This document shows, piece after piece, positions 1 to 64,000 of a stretch of 64,000 bases of DNA. Numbering within the stretch: position 1 is the first letter of the stretch; each line of letters starts with the position of its first letter. The translations under genes and the position numbers were made by a program. The stretch is from a bacterium (lineage in GTDB: Bacteria; Sumerlaeota; Sumerlaeia; SLMS01; JAHLLQ01). The stretch lies in assembly GCA_020444065.1 (NCBI GenBank), contig JAHLLQ010000003.1, positions 568,979 through 632,978 on the forward strand. The letters run 5' to 3'. The notes under the pieces were generated by a model. That model was not told where the DNA came from and searched no databases. It saw nothing but the letters and a program-made list of their open reading frames with translations.

Positions 1-459
1 CGTTTGCGCGATCACGGGCGGCGCGGCGGGGCCCATGAGGGCTTCGAATTGATCCAGGTTGGTGTAAAAGTAACGCGCCCAGAATTCCTGCCAGTCTGAC
101 TGCGGCGCGTCGCTGCGGAGAACGAACGGGTCTTCCAGCAAATGCGTCACGTACGCCAGCGGCGTCGTCAGGCATTCCGAAAGGAACTTGTGACTCGGGG
201 CGCCGGATGGCGAGATGTGCGGATTCTGAATCGTGCCGTTTGCGTTCAAGACGCCATACTGAGGATAGTCGTTCCAATCGACGGCGTAGGCTTCGATGCC
301 TGTGCGCAGCGTTCGCATGTCGGCCAGGCAGCGGCTGACTTTCGAGCGCGATTGGGCTTCGAGGAAATTCGGGACCGCGATGGCGGCCAGGATGGCGATG
401 ATGGCGACGACGATCAGAAGCTCGATGAGCGTGAACGCGCGCCGTGGCTGAACCTGCAT
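1..459 (-). CDS. Type IV pilin/type II secretion pseudopilin-like protein (partial)
   Basis: Reading leftward from an ATG at 459, the product begins MQVQPRRAFTLIELLIVVAI, a textbook prepilin N-terminus: a short basic leader, the FTLIE processing site and a hydrophobic helix, continuing AILAAIAVPNFLEAQSRSKV. It would be cut by prepilin peptidase and methylated on Phe, and would act in the inner membrane or in a pseudopilus. About 153 codons are visible and the frame is still open at the window edge, so the C-terminus is missing. A GGAGGG element precedes the start. The mature part (DMRTLRTGIEAYAVDWNDYP) matches the H-X9-DG/DUF1559-type secreted pseudopilins that are multiplied in Planctomycetes-like and Sumerlaeota-like genomes. 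The family call is firm; the specific role is unknown. Confidence 0.85.
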   Translation of the reverse strand, partial: MQVQPRRAFTLIELLIVVAIIAILAAIAVPNFLEAQSRSKVSRCLADMRTLRTGIEAYAVDWNDYPQYGVLNANGTIQNPHISPSGAPSHKFLSECLTTPLAYVTHLLEDPFVLRSDAPQSDWQEFWARYFYTNLDQFEALMGPAAPPVIAQT

Positions 460-510
460 TGTGACCCTCCCCAGGGTACCTTGTTTTTCTGTCGGCTCTT
501 TCCGACAGGC

Positions 511-1164
511 CTACCCGACGGGCAGCACGTAAACCGCGATCGCGACAAAGTGCGTGACGCTGCCGATCAGCACAAACAGGTGCCAGATCGCGTGCCCGTA
601 TGGAATGCGCTCCATGGCGTAGAAGATCACGCCGAGCGTATATGCTAATCCTCCAACAAGCATCCAGACGAAGCACCCCACCGGCACCGCGGCGAGCAGC
701 GGCTTCAGTGCAATGACGATCAGCCACCCCATCAGGATGTAGATTGTAATCGAGACCGCCTCGTAGCGGCCCGTGTGAAAGACCTTGAGTATCACGCCGA
801 CCAGCGCCAGGCCCCACACGACGCCGAAGATCGACCACCCCCAAGGGCCGCGTAGCTCGACCAGCACGAACGGCGTGTAGCTGCCGGCGATCAGCAGGAA
901 GATCGAGATGTGGTCGAGGACGCGAAAGACGGCTTTGACGCGTGGGGCCTTGAAGCTGTGGTACAGCGTCGAGCAAAGGTACAGCACCACGAGCGTCGCG
1001 CCGTAGATGCTGAAGCTGACGATCCTCCACGGGTCGCCGCCCAGCGAGGCCAGCGTCACCAACGTCGCCAGTCCGGCGATGCTCAGGAAGACACCAATCC
1101 CGTGTGTGATCGAGTTGGCGATCTCTTCTCGTGGGCTGTATGGGTGTGCTTGAGTCTTTTTCAT
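511..1164 (-). CDS. TrhA/hemolysin III family (PAQR-type) membrane protein
   Basis: This 217-residue polytopic membrane protein has about seven hydrophobic segments. It carries the family's N-terminal EEIANSITHGIG motif, the LYHSF motif after the third helix and the C-terminal HAIWHLFVLIGSVTHF with its paired histidines, which in PAQR proteins bind zinc. TrhA/YqfA homologues tune membrane fluidity and energetics; the old name hemolysin III should not be read as a toxin call. The length is typical for the family. It is transcribed toward the pseudopilin gene but separated from it by about 50 bases. No strong Shine-Dalgarno is visible before the ATG. Confidence 0.9.
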   Translation of the reverse strand: MKKTQAHPYSPREEIANSITHGIGVFLSIAGLATLVTLASLGGDPWRIVSFSIYGATLVVLYLCSTLYHSFKAPRVKAVFRVLDHISIFLLIAGSYTPFVLVELRGPWGWSIFGVVWGLALVGVILKVFHTGRYEAVSITIYILMGWLIVIALKPLLAAVPVGCFVWMLVGGLAYTLGVIFYAMERIPYGHAIWHLFVLIGSVTHFVAIAVYVLPVG

Positions 1165-1803
1165 TGCGAGGGAACTTCGGCGTCCGCGTCAGCGTGCGCG
1201 GTCTGCCTAGCAGGGCGCCGCCCCCACGGCAAGGGGCATGATTCGAATGGCTCGAAGTGGCCCTGTGTGTATTGCTGGACTATCTTGTTTGACAATCTTC
1301 GCCCCCTCCGGGGACGGGCCGTACTTGCACGCTAACCTCGGGTTCCCGTTGGTCACCCGGGGCCATTCAGCTTCGCCCCCCTATCGGGGGACGACTGGGG
1401 GGAACCTGGACCGTCTGCGAGAACACATCGGAAGCATCCTCCAGAGCGCCTGTTCGGGGCTTCTAGTCGATTAGCTGAGATACTGTTGCTGGGCATGAGC
1501 CGGACTCCGGCCTGTCTGTCGGTGGCGGCGACGCTGGTTGGAATCGACCTTGTTCGAACTCTCCGTCTGATTCAGGCACCGGTGCAGTGCTTGCGGGTGA
1601 TCATGGCGGGTGCAGTTGTCCTCCGGAGGAGGATCAGTTGAATGGCCCCGGGCGACCCGTGGGAGCCCGGGGGAAGGGGTCGAGTTTCTTCCGGTCCCCG
1701 AAGGGGGCCAAGGACCTCGCCTCTTTTCTTGCGCTTGACTTCACCCGAGTGTTAGGCATGAACCCCTAGTTCAGCTCGCGCGCGCCAAGGAGCGTTTTTG
1801 GTT
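1165..1803. other. 639-base intergenic region with strong inverted repeats
   Basis: No convincing reading frame was found here. The stretch contains GC-rich inverted repeats, including GCCCCC/GGGGGA around 1375-1391 and CCCGGGC-11 nt-GCCCGGG around 1648-1672. It separates the divergent TrhA gene from the 1804-8842 gene run, so it should hold both promoters and possibly a structured leader. I could not match it to a known riboswitch, 6S, tmRNA, SRP or RNase P consensus by eye. Confidence 0.35.
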
Positions 1804-2685
1804 ATGTCAACGTTGTCCCAGGGAAGCATCGCCGTCTACTACGACCCCCACGACGAAATAGAGACGGAGCTGGCGGAAGCCCTCCAGGCTGCCCGGACGA
1901 CGTTCCGTGCGGCTTGCGAGCGGGAGGAACTCGTCGGAGCCGCCGTCGTGCTGGCGTTCGATGCGACGCGTCTGCCGGACCTCGAGACACTCGACGGGGC
2001 GTTCTGGCTGTACCTGCCGTTCCTGGACCGCGCGGCCCGTCCGACATCGTTCACTGGTGTCGAAGGCGTTTTTGCGGCCAGCGACAAGATGTTCTCCTGG
2101 TTGAAGCGCACGTTTCCCGATTTGCACGTCGAGCGCGCCGGCCTGCCATGCCATCCCGAGTTCCGCATCAAGGACGACACGCGCGAGCTGCGCCAGATTC
2201 TGGGCGTGAATGACAGCGCCATGGCCATTTTCTGCCGCGAGGATTCCTCGCGCCTCTCGCGCATCATGCACCGGATCGACGACGACCCGCGGTTCACTCT
2301 GGTGACGATGGAAGAGATGCGCCAGATCGACGAACAAAACGACTGTCGGGCAGCCGCGCATGCGATCGGCGGGTGCGACCTGGTGGTTGGCGATCCGACC
2401 TTCCATCGCATTGCGGAGGCCGCTGCGTCGGCCACGCCGATGCTTGCCTTCACGCATCCGGGCGATCCGTCTTTTGGCAATGCGCTGCATCTGCTGGAAG
2501 AAGGCGCTGGCCTGATCGCCATGGACGAGTCGGACCTGTTTTATCACCTGGATCGGATCAGCACCGACGAATCGCGTCTGCCGCTGCTGCGGGACAATAT
2601 GCGGCGCCTGTTCCCATCGGTTCGCGCTTGCGATCAGATCGCCACTGTCCTTGAACAGGCGCTGGAACAATCCCGCGTTGGGTGA
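1804..2685 (+). CDS. Glycosyltransferase-like protein (GT-B, MurG/GT28-like C-terminal half)
   Basis: The product has 293 residues. Its C-terminal half shows the layout of GT-B sugar transferases of the MurG/diacylglycerol glucosyltransferase type: a GLPCHPEF linker-like motif, a low-conservation nucleotide-binding lobe, and CDLVVGDPTFHRIAEAAASATPMLAF followed by an acidic patch, equivalent to the donor-binding GGxT/E region. The usual GGSxGA and E-rich motifs are degenerate, so activity is not assured. ATG 1804 is chosen; AAGGAG at 1787-1792 lies 11 bases upstream, and a TTG at 1798 is the alternative. The stop codon overlaps the start of the YfhO-like gene, implying coupled expression and a role in polymer glycosylation or envelope assembly. 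Confidence 0.55.
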   Translation: MSTLSQGSIAVYYDPHDEIETELAEALQAARTTFRAACEREELVGAAVVLAFDATRLPDLETLDGAFWLYLPFLDRAARPTSFTGVEGVFAASDKMFSWLKRTFPDLHVERAGLPCHPEFRIKDDTRELRQILGVNDSAMAIFCREDSSRLSRIMHRIDDDPRFTLVTMEEMRQIDEQNDCRAAAHAIGGCDLVVGDPTFHRIAEAAASATPMLAFTHPGDPSFGNALHLLEEGAGLIAMDESDLFYHLDRISTDESRLPLLRDNMRRLFPSVRACDQIATVLEQALEQSRVG

Positions 2686-4958
2686 TGGCGCCGATTTCTG
2701 CCAAGAAACAACTCCTCTTTGAAGTCCTTGCCGTGGCCGCTGCCGTCGCGGTGTTCTACGGGTTGTATTTCGACCCGACGCACATGCAGAGCGGCGGCGA
2801 TTACGCGAACCTCTTCTGGCCGATGAAGGAGTTCCGCACCGAGACGCTCCTCGGGCAGAGAGTCTTTGCGCTCTGGAATCCTTACATCTTCTTTGGGGCG
2901 CCCGCCGCGGCAACGCTGCAGCACGCGATCTTCTATCCTGTCGACTACGTGTTCTTCTGGTTCTCGCCCCTGTTGGGAGAGATGAATCTCTACAACCTCT
3001 TCCACCTGATTCTGTGCGGAGTCGGTGCGTGGTGGTGGATGCGGTTCGCACTTCGATCCGGAACCGCCGGAGCTATTCTGGCCGGTGCGGCCTTCCCATG
3101 CACCGCGTGGTTCTGGGGTGCGCAGGAACACATCAACCAGATCGCCGCCGTGGCGTGGATGCCGTGGATGCTCGGCGCCGCCTGGATGCTGGCCGCGGGC
3201 CGAATGTCGGCGGTACGATTCGTCGTGGTCTACACTGGCCTCGGGGCCATGCAGTTCCTCGTTGGCCACCCCCAGGCAGCCTTCTACACGCACGGAGCGG
3301 CTGCGGCGATCCTTGCGATCGGCTCGGTGGCGTTCGGAGGCGAAGGCAGGCTGCGCCGGCTCGGCGTCGCTGTCCTGTGCTTCGGCGCGGCCGGCATCCT
3401 GACCATGCTGCTGACGGGCGTGCAGTTGCTGCCGGGCCTGGAACTCACCCCGCTTGCTTCTCGCCACCAGTTCGATCCGCCGTGGTCGTTTCGCTACAGC
3501 ATGCCGCCGGACATATTGCTGACGTACTTTCAGCCCCACCGATTCGGCAGCTACGTTGCCGGTTACCAGGACATGCGCGCGTACAACGAGTACGGTGTGT
3601 TCGTTGGCTTGCCGATCTTGATTCTGGCCATCGGTGAGGTTGCGTTCCAGCTCTGGCGGCTTGTTGCGCCCGGCCGAAAGGCGCGCCGTGCGCCGCTGCT
3701 GTTGGCCGTTGCGATCGTCGTGACGCTGCTGATGGCGATGGGCGGGAATGTCAGTCTCTCGCGAATCCTTCATGCCGACTTCACCGAGTTCCCAATGCCC
3801 GCGCGGCTGGATCCTAAGCATGGTATTTCGCTTCACGACATCTACGTGGCGCTCTTCCCCCCGGCGGCTGGATTCCGCGTTCCCGCGCGCATCATTGTCA
3901 TCACGGCGCTGGCGTGGACTTCGTTGGCCGGGCTGGCGCTGGACCGGATTCTGCGCGAGCTCCGGCATCGGGAGCAGGCCAACAACCTGATCATCGGTGT
4001 CGCCGGCGGTGCGATCGCCATCGCCTGGTGCGGTCTCTATCTGCCCGCGCGGGCCGAGAAATTCAACTACCCAGTCGAGACGGCGCCGCTGCTTCTTGCT
4101 TGGGGTGAAGACGTCGACCTGCATCCCGGAAAAACGATCGACAATCGCCTGTTCCGACTCACGATTAACGACGACGCCTTCCTGAAGGCCAATCGTCAGC
4201 TCGATACCGAACCGATCGAGAATACCGTCTGGTTGCGTTGGATGCGGCTGTTCGAGAACGACAACGTTGTGCTCCATTATCCATCGGCGGCGGGCTACGA
4301 GGAGGGCCTGGCTCCCACAATTCGCACGAAGGATTTCCTGCTTCGTTTCAATCGTCACTTCCGTCAATTCCGCCCCGACCAGCAGCTTCTGGCCTTGCTC
4401 GGCATCGGGAGGATCTTCTCCGATCTTCCGATCGACATTGAGGCCTTGCAGGAGCTTCCCGTGGATCTGCGTCGCACTCGTGCTCTCTTCGGGGTCCCTG
4501 GGGCCGGCGGCGCTGCCTTCTGGGCAGAGCAGGCCGAGGGTATCGATCTTACGGAGTTTGACGGGCCCCACCAGCTTGCCGGTGAGCCGCCGCTGACGGG
4601 CTATCAGGACGACAAGGTCGACTACGGCAAGGCTGTTCAGTGGGACCGTGGATTACCTGTCTTGACGACCGACGTGTCGAATCCAAATCGCGTGGTGGTT
4701 GAATCGACAGGCCCGATCCCCGGCGATGCGATTCTATCCATGGGGCAGTACCCCGGTTGGACGATTGCCGGCGAGCCCGTCGAGTGGCTGAACGCCGTCC
4801 ACGCGCGGGTTCCGGCTTCGGCGTTCGTAGACGGACGCGCCGTTCTCGAGTTCCGTCCGGAAAGCCACCGCGTGGGGTTGTTCTTGACCGGTATCGGATT
4901 AGGCATCTGGTTTGCAGGCCTTTCCGTCATCACTCTTCGAAGGAAGATTGTACCATGA
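2685..4958 (+). CDS. YfhO-family polytopic membrane protein (GT-C-like)
   Basis: This protein of about 757 residues has roughly twelve hydrophobic segments in its first 480 residues and a soluble C-terminal domain, followed by a last membrane helix (VGLFLTGIGLGIWFAGLSVI). Features of the YfhO/GT-C superfamily are visible: an early acidic loop (GGDYANLFWPMKEFR), the WNPYIFFGAPAAATLQ segment, and QEHINQIAAVAWMPW. Family members act in glycosylation of lipoteichoic acid or lipid-linked sugars. ATG 2685 overlaps the upstream TGA (a GTG at 2682 is possible), and the 3' end overlaps the next start by four bases (ATGA). Substrate unknown. Confidence 0.75.
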   Translation: MAPISAKKQLLFEVLAVAAAVAVFYGLYFDPTHMQSGGDYANLFWPMKEFRTETLLGQRVFALWNPYIFFGAPAAATLQHAIFYPVDYVFFWFSPLLGEMNLYNLFHLILCGVGAWWWMRFALRSGTAGAILAGAAFPCTAWFWGAQEHINQIAAVAWMPWMLGAAWMLAAGRMSAVRFVVVYTGLGAMQFLVGHPQAAFYTHGAAAAILAIGSVAFGGEGRLRRLGVAVLCFGAAGILTMLLTGVQLLPGLELTPLASRHQFDPPWSFRYSMPPDILLTYFQPHRFGSYVAGYQDMRAYNEYGVFVGLPILILAIGEVAFQLWRLVAPGRKARRAPLLLAVAIVVTLLMAMGGNVSLSRILHADFTEFPMPARLDPKHGISLHDIYVALFPPAAGFRVPARIIVITALAWTSLAGLALDRILRELRHREQANNLIIGVAGGAIAIAWCGLYLPARAEKFNYPVETAPLLLAWGEDVDLHPGKTIDNRLFRLTINDDAFLKANRQLDTEPIENTVWLRWMRLFENDNVVLHYPSAAGYEEGLAPTIRTKDFLLRFNRHFRQFRPDQQLLALLGIGRIFSDLPIDIEALQELPVDLRRTRALFGVPGAGGAAFWAEQAEGIDLTEFDGPHQLAGEPPLTGYQDDKVDYGKAVQWDRGLPVLTTDVSNPNRVVVESTGPIPGDAILSMGQYPGWTIAGEPVEWLNAVHARVPASAFVDGRAVLEFRPESHRVGLFLTGIGLGIWFAGLSVITLRRKIVP

Positions 4959-5932
4959 GCGAATCGCCGTATCGGATCTGCATCCTGGGAGCCGGCGCCG
5001 TCGGGTCGCTGATTGGCGGCCAGATGAGGGCCGGAGGGTTGGACGTGTCGATGGTTGGGCGTCCCGCCCACATCGAGGCGATCCGCTCGAACGGCTTGCG
5101 TATGACCAGCGTCAGTATCGTCTGGCACGAAGGTCTGGCCTCGGGTTTCACGGATCTGGCCACTTCGATTGCGGAGTGCTCCACCGCGCCATTCGACCTG
5201 ATCGTCATCGCGACAAGGACGACCGAGACGGCCGAGGCGACGCGGCTTGCCCTTCCTGCTCTGGCGCCGGACGGGCTGCTGCTTTCAATTCAAAATGGAT
5301 TGGGCAACTGGGAAGCCATGGCGGAGATCGTCGGCTGGGAGCGCGTTGTCGGCGGCATTCTGAACACCGGCGTCGAGTTGGCCGCCCCCGGCCATGTGAA
5401 CGTGACGGTTCAGGGCTTCCCGGTCATGATCGGTCGCCCGCCACATCCGGATGCTCCAGCCCAGAGCCGCATCGAGGACTTGGTCGCTCGTCTGGAGGCG
5501 GCCGAGGTGCCCGTGGAGAATCCGCCGGACATTCGTGCCCGTCAGTGGCGTAAGCTGATGTACAACTGCGCGCTGAATGCCCCGGCGACCGTTCGGGACG
5601 GAAAATACAGCGTGCTGCTGGGCGATCCGGAGGCCCGCGCGGACCAGGAAGCGATCATCGCGGAATGCTACGCCGTCGCCGAGGCACTGAGAATCCCCCT
5701 CGACCCGCCCACCTTGGCTGAGTTCCAACAGTGGTTCTTCGAGGGCGTCTTCCCGGCAACGGCAGACCACATCCCCTCGATGCTGGTGCATTTCCGCGCC
5801 GGCAAGATGCCGGAGATCGATGCCATGAACGGGGCGATCGCACGGCTCGGCGAGAAAGCGGGCGTCCCGACGCCGGTGAACGCCCGTTACACCAAACTTG
5901 TGCGCGAGAAAGCCGCTCAGATAATTGTCTGA
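4955..5932 (+). CDS. panE: 2-dehydropantoate 2-reductase family protein
   Basis: A 325-residue NADPH-dependent reductase of the ApbA/PanE family. The N-terminus carries the dinucleotide-binding GAGAVGSLIGG fold, then SIQNGLGN, the motif before the substrate pocket. The C-terminal domain has WRKLMYNCALNAPATV, in which the Lys corresponds to the catalytic lysine of E. coli PanE. The canonical role is reduction of ketopantoate to pantoate for CoA synthesis, but the family has many paralogues of other specificity and the neighbours here are not CoA genes. The start is the ATG at 4955, overlapping the stop of the YfhO-like gene; a longer upstream frame is just the shadow of that gene. Confidence 0.8.
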   Translation: MSESPYRICILGAGAVGSLIGGQMRAGGLDVSMVGRPAHIEAIRSNGLRMTSVSIVWHEGLASGFTDLATSIAECSTAPFDLIVIATRTTETAEATRLALPALAPDGLLLSIQNGLGNWEAMAEIVGWERVVGGILNTGVELAAPGHVNVTVQGFPVMIGRPPHPDAPAQSRIEDLVARLEAAEVPVENPPDIRARQWRKLMYNCALNAPATVRDGKYSVLLGDPEARADQEAIIAECYAVAEALRIPLDPPTLAEFQQWFFEGVFPATADHIPSMLVHFRAGKMPEIDAMNGAIARLGEKAGVPTPVNARYTKLVREKAAQIIV

Positions 5933-5973
5933 CTGTTTATTCAGGCATTCCGAGTTGAGCAGAAAGAAACGCA

Positions 5974-7530
5974 ATGATCGAACGACGTAAACTCCTAGTT
6001 TTTCAGCGTTCCGCGAGATCGGCCCTGCTGGCTTTTCTGTTCCCGTTGGTTCTTGTGGCGGCTTTGCCGGGCCAGTCGTTCAAGCAGGACGGCTTGCTTG
6101 AACTCGATCTGAGTCAGCCTGATAAGCGTTCCCATGTCTCCTCGTCGTCGCTGGATTGCATGAACCCACTATGGGAGTTGGAACTGCCTTTCGGTCCTCA
6201 AGCCGGATTGGTCCGAGACGGCCAGCTATGGATCGCACGGCTCGAAGACTCGCGCCTTGTTGCGGCGCATGTGGCTCTGGAGAAGGACGGGCCGAAGCTG
6301 CCCCCGATGGAAGAGGGAAGCAAGACGACCCCGGAGCCCAAGTGGGTTCGCAGTATTTCCGGGGAATTGGATGCCGAGGGCTCCACGCTCGGGCCCGTGT
6401 TCGCCGGCGGGGACTACTGGCTGGTGGCTGCAGGCGAAGGCTTGTATGTTGTGCCGCTGGATCCGGAAGCGAGTGCCCGGCCGCGGATGCGCGTCAACGT
6501 TCCCCTGACGGATATTCAGACCGCCATGGTTTCGGAAGGAACCCTCTTCCTGGCCGGCGGGATGGAGAGCGGGGGAGTGCGCATCGCGGCGGCTCCGCTC
6601 GCGGCTGTTTCGGCGGCTTCGTCCGGCGCTCGGATTGCCATCAATTGGCAACTGACTCTCCCCCTGCCGCAGCGACGGGAGGGCATCTCTCTCTTCGTCC
6701 AGAACGGCTACCTGTACGTTGTTGGCGGCGAAGGAATCGTGAATAACGTGCCCGTTCGCCCGCGCGAGATGGTTCGTGCTCAGATTCTCGACGATGGGAC
6801 TCTGACTTCATGGCAGCTTGCCGTGCAGCTTCTGCCTTACGGCGTCGGGCGCTCTCGCACCCTCTCGATGGATGGCGTTCATCTGGTCACTGGCGATACG
6901 CCTGTGACGGCGGACGGCGAATATCTGACCAGCGAGACGCTGATGCGTGCCGGTGCGCTGGAGGGCGGGCTGCTTTCCATGTGGACCGAGCTTACCTTTT
7001 GCGTTCCCACTATGCAGGAGGAGTTTCTGATCGCGGGCCTACCCGATTCGTCTCAGTTCATTCTGTTGGGCGGACATCCCGCGGGTTCGCCTGAGGTTCA
7101 GACCATCGCCCGTGCCTATCAGACAGCCCCTTCGCAGGCGTTGGTGGCGGAGCGAGGCGCGGCGATGCGTCGCCTTCGCAATGGCCCCATCGGCATTCCT
7201 ACGGTGGAGTACACGACAGGCCTTCGCCGTGCTCAGCGCGAGAATCGCTACCACGTCGTGGTCGTCATTGATCACAATGCAGACAACAAGGCTCTGCGGC
7301 GCCTGATGGTGAACCGGAACTCGAAGCAGATGCTCCGCGATCTGGTTATATCCTGCCCCGCTCCGGAAGAGATTGCCGACGCGCAGGCTCGTATCGGAAC
7401 GGACGTTACGCCGGCGATTGCGCTTTTGACGGCCGATGGCAGGAAATTGACCGTGCACGAGGGCGTCCCCGACCTGGCACAGCTCTTTCAAGTGCTCTCT
7501 CCCGCTTGGGCTCCCAAGGACGCCGAGTAA
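5974..7530 (+). CDS. Secreted propeller-like protein with C-terminal thioredoxin-like segment
   Basis: The 518-residue product begins with a basic segment and a hydrophobic stretch (ALLAFLFPLVLVAALPG), a probable Sec signal. Residues about 50-390 consist of repeated beta-rich units (GGDYWLVAAGEGLYVVPLD, GTLFLAGGMESGG, GYLYVVGGEGI), as in kelch or other beta-propellers. The last 100 residues (YHVVVVIDHNADNK...VTPAIALLTADGRK) look like a thioredoxin fold with the cis-Pro TP motif but no CxxC, so it should not be redox-active. I know no named family for this combination. It lies 40 bases after panE and 40 before the PpiC gene, consistent with an exported-protein operon. Confidence 0.5.
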   Translation: MIERRKLLVFQRSARSALLAFLFPLVLVAALPGQSFKQDGLLELDLSQPDKRSHVSSSSLDCMNPLWELELPFGPQAGLVRDGQLWIARLEDSRLVAAHVALEKDGPKLPPMEEGSKTTPEPKWVRSISGELDAEGSTLGPVFAGGDYWLVAAGEGLYVVPLDPEASARPRMRVNVPLTDIQTAMVSEGTLFLAGGMESGGVRIAAAPLAAVSAASSGARIAINWQLTLPLPQRREGISLFVQNGYLYVVGGEGIVNNVPVRPREMVRAQILDDGTLTSWQLAVQLLPYGVGRSRTLSMDGVHLVTGDTPVTADGEYLTSETLMRAGALEGGLLSMWTELTFCVPTMQEEFLIAGLPDSSQFILLGGHPAGSPEVQTIARAYQTAPSQALVAERGAAMRRLRNGPIGIPTVEYTTGLRRAQRENRYHVVVVIDHNADNKALRRLMVNRNSKQMLRDLVISCPAPEEIADAQARIGTDVTPAIALLTADGRKLTVHEGVPDLAQLFQVLSPAWAPKDAE

Positions 7531-7570
7531 GAGGTAGGCTCACCCGCAATCGACACCCTGAGGTGATAGT

Positions 7571-8842
7571 ATGAAGTTCGGTAACTTGATCACTGGCACT
7601 CTGGCCGCAGCCGCACTCCTGGCTTGTGTCTCGTCGGCTGCAGGACAGGCGGTGGCTCCGCTGATCCGTGAAGAGCCGGAGATCAAGGTGCGCGTCGGTA
7701 CGCCCACGCCGATCGCGACGCCGTCGGATGATGATCGCGGCCGTCCCGCGCCGACCCCTACGCCCGATCCGAAGACGGTTCTCGTTGCCATTGTCAATTC
7801 GCATTCGATCACGCGCGATCAACTGGACCGTCGCGTAACGGCTCGCATCGGCACGACGCCGGAAGCGCTCAAGGAGTTCACTCAGAAGGGCGTCAACATC
7901 CTCGCGTCGGATGCACCGACCGAGGAGGCGCTCCTCGACGCACAGCAGGAAATGGAATTCCAGGATGCCGTGCGCAAGGAAGAAGGGCTCATCGTTCAAG
8001 AGTGGACCGAGCAGATGATGCTGGCCGATGAAGCGCGCCGCCAGGGTTTCGTGATCAGCGAACAGGAATTCAAAGATCGCCTGCGCATCATCGAGACGGA
8101 GTTCAATCTCTCCGACAGCCGCGTGCAGACGGTTCTCGAACGCATGGGCATGTCCAACGAGGAGTTGGAGTCCTACGTGCACGACGCGTTGCTGATCGAG
8201 AAGTTGCTCGATCGTTTTGTGGAATTGAACATCAGCGACGATGCGCTGAAGGCTGCCTACGAACAGAACCCATCGATCTACCGCACTCCGCCGATGTATC
8301 GCGCGGCTCACTTTTCGATTTCATTGCTCGGCAGCGAATCCGCCAAGACCCGGCGTTCGCTCGAGAAGCTGGCGGAGGAAGCGCGCAGTCGCCTTGAGAA
8401 GGGCGAGAACTACGACCGCGTCTTCACGGATTTGAACGACCTGGACTTCGGTATTTACGGCGCCGACCTGGGCTACTTCAGCATCGAACAGGAGGGCCTG
8501 CCGCCGGTCGTGCGCCAGGAACTCGCGAAGATGAAGATCGGCGAGACGAGTCCGATGCTGACGTCATATGTCAGGCGCGACGGTGTCGTCGTCCCGGAAT
8601 CCTATCACGTCGTTAAGGTTCTGGATAAGGAACCGGCCGTTGGAGAGAACTTCGAATCAGCCTTGCCGAAGTTGAGAGAGAATGCCCGCGAGTACGCCCG
8701 CATCCAGGTGCTGAAGATGCTGCGGGATGCGAGGACTCACAAAGTAATCACCAACCTGGGCGGCATCCCGCCGGAGAAAATCCCCGGACCGATGGAACGC
8801 AATCGCCCGCAACCTGCGGTGTCGTTGAAGATGAAGAAGTAA
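7571..8842 (+). CDS. SurA/PpiC-type periplasmic peptidyl-prolyl isomerase
   Basis: The 423-residue protein has a signal peptide (MKFGNLITGTLAAAALLACVSSAAG), a Pro/Thr-rich linker, a SurA-like N-terminal helical region at about 70-220 (LVAIVNSHSITRDQLDRRV, then EQMMLADEARRQGFVISEQE) and a parvulin-type domain at about 235-370 (AHFSISLLG, FGIYGADLGYFS, LAKMKIGETSPML, SYHVVKVLDK). Homologues act as chaperones or isomerases for outer-membrane and secreted proteins. The parvulin domain keeps the DLGYF and G-E-T-S-P signatures. The start ATG follows GAGGTGATAGT. It is the last gene of the 1804-8842 run and ends convergently ten bases from the next gene. Confidence 0.85.
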   Translation: MKFGNLITGTLAAAALLACVSSAAGQAVAPLIREEPEIKVRVGTPTPIATPSDDDRGRPAPTPTPDPKTVLVAIVNSHSITRDQLDRRVTARIGTTPEALKEFTQKGVNILASDAPTEEALLDAQQEMEFQDAVRKEEGLIVQEWTEQMMLADEARRQGFVISEQEFKDRLRIIETEFNLSDSRVQTVLERMGMSNEELESYVHDALLIEKLLDRFVELNISDDALKAAYEQNPSIYRTPPMYRAAHFSISLLGSESAKTRRSLEKLAEEARSRLEKGENYDRVFTDLNDLDFGIYGADLGYFSIEQEGLPPVVRQELAKMKIGETSPMLTSYVRRDGVVVPESYHVVKVLDKEPAVGENFESALPKLRENAREYARIQVLKMLRDARTHKVITNLGGIPPEKIPGPMERNRPQPAVSLKMKK

Positions 8843-8852
8843 CCGGCAGCAA

Positions 8853-9272
8853 TTACCCGATCGTTTCAAACTCTTTGAAGCACTGATAGCCGAACTCTCG
8901 GGCCGCCTCCTGCTGATCCGGATCGCCCCAGAAGGTCTTCATGCCTTCCTCGGCGGCTTTCCACGCACAGTTCCAATTGAAGCGAATTCGCAGCGAACTG
9001 CCGTTCGCGTTGGCGGTCAGCTGGCCGATGAAATCGGCACAGCCTGACTGGCCCTCGAGTTGGATGGATTCGATGGGAAGGTCGGGGTGTTGATCGAGCA
9101 ACTGAGAGATCACGCGAAGGACTTTGACCGGGGGGGCGCCGGCATTTGCCTGGATCAGCTCGGTCTTCGTGTCGCCCGCCGCGAGGGCCCGGACAGCCTC
9201 CGCGAATTCGGGTGTCGCGGCGCTGCGCTCAAGCAAAGATTCAATTGTCGGCACTTCGACAGCCATAGGCAC
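8853..9272 (-). CDS. Hypothetical protein, 139 residues
   Basis: A small soluble acidic protein with no signal or membrane helix. It begins at a GTG (9272) five bases after AGGAG; an in-frame ATG at 9266 is the alternative. It contains a helical N-terminus (PTIESLLERSAATPEFAEAVRALAAG) and a beta-rich centre (ADFIGQLTANANGSSLRIRFNWNCAWKAAEEG) ending with GDPDQQEAAREFGYQCFKEFE. I do not recognise the family. It sits 36 bases downstream of ptsI on the same strand, so it may be cotranscribed with the PTS genes. Confidence 0.6.
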   Translation of the reverse strand: MPMAVEVPTIESLLERSAATPEFAEAVRALAAGDTKTELIQANAGAPPVKVLRVISQLLDQHPDLPIESIQLEGQSGCADFIGQLTANANGSSLRIRFNWNCAWKAAEEGMKTFWGDPDQQEAAREFGYQCFKEFETIG

Positions 9273-9308
9273 TCGTACTCCTGGTACTGTTTGCGGGAAG
9301 GGGAAGGG

Positions 9309-11108
9309 TCAGGCGGAATTGCCCGGGGCGCGCACTTCCGGAGCCGCCACGGGGCTCACGGGTTTGGCGAAGAGCTTCTCCAATCGCCGATGAAGGTGCG
9401 CTTCCACTTCCTCGGTAGATGAAAGAGTAAGCACTTCCTGGGCCAAGGACTTGGCCTCGGCGATGGCGATTGTGCGGATTGCCCGTTTGACCACGCCAAT
9501 CGAGGACGGGCCCATGCTGAGCGAACGGATGCCAAGTCCAGCGAGGAGAATGGCATAGCGCGGGTCCGCGGCCATCTCGCCGCAAACGCTGACGGGGATA
9601 CCGGCATTCCGGGCGGAGTCGGTGACGTACTTCAGCAGGCCGAGCACTGCGGGATGAGCCGGGCGGTACAGGTGGGCGACGCTCTTGTTCACGCGATCGA
9701 CGGCGAGCGTGTATTGCACCAGATCGTTGGTGCCGATGGAGAAGAAATCGACTTCCTTTGCCAGGACGTGCGCCTGCAGGGCTGCCGACGGAATCTCGAT
9801 CATCGCACCGAGCCGAACATTCGTCGGCAGGTCATGGCCGTTCTTCCCAAGCTGGGTCATGAGCTCATCGAGGATCTGGCGCGACGCGCGCACTTCGTCG
9901 ATGGAGCTGATCATGGGGAGCATGATCTGGATATCGCGCCCCGCACCGGCCAGGAGCATCGCGCGCAACTGCGAACGGAAAATGTCCTGGTTCTTCAGAC
10001 ACAGGCGAATCGCACGCAGCCCCATGAATGGGTTCAACTCGGGAACCGAGTAATCGTTGGCAGCAATCTTATCGCCTCCGACGTCCATCGTGCGCAGGAC
10101 CACCGGCTTGTCACCCATGCGGGTCAGGACTTCCTGGTACTCGCGCAAGTGATCCGATTCGCCGGCCGGTCCGCCGTCGCTGAGATACAGGAACTCCGTG
10201 CGGAAGAGCCCGATGCCTTCCGCGCCGTTCTCTATGACGGCGTCCAGTTCTTCGGGGAACTCGATATTGGCGTAGAGGTTGACGCGCGTGCCGTCGGTCG
10301 TGACGGCGGGCTCATCGCGCAATTCAACGAGCGACAACCGCAGACTGCGATAGTCGTCCGCCTTGCGCCGGTAGAACTCGATCTGGTGCAGGGATGGATT
10401 GAGGATCAGCTTCCCCTCGGTCCCATCCATGATGATCATGTCGCCGCTGCGGATGTAGTGCGTGACGTACTCAAGTCCAACGACCGCCGGCAGAGCCAGC
10501 GCCTTAGCCATGATCGCCGTGTGGCTGGTCGGACCACCCTCGTTTGTGCAGAAGCCCAGCACGTGCTCGCGGGACAGTTGGGCCGTCTCCGTGGGACCGA
10601 GATCGTGAGCGACAATGATGCAGCCTTCGCGCGGCATCACGTGCGTCGACGCGTCGGTCAGTTGGGTCAGAAACTTGATGACGCGGCGCGCGACATCATA
10701 CAGATCGTGATTTCGTTCGGAGAAGTATTCGTCGAGAGTGCGGAGCTGTTCGCCCAGCCCCTTGGTCACGGCCCAGAAGATGGACTCGGCGTTGCTCTTT
10801 TCGTCGCGGATTCGATCGATCGTTGGTTCGATGATCACCGGATCGTCGAGCATCATCAGGTGAGCGTCGAAGATGGCAGCCTGTTGGTGGTCGATCTTCT
10901 CGGCGACCTGGCGGCCGATGGCGCGGATTTCATCCTTCGCCATTTGAACAGCCTTCTTGAACCGCTCAATCTCTTGTTCGACTTCATCGTCGGAAAGTTG
11001 ATAGCCTTCGGAGGGCGCGCCTTGCGATTCGACGACGTATGCGGGTCCGATGGCAATTCCATCGGAAACTCCCAATCCGTCGAAGAAGAATGTGCGCCTT
11101 CCCACCAT
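9309..11108 (-). CDS. ptsI: PTS enzyme I (phosphoenolpyruvate-protein phosphotransferase)
   Basis: The 599-residue enzyme transfers phosphate from PEP to a histidine on HPr. The phospho-His domain signature GGPTSHTAIMAKALALPAVVG is complete, with active His196. The PEP-binding barrel carries GAEGIGLFRTEFLYL, MLPMISSIDEVR, GAMIEIPSAALQA, FFSIGTNDLVQYTLAVDR and the VCGEMAADP Cys motif. Length is normal for EI without an extra GAF domain, so this is not the EI-Ntr (PtsP) form. It lies 40 bases downstream of ptsH. No EII sugar permease gene is present in the window, so the pair may serve regulation or a permease encoded elsewhere. Confidence 0.96.
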   Translation of the reverse strand: MVGRRTFFFDGLGVSDGIAIGPAYVVESQGAPSEGYQLSDDEVEQEIERFKKAVQMAKDEIRAIGRQVAEKIDHQQAAIFDAHLMMLDDPVIIEPTIDRIRDEKSNAESIFWAVTKGLGEQLRTLDEYFSERNHDLYDVARRVIKFLTQLTDASTHVMPREGCIIVAHDLGPTETAQLSREHVLGFCTNEGGPTSHTAIMAKALALPAVVGLEYVTHYIRSGDMIIMDGTEGKLILNPSLHQIEFYRRKADDYRSLRLSLVELRDEPAVTTDGTRVNLYANIEFPEELDAVIENGAEGIGLFRTEFLYLSDGGPAGESDHLREYQEVLTRMGDKPVVLRTMDVGGDKIAANDYSVPELNPFMGLRAIRLCLKNQDIFRSQLRAMLLAGAGRDIQIMLPMISSIDEVRASRQILDELMTQLGKNGHDLPTNVRLGAMIEIPSAALQAHVLAKEVDFFSIGTNDLVQYTLAVDRVNKSVAHLYRPAHPAVLGLLKYVTDSARNAGIPVSVCGEMAADPRYAILLAGLGIRSLSMGPSSIGVVKRAIRTIAIAEAKSLAQEVLTLSSTEEVEAHLHRRLEKLFAKPVSPVAAPEVRAPGNSA

Positions 11109-11148
11109 GGCGTCGTCTTGAGTCCCTGCTTGGCTGGCCTGAGATTTC

Positions 11149-11448
11149 TCAGCTATATTCCGGGGCGATCGGTTCGCCGAAACCTGTTTCCACTAATCCC
11201 ACCAATCCCTGTCCTGCTTCTTCGGCCCCATCACCCTCGGCCACGACCTTGAGAATCGTACCGGGTCCTGCGGCGAGCATCATCATGCCCATGATGCTCT
11301 TGCCGTTCACTGCCATCCCATCGCGAATGACGGTGATTTCGCAGTCCGGGTACTTGCCTGCCTCACGAACAAACTGAGCCGCCGGCCGGGCGTGCAGGCC
11401 TTGCTGGTTGATCACCGTGACTTCGAGTTCAACACGCGTTGAATCCAA
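11149..11448 (-). CDS. ptsH: Phosphocarrier protein HPr
   Basis: A 99-residue HPr. The phosphorylated histidine is His19 in GLHARPA. The regulatory serine motif NGKSIMGMMML is also conserved (Ser51, equal to Ser46 of the Bacillus protein), the target of HPr kinase/phosphorylase in organisms that have HprK. The rest (AAGPGTILKVVAEGDGAEEA) is typical. It is first in the ptsH-ptsI-hypothetical operon. Presence of the Ser motif suggests, but does not prove, that this genome encodes HprK elsewhere. Confidence 0.95.
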   Translation of the reverse strand: MDSTRVELEVTVINQQGLHARPAAQFVREAGKYPDCEITVIRDGMAVNGKSIMGMMMLAAGPGTILKVVAEGDGAEEAGQGLVGLVETGFGEPIAPEYS

Positions 11449-11745
11449 TGTTGCCTCTCCAGTCCGAATCAGATTGGCCGCACCGCCGCCGCCTAGTGTC
11501 CGGACCCCCTCCTGTCATCAGTTTCGGGCTTCGATGCCGGCCAGGAGCCCTTTTCTATGCTCGGGTCAGCATCGGATTTGCAATTCAACCGGTCAAGTGC
11601 AATCACTCTCCGGGTGTTTCCTGCGGCCCACTGGGGGACAGTTTTCGCTTCCCCATCATCCGCAGGTCTGACACAAGGACATTCCGACACGGACGACCCT
11701 ATGGCCGGCAAACGGATGGGTCAACGATGGAAAAGGGACTTCTCC

Positions 11746-12384
11746 ATGACAGAATCCGCCTCATACGACGCTGCCAAACCTCAATCCGACGCGGCAAGCG
11801 GCCCTTCCCGGCGGGTCTTCTTTGCCCTTCCAACCAGCGAAGCCTGTCGCCAGGCGCTCGCGGACACTTCGCAGAGGATGCAAAAAGCGGCCCACTTCAT
11901 GCCTCTCCGGGCATCATGGGTTTCGTCCGAGAATTACCACGTAACTTTGCATTTCCTGGGCAGGACACCCGAACCGATCGTCCAGGAATTGATCAAAGGC
12001 CTCCCCGAGGCCGTAGCGAATGTGCATCGTTTTGACCTGGATGTTCGACACATTGGCTACTTCCCGAACGCTAAGCAGCCCCGCGTTCTCTGGGCGGGCG
12101 TGCACAATCCGCCGCCCGGCCTGAAGCAGCTCTACGATAACATTGCCGAATTGATTCAGAAGCAGGGCCTGGAACTCCAGCACGACAATTTCCACGCGCA
12201 TGTCACGCTGGCCCGCTTCAAGGGCCTGAAGGGGACGGGCATGTTCGTGAAGCAGGCGCATAACATGCAGTACACGAACTTCGGCAAGTCGCCCCTCGAG
12301 GCAGTTCACCTGATGGAGAGCGTGCTTCATCCCGAGGGTGCCCGCTACACCGTCATCGGCCGCGGTGCGCTGGCGACCCCGTAG
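11746..12384 (+). CDS. thpR: RNA 2',3'-cyclic phosphodiesterase (LigT/2H phosphoesterase)
   Basis: The 212-residue protein belongs to the 2H phosphoesterase superfamily, whose two HxT/S motifs form the active site. Here they are HVTL at His65-Thr67 and HVTL at His152-Thr154, inside NYHVTLHFLGRTPEP and NFHAHVTLARFK. It opens RNA 2',3'-cyclic phosphates to 2'-phosphate and was first known as a 2'-5' RNA ligase. ATG 11746 is preferred because AAGGGA lies eight bases upstream; frame extensions to 11557 lack a ribosome binding site. It is not in the rtc island 8 kb away, but it works on the same kind of RNA ends. Confidence 0.9.
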   Translation: MTESASYDAAKPQSDAASGPSRRVFFALPTSEACRQALADTSQRMQKAAHFMPLRASWVSSENYHVTLHFLGRTPEPIVQELIKGLPEAVANVHRFDLDVRHIGYFPNAKQPRVLWAGVHNPPPGLKQLYDNIAELIQKQGLELQHDNFHAHVTLARFKGLKGTGMFVKQAHNMQYTNFGKSPLEAVHLMESVLHPEGARYTVIGRGALATP

Positions 12385-12453
12385 GGCATTCCGCTTGCCG
12401 CGCCAGCGGGCGAAGTGTCCAGTGCTCAGCAGCCAGTCCAGGAAGAGGTCCGA

Positions 12454-13320
12454 ATGCTCCCCGTCAGCCTGATTATTCCCGTCTATAACGAATCCGGCGC
12501 GATCGACGATCTGAAGCGCCGACTGCACGGCGTGCAGAAGAAGCTGACGCCGGACAGCGAGATCATCCTTGTGGACGACGGCTCAACGGATGGTTCGGCG
12601 GTGAGCCTGGATGCCGTCGTCGCCGCGAGCAATGGATCGCTGAGGCTGATCCGTCATGCGACCAACCGCGGGTATGGAGCGGCCTTGAAGACCGGCATCG
12701 AGGAGGCGCGTCATCCTTGGATCGCCATCGCCGACGCGGACGGCACATATCCAATCGGCCGACTGCCGGAGCTAATCGCCGAAATCGAAGCCGGCGCCCG
12801 TATGGCGATCGGTGCGCGGCGAGCCAGCGACCTGTTCTGGCTGCGACGTCCGCCCAAGGCTTTCCTGCGCGCGCTGGCTTCATACCTGGCCGGGCGGCGT
12901 ATCCCGGACCTGAACAGCGGCCTGCGTGTCTTCGCCCGCGAGGACGCGCGTGAGTTGCGTAAGCTGCTCCCCGACGGATTCAGTTTCACCACCACGATCA
13001 CGATGGCACTGATGACTGCGGGACAGAAGGTGTCCTTTATTCCGATTCGTTACAAGGGCCGCATCGGAAGCTCGAAGATCCGCCCGATCCGCGATACGAT
13101 GAACTTCCTGACGTTGATCTGTCGAATCTCAATGGCCTTCCGGCCGCTGCGCGTCTTCGGCCCGACCGGCCTGGGACTTCTGGGCCTCGGCGTGCTTTTC
13201 CTGGTATTGCGATTCCTCGGATTCGAAATTGCCGTTGCGACGACCGTGTTTCTTCTTGTAGGTGGCATGCAATTGATAGGGCTTGGATTGTTGGCGGACT
13301 TGGTCAATCGACGGGGCTGA
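12454..13320 (+). CDS. Family 2 glycosyltransferase, polyprenyl-phosphate sugar type
   Basis: The 288-residue protein has a GT2 catalytic domain at about 1-215: SLIIPVYNESG, the nucleotide-binding VDDGSTDGS, GYGAALKTGIEEA, and the metal-binding DADGTYP. The end of the domain has the DPM1-like SGLRVFAR segment (NSGLRVF). Two membrane helices close the protein (LGLLGLGVLFLVLRFLGFEI, VATTVFLLVGGMQLIGLGLLA). Such enzymes load hexose onto polyprenyl phosphate for envelope glycosylation. ATG 12454 follows GGAAGAGG; a GTG at 12415 would add 13 residues. Confidence 0.88.
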   Translation: MLPVSLIIPVYNESGAIDDLKRRLHGVQKKLTPDSEIILVDDGSTDGSAVSLDAVVAASNGSLRLIRHATNRGYGAALKTGIEEARHPWIAIADADGTYPIGRLPELIAEIEAGARMAIGARRASDLFWLRRPPKAFLRALASYLAGRRIPDLNSGLRVFAREDARELRKLLPDGFSFTTTITMALMTAGQKVSFIPIRYKGRIGSSKIRPIRDTMNFLTLICRISMAFRPLRVFGPTGLGLLGLGVLFLVLRFLGFEIAVATTVFLLVGGMQLIGLGLLADLVNRRG

Positions 13321-13419
13321 TGGGAGCGGCGTCGGAGGCAGGATCGAATAGTACTCTCCCATCGCACATTCGCCCATGCACTCCAATTGCGAACCTCCTC
13401 TATTGGGGCTCCTCGTCAC

Positions 13420-13959
13420 ATGAATCGAAGATTGATCATCCAAAGCCTGGCGTTGGTGATTGCATGTTACCTCGCCGTTGCCGCATATTCGGAACTGACT
13501 CTCATCAAGAGTCTAGACAAACTGGACAGCATCGACGCTCCGAACTATGTCGAGTATCAAGGAATCTCATTCTATAGCCGCGCCGACCTTGAGATTTACC
13601 TGAAAGAAACCAAGCGAGCGTCCGCCTATCCATGGGCCAGGTTTCTGGAGGATTGGATGGCCGTTCTCCTGTTGGGTTTCTCTGCGGCATTCTTAGGCGG
13701 CAGCGCGTATGATCTCCGCTCTCGCTTTCTCAACAACCGCTGGTCTACGCGGAATCTTACAATCTTGGGAACGATCTCAGGAGGAAGTCTGATCATTGTG
13801 GCAGCGGGCATTCCGGATATTCTCCCATTCAGGGGGTTGAAACTGAATGCTCCGCTCATCCTGGCCGTCTGTTTTCTTGGCGGAGCCTTTCATAGTCTTG
13901 CTTGGGGATTCACCAAGCGCGTCGCAACTCGCCTGTTCAAGAAGGGCGCAAAGGAGTAG
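13420..13959 (+). CDS. Hypothetical membrane protein
   Basis: About 179 residues with four hydrophobic segments (LIIQSLALVIACYLAVAAY, WMAVLLLGFSAAFLGG, ILGTISGGSLIIVAAGI, LILAVCFLGGAFHSLAWGF) and a basic C-terminus (TKRVATRLFKKGAKE). It resembles no family I can name. The first and second helices are separated by a probable external loop with DAPNYVEYQGISFYSRADLEIYL. Its codon use is visibly less GC-biased than its neighbours. The start is the ATG at 13420; no clear Shine-Dalgarno is seen. It is followed six bases later by the exported protein gene, suggesting a two-gene unit. Confidence 0.55.
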   Translation: MNRRLIIQSLALVIACYLAVAAYSELTLIKSLDKLDSIDAPNYVEYQGISFYSRADLEIYLKETKRASAYPWARFLEDWMAVLLLGFSAAFLGGSAYDLRSRFLNNRWSTRNLTILGTISGGSLIIVAAGIPDILPFRGLKLNAPLILAVCFLGGAFHSLAWGFTKRVATRLFKKGAKE

Positions 13960-13965
13960 ATATCG

Positions 13966-14496
13966 ATGAAGATCTTCATCATCCTGTCATTGTCCACATT
14001 AATGAGTTTGGTTCTACCCTCAACTGCCCCGGCAATTGGAGGCGATCCCGCCCCAGAGAATCCTGCAATCGCAACTGTACTCACTCAGGCGGATGAGCTT
14101 CCTTCGACAAGAACGGCCGTATTCTCCGCCTCTTCGCTATCTGCCCCCGAGGCAATGCAAAGCGAGGTTCGAGGGAAATCGATCCCTTCTTTTCCGCTCG
14201 GCGACATCATATACTGTTGCACGAATGAAGACCCTGAGCATGGAAGACACTGCGGCAAGAGCGAGGATCTCCCCGGACTTGTGCAGAAGTATGGATGTAG
14301 AGGATTCCAGGTCGTGACTGATGGGCGGGAGCCGAAGTTCATCGAACGACAGAGCCCCATTTACTTGCCAACGGAAGCCATCGGCATGCGGGGGGCTAAG
14401 GATCCGACGGAAGAATCCCCGGACAACTCGAAAGAAAAGCTCTCCACGGAGGTGATTCGTCCGCTGGGCAGCGGCCAATCAGAAGCAAGACCCTGA
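13966..14496 (+). CDS. Hypothetical secreted cysteine-containing protein
   Basis: A 176-residue protein with a signal peptide (MKIFIILSLSTLMSLVLPSTAPA). The mature chain is low-complexity and polar, with a small cysteine cluster in the middle (IIYCCTNED...HCGKSED...YGCRGFQVV) that could hold metal or disulfides. The family was not recognised. It follows the membrane protein gene by six bases and shares its lower GC usage. Possible coupled function is inferred only from spacing. Confidence 0.5.
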   Translation: MKIFIILSLSTLMSLVLPSTAPAIGGDPAPENPAIATVLTQADELPSTRTAVFSASSLSAPEAMQSEVRGKSIPSFPLGDIIYCCTNEDPEHGRHCGKSEDLPGLVQKYGCRGFQVVTDGREPKFIERQSPIYLPTEAIGMRGAKDPTEESPDNSKEKLSTEVIRPLGSGQSEARP

Positions 14497-14522
14497 GAAC
14501 AACTCGTCGTCCTTTGGGATGC

Positions 14523-15617
14523 TCATCCGACTCGCCGCCCGCGGCTTCCGAACAGAGAACTCAAGAGATTCAGTCCGCCGCCGCTGCAGAGCAGCATCAC
14601 GACGATGTCGTCGAGCGGGCCGGGGATGATGTCGGGCATCAGAACGTAGCCTAGTCCCACCAGAAACCACAGCCCCTGGCGAACCGCCGAGAGGCCCTTC
14701 TCCAGGGTCTCCTTCGCGGGGTCGTGCATCAGGCGACGGCCGGGAGTGACCTCGCGCAGGACGCGGTCGTAGTCGACCAGCCCGAAGTCCAGTAACTCGG
14801 CGAAGGCCTGGGCGTCGTGCTCGAGATACAGCTTCGTTTCGCCCGGCGACAAGGCGCCCGCGCCCGTCAGTTCGGCCAGGAAGTCCATCTGGCGGCGCGA
14901 GAGGTGCCCGCGCAATCGATCCGGGACGAGGACTGGGCGCTCCCATTGCACGCGAAGGAAGAAGGCCAGCAGGGCCAGCCCGACGGCGGATTCGGGGGTG
15001 GGGTAGAAGAACAGGCTGAAGGCCGCCACGCCCCCGGCGATGACCAGGAATCCCCCCCAGCGCCCAGGGGAACTCGTTGCCACCAGCGCAATCATCACGA
15101 CGACGTACAGCATGAAGACGAGGACGCCCTTGAGCAGCGCCAGGGCAACGTCCAGGCCGGGGATCTTCTGCAGCGTGGAGAGGACCTGCGTCAGGGGAAG
15201 CGCCAGCCATTCGGGCAGTGCCGCACCGCCGACCTTCGGCGTCAGAATTGCGCCCAGCGGAATCGCCAGCACGAGGATCAGTCCCGCCAATACGATCTGC
15301 TGGGTCGCGCGCCGCCAGTCGCCCAGGACGCGCCACTGCATCGCCATCGTGAGGACAATCAGGGCGGACATCGCGAAAGCGCCCACAATCACCAGCGGAG
15401 CCCGTGAGAACGGCGAACCCTGTCCCTCGATCAGAAACAGCCCAGCCCCGAGCAGCAGTCCGATCCGGAAGGCCAACTCGACGCCGCGCAGTTCGCCGTC
15501 GGGGCCGACGAACGGATGCGGCTCTTCCTCGGATGGCTCCGGCGGGGGCACGATCGGCTCGGCGGGCAGTACTTCCACATCCGAGCGCGGGGCTTCAAGG
15601 TCTCCGTTCTCGCTCAC
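14523..15617 (-). CDS. Membrane protein with C-terminal DUF1232/YkvA-like hairpin
   Basis: A 364-residue membrane protein. A Pro/Glu-rich cytoplasmic N-terminus precedes about seven hydrophobic segments (IGLLLGAGLFLIEG, VIVGAFAMSALIVLTMAM, IVLAGLILVLAIPLGAIL and others). A soluble stretch (LRGHLSRRQMDFLAELTGAGALSPGETKLYL) follows, then a C-terminal YVLMPDIIPGPLDDIVVMLL hairpin like that of DUF1232 proteins. GTG 15617 is chosen because it overlaps the upstream TGA in GTGA, a classic coupled start; the longer frame to 15692 lies inside the upstream gene. Function unknown. Confidence 0.6.
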   Translation of the reverse strand: MSENGDLEAPRSDVEVLPAEPIVPPPEPSEEEPHPFVGPDGELRGVELAFRIGLLLGAGLFLIEGQGSPFSRAPLVIVGAFAMSALIVLTMAMQWRVLGDWRRATQQIVLAGLILVLAIPLGAILTPKVGGAALPEWLALPLTQVLSTLQKIPGLDVALALLKGVLVFMLYVVVMIALVATSSPGRWGGFLVIAGGVAAFSLFFYPTPESAVGLALLAFFLRVQWERPVLVPDRLRGHLSRRQMDFLAELTGAGALSPGETKLYLEHDAQAFAELLDFGLVDYDRVLREVTPGRRLMHDPAKETLEKGLSAVRQGLWFLVGLGYVLMPDIIPGPLDDIVVMLLCSGGGLNLLSSLFGSRGRRVG

Positions 15618-16612
15618 CAGGTGCCTCCCGGGTAGTCGTGAATCGGATCGCCCTTCTTGCCGGTCCAGGTCTCGGGGTCCTTGTTCTCCCAAGGGAGCGC
15701 AGGGCCGTGAAGCTGGCCGTTCACGCTTCGCATGCGGGTGATCAAGCGATCGATCGAGGCGGCGGCCTTGCCGGGGCTGATGGGCTGCAACTTCATCCAG
15801 CCCTCGCGCGTCGTGACCCAGCGGAGCCCCTGCTGGTAGAGACTTCGGGCGGTCGTCAGCTCGAGGACATCACGACGCAGCACCCCGCCGGCTTCCTCTT
15901 GCACGCGTGCGCCCATGAGCTCGTAGCGGCCGGCCAATTTCAGGCGAAGCAGCAGGACGCGCTCCGTCAGCGGCTGGTCCGCGACGAGGCGACGGAACTC
16001 GTCCATGTTGCGAATCAGTGCCTGCGGATCGTTCGAGGAGGATCGGAAGAGCATTTCCGCCCGCATAAGGCGAAGGTAATTCAGCATCGGTTCCTGGGAC
16101 TTCTTGCGCGAGAAGTACGGCTCCAGATCTACGATGCGCTTGTTCAGGCTTGGATTAGACTGGCCGGACTCGACCTGGGCGATCAGGTCGAATGCTTCGA
16201 CCTCCGGGCGTTCCTGGGCGGCCTTGGGAGCCTCAGCGACGGCCTTTCGGATGGCGGGCCAGTCCTTCGCCGCCAGAAGGGCCTCCAGGCGCCCCACCAG
16301 GTCGCGGGTCGGCTTGTCCAGCGGAGGCAGTTCGTCCTGCTGGCGCTCGACTCCCGTCAGCGAGTCGACTTCCTCCAGCTTCGGGCTGCGTCGGCTGGAG
16401 AAGTCCCACCCGGCCGCCTTGTAGGTCACGTAGACGCCGAGGATCAGGACGGGCACCGCGATTCGCAGCCAGAATGCCCACGGGCGCTTGCCGGAGCCGC
16501 CGGGCCGGGACGCCGCGCGACCCTCGGCGAGCGTGCGTTCGCCGGCGCGGTGCAACACCGCGTCCCACGATTCCCGCTCGGCAGGCAATTGATCTTGGGG
16601 TTCGTCGCTCAT
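15614..16612 (-). CDS. Hypothetical single-pass membrane protein with helical repeat domain
   Basis: A 332-residue protein starting MSDEPQDQLPAERESW (ATG 16612, preceded by CCTGAGG). One transmembrane helix (WAFWLRIAVPVLILGVYVTYKAAGW) lies near residue 50. The remaining C-terminal part is alpha-helical with TPR-like periodicity (LLAAKDWPAIRKAVAEAPKAA, LNYLRLMRAEMLFRSSSNDPQALIRNMDEFRRLV), so it may scaffold a complex on the outer face of the membrane. The family was not recognised. It is translationally coupled to the DUF1232-like gene. Confidence 0.55.
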   Translation of the reverse strand: MSDEPQDQLPAERESWDAVLHRAGERTLAEGRAASRPGGSGKRPWAFWLRIAVPVLILGVYVTYKAAGWDFSSRRSPKLEEVDSLTGVERQQDELPPLDKPTRDLVGRLEALLAAKDWPAIRKAVAEAPKAAQERPEVEAFDLIAQVESGQSNPSLNKRIVDLEPYFSRKKSQEPMLNYLRLMRAEMLFRSSSNDPQALIRNMDEFRRLVADQPLTERVLLLRLKLAGRYELMGARVQEEAGGVLRRDVLELTTARSLYQQGLRWVTTREGWMKLQPISPGKAAASIDRLITRMRSVNGQLHGPALPWENKDPETWTGKKGDPIHDYPGGTW

Positions 16613-16736
16613 GGCAGCCTCAGGGTCGTGCAACTTCTACGCCTCTCAGGATGCGCACCGGGGCGGAGCGAGGCAAGTGGGGAACGAAGGCGGGAGCGCA
16701 ACTTCCTTCCAGGGACAAATCTCTTCTGATGCGTAT

Positions 16737-16821
16737 CTCGTGCTCATAATCGCAATCGCTCGTTGATGGTCGGCTAGCCCGATTACGAGTTGCGAGCACC
16801 GCTTCGCTGAGCACGAGCACG
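16737..16821. repeat. Dispersed palindromic repeat, copy 1
   Basis: A repeat that recurs at 27480-27515. Both copies have CGATTACGA followed by an identical 24-base core beginning CGAGCACCGCTTCGCTGAGC. In this copy an inverted arm, CGTGCTCATAATCG at 16739-16752, faces CGATTACGAG...GAGCACG at 16780-16821, so the element can fold into a long hairpin. It is intergenic, just beyond the rpsI terminator. Similar ...GATTACGAGCACCGCTTCGCTGAGCACG... repeats are, from memory, common in Planctomycetes/Verrucomicrobia-like genomes. Confidence 0.6.
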
Positions 16822-16839
16822 GAAAAACCGGTCCGACTA

Positions 16840-16884
16840 CAAAGAAAACCCCTTCCAGCAGATCGAGTCCGCCGGAAGGGGTTT
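16840..16884 (-). terminator. Rho-independent terminator of rplM-rpsI
   Basis: A perfect 11-base stem, AAACCCCTTCC at 16846-16856 and GGAAGGGGTTT at 16874-16884, with a 17-base loop. On the minus strand it follows the rpsI stop by 29 bases and is followed by TTCTTTG. Confidence 0.85.
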
Positions 16885-16913
16885 GAATGCCGTCGACTGT
16901 AAGTCGTGCAGAA

Positions 16914-17315
16914 TTAGCGCTTCGAGTACTGGGAAGCCTTACGGGCCTTGTGGAGACCGGGCTTCTTGCGCTCGACGGCGCGCGGGTCGCGGGTCAGGAA
17001 GCCGGCCTTCTTCAGGACCGGACGCGTGCCCGGCGAGGCGACGAGCAGAGCCCGGGAGATGGCGTGGCGCATGGCGCCGGCCTGTCCCGTGACACCACCA
17101 CCGACCACGTTGATGATCACGTCGAACTTGCTCAGCATCTGCGTCTCGCGCAGCGGAGCCTCGATCATCCCCTGAAGGGTCGGGCGATTGCCAATGTACT
17201 TCTTGGCGTCGTCACCATTGATAACCATCTTGCCCTTGCCCGGGCGAAGGTATGCACGGGCGATCGCGTTCTTGCGACGTCCCGTTCCCAGGTATTGCTC
17301 CAATTTCTCAGCCAT
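16914..17315 (-). CDS. rpsI: 30S ribosomal protein S9
   Basis: The 133-residue protein has the S9 pattern: [20 protein letters not shown] near the N-terminus, the central [21 protein letters not shown], and the conserved C-terminal tail [17 protein letters not shown] that reaches the P-site tRNA. The tail ends in SKR as in all S9 proteins. It is second in the L13-S9 operon, 44 bases after rplM. Confidence 0.98.
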
Positions 17316-17359
17316 TCTTCATTACTCCGGCGTAATCGGTCGATTGCGAGTCGAGGGTC

Positions 17360-17827
17360 TTAGTCCTTCTCAACCTTCGGCTGGCGGGTGTGAATCACGA
17401 GGGTTTCCGGCTGCTGGGCCTGATGCTCATGCTCGGGCCCGGCGTAAACGCGCAGATTCTTGCGCAGCTTGGTGCCGAGGCGATTCTTCGGCAGCATGCC
17501 GTGGATCGCCGTGCGGAGGATCTCCTCCGGCTTCTTCTCCAACAGCTCGGCGGCGTTGATGGACTTGATGCCCGTGCGCCATCCGCTGTGGTGGTAGTAA
17601 ATCTTGTCCTGCATTTTCTTGCCCGTGAAGATCGCCTTCTCGGCGTTGATCACGACGATGTGGATCTTGGGGTCCAGGTGCGGCGAGTAGGTGGGCTCGA
17701 GTTTTCCGCGGATGAGCTGGGCGATACGGGCGGCGAGCCGGCCGACGACCTGGTGCTCCGCATCGATCAGATACCACTTCTCCTGGATTTCCGCCGGTTT
17801 CGGCAGCGTGGAGGCTTGCGCTTTCAT
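17360..17827 (-). CDS. rplM: 50S ribosomal protein L13
   Basis: A 155-residue early-assembling large-subunit protein. Diagnostic segments are WYLIDAEHQVVGRLAARIAQLIRGK, VVINAEKAIFTGKKMQDKIYYHHSGW and the MLPKNRLGTKLRKNLRVYAGPEHEHQAQQPE end. The N-terminus (MKAQASTLPKPAEIQEK) is a usual length. It is the first gene of the rplM-rpsI transcript, which reads leftward to the terminator at 16840-16884. Confidence 0.98.
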   Translation of the reverse strand: MKAQASTLPKPAEIQEKWYLIDAEHQVVGRLAARIAQLIRGKLEPTYSPHLDPKIHIVVINAEKAIFTGKKMQDKIYYHHSGWRTGIKSINAAELLEKKPEEILRTAIHGMLPKNRLGTKLRKNLRVYAGPEHEHQAQQPETLVIHTRQPKVEKD

Positions 17828-18039
17828 CTCATTCAGTCCTTACGACGGCAATTGGGTGGATTCTCGACTTCCGTCAATCCGGCGGGCGCAATAGGCCGCA
17901 CCGCTCCCGGGTTCCACCCTTCCCGAGGGCGCACGAGCCTCTTCATCCCTCCCCCCCACGTCAAGGGGAAGTTCGGGGGGATTTTGCGGGCGGGCATTTC
18001 CATTGCCGTTCCGCCACGGAGGGGCGCCTCTTTGCAGCC

Positions 18040-18840
18040 ATGGAGAGCATAGGCCGAGAATCTACACCCATTGTGTCGCTTGCTCGCCAGCTTCTGGCGA
18101 TCGAGCGCCGTCGCCTGCTGCGAAGGCTCCTGCCGATCGCGGCGGGAGCGACGATCCTCGCCTTCCTGGGCCTGTTCTTCGCCGTTTCGATCGGCAACCA
18201 TGGCCCGAGCGGGATCCTCGAGGACTTCCGGTCTCCGCGCCGCGAATTCGACTTCTTCGTAGAGCGGCTGATCAAGAATGGCCTCATTCTCCTCATTCCG
18301 CTCTTCGCCGGGCTGGCCGGGCACCTGATTCATGTGCCCCTCGCCGCCACTCGGATCTGGACCCAACCCCGCACGCAGAGCCTGCTTGCCGATCTGCGCC
18401 ACGCTCCGCTGCGGTGGAGCCACGTGGTTCTCGCGGTGCTGGCGGCTCGGCTGCTGCCGCTCATTCTCTTATACAGTGCCCTGCCTGTCGGCATCGCACT
18501 CCTTCTGCTCGCACGATCAGAGATGATTTCCAGCCTCCTGTTCCTTTTCTACTTCCCGCTGGAGATGGCGGCGGCGGGCGTGCTCCTCGGAGCGCTCGCG
18601 CTCCGCTGGAAACACATGCCGCCGATGGTCCTTGTCGCCGCTGCGGCGCCGGTCCTTCTGGCCGTGCATCCGTTCTTTCTGGGAATGATCAGCGCCGCCT
18701 TCATGTTCGGATCGCTCGGGCGAAGCGTCGTCTTCTGGCTCGACGAACCACTGGGATTGTCCCTGATGACCGCCGCAAAGCTCGCCCTCGCGGCGGGTGC
18801 CCTGTGGTGGGCGGTTCGCCGCGAGGGGGATGAGGTTTAG
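18040..18840 (+). CDS. Hypothetical polytopic membrane protein
   Basis: A 266-residue protein with six probable membrane helices after an arginine-rich N-terminus (AIERRRLLRRLLPIAAGATILAFLGLFFAV; LILLIPLFAGLAGHLI; VVLAVLAARLLPLILLYSALPVG; SLLFLFYFPLEMAAAGVLLGALAL; MVLVAAAAPVLLAVHPFFLGM; LMTAAKLALAAGALWWAV). The topology resembles an ABC-2 type permease subunit, but no ATPase gene is adjacent, so that is only a possibility. Its stop codon overlaps the rtcA stop convergently at 18837-18840. Confidence 0.55.
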   Translation: MESIGRESTPIVSLARQLLAIERRRLLRRLLPIAAGATILAFLGLFFAVSIGNHGPSGILEDFRSPRREFDFFVERLIKNGLILLIPLFAGLAGHLIHVPLAATRIWTQPRTQSLLADLRHAPLRWSHVVLAVLAARLLPLILLYSALPVGIALLLLARSEMISSLLFLFYFPLEMAAAGVLLGALALRWKHMPPMVLVAAAAPVLLAVHPFFLGMISAAFMFGSLGRSVVFWLDEPLGLSLMTAAKLALAAGALWWAVRREGDEV

Positions 18841-19862
18841 CGGGGTGGTTGCACGCGAACGAGTACGCGGTTTTCTTCCATCGTCTCGAACGTCACGCGG
18901 ACGGGGAGGAACTTCTCGATGATCGCCGCGTTGGTTGTTGTGTGCGGCAGCGGCGGAATCGTCACGAACTCGCCACCGCCCGCAACGGCCACCGGCAGCA
19001 GAAGCTGGTCCGCCAGGTAGGGCCCAACAGGGACGTCTGCCTGCAGCCACTGCTCGGCGCGGCCGACGGCGCGGCGTGCCACGCTTTCCGCCGAAACGCG
19101 CCGCTCGCCGAACGCACTGAACATCTCGGTGATATGCTCGGCCTCGAATCGAATCATCAAGACGTTGCCCGGCCCGTGGCGTTTGCGTGTCTCGGTCAAG
19201 CGTAACTCCGAGTCGTTGAACTGGAGCGCGCGCTTCACGACGTTCAACTCGCGCGCACCGATGCCCGGATCGAGATCCGCCACAAGGGCTTCCGCCTCGC
19301 GGCTGACGATCTTGCCACGATCGAGCAATGCAATCGGCTTCAGTGCCTTCGCCGGATGCACGGTCACCTGCATCGCGCCACCGCCGGCGGGGTAGAACCC
19401 GGGACGGAGCAGACGCGCTTCGACGGATGCTCCCATTCGCGCCAACAAGGGCAAGTACACGTCCTTGATGAACGGAAACGGGGGCGCCATCGGGTTGTGC
19501 GTTCCGCCGCGCAGTTCGACGTGCGACGGTCCGTCTGCCATCAGCAACGGCAGAAGAATCGTCTGCAGCACCAGCGTCGTGCTGCCCGCCGTGCCGACGG
19601 CGAACTCGTATGTGCCGGCAACGACAGCGCCGGGATGGAATTGCACTTCAGACGCGCCGATCGCGGCGCCTTCCAGGTAACCATTGGAAATGCGCGCCGC
19701 GGCTTTCAGCGCGGTCAAGTGCTGGCGCAGCACACCGGGCTTCTTGCGGCCCGCACGAATGCGAACCATCCGAATCGGCTGCTGCGTGAGAATGGAAAGC
19801 GCGAGGGCAGATCGGATGATCTGCCCTCCGCCTTCACCTTGTGAACCGTCGATCGTGATCAT
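18837..19862 (-). CDS. rtcA: RNA 3'-terminal phosphate cyclase RtcA
   Basis: A 341-residue enzyme that converts RNA 3'-phosphate (and 2'-phosphate) ends to 2',3'-cyclic phosphates through an AMP-histidine intermediate. Seen here: the N-terminal DGSQGEGGGQIIRSALALSI, RAGRKKPGVLRQHLTALKAAA, the central RPGFYPAGGGAMQV and the C-terminal HTTTNAAIIEKFLP, where His307 corresponds to the adenylylated His309 of E. coli RtcA. ATG 19862 begins the conserved MITIDGSQGEGGG; upstream codons are non-conserved. It lies 160 bases downstream of rtcB on the same strand with a strong stem-loop between them, and is the last gene of the rsr-Y RNA-rtcB-rtcA array. Its product can be a substrate for RtcB. Confidence 0.96.
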   Translation of the reverse strand: MITIDGSQGEGGGQIIRSALALSILTQQPIRMVRIRAGRKKPGVLRQHLTALKAAARISNGYLEGAAIGASEVQFHPGAVVAGTYEFAVGTAGSTTLVLQTILLPLLMADGPSHVELRGGTHNPMAPPFPFIKDVYLPLLARMGASVEARLLRPGFYPAGGGAMQVTVHPAKALKPIALLDRGKIVSREAEALVADLDPGIGARELNVVKRALQFNDSELRLTETRKRHGPGNVLMIRFEAEHITEMFSAFGERRVSAESVARRAVGRAEQWLQADVPVGPYLADQLLLPVAVAGGGEFVTIPPLPHTTTNAAIIEKFLPVRVTFETMEENRVLVRVQPPR

Positions 19863-19963
19863 TGGCTCGCCATCCCTTCGTCCCACTGCGCTTAATCCCC
19901 GGTTTCCTCGTCATTATTGCCCGTAGGAGCAATCCGAATTCGCGGCAATCAGAATCGGCAGTG

Positions 19964-19994
19964 CCGGCGGGAGGGAATCGCCCCCTCCTGCCGG
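19964..19994 (-). other. Strong stem-loop between rtcB and rtcA
   Basis: CCGGCGGGAGG (19964-19974) faces CCTCCTGCCGG (19984-19994): an 11-base stem with one wobble or mismatch and a nine-base loop, extendable by AGTGC/GCACT across a small bulge. No T-run follows on either strand. It could be a processing site, a transcript stabiliser or an attenuator that sets the rtcB/rtcA ratio. Confidence 0.5.
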
Positions 19995-20022
19995 GATCTG
20001 CACTCGCCGGTTTTCCCGCTTG

Positions 20023-21525
20023 TCATGCCTGTCCGCGCAAACTTCTGTCCGAGTCCTTCAGCACGAAGCACGCGCGCAATCGCGCAACTGTCTTCGCGAG
20101 TCCTGCCGTTTTGACGGTGCGCACGACTTCGCCGAAGTCCTTGTACGCCGCGGGCGCTTCGTCGCGCGGGTAGCGGCGACGATTCGACAGGATGTCGTGC
20201 TCATCGAGTTCCGCATCGATCGTGTCCTGGTCGAGCGACTTGATCGCAGCGGTCCGGCTGAGCGCGCGGCCCGCACCATGATTCACGCTGAAGCAACTTC
20301 GCTCTGCGCCGTCCTGTGCAACCATGACGACCGATCCGTCTCGCGGATTTCCCGGCAGGAGAATCGGATGACCGGTTTCGTGGAACGGCGTGTCCTTCAG
20401 CGAGAAGTGCCCGGCCGGATACGCTCGCGTTGCGCCCTTGCGATGCACGTACACTTCGCGGTTGCCGATGACTTCGCGTCGGGCGAAGTTGTGGCTGATG
20501 TAGTAGACCAGCCGCCCCGTCGTACCCGGCAACACTTCCTGAAACGCCTCCAGCACAAGCGCGTTGATCAGCAAGTGGTTGACGATCGCGAAGTTTCCGC
20601 CCATCGCCATGTCATCGAGATACTCATTGGCTCGGCGCGTTCCGAGCGGCGCGTAGACGAGCTCGCGATCGCCGCCGGGGAACGGAATCGACCACGTGCG
20701 AAAGAACTCCTGCAGCGATCGAAACTGTGCGTCGGCCAACATGTATCCGAAGCCGCGCGAGCCGCAGTGCGACAGGAACGAGACGTTTCCGTCGCGCAGT
20801 CCAAACGCATCGGCGACATCGCGCATCTCGTCTTCAACGCGCACGACGTTGCATTCACCAAAGTGGTTTCCGCCGCCGTAGGATCCAAGCTGGCGCAACT
20901 TTCCGAACACGCGATCGGCCGGAAGCGACGCGGCCAGGCGGGCGAATCGCTCGCGCAATGAATCCGCCGTTCCGTCGTGGCCTGCATGGGACGAGTCTTC
21001 GCACCGCGCGGTCCATACGACCGGGATGCCGAGCGCTTCGCAAACTTCCGGAGTTGCGCCTTCCGTCGCGACGAGGCGCCCGACATCGTTCGTGATGTAA
21101 CGGCCTTTCTTCGCATGGCGCGAGCCTCGGCCGGCGCCCGTCGGTGTGCGTTCGCAGATCGCGTTGATCAGCGCGCGGCGCAGCGGGCGCTCGCGAAGCG
21201 CTTCCTCCGGAAGGTCCAGTTGAAGCAACGACATCGAGCACTTGATGTCCACGCCGACCGGTCCGGGGTAGATATGATCCGGAGAGACCACAACGCATCC
21301 GACAGGTGCACCGTAGCCAGCGTGAGCGTCGGGGTTCAGAACAACATTCTGCACGCCCGGAGCGCGGCGCGTATTGATCGCCTGGCGCAGGCACAAGTCG
21401 TCGAATCCATCGCGAATGGCTTGCGTTGCGAATACGCGGATCGGCGTTGCGCCGTCGACCGGGATCAGCGCCTCGGCTTCTGCCACATCGACCAGCATCG
21501 GGGAATTCATTTTAAGGGACTGCAT
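20023..21525 (-). CDS. rtcB: RNA-splicing ligase RtcB (GTP/Mn-dependent)
   Basis: A 500-residue 3'-5' RNA ligase joining 2',3'-cyclic phosphate or 3'-phosphate ends to 5'-OH ends via a GMP-histidine intermediate. All landmarks are present: NPDAHAGYGAPVGCVV, the Mn ligands Asp93 and Cys96 (GVDIKCSMSL), GGGNHFGE (His221), HCGSRGFGY (His253), and NHGAGRALSR with the guanylylated His416. The start ATG is preceded by TGGAG six bases upstream. It follows the intergenic Y RNA candidate and precedes rtcA. At 500 residues it is longer than E. coli RtcB (408) and closer to archaeal-type forms. It repairs cleaved tRNA or rRNA. Confidence 0.97.
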   Translation of the reverse strand: MQSLKMNSPMLVDVAEAEALIPVDGATPIRVFATQAIRDGFDDLCLRQAINTRRAPGVQNVVLNPDAHAGYGAPVGCVVVSPDHIYPGPVGVDIKCSMSLLQLDLPEEALRERPLRRALINAICERTPTGAGRGSRHAKKGRYITNDVGRLVATEGATPEVCEALGIPVVWTARCEDSSHAGHDGTADSLRERFARLAASLPADRVFGKLRQLGSYGGGNHFGECNVVRVEDEMRDVADAFGLRDGNVSFLSHCGSRGFGYMLADAQFRSLQEFFRTWSIPFPGGDRELVYAPLGTRRANEYLDDMAMGGNFAIVNHLLINALVLEAFQEVLPGTTGRLVYYISHNFARREVIGNREVYVHRKGATRAYPAGHFSLKDTPFHETGHPILLPGNPRDGSVVMVAQDGAERSCFSVNHGAGRALSRTAAIKSLDQDTIDAELDEHDILSNRRRYPRDEAPAAYKDFGEVVRTVKTAGLAKTVARLRACFVLKDSDRSLRGQA

Positions 21526-21551
21526 TTCAAACTCCAGTTCTCTTCAGTAAG

Positions 21552-21686
21552 TTCTCCCGCCCTTTCCTGCGGCGACAAGTTGTTGCGAAACTTCAGACAT
21601 TGCGGAATCCGCAACGCTGGTGGGTTTCGAACCCACTGGTGCCAGATGTAGTTCCGCAGGCATTCGCCGCCGAAAGATTGGGAGAA
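21552..21686 (-). ncRNA. yrlA: Candidate Y RNA (YrlA-like) with tRNA-like T-arm
   Basis: The rsr-rtcB gap folds, on the minus strand, into a Y-RNA-like shape. The 5' and 3' ends pair in three blocks: TTCTCCC/GGGAGAA (21680-21686 with 21552-21558), CTTTC/GAAAG (21672-21676 with 21562-21566) and CGGCGA/TCGCCG (21664-21669 with 21570-21575). Inside lie a 7-base acceptor-like stem TGCGGAA/TTCCGCA (21652-21658 with 21601-21607) and a perfect T-arm, GTGGG-TTCGAAA-CCCAC (21620-21636). There is no anticodon arm. In enterobacteria the same position in rsr-yrlBA-rtcBA encodes Y RNAs that bind Rsr and mimic tRNA. The position is known biology and the pairing is directly seen; identity is inferred. Ends are approximate. 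Confidence 0.7.
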
Positions 21687-21692
21687 AATGGG

Positions 21693-21753
21693 GGCGACAA
21701 GGGTCCGGACGAGACGATACAGCAATGGTGTAGTCTCGCCTGCATTCGCCGCC
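21693..21753 (-). ncRNA. Second, shorter tandem RNA module (possible YrlB-like)
   Basis: Directly after the rsr stop, the minus strand reads GGCGGCGAATGC (21742-21753) through to CTTGTCGCC (21693-21701). The same two boundary strings bracket the core of the larger Y RNA candidate (21660-21671 and 21571-21579). Similarity continues inward (about 22 of 28 bases around the 5' boundary), then diverges. An internal stem GGCGAGAC/GTCTCGTCC (21733-21740 with 21707-21715, one bulge) closes a 17-base loop. It lacks the T-arm, so it may be a diverged second Y RNA, a 5' domain of the same RNA, or a decayed duplicate. Confidence 0.4.
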
Positions 21754-21757
21754 ATTT

Positions 21758-23308
21758 TCAGAGCGTGATTTCTTCGATGACTTCGACCCATTGCTTTGCG
21801 TTCATTCCACGCGCGGCGAACTGGCCGATGATTTCGAAGACGTTATCCGCGAATCCGCCGATGTTCAGCACGTCCTCTCGGTTGTAGGCTTGCGTCGAGG
21901 CGTAGGGCTGGAGATCCAGACACACCAGGCGCGCCCGCGGGTTACGGGTCTTGAAACGATTCCACTCTTCCATCGTGGCCGTTCCACGACCGCGCGCGAT
22001 ATCCATCCAGGACTCCGAATCCGAAACGTAGACGATCAGATCCGCCTTTGCCTTTCGCGCGTTCAGCTTTCGCAGCGGAGCCGCGCAGTTCGTTCCGCCG
22101 CCCCAGAGTCGGGCCAACGCCTCTGCGTTCTGCATGACCGTCGAGCCGCGTTCCGGCTTCCACTCCATGGCATTGCTGCCGAACGGAATCACCTCGGTTT
22201 GCGGGTTCTTCCGAACGAAGGACGCCGACACCAGGGCAGCGACATCGATGCATCGGACCGCGCTGGTTGCTCCCGGGCGGAATCCGGTGACGGGCGCTCC
22301 CATCGATCCGGAGACATCCGGGAAGACGTAGACCTTTCCGTCGACGCGCGGCACGTTCTGGATGGCCGCTTCCATCGCCGACTCGAGAGCATCCTTCAGC
22401 TTCTTTGGTACCTCCGTGCCGGTGGCTCGCCATGCGGCCAGCAACTGGTAGGGAAACGCGCGGGCGCTCTTGATCCTCCTCGGATCTGCGAGTCGACCGG
22501 CCAACTTCTTCACAACTTGCGGATCTTCCAGCACGCCGTGCCGCGCGAAGGTGTTCAGGTTCATTCGCAGCATGTGCCAGCGCGCGTTCACCGCGATTTC
22601 CGCCCACTGCTCTCGCCCCAGGTTCAGGGCCGTCAGCATCTGGAACGGCACCGCCGGCACCTTCGCCGACTCGCCGGACTTGAACGCTTCGAAGTTCTTC
22701 ACGATCTGCGGCAGCGAGGCCGCATCGTAATCGCGTCCGATCATCCATCCGTACAGCGCTTCGCGCGAACGAGTCGCCGGACGCGGGTGGACCATCTTCA
22801 CAATATCCGCCAGCGACGGGCTGTTTCCGACGGAGGCTTCGAAGATCTCTTCGTCCTTTCGCGAAGCGAGCCATTCGCGCACCAGGCGCTTCGGCCGCGT
22901 GCCAAGCGACATCCGGCCCGTTTCGCCGGAGCGCAGAATCTGCACGAAATTGCGCAGCATCTTGCCGTTGTCGATCACGCGAGCGAAGATGCTTTCCAGC
23001 AACTCGCCGTCCTCTGTGGCGAGAATCGCACAGAGCAACGCCGGCATATCCTTCATGTAGCCCCGCTCGCGTGCGTAGATCGCCGTCTTCGCGATGAACT
23101 CCGGCTCGACTTCTCGGCACAGAGCCTTCACACGATCCAACTGATCCGCGCCGTACGCGTAGTACGTTTGGTTGAAGCAACCCGTCGCCGCGAACTGCGC
23201 GAGTTGGTGCTTCGGAGGCAGTGCGTAGGCGCGGCCGCCCGCTTCGTTGCGGGAGCGAGCCGGCAGAACCTTCCGCAGTGCATTCGAGAAGAGAGTCGTG
23301 CTTGCCAT
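21758..23308 (-). CDS. rsr: Rsr, bacterial Ro60/TROVE-vWA protein
   Basis: A 516-residue ring-shaped RNA-binding protein. The TROVE domain of HEAT-like helices spans about residues 25-320 (HQLAQFAATGCFNQTYYA; FIAKTAIYARERGYMKDMPALLCAILA; KNFEAFKSGES; MNLNTFARHGVL). A von Willebrand A domain follows, with a complete MIDAS site: Asp331-Ser333-Ser335 (DVSGS), Thr406 (GGGTNC) and Asp430. Ro60 orthologues bind Y RNA and misfolded RNA and tether PNPase or other nucleases in bacteria. ATG 23308 has AAAGGCGG nine bases upstream; frames reaching 23548 run through the promoter. It is the first gene of the sigma-54-type array rsr-Y RNA-rtcB-rtcA. Confidence 0.96.
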   Translation of the reverse strand: MASTTLFSNALRKVLPARSRNEAGGRAYALPPKHQLAQFAATGCFNQTYYAYGADQLDRVKALCREVEPEFIAKTAIYARERGYMKDMPALLCAILATEDGELLESIFARVIDNGKMLRNFVQILRSGETGRMSLGTRPKRLVREWLASRKDEEIFEASVGNSPSLADIVKMVHPRPATRSREALYGWMIGRDYDAASLPQIVKNFEAFKSGESAKVPAVPFQMLTALNLGREQWAEIAVNARWHMLRMNLNTFARHGVLEDPQVVKKLAGRLADPRRIKSARAFPYQLLAAWRATGTEVPKKLKDALESAMEAAIQNVPRVDGKVYVFPDVSGSMGAPVTGFRPGATSAVRCIDVAALVSASFVRKNPQTEVIPFGSNAMEWKPERGSTVMQNAEALARLWGGGTNCAAPLRKLNARKAKADLIVYVSDSESWMDIARGRGTATMEEWNRFKTRNPRARLVCLDLQPYASTQAYNREDVLNIGGFADNVFEIIGQFAARGMNAKQWVEVIEEITL

Positions 23309-23359
23309 GATCATCATCCGCCTTTCGCGGCAATCTCGTTTCTTACGCCGCTCCCTAGT

Positions 23360-23374
23360 GCGCGAAGGGTGCCA
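23360..23374 (-). promoter_or_regulatory. Putative sigma-54 (-24/-12) promoter of the rsr-rtcBA array
   Basis: On the minus strand TTGGCAC is followed five bases later by GCGC, so the invariant GG and GC are ten bases apart, as in TGGCAC-N5-TTGC. The -24 box is perfect and the -12 box is weaker. It lies about 50 bases before the rsr ATG. The divergent rtcR gene makes a sigma-54 promoter expected here. Confidence 0.65.
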
Positions 23375-23448
23375 ATGATCTGGGGTCATGAGTGGTGGCT
23401 TGAATAGTGCTGAAATTATTCGGGTTGAAGCGCTATGGGTTCTTGGCC

Positions 23449-23479
23449 TTGACCTTTGGCTCTCGACAAGATTTATAGA
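23449..23479 (+). promoter_or_regulatory. Possible sigma-70 promoter of the methyltransferase-rtcR operon
   Basis: TTGACC (23449-23454) and an AT-rich block holding TTTATA at 17 bases or TATAGA (23474-23479) at 19 bases, 54 bases before the methyltransferase start. The AT-rich stretch 23461-23500 stands out from the GC-rich surroundings and may also serve bending or IHF binding for the divergent sigma-54 promoter. Confidence 0.35.
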
Positions 23480-23532
23480 AATAAATAAGACTTTAGAAAA
23501 TTGACGCGCGCATGGACGAAGGGGCAAAACCG

Positions 23533-24276
23533 ATGGAACAGGCACCAAACACTCGGATGTATTCGGATCTGGCGAAGTACTGGCCGCTGATCAGCGCGCC
23601 GGAAGACTACGCGCCGGAGGCAGCCTTCTGGCTCGCGGCGTTGCGCGATCACCTTGGGCCGGGAAAGCACGCGTTGTTGGAACTCGGCGTTGGGGGAGGC
23701 AACAATCTCTCGCATTTCGCTGCGGAGTTCGATGTTGTTGCGGTCGATTTGTCGGCGGAGATGCTCGTGCACTCGCGGCGCATCAATCCCTCCGTCGAGC
23801 ACCATGTTGGCGACATGCGGACGGTGCGCGTCGACCGGACCTTCGACGCCGTAATCATCCACGATGCGATCAATTACATCACGACCGAGGATGACTTGCT
23901 GACAACGTTTCGGAACGCGTTCGACCATCTTCGGAGTGGCGGCATCTTTATCACGTCGCCGGACTTCACCTGCGAAACGTTCCATCCTCCCTTCGTGGAA
24001 CACACAACGCGGCGCAATGCCGAGACCGAGCTGACTTACCTCGAGTACACCCACGACCCGGATCCGGCTGACACAGCCATCGAGACGATCTTCTTCTTCA
24101 TCATCAGGGAGCAGGGACAGGTCCACACCGTTGAAGATCGTCACACGACGGGCCTGTTTCCGCACGCGATGTGGTTGTCGCTGCTCGAGCGCGCAGGCTT
24201 CGAGGCCTCCACCCGCGAGTATCCCGTCCATGACGATGAGCGGCAGGCGTGGCTCTTTGTCGGGAGGAAGCCATGA
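23533..24276 (+). CDS. Class I SAM-dependent methyltransferase coupled to rtcR
   Basis: A 247-residue Rossmann-fold methyltransferase. Motif I is LLELGVGGGNN (about 48-58), followed by the acidic end of strand 2 (VVAVDLSAEML), motif II-like HVGDMRTVRVDRTFDAVIIHDAINYI, and a post-I region GGIFITSPDFTCETFHPPF. No target-specific domain (RNA-binding, PUA, THUMP) is visible. ATG 23533 has GAAGGGG eight bases upstream; an ATG at 23512 is possible. Its stop overlaps the rtcR start (ATGA), so the two are made together, placing it with the sensor rather than with the repair enzymes. The substrate is unknown: RNA ends, a tRNA fragment or a small signalling ligand are all conceivable. I do not know this gene from described Rtc operons. 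Confidence 0.85.
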   Translation: MEQAPNTRMYSDLAKYWPLISAPEDYAPEAAFWLAALRDHLGPGKHALLELGVGGGNNLSHFAAEFDVVAVDLSAEMLVHSRRINPSVEHHVGDMRTVRVDRTFDAVIIHDAINYITTEDDLLTTFRNAFDHLRSGGIFITSPDFTCETFHPPFVEHTTRRNAETELTYLEYTHDPDPADTAIETIFFFIIREQGQVHTVEDRHTTGLFPHAMWLSLLERAGFEASTREYPVHDDERQAWLFVGRKP

Positions 24277-25874
24277 CGGCGAAACGCAATGTCGTGATCG
24301 GTTTGCTGGGCGTGACGCTGGATCAGGGCAAGAACCGCAAGCGCTGGTCGCACTGGCGCCCGACGGTTTCGATCTGCCAGCACGAGGATTTTCTCGTCGA
24401 TCGGTTCGAGCTCCTTTTCCAGGAGGAATTCCGCGATCTTGCAAACGTCGTCGTGCGCGACATCGAATCCGTCTCGCCGGAAACGGAGGTACGGCTGACT
24501 GAGGTTCCATTGCCGAATCCTTGGGACTTCGAAGGCGTGTACGGGGCACTGCTCGACTTCGCGATGCAATACAAGTTCAACTCCGAGAAGGAGCGGTACT
24601 TCGTCCACATCACAACGGGTAGTCACGTCGCGCAGATCTGCCTCTTCCTGCTGACCGAGGCGCGCTACATGCCCGGCGTTCTCTTGCAGAGCAGCCCGAA
24701 GAGCGAGCCGCGCAACATTGCCGGGACGCTTTCGACGGTGGATCTCGACTTGTCGAAGTACGACGCGATTGCGTCGCGCTTCGCAACGGTACGGCGCGAG
24801 GGATTGAGTTTCCTGAAGGATGGGATTGAGACCCGCAGCAAAACCTTCAACGAAACGATCGAGCGCATCGAACGCGTTGCGATCGCATCGCGCGCACCGA
24901 TTCTGATGATGGGGCCGACGGGTGCGGGCAAATCGCGCCTCGCGCGGCGCATCTACGAGTTGAAGAAGCAACGCCGACGCTTGGACGGTCCGCTGATTGA
25001 AGTCAACTGCGCGACCATCCGCGGCGAAGGCGCGATGTCGGCGCTATTCGGCCACACCAAAGGCGCGTTCACCGGCGCCGCCGGTTCGCGCGACGGCATG
25101 TTGCTCGCCGCCAACAAAGGTATTCTGTTTCTTGACGAAATCGGTGAACTCGGGTCTGACGAGCAGGCGATGTTGCTGGGTGCCATCGAGGAGAAGCGTT
25201 TCTATCCGCTCGGGTCCGACCGCGCGGTCACCAGCGACTTCCAACTGATTGCCGGCACGAATCGCGATCTTGCCGCGGCGTGTCGCAAGGGCCAGTTCCG
25301 CGAGGATCTCTTCGCGCGCATTAACTTGTGGACGTTTCGTCTGCCGGGCCTCGCGGAACGCCGCGAGGACATCGCGCCGAACCTCGACTATGAGCTCGAA
25401 CGATTCGCCCGCGAACAAGGCAGTCGTGTGACGATCAACAAGGAAGCGCGTACGCGGTTCTTGCGCTTTGCTGAATCGCCGGATGCGCTCTGGCCGGCCA
25501 GCTTTCGAGATCTTGGCGCGGCCGTGATGCGCATGGCGACGTTGTGCGACGGCGGCCGCATCAACGTGCGGATTGTCGAGGAGGAAATCGGACGAATGCG
25601 CGATCAGTGGCGCGATGCCGCCACTCCAACCAGTCCGGGTGACCCACTCTTGCCGCGCTTCCTGAGTGGCGACGAAATCGACGCGCTCGACCTGTTCGAC
25701 CGCGTGCAACTGGAGCATGTGCTCCTCGTTTGTCGCCAGTCACGCAGCCTGTCCGACGCCGGTCGCACCTTGTTCCAGGCTTCGCTGTCTCGCCGGAAGT
25801 CCTCCAACGATGCGGATCGGCTGCGGAAGTACCTGGCCAAGTTCGGCCTGGAGTGGAAGCAGATCGCTCGATGA
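24273..25874 (+). CDS. rtcR: RtcR, sigma-54-dependent activator with CARF sensor domain
   Basis: A 533-residue bacterial enhancer-binding protein. The N-terminal RtcR/CARF domain (about 1-180) includes VVIGLLGVTLDQGK, HEDFLVDRFELLF and YFVHITTGSHVAQICLFLLTEARYMPGVLLQSSP. The AAA+ domain has Walker A GPTGAGKS (214-221), the sigma-54-contacting GAFTGA loop (264-269) and Walker B ILFLDE (284-289). The C-terminal region ends with a helix-turn-helix-like segment (LLVCRQSRSLSDAGRTLF...DRLRKYLAKFGL). RtcR silences itself through the CARF domain until RNA damage, reportedly tRNA fragments with cyclic ends, relieves it. The start overlaps the methyltransferase stop. It is divergent to the operon it should control. 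Confidence 0.96.
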   Translation: MTAKRNVVIGLLGVTLDQGKNRKRWSHWRPTVSICQHEDFLVDRFELLFQEEFRDLANVVVRDIESVSPETEVRLTEVPLPNPWDFEGVYGALLDFAMQYKFNSEKERYFVHITTGSHVAQICLFLLTEARYMPGVLLQSSPKSEPRNIAGTLSTVDLDLSKYDAIASRFATVRREGLSFLKDGIETRSKTFNETIERIERVAIASRAPILMMGPTGAGKSRLARRIYELKKQRRRLDGPLIEVNCATIRGEGAMSALFGHTKGAFTGAAGSRDGMLLAANKGILFLDEIGELGSDEQAMLLGAIEEKRFYPLGSDRAVTSDFQLIAGTNRDLAAACRKGQFREDLFARINLWTFRLPGLAERREDIAPNLDYELERFAREQGSRVTINKEARTRFLRFAESPDALWPASFRDLGAAVMRMATLCDGGRINVRIVEEEIGRMRDQWRDAATPTSPGDPLLPRFLSGDEIDALDLFDRVQLEHVLLVCRQSRSLSDAGRTLFQASLSRRKSSNDADRLRKYLAKFGLEWKQIAR

Positions 25875-25881
25875 GCTTCCG

Positions 25882-26406
25882 CTAATCCTCATCCACCCAG
25901 GCGTCCGCTTGTTGATCTGCGGGCAGGGGCAGCATGGCGTGGACTCCGTACTCGTGAACCAGCATTCCGCCCTGATGGGCCGTGTTGACCAGCAGCAACA
26001 GGGAGCCGGCGTAGAGCAGGACGAACACGCCGTGAGACGGGATGGCGAACTTCCACTTCAACGGGTGCTTGATGGCGAGCGGAATAATCACCAACAGCGC
26101 GTAGATCGATGTCAGGATTGCGAAGACGATTTCGGTCTTCTCGGCCAGTTCTTCGTGGTGTTCCAGTGTGGCCGAGATGGCCGGTGTGCGCATGGCAAGT
26201 TCGCCGGCGGCTTCGCCGGTCGAGGCGGCGACGAAGGTGCTGATGCTTCCGAGCACCATCAGGCTGAGTGCGGCGATGTGAAACCACTTCCCGTTCTTGG
26301 GGAAAAACAATCCGGCTATAACGAACAGCGGGGCAACCATCAGCAGTGCAATGGGGAAGTGGATAATCAACGGATGCATTGCATCCCATGTTGGAATCTG
26401 TGGCAT
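25882..26406 (-). CDS. DUF2231 membrane protein
   Basis: A 174-residue inner-membrane protein with four helices. The DUF2231 hallmark HPLIIHFPIALLMVAPLFVIAGLFF is at the N-terminus, then HIAALSLMVLGSISTFVAASTG, a His/Glu-rich loop (ATLEHHEELAEKTE) that could bind heme or metal, FAILTSIYALLVIIPLAI and HGVFVLLYAGSLLLLVNTAHQGG. Homologues are thought to be redox or heme-linked, without a firm function. It is convergent with rtcR (seven bases apart) and lies downstream of the exported rubrerythrin on the same strand; a strong hairpin between them suggests separate transcripts. Confidence 0.85.
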   Translation of the reverse strand: MPQIPTWDAMHPLIIHFPIALLMVAPLFVIAGLFFPKNGKWFHIAALSLMVLGSISTFVAASTGEAAGELAMRTPAISATLEHHEELAEKTEIVFAILTSIYALLVIIPLAIKHPLKWKFAIPSHGVFVLLYAGSLLLLVNTAHQGGMLVHEYGVHAMLPLPADQQADAWVDED

Positions 26407-26448
26407 GATATTCCTCCCTGATCCTTTGTTTGCGAGTGTGGATGTGAA

Positions 26449-26482
26449 GCGCCCGTGCCCGGAATGTGTTGGGCACGGGCGC
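26449..26482 (-). terminator. Strong hairpin after the rubrerythrin gene
   Basis: A perfect 12-base stem, GCGCCCGTGCCC (26449-26460) and GGGCACGGGCGC (26471-26482), with a ten-base loop, 47 bases beyond the rubrerythrin stop. No strong U-tract follows on the minus strand, so termination efficiency is uncertain. Confidence 0.6.
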
Positions 26483-26529
26483 GTGGGGGTAATGCGTTCC
26501 GCGATTGGAACGCGTGCACAGGTGGAGGC

Positions 26530-27228
26530 TTACTTGACGGCGATGAAGGTGCTCGTGCGCGTGAAGCACACCGGGCACTTGCTCAAGCCGTTCATCTCAT
26601 CTTCGCGCATGGTCTCGCCACAGGTCGGGCAGACGTACCATGTCACGCCGGTAGAGTCCTTGTAGCTCATCAGCTTCTCGCCGGCTTCGGTGTAGTACTG
26701 CGCGTGCTGCGCCTCGGCGCTCTGCGCGTAGTTGAACGTGCGCAGCGCTTCGCGGTTCCGGTCGCGGCGAGCGATATTCAGATAGGCAGGATACATCACG
26801 TCGCGCTCAAAGGACTCGCCGGCCACGGCGTCCTTCAGGTTGTCGGCGGTCGTCTTGATTTCCGGCAGCTTGACATCGGCGGTCGGTTCGGCGCCGAGGG
26901 AACGGATCACGTCGGCGTGGTTTTCAGCGTGAATCTGCTCGGCGCGAGCAGCCGCACGGAACAGGCTGGCGACAGCCCCAAAGCCTTCCTCATCGGCCTT
27001 CTTGGAGTAGGCCAGGTACTTCGCGTGGGCGTTCATCTCGCCATTGAAAGCGGCCTGCAAATTGTCGAGCGTTGTGCCCGGTTTGAAATCGGACTCGGCG
27101 GTCTTGGCGGGGGCTTCGATCAGAACATCGTCGCCGGCCATCGGGGAGTTTTCGCCTTCGGCGCGGGAGACTGCAGTGGTTCCGAAAATGGCGGCTGCGA
27201 TCAGGAGCATCGTTGCGAACTTCTTCAT
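26530..27228 (-). CDS. Exported rubrerythrin-like di-iron protein
   Basis: A 232-residue protein combining a Sec signal peptide (MKKFATMLLIAAAIFGTTAVSRA, likely cut after Ala23) with a ferritin-like four-helix domain. Likely di-iron ligands are Glu64, Glu97/His100 (RAEQIHAENH), Glu138 (AGESFERD) and Glu172/His175 (AEAQHAQYY). A C-terminal rubredoxin-type zinc/iron knuckle has Cys200, Cys203, Cys218 and Cys221 (CPTCGE, CPVC). Rubrerythrins reduce peroxide and are normally cytoplasmic; an exported form is unusual and suggests peroxide detoxification or metal handling in the periplasm. Confidence 0.88.
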   Translation of the reverse strand: MKKFATMLLIAAAIFGTTAVSRAEGENSPMAGDDVLIEAPAKTAESDFKPGTTLDNLQAAFNGEMNAHAKYLAYSKKADEEGFGAVASLFRAAARAEQIHAENHADVIRSLGAEPTADVKLPEIKTTADNLKDAVAGESFERDVMYPAYLNIARRDRNREALRTFNYAQSAEAQHAQYYTEAGEKLMSYKDSTGVTWYVCPTCGETMREDEMNGLSKCPVCFTRTSTFIAVK

Positions 27229-27638
27229 GTTTCATTCCTCCAGTTGGTCATTCTGAAATTGGTTTCTTCAGTCGGGCCACTGAGGGAGCAGTCCATGTGC
27301 CACGGGCTGATTTGGGCCTAAGTGTATTGGAATGAGCAGTATGCAGAAAGAGCGTTGAAGGAAATGCTGGAGCCGACCGGCGGGAAATTACATTGCCGTT
27401 TCGGAATGGTTTATCCAAATTACACACTTTTGAGGGCAAATGAGTTAATTGAGGAGTCAATACGCTCTTCTTGAAATCTCGATTACGATGTCGAGCACCG
27501 CTTCGCTGAGCACGAATGGATCGTGCGATCAGAATTCAGAACATTGGGCGCTGCGTGGCACTCTCCCTTCCCTGGCATTGACACCCCAGCCGTCCCTCAC
27601 TTTCCTCGGTGGAGTCTAATTCGACCCAGGGCGTTTTT
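27229..27638. other. 410-base intergenic region between divergent genes
   Basis: No supported gene was found here. It holds the second copy of the dispersed repeat (27480-27515) and must contain the promoters of the rubrerythrin and the GT2 gene. A TTGACA at 27578-27583 has no good -10 partner. Confidence 0.5.
27480..27515. repeat. Dispersed palindromic repeat, copy 2
   Basis: CGATTACGA followed, after three variable bases, by the 24-base core identical to 16793-16816. Downstream GCACGA and TCGTGC (about 27510-27527) can pair. The left inverted arm seen in copy 1 is absent here, so this copy looks truncated. Confidence 0.6.
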
Positions 27639-28370
27639 GTGAGCGACTCGACTGCCAGCCCCTTTCTGTCCGTTATCATCCCCGCCTACAACGAGGAGAA
27701 GCGTCTTCCTGCGACCCTCGAGCAGGTGCAGGATTATCTGGCAGGACAGGATTATGAGTGGGAAGTCCTTGTGGTGGATGATGGCTCTAAGGATCGGACG
27801 ATTGAGGTGGCCGAGGAAGTCTTCCGCGATCCGCGATGCCGCGTCGTGCGCAATCCGCGCAACATGGGAAAGGGTGCCACGATTCGCAACGGTATGATGC
27901 AAGCCCGCGGCGAGTTGCGTTTGTTCACCGATGCGGATAACTCGACGCCGATCGAGGAGACGGGGAAACTCGTTGAACGCATGATGGCCGAAAGCGCGGA
28001 TGTCGCGGTCGGTTCGCGCGCCATCGAAGGTGCGAACGTCGAGGTCCACCAACCGTTCTATCGCGAATGGATGGGGCGCACATTCAACTTGATCGTGCAG
28101 CTCTTTGCGCTTCGAGGAATCAAAGATACTCAGTGCGGCTTCAAGATCTTCACAAAGGACGCTGCCGAGTACGTTTTCCCGCGCCAGCAGATGGACGGGT
28201 TCTCCTTCGACGTCGAAGTGCTCTTCCTGGCTCAACGCAAGGGCTTCAAGATCGTCGAGGTGCCGGTGCGTTGGATCAACAGCCCGGCGTCGCGCGTCTC
28301 GCCGCTATCCGACTCGGCAAAGATGTTCGTCGACGTGATGAAGCTGCGCTTCCGCAAAGTGGAAGACTAA
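27639..28370 (+). CDS. Family 2 glycosyltransferase (dolichyl-phosphate glucosyltransferase-like)
   Basis: A 243-residue GT2 enzyme without membrane helices. The catalytic signature is complete: SVIIPAYNEEKRLPATL, VLVVDDGSKDRT, NMGKGATIRNGM, the metal-binding DADNSTP, VAVGSRAIEG, and the C-terminal KDTQCGFKIFTKDAAEYVF typical of the ALG5-like group. These enzymes transfer glucose from UDP-glucose to polyprenyl phosphate. GTG 27639 follows CAGGG seven bases upstream and is preferred to a GTG at 27609 with no ribosome site. The gene stands alone. Confidence 0.9.
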   Translation: MSDSTASPFLSVIIPAYNEEKRLPATLEQVQDYLAGQDYEWEVLVVDDGSKDRTIEVAEEVFRDPRCRVVRNPRNMGKGATIRNGMMQARGELRLFTDADNSTPIEETGKLVERMMAESADVAVGSRAIEGANVEVHQPFYREWMGRTFNLIVQLFALRGIKDTQCGFKIFTKDAAEYVFPRQQMDGFSFDVEVLFLAQRKGFKIVEVPVRWINSPASRVSPLSDSAKMFVDVMKLRFRKVED

Positions 28371-28396
28371 AGGTCGAGCTTCAAGTCGTCTGTTTC

Positions 28397-29524
28397 TCAC
28401 GTATCGAAATCCAGATCCAGATCCAGCGCAGGGATACTCAGCGTATCGTCGCCGTCCTTTTCCGGATCGGCAGACTTCTTCTTCTTTGAAGTCTGGCGAG
28501 GAATCCGGTCTCCGGATGGGATCGGTGGGGGAGTAGAGCGCGGCATGGGCGGCTCCAACTCCGGCGGGGTCTTCTTGGGGGGAGGAGGAGCTTCGTCTTC
28601 CTCTTCCATTTTCTCCATGGCCTCGAGAGCGCCGCCGACGATATCGCCGTCCGAATCGAAAGCGTCCATCGCATCGAGTGCACCGCCGGTCGGCAGCGGC
28701 GTCTCTTCCATGACCGGATGCGCCTTTGCTTTGCCCGGAGGGGGGCTGCCCTTTGGCGGCATCTGTGATTCCGGAACCTCTGCCACTTGTTCTTGAGCCT
28801 GGTTTGCGGGACCTTCATCCATGACACGAGCGGCTTCGAGCAGCAACGATTCCGTCGGCGAGTCGTTCGTCTTCTCGGAGGAAAGCAGGGCGTCGTAAAC
28901 GACGATGCGGCCCTCGCTCCATTGCATCAAATCGAGGATCGCCGAGAAGCCATGCATGGCGCCGGCTTCGATGTGGCTGATCTGGCCTTTGCGCATATAG
29001 ATCGATCCGACCCGTCCGTCGCGCGCAAAGATCCGCATCGTGCGGTTGCAGCGCTTCTGATAGAACATCTGGATCAGATCGAGGAGTTCAAGACCGTGCA
29101 AGTGCGGGTGCTTGGGCACTTCGGGGAAGAGCAACTGGCGAATCATATCCGTCAGCCAGTCCACATCGATGGGGCGATCGCAGATGGCGGAGGCGCCGCG
29201 CTTCAACGCTTCGTCGCGCATGCCGGGGCGCATGCCGCTCTTGCCGGATCCGCCAATGAAAATCAGGAAATTGTCGCTGCCGATCTGGTCGCGGATCGGG
29301 TCGATCATGTCCAGGCCCATCACGTCCGGTAGACGCTGGTCCAACAACACGATGCGCGGGCGATTCATCGCCAGGCTCATTGCATCGAAGCCGGACGGCG
29401 CACGGTACACTTCCATCAATTCGGGGAAGGTCGAGTTCAGATGATGTTCGAGTTGGACCGCCTCGTTGGGATTCCCCAAGGCGAGCAGCACGACAATCCG
29501 ATCATGTTCCGCTTCGTGGTCCAT
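28397..29524 (-). CDS. Receiver-PATAN (DUF4388) regulatory protein
   Basis: A 375-residue protein in three parts. Residues 1-130 are a response-regulator receiver with the phospho-Asp region IVLLDQRLPDVMGLDMI and a GG-G loop (IGGSGKSG) in place of the usual Thr/Ser segment. Residues about 140-235 form a PATAN/DUF4388 module (HPHLHGLELLDLIQMFYQKRCNRTMRIF, GSIYMRKGQISHIEAG, GFSAILDLMQWSEGRIVVYD) known from Myxococcus and Deinococcus signalling proteins. The remainder is a long acidic, proline-rich, disordered tail ending LSIPALDLDLDFDT. There is no DNA-binding domain, so output is by protein contact. No histidine kinase is adjacent. Confidence 0.8.
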   Translation of the reverse strand: MDHEAEHDRIVVLLALGNPNEAVQLEHHLNSTFPELMEVYRAPSGFDAMSLAMNRPRIVLLDQRLPDVMGLDMIDPIRDQIGSDNFLIFIGGSGKSGMRPGMRDEALKRGASAICDRPIDVDWLTDMIRQLLFPEVPKHPHLHGLELLDLIQMFYQKRCNRTMRIFARDGRVGSIYMRKGQISHIEAGAMHGFSAILDLMQWSEGRIVVYDALLSSEKTNDSPTESLLLEAARVMDEGPANQAQEQVAEVPESQMPPKGSPPPGKAKAHPVMEETPLPTGGALDAMDAFDSDGDIVGGALEAMEKMEEEDEAPPPPKKTPPELEPPMPRSTPPPIPSGDRIPRQTSKKKKSADPEKDGDDTLSIPALDLDLDFDT

Positions 29525-29721
29525 TCTGCCCCCGGGTCGGAGTGACTGATGCCGTCGGACACATCAAGACTGCTCCGGCTTCCCACCGAAACCGAAGCAG
29601 TAATGCGTACTGTGGGGGGTCCTGGCGCCGCATGTCAATGGACTACCCACAATCTATCCCAAGCAGCAAAGTCGCCTGACGGCACAGTGTCCACCTGTTT
29701 CTTACCGTTCTGCACAAGATG

Positions 29722-30459
29722 TCAGTTGTTTTCGGGGAAGCTCTTTCGGATTTCTGCGCCCGTCAAGGGCCTCCACTTGCCGGGCTCCATGCCGCGCAGC
29801 CTGAGCCCGCCAATCCGGACGCGCAGCAGCCGATCGACGCGAACACCGAGGGCCTCGAACATTCGGCGGACCTGGCGGTTGCGACCTTCGTGGATGATGA
29901 TTCGATAGAGGACGCCGCGCTTTGTTTCCTGGCGATCGAGCTGCGCCGGCGCCGCCGGGCCATCCTCCAGATCGATACCGTCGCGGATGCGCGTTTCTTC
30001 CTCGGGCGTGAGCTCGCGATTCAGCCAGGCAAGGTACTCTTTCTCGACGTGATTCGATGGGTGGGTCAGGCGATGCACGAGGTCGCCATCGGTGGTCAGC
30101 AGCAGCAGCCCTTCGCTGAAGAAGTCGAGACGACCCACGTAGAGCAGCCGGTCTGCATCGTCGGCGTATTCTTCCGGCAAGACGTCGTAGATCGTCCGGC
30201 GATCTTGCGGATCGCCTCGACTGACCAGCACGCGGCGCGGCTTGTTGACCATCAGCGTCAGTTGCTCTTGCGCCAATTGCAGCAGTTGGCCGTCCAGTTC
30301 GACTTTGTCTGTCTTCGGATCGATTTGCGTTGCGAGGTTTGTTTCCACGGCGCCGTTCACAGAAACGCGACCGGCCTGGACGATCTCCTCGGCCTTGCGA
30401 CGCGATGCGACGCCGCACCGAGCAAGAAACCGTGAGATTCTCATCGTGGAGGGGGGCAT
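29722..30459 (-). CDS. Pseudouridine synthase, RluB/RsuA family
   Basis: A 245-residue protein modifying uridine in rRNA. The N-terminal S4 RNA-binding domain (RISRFLARCGVASRRKAEEIVQAGRVSVNGAV) precedes the catalytic domain with GRLDFFSEGLLLLTTDGDL, whose Asp is the nucleophile, and EGRNRQVRRMFEALGV. Length and order match RluB (23S U2605) more than RsuA, but the specificity cannot be fixed from sequence reading. ATG 30459 or 30444 could be the start; neither has a strong Shine-Dalgarno. It lies downstream of scpA-scpB, a widely conserved arrangement. Confidence 0.9.
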   Translation of the reverse strand: MPPSTMRISRFLARCGVASRRKAEEIVQAGRVSVNGAVETNLATQIDPKTDKVELDGQLLQLAQEQLTLMVNKPRRVLVSRGDPQDRRTIYDVLPEEYADDADRLLYVGRLDFFSEGLLLLTTDGDLVHRLTHPSNHVEKEYLAWLNRELTPEEETRIRDGIDLEDGPAAPAQLDRQETKRGVLYRIIIHEGRNRQVRRMFEALGVRVDRLLRVRIGGLRLRGMEPGKWRPLTGAEIRKSFPENN

Positions 30460-30483
30460 AGGCTTCAGCAAGGAGCGGTCAAC

Positions 30484-31242
30484 TTACCCGTCGTTGCGCG
30501 ATTCTTCCTCGGCCTCAGTTGGCTCTTCTTGCTGCGGAGGCTGTTCGTTCTCAACGGGGGCCTCTGCGCGACTCTCGTCTTCTTCCGCAGGGGATTCCTC
30601 GACCTCGATGCCTTCCTCTTCGGAGCCCTTCATCTGCGTGGAGATGATTCGCTGCAGATCCGCAAGTGAGGGAAGCTCTTCGAGATTCTTGAGGCCGAAT
30701 GTCTTCAGGAATGTCTCGGTGGTGCCGTAGAGCGAGGGGCGCCCGACGACTTCCTTGTGCCCGACGACTTCGATCAGGCCGGCATCCTGCAGGGCGCGCA
30801 TCACGCCGCCGCAATCGACGCCACGGATCGCTTCGACTTCGGCGCGGACGAGCGGTTGCTTGTAAGCGACGATCGCCAGCGTTTCCATCACAGCCGGGCT
30901 GATCGGATTCTTCTTCCGGTGCTTGTGCAGGGCCAGAACCCAGTCGGCCACCTCGGGGCGTGTGGCGAGCTGATAGCCGCCGGCGACTTCCATCAGCATC
31001 AGGCCGGAGCTGCGCGATTCGTAGCGCTCGCGCAGATCGCCCAGGGCGGCGTCGATCAGTTCCTTGTCCACGCCGCCGGTCAGAAAGTTGAGGCGTTTCA
31101 TGTTCAGCGGCGACGTGGCGGCAAACAGCAAGGCCTCCAGCACGGCCGGTAACTCATCGGGCCGCGGCTGCGGGAGGACTTCCTCCACGGGCTGCTCGGG
31201 TTTCTGGTCTTTCGGGGTCTCTTTGGTTTCTTCAGCCGACAT
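30484..31242 (-). CDS. scpB: Segregation and condensation protein B
   Basis: A 252-residue kleisin-associated winged-helix protein that with ScpA and SMC forms bacterial condensin. The winged-helix cores are seen in LPAVLEALLFAATSPLN, GLMLMEVAGGYQLATRPEVADWV, LSIVAYKQPL-like ETLAIVAYKQPLVRAEVEAIRGVDCGGVM, and GRPSLYGTTETFLKTFGL. The C-terminal 60 residues are an acidic Glu-rich tail. The start MSAEET overlaps the end of scpA; a longer frame inside scpA is spurious. Confidence 0.95.
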   Translation of the reverse strand: MSAEETKETPKDQKPEQPVEEVLPQPRPDELPAVLEALLFAATSPLNMKRLNFLTGGVDKELIDAALGDLRERYESRSSGLMLMEVAGGYQLATRPEVADWVLALHKHRKKNPISPAVMETLAIVAYKQPLVRAEVEAIRGVDCGGVMRALQDAGLIEVVGHKEVVGRPSLYGTTETFLKTFGLKNLEELPSLADLQRIISTQMKGSEEEGIEVEESPAEEDESRAEAPVENEQPPQQEEPTEAEEESRNDG

Positions 31243-32008
31243 AGACGACATTCTCATCCCAGGGGGCGATGAGGATGTCCTCGTAGGTTTCCGCCTGGGC
31301 GATGGTGATTTCCTGGAGCCGTGCCAGCTCCAACAGCGCAAGGAAGAAGCAAATCACCTCTTCCTTGTCAACGCAACGCTCGAAAAGGCGGCCGCAGTTG
31401 ATTTGCCGTTCGCCCCGCAGGCGCTCGCGCACCTCCAGGATCTTCTCGTCGACAGTGAAGCGTTCGCGGTAGACGTGGTGCTCGGCGCGTACGCGGACTT
31501 GTTTCAGAACTTTGACAAAAGCATCGTACAGCAGCCGGATGTCCTGCCGAGGGATCTCCTGCTCCGATCCCGGGATGATCGGAACCACCTGGGCGCGATA
31601 GAAGACGCCGCTGTTGGCTTCCTCCAGATCGCGGAGGTTAGAGCTGATTTCCTTGAACTTACGATACTCGACGAGACGACGGATGAGCTCCTGGGTGGAG
31701 AGGATCTCGTCGATCTCTTCCTCGTCCTGGCCGGCATCTTCCTCCAGCTTCGGCAGGAGAGCACGGGACTTGATATTGAGCAGGGTCGCCGCCATGACCA
31801 GGAAGTCGCCGGCGATCTCCAGATTCAGGTCCGACATCGTCGTGATGTAATCAATGTACTGCTGCGTAATCGTAGAGATCTCAATATCATAGATATCCAT
31901 CTCGTTGACTTTGACGAGATGAAGGAGCAGGTCCAGCGGCCCCTCGAAGATGGGTAGCTGAATGCGCTCGATGGTGGGCAGGGACTCTGAAATGGGCTCG
32001 GCGGTCAC
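31232..32008 (-). CDS. scpA: Segregation and condensation protein A
   Basis: A 258-residue kleisin. The conserved FEGPLDLLLHLVKVNEMDIYDIEISTITQQYIDYI begins about residue 21, followed by DFLVMAATLLNIKSRALLP. The C-terminal winged helix ends with VICFFLALLELARLQEITIAQAETYEDILI. It bridges SMC heads in chromosome condensation. The start codon is GTG at 32008 without a clear ribosome binding site. First gene of scpA-scpB-rluB. Confidence 0.95.
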   Translation of the reverse strand: MTAEPISESLPTIERIQLPIFEGPLDLLLHLVKVNEMDIYDIEISTITQQYIDYITTMSDLNLEIAGDFLVMAATLLNIKSRALLPKLEEDAGQDEEEIDEILSTQELIRRLVEYRKFKEISSNLRDLEEANSGVFYRAQVVPIIPGSEQEIPRQDIRLLYDAFVKVLKQVRVRAEHHVYRERFTVDEKILEVRERLRGERQINCGRLFERCVDKEEVICFFLALLELARLQEITIAQAETYEDILIAPWDENVVYVG

Positions 32009-32419
32009 GCTATCAACAGCTTTCTATGGAAAAGTCTCGAATCTGTGGAAAAGCTTCCGAACTCTTCCTAACCACATCCCGGATTGCAAGGGACAATGAA
32101 CAGCATCAAGGGGTAAAAATGCCGTGCGGAAGAAATGTGGACCGCCGGGGAAGGTGGAGCGTTTCATCGGCGAGGGGGACTTGCACAGCGGTCCAGGCGT
32201 CATTCCCGCTTGCGCCCGTGCGAGGGGGCCCCCTTTAAAACACGCGTTCGAGCGAAAGGCAAGCCGGAGGCGTTGGAGTACGCTGGGAGGGTGGCTTTTC
32301 GCTTGCGCGCGTTTTCGACCGGCGGCTATAGGCCTTCCCGCTCCGGCGGGGAGAATCCCTTCCCGCCCTTTTCAGGAGTTCCCATTGGAGCTCCCCAACC
32401 TGAAGGAGGCTTGTGTTAC
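32009..32419 (+). other. 411-base acpP leader region with extensive RNA secondary structure
   Basis: No gene supported. On the plus strand TGGACCGC (32138-32145) pairs perfectly with GCGGTCCA (32188-32195). A second branched hairpin runs from CGCG at 32243 to CGCG near 32309, including CGAGCGAAA against TTTCGCTTG and an inner GCGT/ACGC. A third hairpin is CTTCCCGC (32334-32341) with GCGGGGAG (32346-32353). The region may be a long 5' leader or a small RNA upstream of acpP. No known riboswitch consensus was recognised. Confidence 0.4.
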
Positions 32420-32653
32420 ATGGCTTCGACTGCAGATAAAGTCAAAGAAGTGATCGTCACGCAGCTTGGCGTGAACATGGAAGAAGTTTCTCCCGAAGCG
32501 TCGTTCATTGACGACCTGGGCGCCGACTCTCTCGATATCGTCGAGTTGGTTATGGCTTTCGAGGAGAAGTTTGGAATCGAAATCCCCGACGACGACGCGG
32601 AAAAGATCCGCACAGTTGGCGACGCCATCAGCTACATCGAAGGCAAGCAGTAA
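32420..32653 (+). CDS. acpP: Acyl carrier protein
   Basis: A 77-residue acidic four-helix carrier. The phosphopantetheine attachment site is Ser37 in [15 protein letters not shown], followed by the typical [30 protein letters not shown] precedes ATG 32420; an upstream frame extension is not coding. It starts the acpP-fabF-rnc cluster and carries the growing chain in fatty acid synthesis. Confidence 0.97.
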
Positions 32654-32669
32654 GAACCCCACTCCCTTT

Positions 32670-32720
32670 ACCGTTCGACGGCCGGCTGACATTGCTCTGC
32701 CGTCGAGCGGTCCTTTGTTT
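32670..32720 (+). terminator. Terminator-like hairpin between acpP and fabF
   Basis: ACCGTTCGACGGC (32670-32682) pairs along all 13 positions (one G-U) with GCCGTCGAGCGGT (32699-32711), then CCTTTGTTTT follows. It lies directly before the fabF ATG. It probably attenuates read-through so that acpP is made in excess of fabF. Confidence 0.7.
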
Positions 32721-32725
32721 TCATT

Positions 32726-33967
32726 ATGACAAAAAAACGCGTAGTCATTACCGGACTTGGGGCAGTGACCCCTATCGGGCTGGATGTGCCCACCTACTGG
32801 GAAGGCCTTCTGGCTGGCCGTTCGGGTGCGGGCGAGATCACCTCGTTTGATACCTCGCAGCACAAGACGAAGTTCGCCTGCCAGGTGAAGGACTGGGATC
32901 CGTCCCTGCATTTCGATCGCAAGGACGCACGGAAGCTCGAGACCTTTGTTCAGTTCGCCATCGTGGCTGCACGCCAGGCGGTTGAGGACTCGGGTCTCGA
33001 TCTGGACAACGAAGACCGCACGAAGATTGGTGTCCTCGTGGGCTCCGGAATCGGCGGTCTTGGCGTGATGGAAGAGCAGAGCCTGGTCCTGCACAACCAG
33101 GGTCCCGGCCGTGTGTCTCCATTCCTGATTCCCCGCCTGATCAGCAACATGGCCCCCGGCCAGATCTCGATCTCGCTGGGCTTGAAGGGGCCGAACTCCT
33201 GCGTCGTGACAGCTTGCGCGACGGCGACTCATGCGCTGGGCGATGCGTTCAAGATCATCCAGCGCGGCGATGCCATAGCGATGGTTGCCGGCGGCACCGA
33301 ATCGGCCATTACGCCGCTCGGCGTGGCCGGTTTCGAGAACATGAAGGCGCTGTCATCTCGCAACGACGATCCCCAGGGCGCCAGCCGTCCGTTCGACAAG
33401 GACCGAGATGGCTTTGTCATGGGCGAAGGCGCGGGCATTCTGCTGCTCGAAGAGTACGAGCACGCGAAGGCCCGTGGCGCGCGCATCTACGCCGAGTTTG
33501 CCGGCTACGGCATGACCGGCGATGCGTTCCACATTACCGCGCCGGCACCGGAAGGCGAAGGCGCTGCGCGCTCGATGCAGATGGCGCTGGACGACTCGGG
33601 CCTCAAGCCCGAGGAAATCTCGCACATCAACGCGCACGGCACCAGCACACCGATGAACGACAAGAACGAGTCGGCTGCCATCAAGACGGTCTTTGGCGAG
33701 CACGCCGCCAAGCTGGCGATCTCGTCCAACAAGTCGATGGTCGGGCACTTGCTCGGCGCTGCCGGCGGCGTGGAGGCGATTGCCTCGACGCTCTCGATCT
33801 ACAACAGCGTCGTTCCGCCGACGATCAACTACACGACCCCGGATCCGGAGTGCGATCTGGACTACGTGCCGAACGAGAAACGCGAGATGACCGTCAACGC
33901 GGTCGTTTCGAACTCGCTCGGTTTCGGAGGCCACAACGCCTCGATCCTGATCCGGAAGCTCGTCTAG
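32726..33967 (+). CDS. fabF: 3-oxoacyl-ACP synthase II (KAS II)
   Basis: A 413-residue condensing enzyme of fatty acid elongation. The Cys-His-His triad is complete: Cys164 ([13 protein letters not shown]), His304 ([11 protein letters not shown]) and His341 ([15 protein letters not shown]). The N-terminus [13 protein letters not shown] and the C-terminal [17 protein letters not shown] are typical. The ATG at 32726 has no Shine-Dalgarno; the preceding 15 bases are the T-rich end of a terminator-like hairpin. It is followed 13 bases later by rnc. Confidence 0.97.
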
Positions 33968-33980
33968 GCCTGGACCAGCG

Positions 33981-34688
33981 ATGAACGAATCACGGCGCGC
34001 CGGAATTGCCTCGCTGCTGGAGCGGCTTGGGCTTCCGGCGCGCCCTTCTATTTTCGAGAAGCTGGACCTGGCTCTGACGCATCGCTCCTGGAGCACCGAG
34101 CACCAGTTCGACGGCGACAACGAGCGCCTTGAGTTTTTCGGCGACGCCGTGATCGGGCTGGCTGCCACCGAGTATCTCTACCAGAAGAATCCCACCGAGT
34201 CGGAAGGCGACCTCTCCAAGCGACGGGCGGCGATCGTCAGCCGCGCCATCCTGGGCGACATCTCACGCCAGCTTGGGATCGGCGAACTGCTGAAGCTGGG
34301 CGCCGGCGAGGAGACCACCGGCGGGCGGGAACGCGCCTCGAACCTCGGGTCCGCCCTCGAGGCGATCTGCGGCGCCGTTTACCTGGAATACGACTGGGAG
34401 ACGTTGGCTCCGGCCCTGCGGGAAAGCATCGTCGTGCCGGCCGAGGAGCTGGCGCTGGAGGGAACCCTGGACGATTTCAAGTCTCGCCTTCAGGAATGGA
34501 GCCAGCGGAGGCGCCAGGAGGTGCCCGAGTATCGCATGGTGGGGGAGGAAGGCCCGGAGCACCTCAAGATCTTCATGGCGGAAGTCTGGATTGCCGGCGA
34601 GCTGGCCGGTCGCGGCTCCGGCCCGCGGAAGAAAGCCGCCGAGAACGACGCCGCCCGCGACGCGCTGTCGAGAATCCAGGACAAGTGA
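33981..34688 (+). CDS. rnc: Ribonuclease III
   Basis: A 235-residue dsRNA endonuclease. The signature NERLEFFGDAVIGL supplies Glu51 and Asp55, and the second pair normally reads D-x-x-E. Here it is GSALEA, so Glu127 is kept but the usual Asp is Ser124. The C-terminal dsRNA-binding domain starts near residue 160 (DDFKSRLQEWSQRRRQEVPEYRMV) and ends GPRKKAAENDAARDALSRI. It processes rRNA and mRNA. Placement after acpP-fabF is common. The Asp-to-Ser change in a metal ligand is odd and may alter metal use or activity. Confidence 0.94.
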   Translation: MNESRRAGIASLLERLGLPARPSIFEKLDLALTHRSWSTEHQFDGDNERLEFFGDAVIGLAATEYLYQKNPTESEGDLSKRRAAIVSRAILGDISRQLGIGELLKLGAGEETTGGRERASNLGSALEAICGAVYLEYDWETLAPALRESIVVPAEELALEGTLDDFKSRLQEWSQRRRQEVPEYRMVGEEGPEHLKIFMAEVWIAGELAGRGSGPRKKAAENDAARDALSRIQDK

Positions 34689-34950
34689 AAATTCGCAGGC
34701 GTTGCCCATGTCAACAGGGCACTCTGCTTGTGCCGAGATCGAGGCGCCCAAGGTTGGAGCCGATGGGAGCGTACCTCTGTACGTGACCGAGGCGGAGAGC
34801 GGCCGGGCAACGAAGAGATCGGGCCAATGAGAGTACCCTGTCGTAAAAACCTTGCAATCGTCCCCACCCTTGGATTCGTCTTTGGGCACGCGACAACGTC
34901 GGCGCTCTCCCGGCCGGCCGTTCTAAACTCTCCGACACGAGGCATTGACG

Positions 34951-35871
34951 GTGAAAGAAGTTCTCGTAACTGGATCCGATGGAATGCTCGGCAGCGAGTT
35001 GGTGCGCCAACTGCGCCGCATCAAGGGTGTCCGCCTTCACGCGCTGACGCAGAAGGACATGGACATCGTCGACCTTGAGGCCGTCAAACGTACGCTGGAG
35101 AGCATTCGCCCGACGCACATCGTGCATTGCGCAGCCTTCACCCAGGTGGATACGGCGGAGAAGGATCCGCTGATCGCCTATCGCGTGAATGCGGGCGGGA
35201 CGAAGAACCTGGCGTTCTTCGCGCGCGAACTCGGCGCCGAGATGATCTACGTCTCGACCGATTACGTGTTCGCCGGAGAGAAGAAAAAACCCTACCTCGA
35301 GACGGACAAGCCCAGTCCGATCAATGTGTATGGCAACTCGAAGCTGAAGGGCGAGGAAGCCGTTCGCATCCTTTGCGAGCGTCACAAGATTATCCGCACG
35401 TCCTGGCTGAACGGTCTGGGCGGGATGCACGGCCGCAATTTCATCGAGACGATGATTCGCGTGTCCGAAACGCGCAGCCAGCTATCCGTCGTGAACGATC
35501 AGATCGGCCGGCCGACGTTCACGTTCGACCTCGCGGCTGCTTTGATCAATTTGCTCGACGTGCAGGCCTACGGCGTCTTCCACGTTACGAACCAGGGACA
35601 GTGCTCCTGGTACGACCTGGCGCAGAAGATCTTCGAACTCGCGAAGCGCGACGTGACGGTTCGCCCAATCTCAAGCGATCAGTTCCAGAGCATCGCGCGC
35701 CGCCCGCGGTTTTCCGTGTTGGCGAATACGCGGTTCGAGAAGCTCGGTATTCCGCAGTTGCCGGAGTGGGAAGACAGCCTGGTCGAGTACTGGCGCCGCC
35801 GCCGGTTGGCAGAGAGCATTCGACGCCCTGAATCCCGCGCACCAAGCCCGGACGCAAAACGCGCCGAGTAG
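34951..35871 (+). CDS. RmlD-like NAD(P)-dependent sugar nucleotide reductase
   Basis: A 306-residue extended short-chain dehydrogenase of the dTDP-4-dehydrorhamnose reductase family. Seen are VLVTGSDGMLGSELVRQL (cofactor site), HCAAFTQVDTAEKDP, VSTDYVFAGEK, and the catalytic Tyr-x-x-x-Lys in YGNSKLKGEEAV, then RTSWLNG and FHVTNQGQCSWYDLAQKI. The final step of dTDP-L-rhamnose synthesis is the best-known role, but no rmlABC genes are adjacent, so another sugar is possible. GTG 34951 with GAGG eight bases upstream is preferred over TTG 34945. Confidence 0.85.
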   Translation: MKEVLVTGSDGMLGSELVRQLRRIKGVRLHALTQKDMDIVDLEAVKRTLESIRPTHIVHCAAFTQVDTAEKDPLIAYRVNAGGTKNLAFFARELGAEMIYVSTDYVFAGEKKKPYLETDKPSPINVYGNSKLKGEEAVRILCERHKIIRTSWLNGLGGMHGRNFIETMIRVSETRSQLSVVNDQIGRPTFTFDLAAALINLLDVQAYGVFHVTNQGQCSWYDLAQKIFELAKRDVTVRPISSDQFQSIARRPRFSVLANTRFEKLGIPQLPEWEDSLVEYWRRRRLAESIRRPESRAPSPDAKRAE

Positions 35872-35893
35872 CGCGCGCACACTGCCGTTCAGA

Positions 35894-36847
35894 TCATTGC
35901 ACAACCCAACTGCTGGGCGCGCCTGCGTCCAGCCAGTCCTCAATTGCCAGTTCGAAGAAGTTCCCGGGTCCCGTGGCGAAGAGTTGTGTAGACTCCTGGT
36001 TCGCCGTGTCGTTCGGGTGGGAGTCCGACGGATCCGATTCGGGGCGGTAGTCCGCCTTCAGCATGTTCGCCACGGAGTACTCTCCCGGCCCGGGGCCGTC
36101 GACCGGCTCGTATGTTTCCGTGCCCGGATAGTCGTCGGCGTAGGCAAGGAAGTTGAACCAGTCCAGGACCACAACGTTGTCGAGCCCAGGGTGGGCCGTG
36201 TTGTAGTTGTCCAGCCAATCTTCCTTCAGCCAGTTGTTGAACTGACGAGCGCGTGCGGCTGCCTCCGGATTCGTCGCCGCGGGCGTCAGCGGCGGCGCGG
36301 TGACGGGAATAAAAAGAATGTCCGGATTCGCCGCAAAGATGTCCTCAAGGGGGTGATAGATCACGCCCTCGTTCTCGTACGTGTTTCCCGGTCCGTTCGG
36401 ATGGCGATAGACCGCCTGGTAGGACCCAAGGTCGCCCCAGCCCCACGGGTCCGTGCCCGTTTCTTCAGTGACGTGACTGGTGGGGAAGCAACTCTTGAAC
36501 ATGATGATTCGATTACGTCCGGTCGCGCAGTCGTGGGACTCGATCGAATCGAGGTAGTCGTTGAACCAGTAGCACCAATGCGCCATGTCCGTGTTGTCGC
36601 CGTCCACGGCGCCGAGACTGTCCGGCCGCCCCGTCATTGGGTCCACCGCGGTGCCATAGGTGATTTCGTTCACTTCATCGATCGTATCCATGGCCAGCAG
36701 CGCATTGCGCAGTCCGCCGTTCAGCCAGTTCTCCCCGCACGAATGATGAATGAACATGATGTCGTCCGTCGTTTGTGCCGAAACACTCGCGACCAATACA
36801 CATATCGCCGCCGTCAAACCGGCGAGCCAGTACCTGCCTCGGTTCAT
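35894..36847 (-). CDS. Hypothetical secreted protein, HHSCGENWL type
   Basis: A 317-residue protein with a signal peptide (YWLAGLTAAICVLVASVSA). The mature chain opens with IMFIHHSCGENWLNGGLRNALLA, a conserved-looking block, and has GDNTDMAHWCYWFNDYLDSI, IIMFKSCFPTSHV and DILFIPVTAPPLTPAA. The alternation resembles an SGNH-type esterase fold (short GxS/GxN blocks, final S-D-S-H-P-N at SDPSDSHPNDTAN), suggesting a secreted hydrolase, but the family is not one I can name. Seven or so Trp/Tyr-rich stretches imply carbohydrate contact. It stands alone, convergent with the RmlD-like gene. Confidence 0.6.
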   Translation of the reverse strand: MNRGRYWLAGLTAAICVLVASVSAQTTDDIMFIHHSCGENWLNGGLRNALLAMDTIDEVNEITYGTAVDPMTGRPDSLGAVDGDNTDMAHWCYWFNDYLDSIESHDCATGRNRIIMFKSCFPTSHVTEETGTDPWGWGDLGSYQAVYRHPNGPGNTYENEGVIYHPLEDIFAANPDILFIPVTAPPLTPAATNPEAAARARQFNNWLKEDWLDNYNTAHPGLDNVVVLDWFNFLAYADDYPGTETYEPVDGPGPGEYSVANMLKADYRPESDPSDSHPNDTANQESTQLFATGPGNFFELAIEDWLDAGAPSSWVVQ

Positions 36848-36936
36848 AGGGACCTCTCCTCCCGAAGAGATGGCTGTGTTGTTTGGTTCAGTTCCGGCTG
36901 ATAGGACCGCGGGCGGCGAATTGTCGAGGCCAATCT

Positions 36937-37344
36937 CTACAGGCGATCGAGTGCCTTCAGGACGACCAGGAGTGGCTGCAGGTCTTTGAGTGTGCGAACA
37001 GTGCGCTGGATGGGGAACCCTTCCATGATCTTCTTTTCAGTCTGCAGCGGCGTTCGGATGGACTCCGGGATGGAATCATTAGCAAGGAGCGCCTCGCGGT
37101 CCTTGGCATTCACCGTCATGCCCAACGCGAATTCGCCGGACTTCGGCGACACATAAAACGCTGCACGCTTCTTCCCAATCGCCTTCAACGTCCAACCCGT
37201 CTTGGCGTTGTAGAACTTCCACTCCGGCTTCACGGAAACAATGCTGCTCATCAACTGATCGAAGGCCTTGTAAGCCCGACCGAGTTCGCGTTTGAGGGAT
37301 TCGTCGGTTGGTGTTGCGGATGGATCGAGGAATGGGTTTGTCAT
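36937..37344 (-). CDS. DUF3788-like protein
   Basis: A 135-residue soluble protein beginning MTNPFLDPSATPTDESL. The pattern GRAYKAFDQLMSSIV...PEWKFYNAKTGWTLKAIGKKRAAFYVSPKSGEFALGMTVNAKDREALLA matches the DUF3788/YdhG-type fold that measures about 130-140 residues. Function unknown. The start ATG 37344 overlaps the stop of the gene before it (ATGA), so the two are coupled. Confidence 0.7.
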   Translation of the reverse strand: MTNPFLDPSATPTDESLKRELGRAYKAFDQLMSSIVSVKPEWKFYNAKTGWTLKAIGKKRAAFYVSPKSGEFALGMTVNAKDREALLANDSIPESIRTPLQTEKKIMEGFPIQRTVRTLKDLQPLLVVLKALDRL

Positions 37345-37973
37345 GTCTTCTCGCTCTGTGGTTTCGGCTTCCACGGGAAGCGACCCTCGAGTTCCTTGAA
37401 CAGGAAAACATAGGTTGGCGACGTCATGCGCAACTGGTCGAATGTCAAGTTCCCGACATCGAGCCTGCCATCCCACTTCCTCGCCAGGTATTCATCCTTC
37501 ATCTCCTCATAGTGCTTTCTCATGAATACAATCTGTTCATCCAGGCAAATGCCGATGGATTGCTCGATGAGCTCTTCGAAGTTCATTCCCATCGCTTGAC
37601 AGAACTGACAACCTGCGAAGATCGCGCCTGTACTGATGGGATTACCCTCGCTGTCTTCGGGAATAGACTGAAGCGTCAGGCCTTCCAGGAGATAGGTGCG
37701 ATCTCCTGTCTTGAGCGCATGAAAGAGAAGTCGCGTGCCCGCTGCGGAGAACATCCCCATTTCCCAACCAGTCTTTCGGATCTTGCGACGAATTGCAGAC
37801 TTCTCATCTTTCTGCAGCAGACGGTAAGCTGCGGAGAGCTGCAGCAATTGCATGTCGAACCCATGCAGTGGAGGGCTTTCCAACCACTCCCGCATTTCTT
37901 GCAGGTGTTCCTGTGGGAGTTTCAGGCATTCGGACAGTATGCATGCGACGTGCTGAGATTCATCAGATAGCAT
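37341..37973 (-). CDS. Hypothetical soluble helical protein
   Basis: A 210-residue protein with no signal or membrane segment. It is mostly helical (PQEHLQEMREWLESPP, LQLLQLSAAYRLLQKDEKSAIRRKIRKTGWEMG, NFEELIEQSIGICLDEQIVFMRKHYEEMKDEYLARKW) and has two close cysteines in FAGCQFCQAMGM. No family was recognised. It is translationally coupled to the DUF3788 protein and has visibly lower GC than its neighbours, so the pair may be an acquired two-gene unit. Confidence 0.6.
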   Translation of the reverse strand: MLSDESQHVACILSECLKLPQEHLQEMREWLESPPLHGFDMQLLQLSAAYRLLQKDEKSAIRRKIRKTGWEMGMFSAAGTRLLFHALKTGDRTYLLEGLTLQSIPEDSEGNPISTGAIFAGCQFCQAMGMNFEELIEQSIGICLDEQIVFMRKHYEEMKDEYLARKWDGRLDVGNLTFDQLRMTSPTYVFLFKELEGRFPWKPKPQSEKT

Positions 37974-38032
37974 CGCTTGAGGCTCTTCCTTCGCTTCTTC
38001 GTGCCTTCGTGGTAATCCTTACCCCGGAAATC

Positions 38033-39868
38033 TCACTCGTCTTCCGGCACGTTCTCTCTGATCAGGCGGCGGACTTCGACGAAGCTGTCGATGTGGCCGT
38101 AGGCGTCGCGGACGGGGGCGATGGTGGTGACTTCTTCGTAGATCGTACCGTCCTTGCGGCGATTCATGATGTGGCCTTTCCAGACCTCGCCGCCTTTGAT
38201 CGTGTTCCACATGTCGACCCAGAACTCTTCCGGGTGTTTGCCGCTCTTCACGATGGCGAGCGTCTGGCCGACAATTTCATTCTCCGTGTAGCCCGTCACG
38301 CGCTCAAAGGCCGGATTGACGTACTCGATGATACCTTCGGTCGAGGTGATCAGAATCGCTTCGCCCGCCTGATCGACCGCGGCGGCCAGGCGGCGGCGCT
38401 CGATCTGGATGCGCTTTCGTTCGATCGCGTTTGCAATCTGGCCGGAGATGAAACTCATGATCTCGACGTCGCCTTGCGTGTAGCACAGGCCCTTGTCGTA
38501 ATTCTGCACCACGACGACGCCGATCGTGCCGCGGTCGGTAATCAGCGGGGCGCCGAGCCATTGCTCGCAAGGCGTGCCGACCAGTTCCACTTCGCCCTGT
38601 CGGTTCAGCTCTTCCAGGTCCTCTTCATTGACCAGCAGCGGCTTGCCCGTGCGGAACACGTAGGCCGACAGGCCGCGGCCGAGTTCCTGGGCCGTGAAGC
38701 GCACCTGCTGATCGTACTTGTCCGTATCGTATGGGACCTCGAAGATGTCCGTAATCGGGTCGTACAGGCAGATGTGGAAGTTCTCCGTATCGATGACCGT
38801 GCCGAGGCATTCGCGGATCGAGGAATAGAGCTCCCTCAGGTTCTCCACGCGATTGACGGCCTCGGTGATCTCGTAGGTCATTCGCTGGATCATCTGCGCG
38901 CGGCGGCGCTCGGTCACGTCGCGGACGATCGAAAGGACCTGGTTGTCTTCCAGCGGCACGACGCGGGCCTCGAACGTGCGCGGCCCTTGCTGGCGAGTCT
39001 CCATGTCGTACTCAATCGTGACGAGTTCCTGTGTATCGAGCGACTTGTTGATGGCCGTGAGCAGCAGGTCGTGCAGGTGCTCCGGCAAGAGCTCGCGGAG
39101 GTTGTGCCCGACAACGTACTCGGGCGGGCCATAGTACGGATTGCCGGGACTGCAGCGGAAATCGAGATACATCCCATCGCGGTCGGTGCAAAACATGATA
39201 TCCGGCGAGGCTGCGAAGATCGCTGTGTTGCGCGTTTCGCTCTGGGCCAGTTCCAACTCCGCGCGGCGGCGCTGCATGATGTCGCCGGCCATGCGCAGGC
39301 TGCTGCTGAGGGCCACCATGGCATGCCGGTCGGCGTCCTCGTCGCGCCGTGTGGCAATGATCAGCACGCCCAGTACAGTATCGCCACTCTGGACCGGGAC
39401 GGCGAAGGCCTGGTGGAACTCGCCGTGTTCGAAGGCCTCGCCGAGGGCTTCGTCCAGTTCTCGCACCGGCAGGGCGCGGGAGCGGCCCTCGAAGCGCTCC
39501 AGGCAACTGAGCGCCAGGTGCCCACCCATCAGGTAACCGATGATCTCATCGGTCATGCCCTTGTTGTGCAGCAGCTCCAGGCGCCCGGACTGGACCATCA
39601 GGAGGCACCCCGTCTCCAGCGACGACAGGGACAGAGCCGTGTCGACCAGAGGGGCGTACATATCCCGCTCGGACTGGCAGCCGTTCAGCAAGACGATCAG
39701 GGAGTTGATCAACTCGGTGCGTTGGCTCTGGCGGCGCAGGACCTGCTCGTTCTGTTTGAAGCGGATCTCGGCCTGCTCGACCTCGGACAGCCGAGCGCGC
39801 AACGCATCGATTTCACCCAGAAGCTGGGCGATGGTTTTGCGATTCTCAGAAATCGGGCGATCGTCCAT
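38033..39868 (-). CDS. PAS/GAF sensor protein lacking an output domain
   Basis: A protein of about 611 residues from ATG 39868; longer starts to 39952 are possible but lack a ribosome site. Order: coiled coil (about 8-45, KTIAQLLGEIDALRARLSEVEQAEIRF), GAF (about 50-185), PAS (about 200-315, IFAASPDIMFCTDRDGMYLDF...VVPLEDNQVLSIVRDVTERRRAQ), GAF (about 330-480, YSSIRECLGTVIDTENFHICLYD...), and PAS with PAC (about 490-605, GIIEYVNPAFERVTGYTENEIVG...DGTIYEEVTTIAPVRD). It ends in VRRLIRENVPEDE right after the last PAS, with no histidine kinase, GGDEF or HTH part. Sensing plus partner contact is the likely role. Confidence 0.85.
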   Translation of the reverse strand: MDDRPISENRKTIAQLLGEIDALRARLSEVEQAEIRFKQNEQVLRRQSQRTELINSLIVLLNGCQSERDMYAPLVDTALSLSSLETGCLLMVQSGRLELLHNKGMTDEIIGYLMGGHLALSCLERFEGRSRALPVRELDEALGEAFEHGEFHQAFAVPVQSGDTVLGVLIIATRRDEDADRHAMVALSSSLRMAGDIMQRRRAELELAQSETRNTAIFAASPDIMFCTDRDGMYLDFRCSPGNPYYGPPEYVVGHNLRELLPEHLHDLLLTAINKSLDTQELVTIEYDMETRQQGPRTFEARVVPLEDNQVLSIVRDVTERRRAQMIQRMTYEITEAVNRVENLRELYSSIRECLGTVIDTENFHICLYDPITDIFEVPYDTDKYDQQVRFTAQELGRGLSAYVFRTGKPLLVNEEDLEELNRQGEVELVGTPCEQWLGAPLITDRGTIGVVVVQNYDKGLCYTQGDVEIMSFISGQIANAIERKRIQIERRRLAAAVDQAGEAILITSTEGIIEYVNPAFERVTGYTENEIVGQTLAIVKSGKHPEEFWVDMWNTIKGGEVWKGHIMNRRKDGTIYEEVTTIAPVRDAYGHIDSFVEVRRLIRENVPEDE

Positions 39869-40172
39869 CCCTGGGATCCAACATCCCCACAGTTTACCCC
39901 ATCCAATAGTCACCTTGGGGTGTAACATGGTGTTGAGCAATCGAAACTGCACAAGAAAGTCACGGGAAAATAACCCCGCGTCCGGCGGCTGGTGGAGGAA
40001 TCTCCCCTGGGAGAGGTCCTTTCCAGGCCGGTTCCCGGTTCAATGCGGTGGTCGAAACTGGTGACTATTCTTTTCTTCCTGCTCTGCCTTGACACCGAGT
40101 TGCGGCCTGGAGAGCATGTCCGGTTGATTGCAGTCACCCCGAGTGGAATTCTTCCGGCTGGAGGCCCCAACC

Positions 40173-41561
40173 ATGAAATTCGATACGCTCATCAAGGGCG
40201 GCACCGTTGTGACAGCCGCCGAGACGATGAAGGCCGATGTAGGAATCGTGGGAGAGAAAATCTCTGCCATCGGCGCCAACCTGGCCAAGAACGCCCAGGC
40301 CGACAAAGTCATCGACGCGAAGGGCAAGTACGTGATCCCGGGCGGCATGGACGTTCACGTTCACCTCGACATGCCTTTCATGGGCTCGTGTTCTTGCGAC
40401 GATTACGATACCGGCCATCGCGGCGCGGCGAAGGGTTGCGTCACGACGACCATCGACTTTGCCCTGCCCTACGGAAAAGACAGCCTGAACAAGGCGCTGG
40501 ATAACTGGATGAAGCGCGCAGAGAAGGCATGCGTCGACTACGCCTTCCATTCCGCGATTTCCGACTACAAGCGCCACGGCAAGGAAATGAAGTCCATCAT
40601 CGAGCGCGGCGTTCCGACGTTCAAGGAGTTCATGATCTACGCGAACATGGGCTGGCAGTCGGATGACGACGCAATTTTCCAGACATTGGAAGATTGCCGT
40701 CGCCTCGGCGGCATGCTGCTGGTTCACGCGGAATCGAGCAAGGTGCTCGACGTGCTGGTCGAGCGACACCACACACCCGAACTGATGAAGAAGTACAAGT
40801 CCCGTCTGCACACCATGACGCGCCCGCACTACATCGAGTACGAAGCGATCCAGCGTGCCGTGACGTGGAGCGAAGTCACTGGCGGCAAGCTGTACGTCGT
40901 TCATATGTCGACGCGCCAGGGGACCGACATTATCAAGGCGGCCCAGGAGCGCGGCGTGCCGGTGCTGGCTGAAACCTGCATCCAGTATCTCGTCATGAAC
41001 GATGACGTCTTCAAGACGAAGGACGGCCACCTGTATGCCTGCCAGCCGCAGTTGAAGCGACCCGAGGACAGCGAGCGCCTGTGGAAGGGACTGGCGGACG
41101 GCACCGTCTGCAACGTCTCGACCGATACCTGCTCGTTCACGCGAGCACAGAAGGCGATCTGGAAGGGCGATTGGAACAAGATTCCGATGGGAATGCCCGG
41201 CCTCGAAACGATGATGCCGCTCCTCTACACGAAGGGCGTTCTGGAGAAGAAGATCAGCCTGAACCGCTTCGTGGAACTGTGCTGCACCTCTCCCGCGAAG
41301 ACGATGAACCTGTACCCGCGCAAGGGAACGATCGCCCCCGGCAGCGACGCCGACATCGCCATCTTCGATCCGAAGGCGAAGAAGCGCGTCGATCACAAGA
41401 AGCTGCAGACGAAGTGCGATTGGTATCCCGTGCAGGGCTGGGATCTGGCCGGCTTTGCGGAGCACACCCTCTGCCGCGGCAAGGTCATCGTCGAGAACGG
41501 CAAATTCGTCGGCAAGAACGGCTATGGCCAGTTCCTGCCCCGCAAACCATTTAGCTACTGA
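40173..41561 (+). CDS. Dihydropyrimidinase / D-hydantoinase
   Basis: A 462-residue cyclic amidohydrolase opening dihydropyrimidine rings to N-carbamoyl-beta-amino acids. Di-zinc ligands can be assigned: His62 and His64 (GGMDVHVHLD), the carboxylated Lys151 (FKEFMIY), His185 (LLVHAES), His244 (VVHMST) and Asp318 (VSTDTCSF). GGAGG lies eight bases before ATG 40173. Forty-seven bases downstream is a PreT-like flavoprotein, consistent with reductive pyrimidine breakdown. Confidence 0.93.
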   Translation: MKFDTLIKGGTVVTAAETMKADVGIVGEKISAIGANLAKNAQADKVIDAKGKYVIPGGMDVHVHLDMPFMGSCSCDDYDTGHRGAAKGCVTTTIDFALPYGKDSLNKALDNWMKRAEKACVDYAFHSAISDYKRHGKEMKSIIERGVPTFKEFMIYANMGWQSDDDAIFQTLEDCRRLGGMLLVHAESSKVLDVLVERHHTPELMKKYKSRLHTMTRPHYIEYEAIQRAVTWSEVTGGKLYVVHMSTRQGTDIIKAAQERGVPVLAETCIQYLVMNDDVFKTKDGHLYACQPQLKRPEDSERLWKGLADGTVCNVSTDTCSFTRAQKAIWKGDWNKIPMGMPGLETMMPLLYTKGVLEKKISLNRFVELCCTSPAKTMNLYPRKGTIAPGSDADIAIFDPKAKKRVDHKKLQTKCDWYPVQGWDLAGFAEHTLCRGKVIVENGKFVGKNGYGQFLPRKPFSY

Positions 41562-41608
41562 AAGAGGCGGGAGGACCCCTCAGAAAACCCGAAAGGAACG
41601 ACACCAGA

Positions 41609-42940
41609 ATGAGCATGATCAGTCCGGCACCGGAAAAAGTACGGGAAAACTTCGACGACCTGTTCCCCAAGTACACGATCGACGAAGCACTGAAGGAATC
41701 TTCCCGCTGCCTCTATTGTTTTGATGCCCCGTGTATGCGCGCCTGTCCGACGCGCATCGATATTCCCGGCTTCATCCGCCAGATCCTCGACCGCAATCCG
41801 GTCGGCGCGGCGGAGACGATCCTGAGTTCGAACATCCTTGGCGGATCCTGCGCACGTGCTTGCCCGACAGAGGTCCTTTGCGAAGGCGCATGCGTCGACA
41901 ACACGATGCTGAACGATCCGGTGAAGATCGGTCGCCTGCAGCGGTACGCCTGCGATACGGCCACGGAACGCGGCGTGACGATGTTCGAGCCGGGCGAATC
42001 GACGGGCAAAAAGGTCGCCATCGTCGGTGGCGGTCCGGCCGGTATGGCCTGCGCCCACGAAGCCCGTCGCCTTGGTCACGAAGCGGTGATCTTCGATGCC
42101 AACGATGTCCCGGGCGGATTGAACACGCTCGGGATCGCGCCCTACAAGATCTCGACCGAGTTCGCTCTGACCGAGGTCGAACTCGTGAAGAAGATCGGTG
42201 TCGAGTACCGCACCAACAGCCCCGTCGACGGCGCGAAGCTGAAGGAACTGATGGCCGAGTACGACGCGGTGTTCCTGGGCATCGGCCTGGGCAAGACGGC
42301 ATCGCTCGATCTGCCGGGCAACGATCTGGAAGGCGTGAAGGAAGCGATCGACTTCGTTCGCACCGTGCACACCGTACCGTACGACAAGATCAAGGTTGGT
42401 CGCCGAGTCGTCGTGATCGGTGGCGGTAACACGGCGATCGATATGTCGACCGAATCGGTCAGCCTCGGCGCCGAAGAAGTCATCATGGTCTATCGTCGCG
42501 GCCAGGACGCCATGCCGGCCTACGCACACGAGCAGGAACACGCGAAGGAACTCGGCGTGCAATTCAAGTTCTTCGCCGCGCCAACGCGCTTTGTCGGCGA
42601 GAACGGCAAGCTGACCGGCGTGGAATTCCAGCGCATGGAACTCGACGGCGAAGGGCGCAGCGCGCGCCTCAACCCAGTGGCCGGCAGCGAGTTCGTCGTT
42701 CCGTGCGATATGGCGATCAAGGCTCTCGGCCAGGTTGCGCTTGTGGATTTCCTGAAGGAAATCGACGGCCTGAAACTCAACAAGAAGGGCGTGATCGAGG
42801 TCGACCCGAACACGTTCCAGACCAGCGTTGCCGGTCTTTACGCCGGCGGCGACTGCACCAGCGGCGGCAAGGAAATCGTCAACGCGGTGCAAGAAGGCAA
42901 GCTTGCCGCCCGCGCGATCGACAAGAAACTGCGCGGATAA
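41609..42940 (+). CDS. preT: PreT-like FAD/Fe-S oxidoreductase (dihydropyrimidine dehydrogenase subunit)
   Basis: A 443-residue protein like the small subunit of glutamate synthase or NAD-dependent dihydropyrimidine dehydrogenase PreT. The N-terminal Fe-S region has CLYCFDAPCMRACP and CARACPTEVLCEGAC; then an FAD fold (VAIVGGGPAGMACAHEARRLGHEAVIFD), GIAPYKI, an NAD(P) fold (VVVIGGGNTAIDMSTESVSLGAEEV), and a C-terminal GLYAGGDCTSGGKEIVNAVQEGKLAARAI. Partnering with the hydantoinase supports PreT over GltD. The catalytic partner PreA is not in the window. A strong terminator follows. Confidence 0.85.
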   Translation: MSMISPAPEKVRENFDDLFPKYTIDEALKESSRCLYCFDAPCMRACPTRIDIPGFIRQILDRNPVGAAETILSSNILGGSCARACPTEVLCEGACVDNTMLNDPVKIGRLQRYACDTATERGVTMFEPGESTGKKVAIVGGGPAGMACAHEARRLGHEAVIFDANDVPGGLNTLGIAPYKISTEFALTEVELVKKIGVEYRTNSPVDGAKLKELMAEYDAVFLGIGLGKTASLDLPGNDLEGVKEAIDFVRTVHTVPYDKIKVGRRVVVIGGGNTAIDMSTESVSLGAEEVIMVYRRGQDAMPAYAHEQEHAKELGVQFKFFAAPTRFVGENGKLTGVEFQRMELDGEGRSARLNPVAGSEFVVPCDMAIKALGQVALVDFLKEIDGLKLNKKGVIEVDPNTFQTSVAGLYAGGDCTSGGKEIVNAVQEGKLAARAIDKKLRG

Positions 42941-42966
42941 TCATTCCCCTACAATCGATAAACAAG

Positions 42967-43002
42967 AAGACCGGCGGGCAATCACCCGCCGGTCTTTGTT
43001 TG
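42967..43002 (+). terminator. Rho-independent terminator after preT
   Basis: AAGACCGGCGGG (42967-42978) and CCCGCCGGTCTT (42985-42996) form a perfect 12-base stem with a six-base loop, then TGTTTG. It ends the hydantoinase-preT transcript and may act in both directions with the convergent GH3 gene. Confidence 0.9.
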
Positions 43003-43020
43003 TTCCTGCGAGCGTTGGTC

Positions 43021-45522
43021 TTACTGAATCGTCAGCGTGCCCTTTGCGCGAATGTCCTGTGACGAGGAGCCGACGAGGATTTCGAAGTCGCCCGGCTCGA
43101 CGATCCAGTCCTTTGCGTCAACATCGTAGAAGGCAAACGCGCGATCGTTGAGATCAATGGAGACTTCGCGCGATTCGCCCGGTTGCAGTTCCACGCGTGC
43201 AAAGCCCTTCAGTTCCTTCGGCGGACGCTTTACACTGGCTTCGCGATCGGCGACGTAGAGCTGGGCGATCTCAGCCCCCGGACGTGAGCCGGTATTGGTG
43301 ATCGTGAATGTCACGCGCTTTCCATCGATCTCCAAGCCGCTGTACTCGAAGCTCGTGTACGAGAGCCCGTGCCCAAAGCAGAACAGCGGTGCGACGTTGT
43401 TCGCCTCGTAACCGCGGTAGCCGATGAAGATGCCTTCGCGATAGTGGGTCGTGCGCCCATCCTCGGAGTGATAGTACGGCGCGCTCGGGTTGTCCTTCAG
43501 TTCGCGTTCGAACGATTGGGGCAACTTGCCGCTCGGGCTTTGATCGCCGAAGAGGATTTGCGCCAATGCCGTACCGCCTTCCTGTCCGGGATACCACGCC
43601 TGCAGGACGGCCGGAACGCGATCGACCCAGCGCGTCATGTCGACAGCGCCGCCGGAGTTCAGCACGACGATCGTGTTCGGATTCGCGGCCACGATGTGCT
43701 CGATCAGTTCATCCTGCTTGCCGGGCAGAATGAATTCGCGATCGGAGCCTTCGCCTTCGGAACTCCAATCGAATCCGGCGCAGACGATTACCGCATCGGC
43801 CTCGCGCGCCGCGGCGACAGCCGCCGAATCGCGTTCGCCGACAACCGGTATCCAGCCGAATTCCATGTTCGCTCCGCCGGCGTTCTGGTAGAACTCGATG
43901 CGAATGTCGTAGGCGCGGTTCGCCTCGAGGGTCCGGAAGGTTTCGCAGACCCGCGGCGCGTGGTCGGACCAGTCATCGAGGATCAGCTCGCCATCGAGCC
44001 AGACGCGCACACCATCATCGGCGCGTGCAACGAACCAGTGGTTTCCGCTTTCGGTCGGACGAATGCGGCCCGTCCAACGCACGGAGAACTTCTCGCGAGG
44101 CAAGCCTTCCGGCGCCTTGTGGTTCCAGTTGAAACTCAGCGTTTCGGTGACATCCCGACGGGCGGGTTCGCCGCTCAATTCCATGTTCGCGAAGTACTCT
44201 GTCATCAGTCCGGGCGCTGTCGATCCATCGACTTCGTGTTCGAATGCGCAGGCCTTCGCCATTGCGCCGACATTCGGAACGACATTGCCGGACTCGTAGA
44301 CGACTTCGATTGCATCGCCGGCTCGGTGTTGGATGCCTTCGAGCATGCTGACTGTGTGGAAGGCTCCGACGTGAGAGCTGCCTCCACCAACCGGGACTCC
44401 CGGGCCGGCATTCGGGCCGATAACGGCGATCTTCTTCAGCGTCTTCTCATTCAGCGGAAGTGTCTCGTTCTGGTTCTTCAGCAGCACGATGCCCTGGCGG
44501 GCGATTTCGAGCGCGACCTGCGCCGACACCGGATCGTCCATCGGGATCGATTCATCCAATTGCGGACGATCGAGAAAGCCGGCGCCGATAATTGTCCTCA
44601 GGATTCGGAGTACCTTGTCATCGATCGTCGCTTCATTCACAAGGCCTCGCTCGATTGCGGGCAGGAGATTCTCGCGATTCATGTAGCGCGCGTCCGGCAT
44701 CTCCAGGTCCAGTCCGCCGTTCGCGCAGCCGATCGCATCGTAACACGAAACCCAATCGGACATTAGAATGCCATCGAACCCGCATTCGCTCTTGAGCCAC
44801 ACGTTGTTCAGCCAGTTGTTCTCTGTGCAGTGTTCGCCGTTGAGCAGGTTGTACGCATTCATCACGCACGCGACTTCGCCGTCCTGCACGGCGGCCTCGA
44901 ACGCGGGCAGATAGATTTCGCGAAGCGTGCGTTCGTCGACTTCGCTGCTGACGTGATGGCGTTCGTATTCCTGATTGTTGACGGCAAGGTGCTTGACGGT
45001 GGCCAGCACCTCCTCGCCTTGCACGCCGCGGATGGTCGCCGTCGCTATGCGACCGGCCAGAAAGGGATCTTCGCCGCAGTACTCGAAATTGCGTCCACAC
45101 AGCGGACTGCGCGTAATGTTCACACCCGGCGCCAGCAGGATGTGCACGCCGCGCGCACGCGAGTCCCGCCCGATCGCGCGGCCGAAGCGCTCGGCCAGAT
45201 CCACATTCCACGTCGATGCCAATGCGATCGATGCGGGATAGGCGGTCGCCTTGCCGTAGTTGCGAACGCCGATAGGTCCATCCGCCATTTTGATTTCCGG
45301 CAGACCGAGCCGTTCGATCGGGCGGATATAGAACTCCCGGTCGCCGCCGATGTAATCGATCTTCTCCTCCAGGGTCATCTGCCCGAGGATCTCATTTGCG
45401 CGTTTCTCGATCATACTTTCTGCTCCGATGTCATCATTGATTGGCGTGCTTGCACATCCCACAAATCCCAGGACTGCCAAGGCGGCAGCCATGCAACGCC
45501 CGATTGTCTTCAGGTGTTTCAT
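43021..45522 (-). CDS. GH3 beta-glucosidase-like lipoprotein with PA14 insert
   Basis: An 833-residue lipoprotein: the signal ends VLGFVGC, placing the lipidated Cys at 23. The GH3 N-terminal barrel has GVRNYGKATAYPASIALASTWN and the nucleophile Asp256 in GILMSDW. The C-terminal GH3 domain (about 330 on) is interrupted by a PA14 domain (about 410-560, APGLMTEYFANMELSGEP...WTGRIRPTESGNHWFVARADDGVRVWLDG) and followed by a fibronectin type III-like end (FTITNTGSRPGAEIAQLYV). This order is that of PA14-containing beta-glucosidases that act on oligosaccharides. ATG 45522 follows GGGGAGA. It stands alone; substrate unknown. Confidence 0.93.
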   Translation of the reverse strand: MKHLKTIGRCMAAALAVLGFVGCASTPINDDIGAESMIEKRANEILGQMTLEEKIDYIGGDREFYIRPIERLGLPEIKMADGPIGVRNYGKATAYPASIALASTWNVDLAERFGRAIGRDSRARGVHILLAPGVNITRSPLCGRNFEYCGEDPFLAGRIATATIRGVQGEEVLATVKHLAVNNQEYERHHVSSEVDERTLREIYLPAFEAAVQDGEVACVMNAYNLLNGEHCTENNWLNNVWLKSECGFDGILMSDWVSCYDAIGCANGGLDLEMPDARYMNRENLLPAIERGLVNEATIDDKVLRILRTIIGAGFLDRPQLDESIPMDDPVSAQVALEIARQGIVLLKNQNETLPLNEKTLKKIAVIGPNAGPGVPVGGGSSHVGAFHTVSMLEGIQHRAGDAIEVVYESGNVVPNVGAMAKACAFEHEVDGSTAPGLMTEYFANMELSGEPARRDVTETLSFNWNHKAPEGLPREKFSVRWTGRIRPTESGNHWFVARADDGVRVWLDGELILDDWSDHAPRVCETFRTLEANRAYDIRIEFYQNAGGANMEFGWIPVVGERDSAAVAAAREADAVIVCAGFDWSSEGEGSDREFILPGKQDELIEHIVAANPNTIVVLNSGGAVDMTRWVDRVPAVLQAWYPGQEGGTALAQILFGDQSPSGKLPQSFERELKDNPSAPYYHSEDGRTTHYREGIFIGYRGYEANNVAPLFCFGHGLSYTSFEYSGLEIDGKRVTFTITNTGSRPGAEIAQLYVADREASVKRPPKELKGFARVELQPGESREVSIDLNDRAFAFYDVDAKDWIVEPGDFEILVGSSSQDIRAKGTLTIQ

Positions 45523-45646
45523 ACGTTGTCTCCCCAATCCCGACAAGCAACGTTATCGTGAACGTTGATGGCTCAATAGGGCACACCTTCGGCGGCGATG
45601 GTCAAATGGAAAGGCAGAGATTGGGGAAAATCGGAATTGAGGAGAC

Positions 45647-46336
45647 CTACTCCAGCGGCAGTTCCATCTGGATCGGCTCGACGAGATCCGGGCCTTCGTG
45701 GATCGGGTTGTTGACCTGGCGCGAGACGGGAAAGGCCTCCATCAGCTCGGCCGGGTAGCGCGTCAGCAGCGGGAGCAGGTCCTCGACCGGCTGTTCCCCA
45801 GGCGCGAGCCACGCCTCGTAGCTCTCCTCCGGCAGAATCACCGGCATGCGGTGATGAAAGCGCGCCATCAGCTCGTTCGGAGTCGTCGTGATGATCGTGC
45901 AGGACGTCAATTTGTCGCCCGATGGCGTTTGCCACCGATCCCACAGGCCGGCGAATGCGAAGGGCTTTCGCGATTTCAGTCGGACGTAGACGGGTTGCTT
46001 GCCTTTCTCGCCGGCGGGCTGAAACCACTCGAAGAAGCCATCTGCCAGGATCAGGCAACGCTGCCGCCGCAGCGGCACGCGAAACGAGGGCTTCTCCGCG
46101 ATCGTTTCCGCCCGTGCGTTGATCATGCGGTTTCCGATCGCGGGGTCTTTCGCCCAGGACGGGATCAGCCCCCACTGGCTGAGCGTAACCGATCGCGAGC
46201 CGTCATTCAGAATCGTCGGCACCTGCTGGCTGGGCGCGGCATTGAACCGCGCGGGTGCGCCTTCGGCCAACTTGAAGCCGGGGATCGACGCGACCATTTG
46301 TTCGAGGTCTTCGGTCCAGGTGAAACGTCCGCACAT
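45647..46336 (-). CDS. SOS response-associated peptidase (SRAP/YedK, HMCES family)
   Basis: A 229-residue protein that crosslinks to abasic sites in single-stranded DNA. The catalytic Cys2 follows the initiator Met (MCGRFTW), so Met removal is required. The other active-site residues are in FNAAPSQQVP (Asn), NARAETIAEKPSF (Glu) and RFHHRMPVIL (His). ADGFFEW and LWDRWQ are also typical. It protects abasic lesions at forks. Single gene; no LexA box was noticed. Confidence 0.95.
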   Translation of the reverse strand: MCGRFTWTEDLEQMVASIPGFKLAEGAPARFNAAPSQQVPTILNDGSRSVTLSQWGLIPSWAKDPAIGNRMINARAETIAEKPSFRVPLRRQRCLILADGFFEWFQPAGEKGKQPVYVRLKSRKPFAFAGLWDRWQTPSGDKLTSCTIITTTPNELMARFHHRMPVILPEESYEAWLAPGEQPVEDLLPLLTRYPAELMEAFPVSRQVNNPIHEGPDLVEPIQMELPLE

Positions 46337-46713
46337 GCTGATTGGCTCCGGTGGGGGATGGCAGAAGCGGGTGCATGTTTTGGGCCAGTGAACGGCCTCT
46401 TAATCGGCTCAGGCTTGGCTTCTCCGCGCGCCGCCGAACTCTCGTCGCAATTCCTCTGAAAAACCGCGGCAAAACGACGAGGCTTCGGCGGGTGGAAAAG
46501 TGTCTAATCCTTGTCTAATCAGTGCTGTAGGTGTTGGTGTGGAGCGGTCCAGATTTCGCTTTGTCATAATGCGCTTGACCACAGACGTGTTGCCAGCCAT
46601 GGCTTGCTTTGCTGCGGGTTGTGGCCCGTGAAGGTGTGGTTGAGCTCGGGAGGAGGATTGCCCGCGAGGGAGGGCAGTTCGGCTTCACGGATTTCTCCCG
46701 ACGAGTGACCACC
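46337..46713. other. 377-base intergenic region before the acyl-CoA operon
   Basis: No gene supported. It separates the divergent SRAP gene and the acyl-CoA operon. TGTCATAAT at 46562-46570 looks like an extended -10 element without a good -35, about 150 bases before the acyl-CoA dehydrogenase start. No operator palindrome was identified. Confidence 0.4.
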
Positions 46714-47886
46714 ATGACGAATCTGGAAGATACACAGATCGGCCAGGACCCGTTCGCTTCCGAAGAGGAAGCGACCCTGCGTCAGGCCGTGCGCGAATTC
46801 TGCCTCGAAGAAGTGCTCCCCATCACGCGGGACCTGGAAAAGGCCGGCCGCATGCCGCGCGAACTGTTCCGCAAGTTCGGTGAGATGGGGCTGCTCGGCA
46901 TTACCGTGCCGGAGGAATATGGCGGGGGCGGCGCCGGAATGTTGCAGCTCGCCTGGGTGATCGAGGAAGTCTCGCGAATCGATGCCGGCGTGGGGCTGTC
47001 CGTTTCCGCCAGCAACGGCCTCGCTACCAGTCACATTCTGAAGTACGCAGACGAAGAGACGAAGCAGCGCTTCGTCCCGAAGCTCTGCAGCGGCGAGCTG
47101 ATCGGTTGTTGGGGGCTGACGGAGCCTTCCTGCGGCACGGATGCGGCAGCCCTGAAGACACGTGCCCGTCGCGATGGCGATCACTACGTCCTCAACGGCC
47201 GTAAGTCGCTGATCACGCACGCAATCCTCTCCGATGTCGCCGTGGTGATGGCCTCCACCGACCCCGAGAAGAAGGGGAAGGGCATTTCGGCCTTTGTGCT
47301 CGACAAGAGCCTCGAGGGGTTTGGCCCCGGCAAGCACGAGGAGAAGCTGGGTATGTGTGCCAGCGAGACCGGCGACCTCGTCATGCAGGACTGCCGCGCG
47401 CCGGTTTCCTGTCGCATGGGCGAGGAAGGCGAAGGTTACGCGCAGGCTCTGACGATTCTGGATGGCGGGCGAATCGGCGTGGCGGCGATTTCCCTCGGGA
47501 TCGCGCAGGGCGCCCTCGATGCGTCGCTGAAATACGTCGACGAACGCGAAACATTCGGCCATCCGATCTCGAAGTATCAGGCGATTCGCTTCAAACTGGC
47601 AGAGATGGCGACGAAGATTCATGGCGCCCGCCTGATGATCCACCACGCGGCGATGTTGAAAGATTCCGGCAAGCCCTTGCGTGCGGCGGCGAATATGGCT
47701 AAGCTATTTGCGACCGAAATGGCCGTTGCGGTTTGCGAGGAAGCGATCCAGATTCATGGCGGGTATGGATACACGAAGGATTTTCTGGTCGAGAAGTTCT
47801 GGCGCGATTCGAAGCTGTGCACTATCGGCGAAGGGACCAGCGAAGTGCAACGAATGCTGATCGCGCGCGAGTTGTTGAATCACTAA
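46714..47886 (+). CDS. Acyl-CoA dehydrogenase
   Basis: A 390-residue flavoprotein oxidising acyl-CoA thioesters to enoyl-CoA and passing electrons to ETF. It has the FAD-binding GCWGLTEPSCGTDAAALKTRA, the middle beta domain, and QIHGGYGYTKDFLVEKFWRDSKLCTIGEGTSEVQRMLIARELL, which includes the catalytic base region (Glu in EGTSE). The chain-length or branch specificity (butyryl, isovaleryl, glutaryl) cannot be told by eye. ATG 46714. It heads a co-directional run to 60839 and its electron acceptor, EtfAB, is encoded immediately downstream. Confidence 0.93.
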   Translation: MTNLEDTQIGQDPFASEEEATLRQAVREFCLEEVLPITRDLEKAGRMPRELFRKFGEMGLLGITVPEEYGGGGAGMLQLAWVIEEVSRIDAGVGLSVSASNGLATSHILKYADEETKQRFVPKLCSGELIGCWGLTEPSCGTDAAALKTRARRDGDHYVLNGRKSLITHAILSDVAVVMASTDPEKKGKGISAFVLDKSLEGFGPGKHEEKLGMCASETGDLVMQDCRAPVSCRMGEEGEGYAQALTILDGGRIGVAAISLGIAQGALDASLKYVDERETFGHPISKYQAIRFKLAEMATKIHGARLMIHHAAMLKDSGKPLRAAANMAKLFATEMAVAVCEEAIQIHGGYGYTKDFLVEKFWRDSKLCTIGEGTSEVQRMLIARELLNH

Positions 47887-47925
47887 CTACTGCGTCCCCA
47901 CTTTCTTGATGATCGAGGACCATTC

Positions 47926-48711
47926 ATGGGCTTGAAAGTCATTTGCTTACTGAAACAGACCTTCGCAACGGAAGCGAAGATCAATCTGAAGGATGAAAAC
48001 ACGATCGCCGAGGATCGCGTGAAGTTCGTCGTGAATCCCTACGACGAATTCGCGATTGAAGAGGCGATCAAATGGCGCGAAGCCGGCAACGTCGATGAAG
48101 TGACGCTGCTCTGCGTCGGTGCCGAGAAAGCCGTGCGCGATTCCGTGCGCAAAGGACTCGCGATGGGTGCCGACCAGGCCGTCGTCGTCGATACGACCGA
48201 TATCGACGCCGCGAAGATCGACGAGGCAGTCGTCGCGAAGGCGCTCGCTGCGCAGTTGCAGAAGATGTCGTATGACTTGATTCTGTGCGGCAAGGTCGCG
48301 GTCGATTCGAACTCGATGGAAGTTCCCGGGCGCGTTTCCGCAGTGCTGGACATTCCGCTTGTCAGCGCGGTTGGCAAGGTCGAGCCGGCGGGCGACAAGG
48401 TCGTCGCCGAGCGCGAAGCGGATGGACGAAAAGAAGTCGTCGAAGTCGATCTGCCCGCAATGATCGGTGCGGACAAGAGCCTGAATATGCCGCGCTATCC
48501 AACGCTGCCGAACATTATGAAGGCGAAAAAGAAGCCGATGGAAACGGTTCCGATTGGGGATGTCCTGGGCGGCGAACCGCAGCCCGCACGGCGCACGTTG
48601 CGCTATGCGCTGCCGCCGGAGAAGGGGCCGTGCAAATTCATCGAAGGCCCGCCCGAGCAGGCCGCGGCCGAACTCGTTCGCATTCTCCGCGAAACGGAAG
48701 GCGTCGTCTGA
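47926..48711 (+). CDS. etfB: Electron transfer flavoprotein beta subunit
   Basis: A 261-residue subunit binding AMP structurally. Typical segments: VICLLKQTF, FVVNPYDEFAIEEAIKWRE, AVRDSVRKGLAMGADQAVVVDT, and the DSNSMEVPGRVSAVLDIPLVSAVGKVE signature-like stretch. Pairs with EtfA and shuttles electrons from the acyl-CoA dehydrogenase. 39 bases after that gene. Confidence 0.95.
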   Translation: MGLKVICLLKQTFATEAKINLKDENTIAEDRVKFVVNPYDEFAIEEAIKWREAGNVDEVTLLCVGAEKAVRDSVRKGLAMGADQAVVVDTTDIDAAKIDEAVVAKALAAQLQKMSYDLILCGKVAVDSNSMEVPGRVSAVLDIPLVSAVGKVEPAGDKVVAEREADGRKEVVEVDLPAMIGADKSLNMPRYPTLPNIMKAKKKPMETVPIGDVLGGEPQPARRTLRYALPPEKGPCKFIEGPPEQAAAELVRILRETEGVV

Positions 48712-48750
48712 GCACGCGCCAGCATCGACTCTCAGCAACGGGATGAAGAT

Positions 48751-49734
48751 ATGAAGGGATCAATTTACGTATTCATGGAAGAGCAGGACGGCGCGTTCCG
48801 CAAGGGCTCGCTGCAGGCTCTGACTGTCGGATTAGACTTGGCGAAGAAACTAGGGACGGACGTCGCGGCCGTCGTTCTCAGCGCGGCATCGCACGACGTT
48901 TCGAAGGAACTCGGCCGATATGGAATCGGCAAGGCGATTATCTCCAACGATGCCGCCTTTGGGACTTACCTCGGAGAGACCTGGTGCAAACTGATCTCCG
49001 AGTGTTTTGCCGGGAAGACGCCCTGCCTGTTTCTGGGCAGTGCCACTGGCCTTTCGCGCGACCTGTTTCCGCGCCTCGCGCAGAAGCTCGATGGCGGCTA
49101 TCTTGGCGATGTGACGGGTTACGCGCAGGCCGGCGATGCCGTCCACTGGGAGCGCCCGATCTACGCCGGCAAGGCAACCGAGTTTGTCGAGATGCTGAGC
49201 GACACCACTTTCATTACGCTGCGCCCGAACAGTTTCCCGATGCCCGAAGATGCGGCCGCGGGCAACGTGGCTGTGGAGCAGTGTAGCGCCACCGGCGCGT
49301 CGGAGCGCTCCCGCATTCGCGAGTGCATCGAAAGCACCGGCCTCGACAAGGTGGAACTGACCGAAGCGGACATCGTTGTCTCCGGCGGTATGGGCGTTGG
49401 TGGCCCCGAAGGCTACGCGCCGTTGAAGGCGCTGTGCAAGGAACTGGGCGCGGCTCTTGGCGCATCGCGCGCGGCCGTACATGCCAGTTGGATCGACCCG
49501 GATCACCAGGTCGGACAGACAGGCAAGACGGTCAGCCCTTCGCTCTACGTTGCGTGCGGCATCAGCGGCCAGATCCAGCACCAGGCAGGCATGCGCACCA
49601 GCAAGTGTATCGTCGCCATCAACACAGACCCCGAGGCGCCGATCTTCCAGGTCGCGCATTACGGAATCGTTCAAGATCTGCACAAGGTTGTGCCGGTCAT
49701 GACGGAGGAGATCAAGAAGGTCAAAACCTCCTGA
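48751..49734 (+). CDS. etfA: Electron transfer flavoprotein alpha subunit
   Basis: A 327-residue FAD-binding subunit. The C-terminal domain has [57 protein letters not shown] and [33 protein letters not shown], the standard FAD signature. It accepts electrons from the dehydrogenase and hands them to the next gene's quinone oxidoreductase. Confidence 0.96.
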
Positions 49735-49776
49735 AAGCCGCACCCCGTTCGACCAGCCCCATCGACGGATTAGCCC

Positions 49777-51849
49777 ATGGACCCGACCGTGCCAACACGC
49801 GACATTCTGTGGAATATCGACATCGCAGAGCCCTATCGCACGATCTTGATGGCCGTGTTGTCCATCATCCCGATCGTGTTCATCGCGATGGCGCTGCGGC
49901 GACGCTGGCAATTGTGGCAGGCAATCGGCGTCGAAGAGAAGTTTCCGCCGCGTGAAGAGTGGGGTCGGCGCGCGCAACGCGTTCTGAAGCACGTTTTCGC
50001 TACGAAACGCATCACGCGGCGACGCTATGCCGGCACGATGCACACGGCGATCTTCTACAGCTTCCTGCTGCTCTTCATCGGCACGATCATCGTTGCGATC
50101 CAGCACGATCTCGTGCGTCCGCTCCTTGGTTGGAATTTCTTCAAAGGCAACTTCTATCGCATCTTCTCGCTGGTTCTGGAACTCGCAGGAATCGCGGGAA
50201 TCATTGGCTGTGTGATGGCGCTGTATCGGCGCTATGTCACCAAGCCCGATTCGCTTGGTGGGCTGTTGAAGTGGATTCCGTCGATCTGGATCCTGCTCGT
50301 CATTCTGATCACGGGATTCGTGATCGAGGGAGCCCGCATCGCGTCGCATCCGGAGCAGACGTACGAGAAGATCTGGTCATTCGTCGGTTACGCGTTCTCG
50401 CTGGCGATTCCGCAGGGCTCCGCGCCAGTGCTGCACGGAATGCTCTGGTGGTTCCACCTGGCAATCAGCATCGCGTTCCTGTGCACATTCGGATCTGTCG
50501 TGATGGGACACATCTTCACGACGGCCGTCTCCGTTTTTATGGCGCGGGAGATTCCCTCCGGCGCGACTCCGTCCCCCATCGAGGATATCGAGGAGGCGGA
50601 GACGTACGGCGTTCTGACGCTGGAGCAATTCAACCAGCGGCACCTTCGTGATGCCGACAGTTGTGTCGAGTGCGGACGTTGCCAGACTGTTTGTCCGGCG
50701 TGGACGACAGGAAAGCCCCTCTCGCCGAAGAAGATTGTGCGTTCCATCCGCGAGGGATGGCGGCCGCTGGCCGAAATGGCGTTGGCAGGCCAGGAACTTC
50801 CCGGCGAAGACGATCGCCCGGAACTTGTCGGTGAGTTGATTACCGCGGACGAGCTGTGGTCCTGCACGACCTGCGGCGCGTGCGAGCAGGAATGCCCCGT
50901 GATGATCGAGCAGATCGAGAAGATCGTCGACATGCGCCGCGGCCAGGTGCTGATGAAGGCAGAATTCCCCGAAGAACTGCAGATCCTGTTCAATAATCTG
51001 GAGCAGTCGGGAAATCCGTGGGGTAAATCCCCCGAGGAACGTCTCGATTGGGCCAACGATCTCGACTTCGAAGTCCCGATCATCGATGAGGACAATGCGA
51101 AGGAAATCGAGTACCTGTTCTGGGTGGGATGCGCCGGAGCGTACGATGCCCGTTCGCGCGGCATCACACAGTCCTTTGCGCGTCTGCTGAACAAGGCCGG
51201 CGTGAAGTACGCCGTTCTTGGCGAAATGGAAACCTGCACGGGCGATTCCGCTCTACGGGCCGGCAACGAGTACCTCTACCAGATTCTGGCGCAGCAGAAC
51301 ATCGAGACGCTCAACGATCTTGGCGTGAAGAAGATCGTCACCGCGTGCCCGCACTGCTTCCAGACGCTTGGGAAAGACTACAAGGGCCTCGGCGGCGACT
51401 ATGAGGTCATTCACCATAGCCAATTGCTTGAGGAACTGATCGCGACCGGTCGCTTGAAAGCCGGCACGGAGAAGGTGCCGGGCGTCGCCGCGGTTCATGA
51501 TTCGTGCTACCTGGCGCGTCACAACGGTGTGACGGAGCAGCCGCGCAATGTCGTGGCCGAAGCCACCGGGGCTCTCCCCGTGGATCCGGAACGCAATCGC
51601 GACAAGGGATTGTGCTGCGGTGCCGGCGGCGGGCGCATGTGGATGGAAGAGAATCTCGGCGACAAGAACATCAACATCGAACGCACCGAAGAGCTTCTGG
51701 GCACAGGGGCCAGCACGGTCGTGACCAGTTGCCCGTTCTGCAAGACGATGCTGAGTGATGGTGTCAAGGCGTGCGGCAAGGACGACAGTGTCAAGGTGAT
51801 GGACATCGCCGAGATGTTGGCCGCAACCGACAAGAAGGGCGCGGAATAG
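49777..51849 (+). CDS. Membrane Fe-S ETF:quinone oxidoreductase (EtfD/HdrDE-like fusion)
   Basis: A 690-residue fusion. The N-terminal half (about 20-250) has five or six helices of the nitrate-reductase-gamma/HdrE cytochrome b type with His residues in GTMHTAIFYSFLLLF and MLWWFHLAISIAFL. Two 4Fe-4S motifs follow (Cys296/299/302/306 and Cys363/366/369/373). The C-terminal half has two CCG domains (ACPHCFQTLGKD, DSCYLARHNG; CCGAGGGRMWMEE, SCPFCKTML). Such proteins take electrons from EtfAB to menaquinone. Gene order etfB-etfA-this is the usual context. Confidence 0.9.
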   Translation: MDPTVPTRDILWNIDIAEPYRTILMAVLSIIPIVFIAMALRRRWQLWQAIGVEEKFPPREEWGRRAQRVLKHVFATKRITRRRYAGTMHTAIFYSFLLLFIGTIIVAIQHDLVRPLLGWNFFKGNFYRIFSLVLELAGIAGIIGCVMALYRRYVTKPDSLGGLLKWIPSIWILLVILITGFVIEGARIASHPEQTYEKIWSFVGYAFSLAIPQGSAPVLHGMLWWFHLAISIAFLCTFGSVVMGHIFTTAVSVFMAREIPSGATPSPIEDIEEAETYGVLTLEQFNQRHLRDADSCVECGRCQTVCPAWTTGKPLSPKKIVRSIREGWRPLAEMALAGQELPGEDDRPELVGELITADELWSCTTCGACEQECPVMIEQIEKIVDMRRGQVLMKAEFPEELQILFNNLEQSGNPWGKSPEERLDWANDLDFEVPIIDEDNAKEIEYLFWVGCAGAYDARSRGITQSFARLLNKAGVKYAVLGEMETCTGDSALRAGNEYLYQILAQQNIETLNDLGVKKIVTACPHCFQTLGKDYKGLGGDYEVIHHSQLLEELIATGRLKAGTEKVPGVAAVHDSCYLARHNGVTEQPRNVVAEATGALPVDPERNRDKGLCCGAGGGRMWMEENLGDKNINIERTEELLGTGASTVVTSCPFCKTMLSDGVKACGKDDSVKVMDIAEMLAATDKKGAE

Positions 51850-51851
51850 CC

Positions 51852-53483
51852 ATGCCGACTGAAGCCCAACTGCAAGCGAACGAAGCAAAGTACCTCGAAC
51901 TGTGCGAGGAACTGCAGCGTCGTCTCTCTGAGAATGCAAAAGCAGGGACGGAGAAGGCGATCGCACGCCAGCACAGCAAGGGAAAGTTGACGATCCCGGA
52001 ACGTTTCGACTTGCTGTTCGATTCTGGAGCTCCGCGTGTTGAGATCGGAGCTCTTGTTGGCGACGGCATGTACGAAGAAGTTGGTGGCGGTATCACGAGT
52101 GGCGGTGTGCGAACCGTAGCCGGTCAAATCGAAGGGCGCGACGTGTTGGTCGTCGCGAACGATTCGATGGTGAAGGCCGGGGCGTGGCTGCCGATCACGA
52201 TCAAGAAGATGCTGCGCGCGCAGGAGATCGCCATCGAGAACCGATTGCCGACGATCTATCTCGTTGATTCGGCGGGCGTGTTCCTCCCGATGCAGGAAGA
52301 CATCTTTCCCGATCGCGAGCACGCGGGACGGATCTTCTACAACAACTCGCGCATGTCGGCGCTCGGCATTCCGCAGATCGCGGCGATAGTCGGCCCATGC
52401 GTTGCCGGTGGGGCGTACTTGCCGGTCCTTTCGGACGAGATTCTGATCGTGAAGCAAACGGGCAGCGTCTTTCTGGCGGGACCGTTTCTTGTAGAAGCGG
52501 CAATCGGCGAAAAGGTTGACAAAGAGACACTCGGCGGCGCGGAAACGCACTGCGAAGTCAGCGGCGTCTGCGACTACGAAGAAGAAAGCGAAGAGAGTTG
52601 CCTCGCGCGCGTGCGAGAGATTGTGCGTTCCCTGCCCAAGGGTGAGAGCGCCGGGCTTCTTCGCGAAGAGAGCATCGCGCCCGCACGACTGGCCGACGAC
52701 GTGTTGAAGCACTTCCCTGCGAATGGCAGCGCGACATACGAAGTCAGCGATGTGCTTGAGTGTATTGTCGACGAAGGCAGTCTCGTCGAATACAAGGCCA
52801 AGTACGGCAAGACGATCTTGTGCGCGACGGCGCGCATCGATGGATGGGCCTGCGGGATCGTGGCGAACCAGCGCACGCTTGTTCGGACAAAGACAGGCGA
52901 GATGCAGATCGGTGGGGTGATCTACTCCGATTCCGCAGACAAGGCGGCGCGCTTCATTCTGAACTGCAATCAGAAGAGTCTGCCGATCTTGTTCTTCCAC
53001 GACGTGACCGGGTTCATGGTTGGCTCGCGCGCCGAACGAGGCGGCATCATCAAGGACGGCGCGAAAATGGTGAACGCCGTTTCGAACAGCCGCGTGCCGC
53101 TGATCAGTTTCGTGATGGGAAACAGCAACGGTGCCGGCAATTACGCCATGTGCGGCCGGGCTTATGGGCCGCGCTTCCTGTTCGCCTGGCCGACGGCGCG
53201 CATTGCCGTGATGGGTGGCGAGCAGGCCAGCCGCACTCTCCTTTCGCTCGAAAAGCAGAAGCGCAAAAGTAATCCGATGACCGAAGAAGAGGAGAAGGCC
53301 TTCCTCGATCACATGCGCGAGCATTATGAATCGACGACGAATCCCTACCATGCAGCGTCGCGATTGTGGATCGACGGAATCATCGATCCGAGGCGAACGC
53401 GCGAAATGGCGTCGCATCTGATTCGTCTCTGCAACCACGCGCAACTGCGTCCCGACTTTCCCACGGGCGTGATCCAAACCTGA
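51852..53483 (+). CDS. Acyl-CoA carboxylase carboxyltransferase beta subunit 1 (MCC-like)
   Basis: A 543-residue carboxyltransferase transferring CO2 from carboxybiotin to an acyl-CoA. The two crotonase-like halves include RQHSKGKLTIPERFDLLFD, TIYLVDSAGVFLPMQEDIFPDREHAG, GPCVAGGAYLPVLSDE and in the second half ILFFHDVTGFMVG and GNSNGAGNYAMCGRAYGPRFLFAWPTARIAVMG. The motif around PMQEDIFPDREHAGRIFYN is characteristic of methylcrotonyl-CoA or geranyl-CoA carboxylase beta subunits. ATG 51852 follows the preceding stop by two bases. It must use the biotin carboxylase/BCCP encoded at 57944-60009. Confidence 0.9.
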   Translation: MPTEAQLQANEAKYLELCEELQRRLSENAKAGTEKAIARQHSKGKLTIPERFDLLFDSGAPRVEIGALVGDGMYEEVGGGITSGGVRTVAGQIEGRDVLVVANDSMVKAGAWLPITIKKMLRAQEIAIENRLPTIYLVDSAGVFLPMQEDIFPDREHAGRIFYNNSRMSALGIPQIAAIVGPCVAGGAYLPVLSDEILIVKQTGSVFLAGPFLVEAAIGEKVDKETLGGAETHCEVSGVCDYEEESEESCLARVREIVRSLPKGESAGLLREESIAPARLADDVLKHFPANGSATYEVSDVLECIVDEGSLVEYKAKYGKTILCATARIDGWACGIVANQRTLVRTKTGEMQIGGVIYSDSADKAARFILNCNQKSLPILFFHDVTGFMVGSRAERGGIIKDGAKMVNAVSNSRVPLISFVMGNSNGAGNYAMCGRAYGPRFLFAWPTARIAVMGGEQASRTLLSLEKQKRKSNPMTEEEEKAFLDHMREHYESTTNPYHAASRLWIDGIIDPRRTREMASHLIRLCNHAQLRPDFPTGVIQT

Positions 53484-53497
53484 TAGGTTGACCGACC

Positions 53498-54277
53498 ATG
53501 ACTGATTTCGAACTTTTGGACATCGCAATCGCAGAGAACGGCGTCGCGACTGTGAAGCTGAATCGCCCTCCGGTGAATGCGTTGAATCGGCAACTGCTAG
53601 AGGAGATCGATGCCGCCTTCACGCAACTTGCGGGGGAGAAGAGCGCCCGTGCGGTTGTCCTATGTGGCGAAGGAAAGAACTTTGCAGCCGGAGCCGACAT
53701 CAAAGAGATCGCTGCCCTCGAAGAAGGCGAAGCCGTTGCGGAGTTCAGCCGCGTTGGGATGCGCGCTTTCATGAGGATCGCCGATTGTCCGATTCCCGTC
53801 GTCGCCGCGGTGAAGGGCTTTTGCCTCGGGGGCGGGTGCGAACTGGCGATGGCGGCGCACATGCGCGTGGCCGACGCGACAGCCGTATTCGGCCAGCCCG
53901 AGGTCAAGCTCGGAATCTGTCCCGGCTTCGCGGGAACGCAGCGATTGCCGCGCTTGATTGGCAGCCCGCAGGCGATTCGTCTTCTCCTGACCGGCGATCA
54001 GGTCGATGCGGAGGAAGCGCACCGACTTGGACTCGCAGACGTGTTGGCGGACGACGCGATCGAGGAAGCTACGAAGCTGGCGGGCAAGATGGCGCGCTAC
54101 AGTCGAATGGTCGTTGAGAGAATTCTTCGCCTCGTGCAGGAAGGGACTCAGGCGCCCTTTGCCGAGGCGAGCGAGATGGAATCAGTCGCATTTGGCGAGA
54201 TTTCGAAGACGCATGACATGAAGGAAGGTTTCGCGGCGTTCATCGAGAAGCGTCGCCCGAATTTCAAGGACGAATAG
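53498..54277 (+). CDS. Enoyl-CoA hydratase/isomerase family protein
   Basis: A 259-residue crotonase. The oxyanion hole and Glu region is seen in [10 protein letters not shown] and [50 protein letters not shown], where both active-site glutamates ([15 protein letters not shown]) of hydratases are kept. It hydrates enoyl-CoA to 3-hydroxyacyl-CoA. It starts 14 bases after the carboxylase gene. Confidence 0.93.
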
Positions 54278-54296
54278 CCAGGAAGGCAGGCGAGAA

Positions 54297-55484
54297 ATGG
54301 AACGAACAGAAATAGTCATCGCGAGCGCATGCCGTACGGCGATCGGGAAGTTCTGCGGAACACTGATGCCGATGAGCGCGACGGATCTCGGAGCAATCGC
54401 AGTCCGCGAAGCCGTAAAGCGCGCGGGAATTGCACCCGACCAGGTCGAAGACGTCATCATGGGCAATGTTGTGGGCGCAGGGCTCGGACAGAATCCGGCG
54501 CGCCAAGCCGCAATCAAAGGCGGCATTCCCGACAACGTTCCGGCGATGACGATCAACAAGGTCTGCGGATCGGGTCTGAAGGCGGTGATGCTTGCAACGC
54601 AGGCGATTCGTTGCGGCGATGCAGATATCGTGGTAGCCGGCGGATGCGAGAGCATGAGCAACACGCCGTACCTCTTGAAGCAAGGCCGCATGGGCTTCCG
54701 TCTCGGTCACGGCCAGGTGCTGGATTCCTGCGTGCACGATGGCCTGTGGGATCCGTACGAGGATTATCACATGGGCAACACGGCGGAGTTGGTTGCCGAC
54801 ACCTGCAACGTGAGCCGCGAAGCCCAGGATGCGTATGCGGCCGAGAGCCATCGCCGTGCGGCGGCCGCAATTGCCTCCGGCAAGTTCCAGAATGAAATCG
54901 TCCCAGTTGAGATTCCCCAACGCAAAGCCGATCCGATCGTCTTCGATACGGATGAGTGCGTGCGCGAAGGTACAACCGCAGAGAAGTTGGCGAAGCTCCG
55001 TCCCGCATTTGTGAAGGACGGCACCGTGACGGCCGGCAATGCGCCCGGAATCACGGACGGCGCGGCTGCGACTGTCGTGATGAGTGCCAAGAAGGCCGAG
55101 GAACTCGGCGTGAAGCCGCTGGCGCGTGTGCTGGCGTACAGTTCCGCCGCGCGCGAACCGAAGTGGGTTATGCTGGCGCCGGTGAATGCCGTGAAGATGC
55201 TGATGGAAAAGAACGGGTTCACCGCCGCCGACTTCGATCTCGTGGAGCTCAACGAGGCCTTCTCCTGCGCCGCGCTGGCCTGCACCGATCAACTTGGCCT
55301 CGATCGGGAGAAAGTGAACGTGAATGGCGGAGCCGTAGCGCTCGGCCATCCGATCGGCGCAACCGGCGCGCGGATTCTGACGACGCTCATTTATGCACTG
55401 AAGGACCGCGGACAGAAGCGCGGCCTCGCGTCCCTTTGTCTCGGTGGCGGCGGTGCCGTGGCCATGGCAATTGAACTCATCTGA
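54297..55484 (+). CDS. Acetyl-CoA acetyltransferase (thiolase)
   Basis: A 395-residue thiolase. The nucleophile Cys is in [14 protein letters not shown], the His in [18 protein letters not shown] and the second Cys in [15 protein letters not shown]. Fits acetoacetyl-CoA formation or cleavage; in this operon it ends the beta-oxidation-like sequence. 19 bases after the hydratase. Confidence 0.95.
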
Positions 55485-55517
55485 CGATTCACACTCTCCG
55501 ACCGGGAGGTAAGAGAC

Positions 55518-56372
55518 ATGACTATCAAGAAAATCGCCGTCCTCGGCGCCGGAACAATGGGCAACGGCATCGCGCATGTGTTCGCGATGGCCGGATTCGA
55601 CGTGCACCTGATTGACGTGAATAACGACGCGCTGAAGCGCGGGCTTGGTACCATCGAGAAGAATCTCGATCGCATGGTGAAGAAGGAGAAGATCACCACG
55701 GATGACAAGGCGGCGACCCTGCGGCGCATTCATGGCGAATCGGACCTTTGCCACGCGAAGGATGCGCAGTTGGTTGTCGAGGCCATCATCGAGAATGCCG
55801 ATCTGAAGAAGAAGATTTTCGCCGAACTCGACCAGTTGTGCGATGCGAAGACGATCTTCGCCAGCAATACGTCTTCGATTTCGATTACCGAACTGGCCGC
55901 CGCGACCAGCCGACCGGATCGTTTCATTGGGATGCACTTCATGAATCCCGTGCCGGTGATGAAGCTCGTCGAGATCATCCGCGGTATCGCCACAAGCGAC
56001 GAAACCTGCGCAACGATCACGGAACTGACGGGGAAGCTCGGCAAGACCGCCGTGGAGGTGAACGACTTCCCCGGATTTGTGTCGAACCGTATTCTGATGC
56101 CGATGATCAACGAGGCCATCTACGCGGTGATGGAGGGTGTGGCCGAGCCCGAGGCGATCGACACCGTGATGAAGCTGGGCATGAATCACCCAATGGGGCC
56201 GCTGACGCTGGCCGACTTTATCGGGCTTGATGTGTGCTTGTTCATCATGGAGGTTCTGCACGATGGCCTGGGAGATCCGAAGTACCGCCCGTGTCCTCTG
56301 CTGAAGAAGATGGTCGCCGCCGGTTATCTGGGACGGAAGAGCGGCAAGGGATTCTACGATTACAGCGAGTAA
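55518..56372 (+). CDS. 3-hydroxybutyryl-CoA dehydrogenase
   Basis: A 284-residue NAD(P)-dependent enzyme. It has [40 protein letters not shown], the catalytic His in [16 protein letters not shown], and the C-terminal [18 protein letters not shown]. Interconverts 3-hydroxyacyl-CoA and acetoacyl-CoA; sits between the thiolase and the second carboxylase. Confidence 0.94.
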
Positions 56373-56384
56373 GGAAAAGCGCCG

Positions 56385-57935
56385 ATGAACATCGAGGAGA
56401 AGCTGGAGCAATTGCGCGCCCGCGAAGCCGAAGCCCGCCTGGGCGGCGGCGAGAAGCGCATCGAAGCTCAGCACAAGAAGGGCAAGCTGACCGCCCAGGA
56501 GCGTCTCGATGTGCTGCTGGACCCGGGTTCTTTTCACGAGTTGGATATGTTCGTCACGCACAACTGCCGCGACTTCGGCTTGGAGAAGCAGCAGTATCCG
56601 CGCGATGGCGTGATCACCGGCTGGGGCACGATCGATGGCCGGCTCGTGTATGTTTTCTCGCAGGACTTCACGGTTTTCGGTGGAGCGTTGTCTGAAACTT
56701 ACGCCCAGAAGATCTGCAAGATCATGGACCTCGCGCTCGACAACGGCGCACCTGTGATCGGGCTGAATGACAGCGGTGGCGCGCGCATCCAGGAGGGCGT
56801 TGCGAGTCTCGGCGGGTACGCGGAGATCTTCTATCGCAACACGATGGCTTCCGGCGTTGTGCCGCAGATCTCTGCGATCATGGGGCCATGCGCTGGTGGC
56901 GCTGTTTACTCGCCGGCGATCACTGACTTCATCTTCATGGTGGAGCACACGAGCTTCATGTTCGTGACCGGACCCAACGTCATCAAGACGGTGACGCAGG
57001 AGGAAGTGACATTCGACGAGTTGGGCGGCGCGGATGTTCACACGGGCCGATCCGGCGTCGCGCACTTCGCGCACTCCAACGAGGTCGAGTCCTTAGCGGC
57101 GATTCGGCGGCTGCTCTCCTTTCTCCCGAGCAACAATCTCGACGATCCCCCCGTCAGCGAATGCAAAGACCCCATCGATCGGCGCGATGAGAAGCTGCTT
57201 CACGTTGTTCCTGCCGATCCCAACAAGCCGTACGATATCCGCGAGGTTGTTCATCGCGTGGTGGACGATGGCGAGTTGATGGAAGTGCAGCCGAACTACG
57301 CCGGCAACATCGTCACCGGCTTCGCGCGGCTGAACGGAAGGTCAATTGGAGTCGTCGCAAACCAGCCGGCGAACCTGGCCGGCGTGCTCGACATCGATGC
57401 GTCGCTGAAGGGGGCCCGGTTTGTGCGCTTCTGCGATGCGTTCAACATTCCGCTGGTGACTTTCGTGGACGTGCCGGGCTTCCTGCCGGGAACCGCCCAG
57501 GAGTTCGGCGGCTTGATCAAGCACGGCGCAAAGTTGTTGTACGCCTACTGCGAAGCGATGGTTCCAAAACTAACCGTGATTACACGCAAAGCATACGGCG
57601 GTGCGTACGATGTGATGAGCTCGAAGCACATTCGTAGCGACATCAACTTTGCGTTTCCAACGGCGGAGATCGCAGTCATGGGGCCGAAGGGCGCCGCAGA
57701 AATTATCTTCCGCCGCGAATTGGCCGAGGCCGACGACCCGGATGCGATGCTTGAACAGAAGGTCGAAGAGTACCGCGATCGTTTCGCGAATCCGTACGTC
57801 GCGGCATCGCGAGGCTTCCTGGATGCGGTGATCGATCCGCGCGATACGCGCCCGCGGCTGATCGCGGCGCTGGAGATGCTCCGCAACAAACGTAAGACCT
57901 TGCCGGCAAAGCGCCACGGCAACATTCCGCTCTAG
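56385..57935 (+). CDS. Acyl-CoA carboxylase carboxyltransferase beta subunit 2 (PccB-like)
   Basis: A 516-residue carboxyltransferase of the propionyl-CoA/methylmalonyl-CoA type. Diagnostic are [96 protein letters not shown] and in the C-terminal half GYGAYDVM-like [31 protein letters not shown]. It is directly upstream of the biotin carboxylase (eight bases). A methylmalonyl-CoA decarboxylase alpha role is an alternative. Confidence 0.92.
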
Positions 57936-57943
57936 GACTTCGC

Positions 57944-59473
57944 ATGACTGCTCAAAGAACCATTCGCAAAGTCCTGATCGCGAATCGTGGCGAGATCGCC
58001 ATTCGCATCCTGCGCGCCTGCAGCGAGATGGGCATTCGCAGCGTCGCCGTGTTCTCCGACATAGATCGCGGCAGCATGCACGTCGAGTTCGCCGATGAGG
58101 CCTACTGCATCGGCGAGGCGATTCCCGCGCGCAGCTACCTGAACATCGCAGCGATTTTGGACGTGGCGAAGAAATCCGGTGCGGATGCGATCCACCCGGG
58201 CTATGGTTTCCTCGCGGAAAACGCGGAGTTTGCTCGCGCTGTCGCGGACGCCGGTTTGATCTTCATCGGGCCATCGCCCGAAGTGATCGACCAGATGGGC
58301 GAGAAGGTCTCCGCACGCGATATGATGAAGAAGTTCGGCGTGCCGACGATCCCGGGCACGGAGGAGAGCATCTCTTCGGCCGAAGAGGCGCAATCCTTCG
58401 CGCGCGAGTTCGGATATCCGGTCTTGCTGAAGGCCGCAGCCGGAGGCGGTGGCAAGGGCATGCGCATTGTTCGCCGCGACGAGGACATCGCGACGGCCTT
58501 CCGCCAGGCGACGAGCGAGGCGCAGAAGTCCTTTGGCGATCCGAGCGTCTTTCTTGAGAAGTTCGTCTCGCCCGCACGCCACATCGAGATTCAGATACTC
58601 GGCGATTCGCACGGCAATTACATCCATCTCGGCGAGCGCGAATGTTCCGTCCAGCGGCGCTTTCAGAAGCTGGTTGAGGAGACTCCGTCCCCATTTGTGG
58701 ACGACGCGCTGCGGCGCCGCATGGGCGAGGCGGCCGTGAATGCGGCACGCGCGATGGACTATCAGAATGCAGGGACGTTCGAGTTTATCGTCGATCCCGA
58801 AAAAAACTTCTACTTCCTGGAAGTCAACACTCGCCTGCAGGTTGAACATCCTGTGACGGAACTGGTGTCCGGCGCCGACCTGTTGAAGGAGCAACTGCGT
58901 ATCGCGGGGGGGCTGCCGATCAGTCAGAATCTGATCGACTACAGCAATAACCCGCGTCCACACGGTCATGCGATCGAATGTCGCCTGACGGCCGAGAATG
59001 CGCGCGCAGATTTTGCCCCCTCAACGGGTCGGATTACATTCCTGAAAGTCCCGGATGGCCCTGGCGTTCGCGTCGATCGCGCTGTTCGTGCCGGCAGCGA
59101 AGTCAGCGTCTACTACGATTCGCTGCTTGCAAAGGTGATCGTCTGGGCAGCGAACCGCGAGAACGCGATTGCTCGAATGCGGCGCGTGCTCAACGAGTTG
59201 CAGGTGGATGGTGTGGATACGAGCCTCGAGTTTCATCGCTGGCTGATGGAGAACGAGGAGTTCCTCGGCGGGCGCCTCAGCACAAAGTTCGTGGACGAGC
59301 ACTATCACCCTGAAGACATCAAGACGAACATCGATGAGGAACTTCTGGCGGTTGCTGGTGCGCTTCTCTTTCACAACGAGAAGAACGGCAAAAACGGGAA
59401 GTCGACTCACTCGGGTCCCGTCGACACCAAGGGGTTGGCCTGGCGCATGTCCGGGCGGGGAGGCGTTCGATGA
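57944..59473 (+). CDS. accC: Biotin carboxylase subunit
   Basis: A 509-residue ATP-grasp enzyme. The N-terminus KVLIANRGEIAIRILRACSEMGI, the Gly loop LLKAAAGGGGKGMRIV, EKFVSPARHIEIQILGD, ERECSVQRRFQKLVEE and NFYFLEVNTRLQVEHPVTE mark the family. It carboxylates biotin on BCCP. It is not fused to BCCP; the biotinyl protein is the next gene, overlapping by four bases. The symbol is by similarity; it may serve the acyl-CoA carboxylases here rather than acetyl-CoA carboxylase. Confidence 0.94.
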   Translation: MTAQRTIRKVLIANRGEIAIRILRACSEMGIRSVAVFSDIDRGSMHVEFADEAYCIGEAIPARSYLNIAAILDVAKKSGADAIHPGYGFLAENAEFARAVADAGLIFIGPSPEVIDQMGEKVSARDMMKKFGVPTIPGTEESISSAEEAQSFAREFGYPVLLKAAAGGGGKGMRIVRRDEDIATAFRQATSEAQKSFGDPSVFLEKFVSPARHIEIQILGDSHGNYIHLGERECSVQRRFQKLVEETPSPFVDDALRRRMGEAAVNAARAMDYQNAGTFEFIVDPEKNFYFLEVNTRLQVEHPVTELVSGADLLKEQLRIAGGLPISQNLIDYSNNPRPHGHAIECRLTAENARADFAPSTGRITFLKVPDGPGVRVDRAVRAGSEVSVYYDSLLAKVIVWAANRENAIARMRRVLNELQVDGVDTSLEFHRWLMENEEFLGGRLSTKFVDEHYHPEDIKTNIDEELLAVAGALLFHNEKNGKNGKSTHSGPVDTKGLAWRMSGRGGVR

Positions 59474-60009
59474 GCGACGCGCGTTATGTCGTGACGGTCG
59501 AAGGGCACCAGATCCCCGTCGTGATCCGCGAGAACGAGGGACGTTGGCTGGTTGAATGCAACGGCCGCGAATACGCGATCGATATGGTGCGCACGAGCGG
59601 GACCCCCCTGTGGTCTTTGCTGATCGACAACGTTGTGCATCGCGCCGTGCTCGTTCGCAGCGCCGGCGAAATGGTGTTGGAGCTTGACGGGCGGAACACG
59701 CGACTTGATGTGGCGACCGAGCGAGACTTGCTGTTGCGAAAGTTCGCGCCCAAGAAGTCGGCCCTTTCGGGCGTTGCCGAGGTGCGTTCGCCGATGCCTG
59801 GGCTTGTCCTCGAGATCGAAGTCGCGGAGGGGGACCGCGTCGAAGAGGGACAAGGCGTCGTCACTGTCGAGGCCATGAAGATGGAGAACGAACTCAAGGC
59901 TCCATGCGCTGGCACCGTGACGAAAGTCCTCGTTGAGTCCGGCCAGCCGGTGAAGAAGGATCAGCCACTCGTGATTATTGAAGCAGATGGAGAGGAGAGC
60001 GGGGAATGA
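59470..60009 (+). CDS. Biotin carboxyl carrier protein for acyl-CoA carboxylase
   Basis: A 179-residue protein whose biotinyl Lys137 is in VEAMKMENEL, within a lipoyl-like domain from about 105 (SPMPGLVLEIEVAEGDRVEEGQG). The N-terminal 90 residues are a beta-rich linker domain. It overlaps the biotin carboxylase end (ATGA), and its stop overlaps the MBL gene. Split organisation of what is often one alpha chain. Confidence 0.93.
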   Translation: MSDARYVVTVEGHQIPVVIRENEGRWLVECNGREYAIDMVRTSGTPLWSLLIDNVVHRAVLVRSAGEMVLELDGRNTRLDVATERDLLLRKFAPKKSALSGVAEVRSPMPGLVLEIEVAEGDRVEEGQGVVTVEAMKMENELKAPCAGTVTKVLVESGQPVKKDQPLVIIEADGEESGE

Positions 60010-60839
60010 AACTGGGAGAATTCGAAATCCACGTCGTCTCGGACGGTTTGTTCAAGCTCGACGGGGGAAGCATGTTCGGCGTTGTGCCGAAGATCATCTG
60101 GCAGAAGACAAACCCGTCGGACGACATGAACCGCATCGAACTCGGGCTCAATTGTCTGCTCATTCGAACCGGCGAGAAGAACATCCTCGTCGACACTGGA
60201 ATGGGTGACAAGTGGGACGACAAGATGCGCAGCATCTATGATTTCCGTCCGGGTGACGGACTGCTAGGCGAACTCGCCAAGCTCGATTTAGAGCCCGAAG
60301 ACATCGACATCGTTATCCAGTCCCATTTGCACCTCGACCATGCAGGAGGCAGCACGCGGACACTCGAAGATGGCTCCTGCGTCCCGACTTTTCCGAAGGC
60401 GCGCTACGTTGTGCAGAAGGGCGAATGGGATGTTGCTACAAATCCCGACATCCGTAGCAAACCCAGCTACATGGGGCAGGACTTCCTTCCGCTGCAGGAA
60501 AGTGGGCAGTTGGAGATCATCGACGGCGACACGGAGATCCTTCCGGGAGTTCGGACAATCATGACTCCTGGTCACACCATGTTCCACCAGAGTATCATCG
60601 TCGAATCCGGCGGCGAGGCTGCAATCTTCCTTGCCGACCTGATCCCAACGACCAGCCATGTGCGGCCGAACTACACGATGGGCTTCGATCTGTACCCCAT
60701 GTGGGTGATCGAAAATCGCATCAAGATCATCGACCAGATTGTTGCGGGCGATTGGCTGTGCGTGTTCGAGCACGATCCGAAGACCGCGCTCGGGCGGTTG
60801 AAGCGCGAGGGCAAGAAAGTCTGGGCCGAGCCTGTTTGA
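60006..60839 (+). CDS. MBL-fold metallohydrolase
   Basis: A 277-residue metallo-beta-lactamase-fold hydrolase. The zinc motif is QSHLHLDHAGGS, with a later TPGHTMFHQS, FLADLIPTTSH and CVFEHDP supplying the remaining ligands. Family members hydrolyse thioesters, lactones or organophosphates. It is translationally coupled to the BCCP gene and ends the acyl-CoA run, so a CoA-thioester or lactone substrate is inferred, not shown. Confidence 0.88.
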   Translation: MKLGEFEIHVVSDGLFKLDGGSMFGVVPKIIWQKTNPSDDMNRIELGLNCLLIRTGEKNILVDTGMGDKWDDKMRSIYDFRPGDGLLGELAKLDLEPEDIDIVIQSHLHLDHAGGSTRTLEDGSCVPTFPKARYVVQKGEWDVATNPDIRSKPSYMGQDFLPLQESGQLEIIDGDTEILPGVRTIMTPGHTMFHQSIIVESGGEAAIFLADLIPTTSHVRPNYTMGFDLYPMWVIENRIKIIDQIVAGDWLCVFEHDPKTALGRLKREGKKVWAEPV

Positions 60840-62678
60840 CTATTCCCAATCGATCGTGACGATCCCATCGTCGGGGATTTCCTCGATGGAAACTTGCCGT
60901 TCGATCGCCTTTCCGTTCGGCGGAGTGATCTCGACAGAAATCTCTGGCACATTGACGGAATCCAGGTAAAACGCGCCGTCGGCGTCGGTTTGCTTCGTGA
61001 TCGGCGGCAACGATCCGAAGCTGCCGGATACGAACGCCGGGCGTCCTGCGGCAGGCGGATTCAACTCCACGCGAATCATTCGTGGCGGTTGCGCGGCGTT
61101 CAGCGATAACTCGACGTGCTTCTCAAGATCGTCTTTTGAAATGTCCGCGGCGTCGCTGGGGAAGACCTCGACCGGCGAGACCGCCGTCGAGATGCGATAC
61201 GTGCCAGGCGTAATGATCGATACGGCCATGGAATTCGGCTCGGCTAGAAACTCGTCCGCACCAACGGCACGCCAGGTCTCGATTGGCTCGATATAGCGCT
61301 CGAGCAAGTAGATCGGATAGCGATCGGCGCTCTGCGATTCCAGCGTGCCCTTCAAGTCGTCGGGGATATCCAACACAAGCCATCGATAGACGGGGACCGT
61401 GTATTCTGCGGACGCATCACGATCTTCCAGATCGTCGCGGCGCAGCGAAGGGTTGTAGTCGAATCGGAATTCCGTCTGCGTGAGGGGGCGCTTGCCTTCC
61501 GGCTGCGAAATGGTGGCCTGGAACCGCGCCACCCGATCCATCGGCAGATCCTGGAACAGGAAATCGCCATTCGCGTCAGTTGTCTGGACGGATGCTATGG
61601 GCGCATCGATCCAACGAACGGGAACATCCGGCAGAGGTTGATCGCCGGCTTCGAGCACCAGTCGCCCATGTAGATCGTAGACGTTCATGTCCTCCTCAGA
61701 GAACAGCTTGCTCAGATCCAACTGCACCGTGCGTACGGACTCGGCGTCCAATTCGATCTCGATCGGCTGCGCTTCCAGGCCCTCCAGCGTGGAGAGGCGA
61801 ATGCGCAAGGCATCGTCGGGAAACAACGGAATCAGCTCCGCGTCCTCATCGGCCGTCATTAAGTACATCAGGTTGTTCTGGAGTGCATCGTAGAGGTCTT
61901 TCGAGGCGGCTTCCATCAAGGGAGCGATGCGCGATGCTTCCTCTGCATTCGCGCCGGTCACGCGGCTGAAGTTCGCTAGGTAGTGCGGCATCGGATTCGG
62001 ATTGTTGATCAATTGCACTCGCAGCCCAGTCGGCAGGTGAGCCTTCAACTCGCCGGCATCGATCAGTGCATCCTCCGGCTTTGCATCCGGCAACGCGACC
62101 GTTCCCATGTAGTAGCGAAGATCGGATTCCCACGCCAGAATCCGATAGGCGGGCGCTTCGGGAACTTCAACGGGGCCGAGAATTGCCGAACCATCTTCCT
62201 CAATCTCGACCGGCGCATTGATCCAGCGCACCACATTCGCCAGGTCCAGAGCGCTCTCCGGGCCGGCGCCTTCGCGGCCGGCTTCCACCCAGGAGTTGTA
62301 CTCGGCCAGATCTTCCGCAGAGACTTCCGTGATGCCCACTTGTGCGCGCAGCGATTTGCGATCGGCTCCGCCGGAAGGAAGAAGCGTCGCCGTCAGACGC
62401 AGAGCTTGCGGCTTCAACTCCGGCTTGGATTCTTCGTCGCGTCGCGCAGGTTCTGCTGTGGCGGATTCGGTCGGAGTGGCCGTCGGAGCGGCCGGCTCCT
62501 GCGGAGTCGGCACTGGCGTGGCGACTGCCTGCGCTTGCGTGTGCGGCGTCGATATCACTCCGGAGCGTACCGTTTCATCCCCGCCGCCGGAGAACACCAA
62601 GTAGAGCGCGGCGCTCAGGGCCAGAACCCCGAGCACCGCGTAAATCCAACCAGTCGATCCTCGCCGCTGTTCGCTCAC
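60840..62678 (-). CDS. Anchored periplasmic protein with carboxypeptidase-regulatory-like domain
   Basis: A 612-residue protein with one N-terminal membrane helix (WIYAVLGVLALSAALYLVFSGG), a Pro/Thr/Ala-rich spacer, and a large beta-rich exterior. Around residues 330-430 lies a CarboxypepD_reg-like module (HGRLVLEAGDQPLPDVPVRWIDA...TTDANGDFLFQDLPMDRVARF) and a second related unit near 560-600 (TDADGAFYLDSVNVPEISVEI). The overall family was not recognised. Its stop abuts the MBL gene stop. It lies 15 bases downstream of the 62694-63491 gene, so the two probably form an operon. Confidence 0.55.
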   Translation of the reverse strand: MSEQRRGSTGWIYAVLGVLALSAALYLVFSGGGDETVRSGVISTPHTQAQAVATPVPTPQEPAAPTATPTESATAEPARRDEESKPELKPQALRLTATLLPSGGADRKSLRAQVGITEVSAEDLAEYNSWVEAGREGAGPESALDLANVVRWINAPVEIEEDGSAILGPVEVPEAPAYRILAWESDLRYYMGTVALPDAKPEDALIDAGELKAHLPTGLRVQLINNPNPMPHYLANFSRVTGANAEEASRIAPLMEAASKDLYDALQNNLMYLMTADEDAELIPLFPDDALRIRLSTLEGLEAQPIEIELDAESVRTVQLDLSKLFSEEDMNVYDLHGRLVLEAGDQPLPDVPVRWIDAPIASVQTTDANGDFLFQDLPMDRVARFQATISQPEGKRPLTQTEFRFDYNPSLRRDDLEDRDASAEYTVPVYRWLVLDIPDDLKGTLESQSADRYPIYLLERYIEPIETWRAVGADEFLAEPNSMAVSIITPGTYRISTAVSPVEVFPSDAADISKDDLEKHVELSLNAAQPPRMIRVELNPPAAGRPAFVSGSFGSLPPITKQTDADGAFYLDSVNVPEISVEITPPNGKAIERQVSIEEIPDDGIVTIDWE

Positions 62679-62693
62679 GCTTTCTTCCTCCTG

Positions 62694-63491
62694 CTACTGG
62701 GCAAGCGCCGGCTCGCCTGCATCGGCATCGCTCGTCGATGAGTCCGAATTCTGTTGTTGATACTGCATCTGGCGCTGTTGCTGGCGCTGCCAATCCTTGA
62801 AGGCCTCGCGAATCACCATTTCGATGACGATGACCATCGGCCGCTCTTCCAGTTTGTCGCGATGCTGCAGAATCATGTCGATGTTGGCCTGTGGAATACC
62901 CGAATCATCGAGATCACGTAGAGCGCGATCCAGGTTGATGTTCACGTCCGCGTTCTGGTTGTTCCGCAGTTCATCGTCGACCTTGTAAATCATCTCTGTG
63001 AGATTCTCCCACAGATCGATCATCTCCTCGTTCCCATTGTCGGCAGCGTACTTGATGGTCAGTAGGGTCGTTTCCGAGTAGTAATTGAACTCGATAGGAG
63101 ACATCTCCTGCTCGCGCATGATAAGGGCCACATCCGACATGGCCGGGGGCAGTTTCGTCATCGCTAGGCTGACCACATCGCCGAAGGAAAGATCCGCTTT
63201 GCGCTTTTCCTGGGCCGCCGCAACGATTTCGCCGATGGCCGGGATCTGCAGGAAACGGTCGACCGTCTTGTCGCGGACAATCAGGTAGGCCTCGAACCGA
63301 TCCGGATCCATGGATCTATCCTCCGGTGCATCGAACGGATAGTCCTCCTGCACCTGGTGGATCTCGTTTGCGGCCTGTTCGTATGCGTTCGCCATTCCCT
63401 TGATCTTCACGCCGACGAATACAGCCAGGCCGACAGCCAACACGATGAGAAGGAGCGCCAGGACGCCGCAACCGATCAGGAATTTCTTCAT
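62694..63491 (-). CDS. Hypothetical single-pass membrane protein with Gln-rich tail
   Basis: A 265-residue protein. ATG 63491 (GGGAG nine bases upstream) begins MKKFLIGCGVLALLLIVLAV, a membrane anchor or lipobox-like start, followed by a helical exterior (ANAYEQAANEIHQVQEDYPF, DEYEKRKAD-type helices) and a C-terminal Gln-rich, Ser/Asp-rich tail (QRQQQRQMQYQQQNSDSS). The family was not recognised. First gene of the two-gene unit. Confidence 0.55.
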   Translation of the reverse strand: MKKFLIGCGVLALLLIVLAVGLAVFVGVKIKGMANAYEQAANEIHQVQEDYPFDAPEDRSMDPDRFEAYLIVRDKTVDRFLQIPAIGEIVAAAQEKRKADLSFGDVVSLAMTKLPPAMSDVALIMREQEMSPIEFNYYSETTLLTIKYAADNGNEEMIDLWENLTEMIYKVDDELRNNQNADVNINLDRALRDLDDSGIPQANIDMILQHRDKLEERPMVIVIEMVIREAFKDWQRQQQRQMQYQQQNSDSSTSDADAGEPALAQ

Positions 63492-63720
63492 GGTCTCTAT
63501 CTCCCTTGGCCGCACGATTCGGTGCGACCATCTGTGAGTCTTCGGAGGGTTCGGACACCCTTACCCCTGATCTCCAGGGGGCGGCAAGAGTCATTGCGCC
63601 CTCCGGCGTGATGGCACAGACCGCCCGGAACTTCCCTTGAGCGACCTGCGCCCCTTGCTCCATTCTACGCATACACACGGGCCGATATTCATCCAATGGC
63701 CTGATTTGAAAGGATTTCGC

Positions 63721-64000
63721 ATGCTCCCAACCAGTTTCCCACCCCTCCTGAAAGGTTCTGCTCATGTCAAAGTATGTGGTCTGACGCGAGCGGAGGATGC
63801 GCAACTGGCCTTGGATCTGGGTGCGTCATTTATTGGTTTGATCTTCGCCGCCGAAAGCCCTCGTCGCGTCACACGAGAGCAAGCCAAGGCGGTTCTCGAT
63901 GGCCTTCGCACGTCCGAAGAGAACCCTGTTCTTCCCATCGGTGTGTTTGTTCATGAACCGATCGAAGAGATCGTCGACCTCGTTGAAACGTTGGGTCTGG
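63721..64000 (+). CDS. trpF: Phosphoribosylanthranilate isomerase (partial, 5' part)
   Basis: From ATG 63721 the frame reads MLPTSFPPLLKGSAHVKVCG, then LTRAEDAQLALDLGASFIGL and IFAAESPRRVTREQAKAVLD. VKVCGLTRAEDA is the TrpF signature (Cys near the N-terminus, KxCG) and FAAESPRRV matches the second conserved block. AAAGGA lies six bases upstream. The frame is open to the window end (93 codons). It isomerises N-(5'-phosphoribosyl)-anthranilate in tryptophan synthesis. Divergent from the hypothetical membrane gene, 230 bases away. Confidence 0.92.
   Translation, partial: MLPTSFPPLLKGSAHVKVCGLTRAEDAQLALDLGASFIGLIFAAESPRRVTREQAKAVLDGLRTSEENPVLPIGVFVHEPIEEIVDLVETLGL

Follow-up and report, generated by a model that had tools for sequence, protein, structure and literature searches.

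The window, the whole stretch of 64,000 nucleotides analyzed here, carries an RNA-repair locus (18837–25874) in which five elements follow one another on the minus strand in the order rsr, a plain Y RNA, a tRNA-like Y RNA, rtcB and rtcA. The rsr gene (21758–23317) encodes a 519-residue Ro60/TROVE-vWA protein with the MIDAS motif DVSGS (Pfam vWA_Ro60, 1.6e-13; TROVE, 8.5e-7), which also matches the NCBIfam Rsr family with an E-value of 5e-19, below the family cut-off. It is followed by rtcB (20023–21525), encoding an RNA ligase of 500 residues (Pfam RtcB, 3e-99), and by rtcA (18837–19886) for the RNA 3'-phosphate cyclase, which NCBIfam recognizes above its cut-off. Divergent from these genes lies rtcR (24249–25874, plus strand), encoding a sigma-54 activator with a CARF-type domain (NCBIfam RtcR, 788.9 bits; cut-off 650). 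A sigma-54-type promoter candidate, TGGCACCCTTCGCGCA (GG-N10-GC, two mismatches to the consensus by which it was recognized), is located at 23359–23374 on the minus strand, and the probable start of rsr (23317) follows approximately 41 bases further downstream. The operon is probably switched on by RtcR together with sigma-54, and we found neither sigma-70 promoters nor intrinsic terminators in the rsr–rtcB gap, which suits a single processed transcript.

No matching rsr was found in 38 other genomes of the same class or in 39 others of the phylum, which suggests that the operon was acquired horizontally. RtcR and RtcA are close to those of other rsr operons (55–60% and 45–54% identity, respectively), unlike the RtcB (20023–21525, minus strand, 500 residues), which is only about 25% identical to its counterparts and, judged by its sequence, would belong to a different RtcB subfamily occupying the same place. 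Between rsr and rtcR is a class I methyltransferase gene (23512–24276, plus strand), which overlaps the latter; tblastn detected no such gene in the other rsr loci.

An earlier sequence-only reading had placed a structured RNA on the minus strand of the rsr–rtcB gap, where Y RNAs are expected next to rsr, and both points held: the rsr stop codon is at 21758 and the RNA extends from 21685 to 21553 on the same strand. The minus strand of 21552–21686 has a minimum free energy (MFE) of −64.6 kcal/mol against a shuffle mean of −41.6 (sd 3.8), corresponding to z = −5.99, and none of 200 shuffles folds as low; the plus strand of the same interval folds more weakly (z −2.6). Pairing of the two ends runs through the full length of the RNA (21553–21685). 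The three end helices that had been described, of 7, 5 and 6 bp, are indeed three blocks, with lengths of 6–7, 6 and 7 bp instead. The outermost pairs TTCTCCC (21680–21686) with GGGAGAA (21552–21558), of which seven positions are complementary and six are paired in the MFE structure, the first U being common to the upstream RNA. The second, TCTTTC/GGAAAG, comprises 6 bp and lies between the outer block and P1, the conserved terminal helix formed by GCGGCGA (21664–21670) and TCGCCGC (21569–21575). The description of the end pairing was right overall, apart from a 9-bp inner helix, P2, which had not been separated and which joins TGCGGAACT (21650–21658) to AGTTTCGCA (21584–21592); P1 and P2 are both defined by the match to the covariance model R1 and by covariation.

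P2 encloses, in order, the short linker ACATCTGGCACCA, which contains a GG dinucleotide at 21642–21643, a T-arm and a capped hairpin. The T-arm (21620–21636), which also covaries in relatives, is the perfect 5-7-5 arm GTGGG-TTCGAAA-CCCAC exactly as previously read. The enclosed acceptor-like stem was likewise correctly recognized; it is a capped hairpin (21594–21619), CAGCGTTGCGG-ATT-CCGCAATG(u)CTG, of 11 bp with one bulged U, stacked on the T-arm with zero linker nucleotides. The RNA has no anticodon arm, as had been stated. A D-arm (UAGCUCA..GAGC after the acceptor stem) is also absent from both the sequence and the structure of the 21553–21685 RNA, so that it counts as a YrlA variant and not as YrlA proper.

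At the gathering threshold, Rfam has zero matches in the whole window; the D-armless RNA is therefore unannotated, and the expectation that standard annotation would miss it was correct. With permissive settings, Rfam YrlA (RF02553) aligns to it over the full length with 47.9 bits (E 1.2e-9), short of the gathering score of 69, and the alignment contains a deletion at the position of the acceptor and D-arm. With respect to YrlA membership, the T-arm and the capped acceptor-like stem are present, and the gathering score and the D-arm are lacking. The features of bacterial Y RNAs in the broad sense are found: the RNA is encoded beside rsr on the same strand and has a long end-paired stem with conserved motifs. 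A tRNA gene was considered and rejected, neither ARAGORN nor the Rfam tRNA model finding one.

We collected the Y RNAs of relatives from 55 rsr loci found through Rsr and built the independent covariance model R1. Its 12 D-armless RNAs came from Oxalobacteraceae and other Burkholderiales, with the RNA of the window excluded. We preferred a covariance model to MAFFT alone, which placed the acceptor hairpin incorrectly in distant members. R1 matches the window RNA with zero non-standard pairs and a score of 63.3 bits (E 5e-16 when the window was searched). When the whole 5.2-Mb genome was searched, the RNA had an E-value of 4.4e-14 and the sole other match was its neighboring Y RNA; across related loci, R1 gave 131 matches in 56 sources, all on the rsr strand. 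We identify the RNA at 21553–21685 as a bacterial Y RNA of a D-armless kind that falls outside YrlA in the strict sense. Because the Rfam YrlA model misses the D-armless form at its cut-off, both here and in a Pseudoduganella relative (42.1 bits), annotation of the Y RNAs in rsr operons is likely incomplete.

The neighboring Y RNA (21757–21686, minus strand), overlooked previously, is a plain, YrlB-like RNA without a T-arm, with a fold z of −4.42 and a match to the R1 stem of 27.3 bits (E 2e-5). It begins at the stop codon of rsr and directly adjoins the D-armless RNA, with zero bases separating the two stems in the joint fold. A plain-stem Y RNA ahead of a tRNA-like one is the order of yrlBA in Salmonella. 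The upstream RNA differs from YrlB in having the stem motifs in common rather than the whole sequence, and Rfam YrlB (RF02565) gives it 24.6 bits (E 0.014), short of the gathering score of 97. The window holds a real pair of Y RNAs left unannotated by the Rfam thresholds.

Because genomes of the same class and phylum offered no matching rsr, covariation was drawn from distant relatives. Among 26 aligned members, 92.2% of the cells are paired compared with 73.6% after shuffling, and 26 of the 31 pairs have changed on both sides compared with 17.2 in shuffles, a value that none of 500 shuffles reaches. The signal collapses when the partners are slid by one column. The alignment used for counting these pairs was fitted to the model, and the MAFFT-only set of 12 gives the same trend. 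The compensatory changes are located in P1 (4/7 pairs changed on both sides), P2 (7/8 modelled pairs, with 99% of cells paired), the T-arm and the acceptor-like hairpin (11/11 pairs). Compensatory changes had been expected in all three end blocks; among the end helices they were demonstrated in the inner block P1 and the inner helix P2, not in the two outer blocks. The latter are a pairing particular to this locus (z = −2.4 for the flank duplex) and are not conserved in most relatives, although some of these (Cardiobacterium, Hyphomicrobiales) have comparably long outer stems. The outer stems would probably define the ends of the RNA on excision from the operon transcript.

Covariation also bears on whether the structure is a Y RNA at all, since rtcB might have its leader, an attenuator or a processing element at the same place, or the pairing might be fortuitous. 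The structure does immediately precede rtcB on a shared transcript, and a 94-residue ORF overlaps it. There is no terminator-like site, other operons contain several such Y RNA units in tandem, and the match to an independent Y RNA model together with the covariation makes such an explanation exceedingly improbable.

Three kinds of Y RNA occur downstream of rsr in the relatives: plain RNAs of about 60 nt; YrlA-type RNAs with a T-arm, a capped acceptor and a D-arm; and D-armless RNAs of about 90–104 nt that carry the T-arm and capped acceptor only, to which the window RNA belongs. One could regard it as a decayed canonical YrlA that has lost its D-arm on the way to a pseudogene, since Rfam YrlA aligns along its full length with a deletion at the acceptor/D-arm and since Janthinobacterium shows that such RNAs can degenerate. 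However, the same D-armless layout is found in 17 sequence clusters (<70% identity) from loci labelled Proteobacteria, Acidobacteria and Planctomycetes, including Rhizobiales and Methylobacteriaceae. Five Duganella/Pseudoduganella loci yielded no Y RNA other than the D-armless form, which argues against decay, as do the strong covariation, the perfect T-arm of the window RNA and the constraint on the GG of its linker. We therefore consider decay very unlikely. As the sole Y RNA detected in some operons, the D-armless form may represent the smallest tRNA-like module that Rsr and PNPase require.

The constraint on the linker is most evident from its association with the T-loop. All 31 D-armless RNAs with an intact T-loop, representing the 17 clusters, have GG in the linker before the T-arm, and the product of the linker-shuffle probabilities for GG is 2e-6. 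The same place holds GG in only 5/49 Y RNAs with a D-arm and 2/24 plain Y RNAs without a T-arm, and in none of the ten D-armless RNAs with a broken T-loop, which come from Janthinobacterium, a single clade, and from Collimonas humicola, in which T55 is changed to G. When all tRNA-like Y RNAs were considered by script, an intact T54-T55 accompanied GG in the linker or the D-loop in 97 of 108. The 11 misses are mostly parsing failures when inspected by eye, with two clear exceptions, L009:4922 and L024:4861, in which the T-loop is intact and GG is absent. When T55 is changed, one of five RNAs keeps GG (Fisher p = 0.001 against intact T54-T55), and L022:4895 keeps GG despite a changed T-loop. In these statistics the relatives are non-independent, phylogeny is only partly corrected and the model that retrieved the later members itself contains GG.

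From this co-conservation we infer that the linker GG of the window RNA replaces G18G19 of the D-loop: it would dock into the T-loop as G18G19 do in tRNA, creating a tRNA-like elbow without a D-arm. A further group of 15 Y RNAs, with the D-loop opened, has a related layout, in which GG right after ACAU is followed by the 3' D-stem strand, an anticodon-like hairpin, the T-arm, the capped acceptor and the 5' D-stem strand; GG was part of the criterion by which this group was selected, and the matching D-stem strand was not. These RNAs have in common with the window RNA the GG after ACAU ahead of the T-arm and the capped acceptor, and they differ in keeping, in permuted order, the D-stem and the anticodon-like arm that the window RNA lacks. 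We lean towards the view that the tRNA-mimicking layouts of Y RNAs are built around one constraint, the contact of GG with the T-loop at the elbow. The window RNA might then be the minimal solution, in which an in-line linker GG stands for the whole D-arm and half a tRNA suffices for the elbow.

The RNA could also be a Y RNA in which GG serves as a contact motif for a protein, Rsr or PNPase, with no docking into the T-loop. GG adjoins the conserved ACUACAU segment, and the statistics linking it to the T-loop are correlative. A contact of this kind is harder to reconcile with the rarity of GG in the Y RNAs that have a D-arm or lack a T-arm and yet carry the same stem motifs, with its loss together with the T-loop motif in the D-armless RNAs and with the loss of GG that accompanies a changed T55 in D-loops too. 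We consider the protein-contact explanation possible and the less likely of the two. Given the co-conservation of GG and the T-loop, changing two bases would suffice to test a specific contact in three dimensions.

The closest known systems include Salmonella YrlA and the Y RNA of Deinococcus radiodurans. In Salmonella, the operon has the order rsr-yrlBA-rtcBA under the control of RtcR (PMC7790460). The window RNA resembles Salmonella YrlA (RF02553) in its rsr–rtcB position, in the long end-paired stem with CGAAUGC/CUUGUCG motifs and in having a T-arm followed by a capped acceptor-like stem without an anticodon arm; it differs in the lack of the D-arm and the presence of GG in the 5' linker instead. 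In Deinococcus radiodurans, the Y RNA tethers Rsr to PNPase: its end-paired stem binds Rsr, and an internal loop bears two hairpins, of which the T-arm-like one binds the KH/S1 domains (PMC6181284). Compared by description rather than by sequence, the window RNA likewise has two hairpins, the second of which is stacked directly on the T-arm, and its binding of PNPase is putative. A PNPase gene is present in the genome, with 46% identity to E. coli PNPase; no TruB was detected in the 20 kb around pnp.

On these grounds, we think it rather probable that the RNA at 21553–21685 is a minimal, D-armless tRNA-mimicking Y RNA co-transcribed with the plain Y RNA in an rsr-Y-Y-rtcB-rtcA RNA-repair operon under RtcR and sigma-54, with induction presumably on tRNA damage. 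The P1/P2 stem with its conserved CGAAUGC, ACUACAU and CUUGUCG segments would bind Rsr, and the module of T-arm and acceptor might keep PNPase beside Rsr in a RYPER-like manner, thereby steering PNPase to structured or damaged RNA. The same RNA might instead inhibit tRNA-cutting nucleases by competition or as a decoy, a role suggested for the tRNA-like domain of Salmonella YrlA (PMC7790460) and compatible with an operon tied to tRNA damage. It fits the window RNA less well because this RNA lacks the anticodon arm, at which anticodon nucleases usually act, whereas the tether has experimental support in Deinococcus (PMC6181284), and we regard the decoy role as unlikely.

The relatives displayed further variation in Y RNA architecture. 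The D-armless Y RNAs of Janthinobacterium (L015, L019, L027–L029, L034–L036 and L053) retain the stem and acceptor hairpin after loss of both the linker GG and the T-loop motif. The Y RNAs of Cardiobacterium, located upstream of rsr (L021:2357-2813 and L049:2520-2813), have outer stems about 20 bp longer. In L011:4588, L020:4849, L041:4828 and L044:4828, the order is swapped, with the hairpin before the T-arm. The D-loop-opened Y RNAs look like circularly permuted tRNAs within the Y stem, with a variable loop too; they comprise L043:4645 (31.8 bits with Rfam YrlA, cut-off 69), L016:4970, L017:5135, L023:4711, L024:5012, L026:5056, L030:4716, L032:4912, L044:5064, L046:5007, L055:4949, L082:1605, L094:236, L096:300 and L097:23. 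Finally, in a viral contig with rsr (L115:4738, IMG/VR contig 3300010430_000022), a complete tRNA-like sequence in unpermuted order, with acceptor, D, anticodon and T arms, apparently lies inside the stem of a Y RNA.
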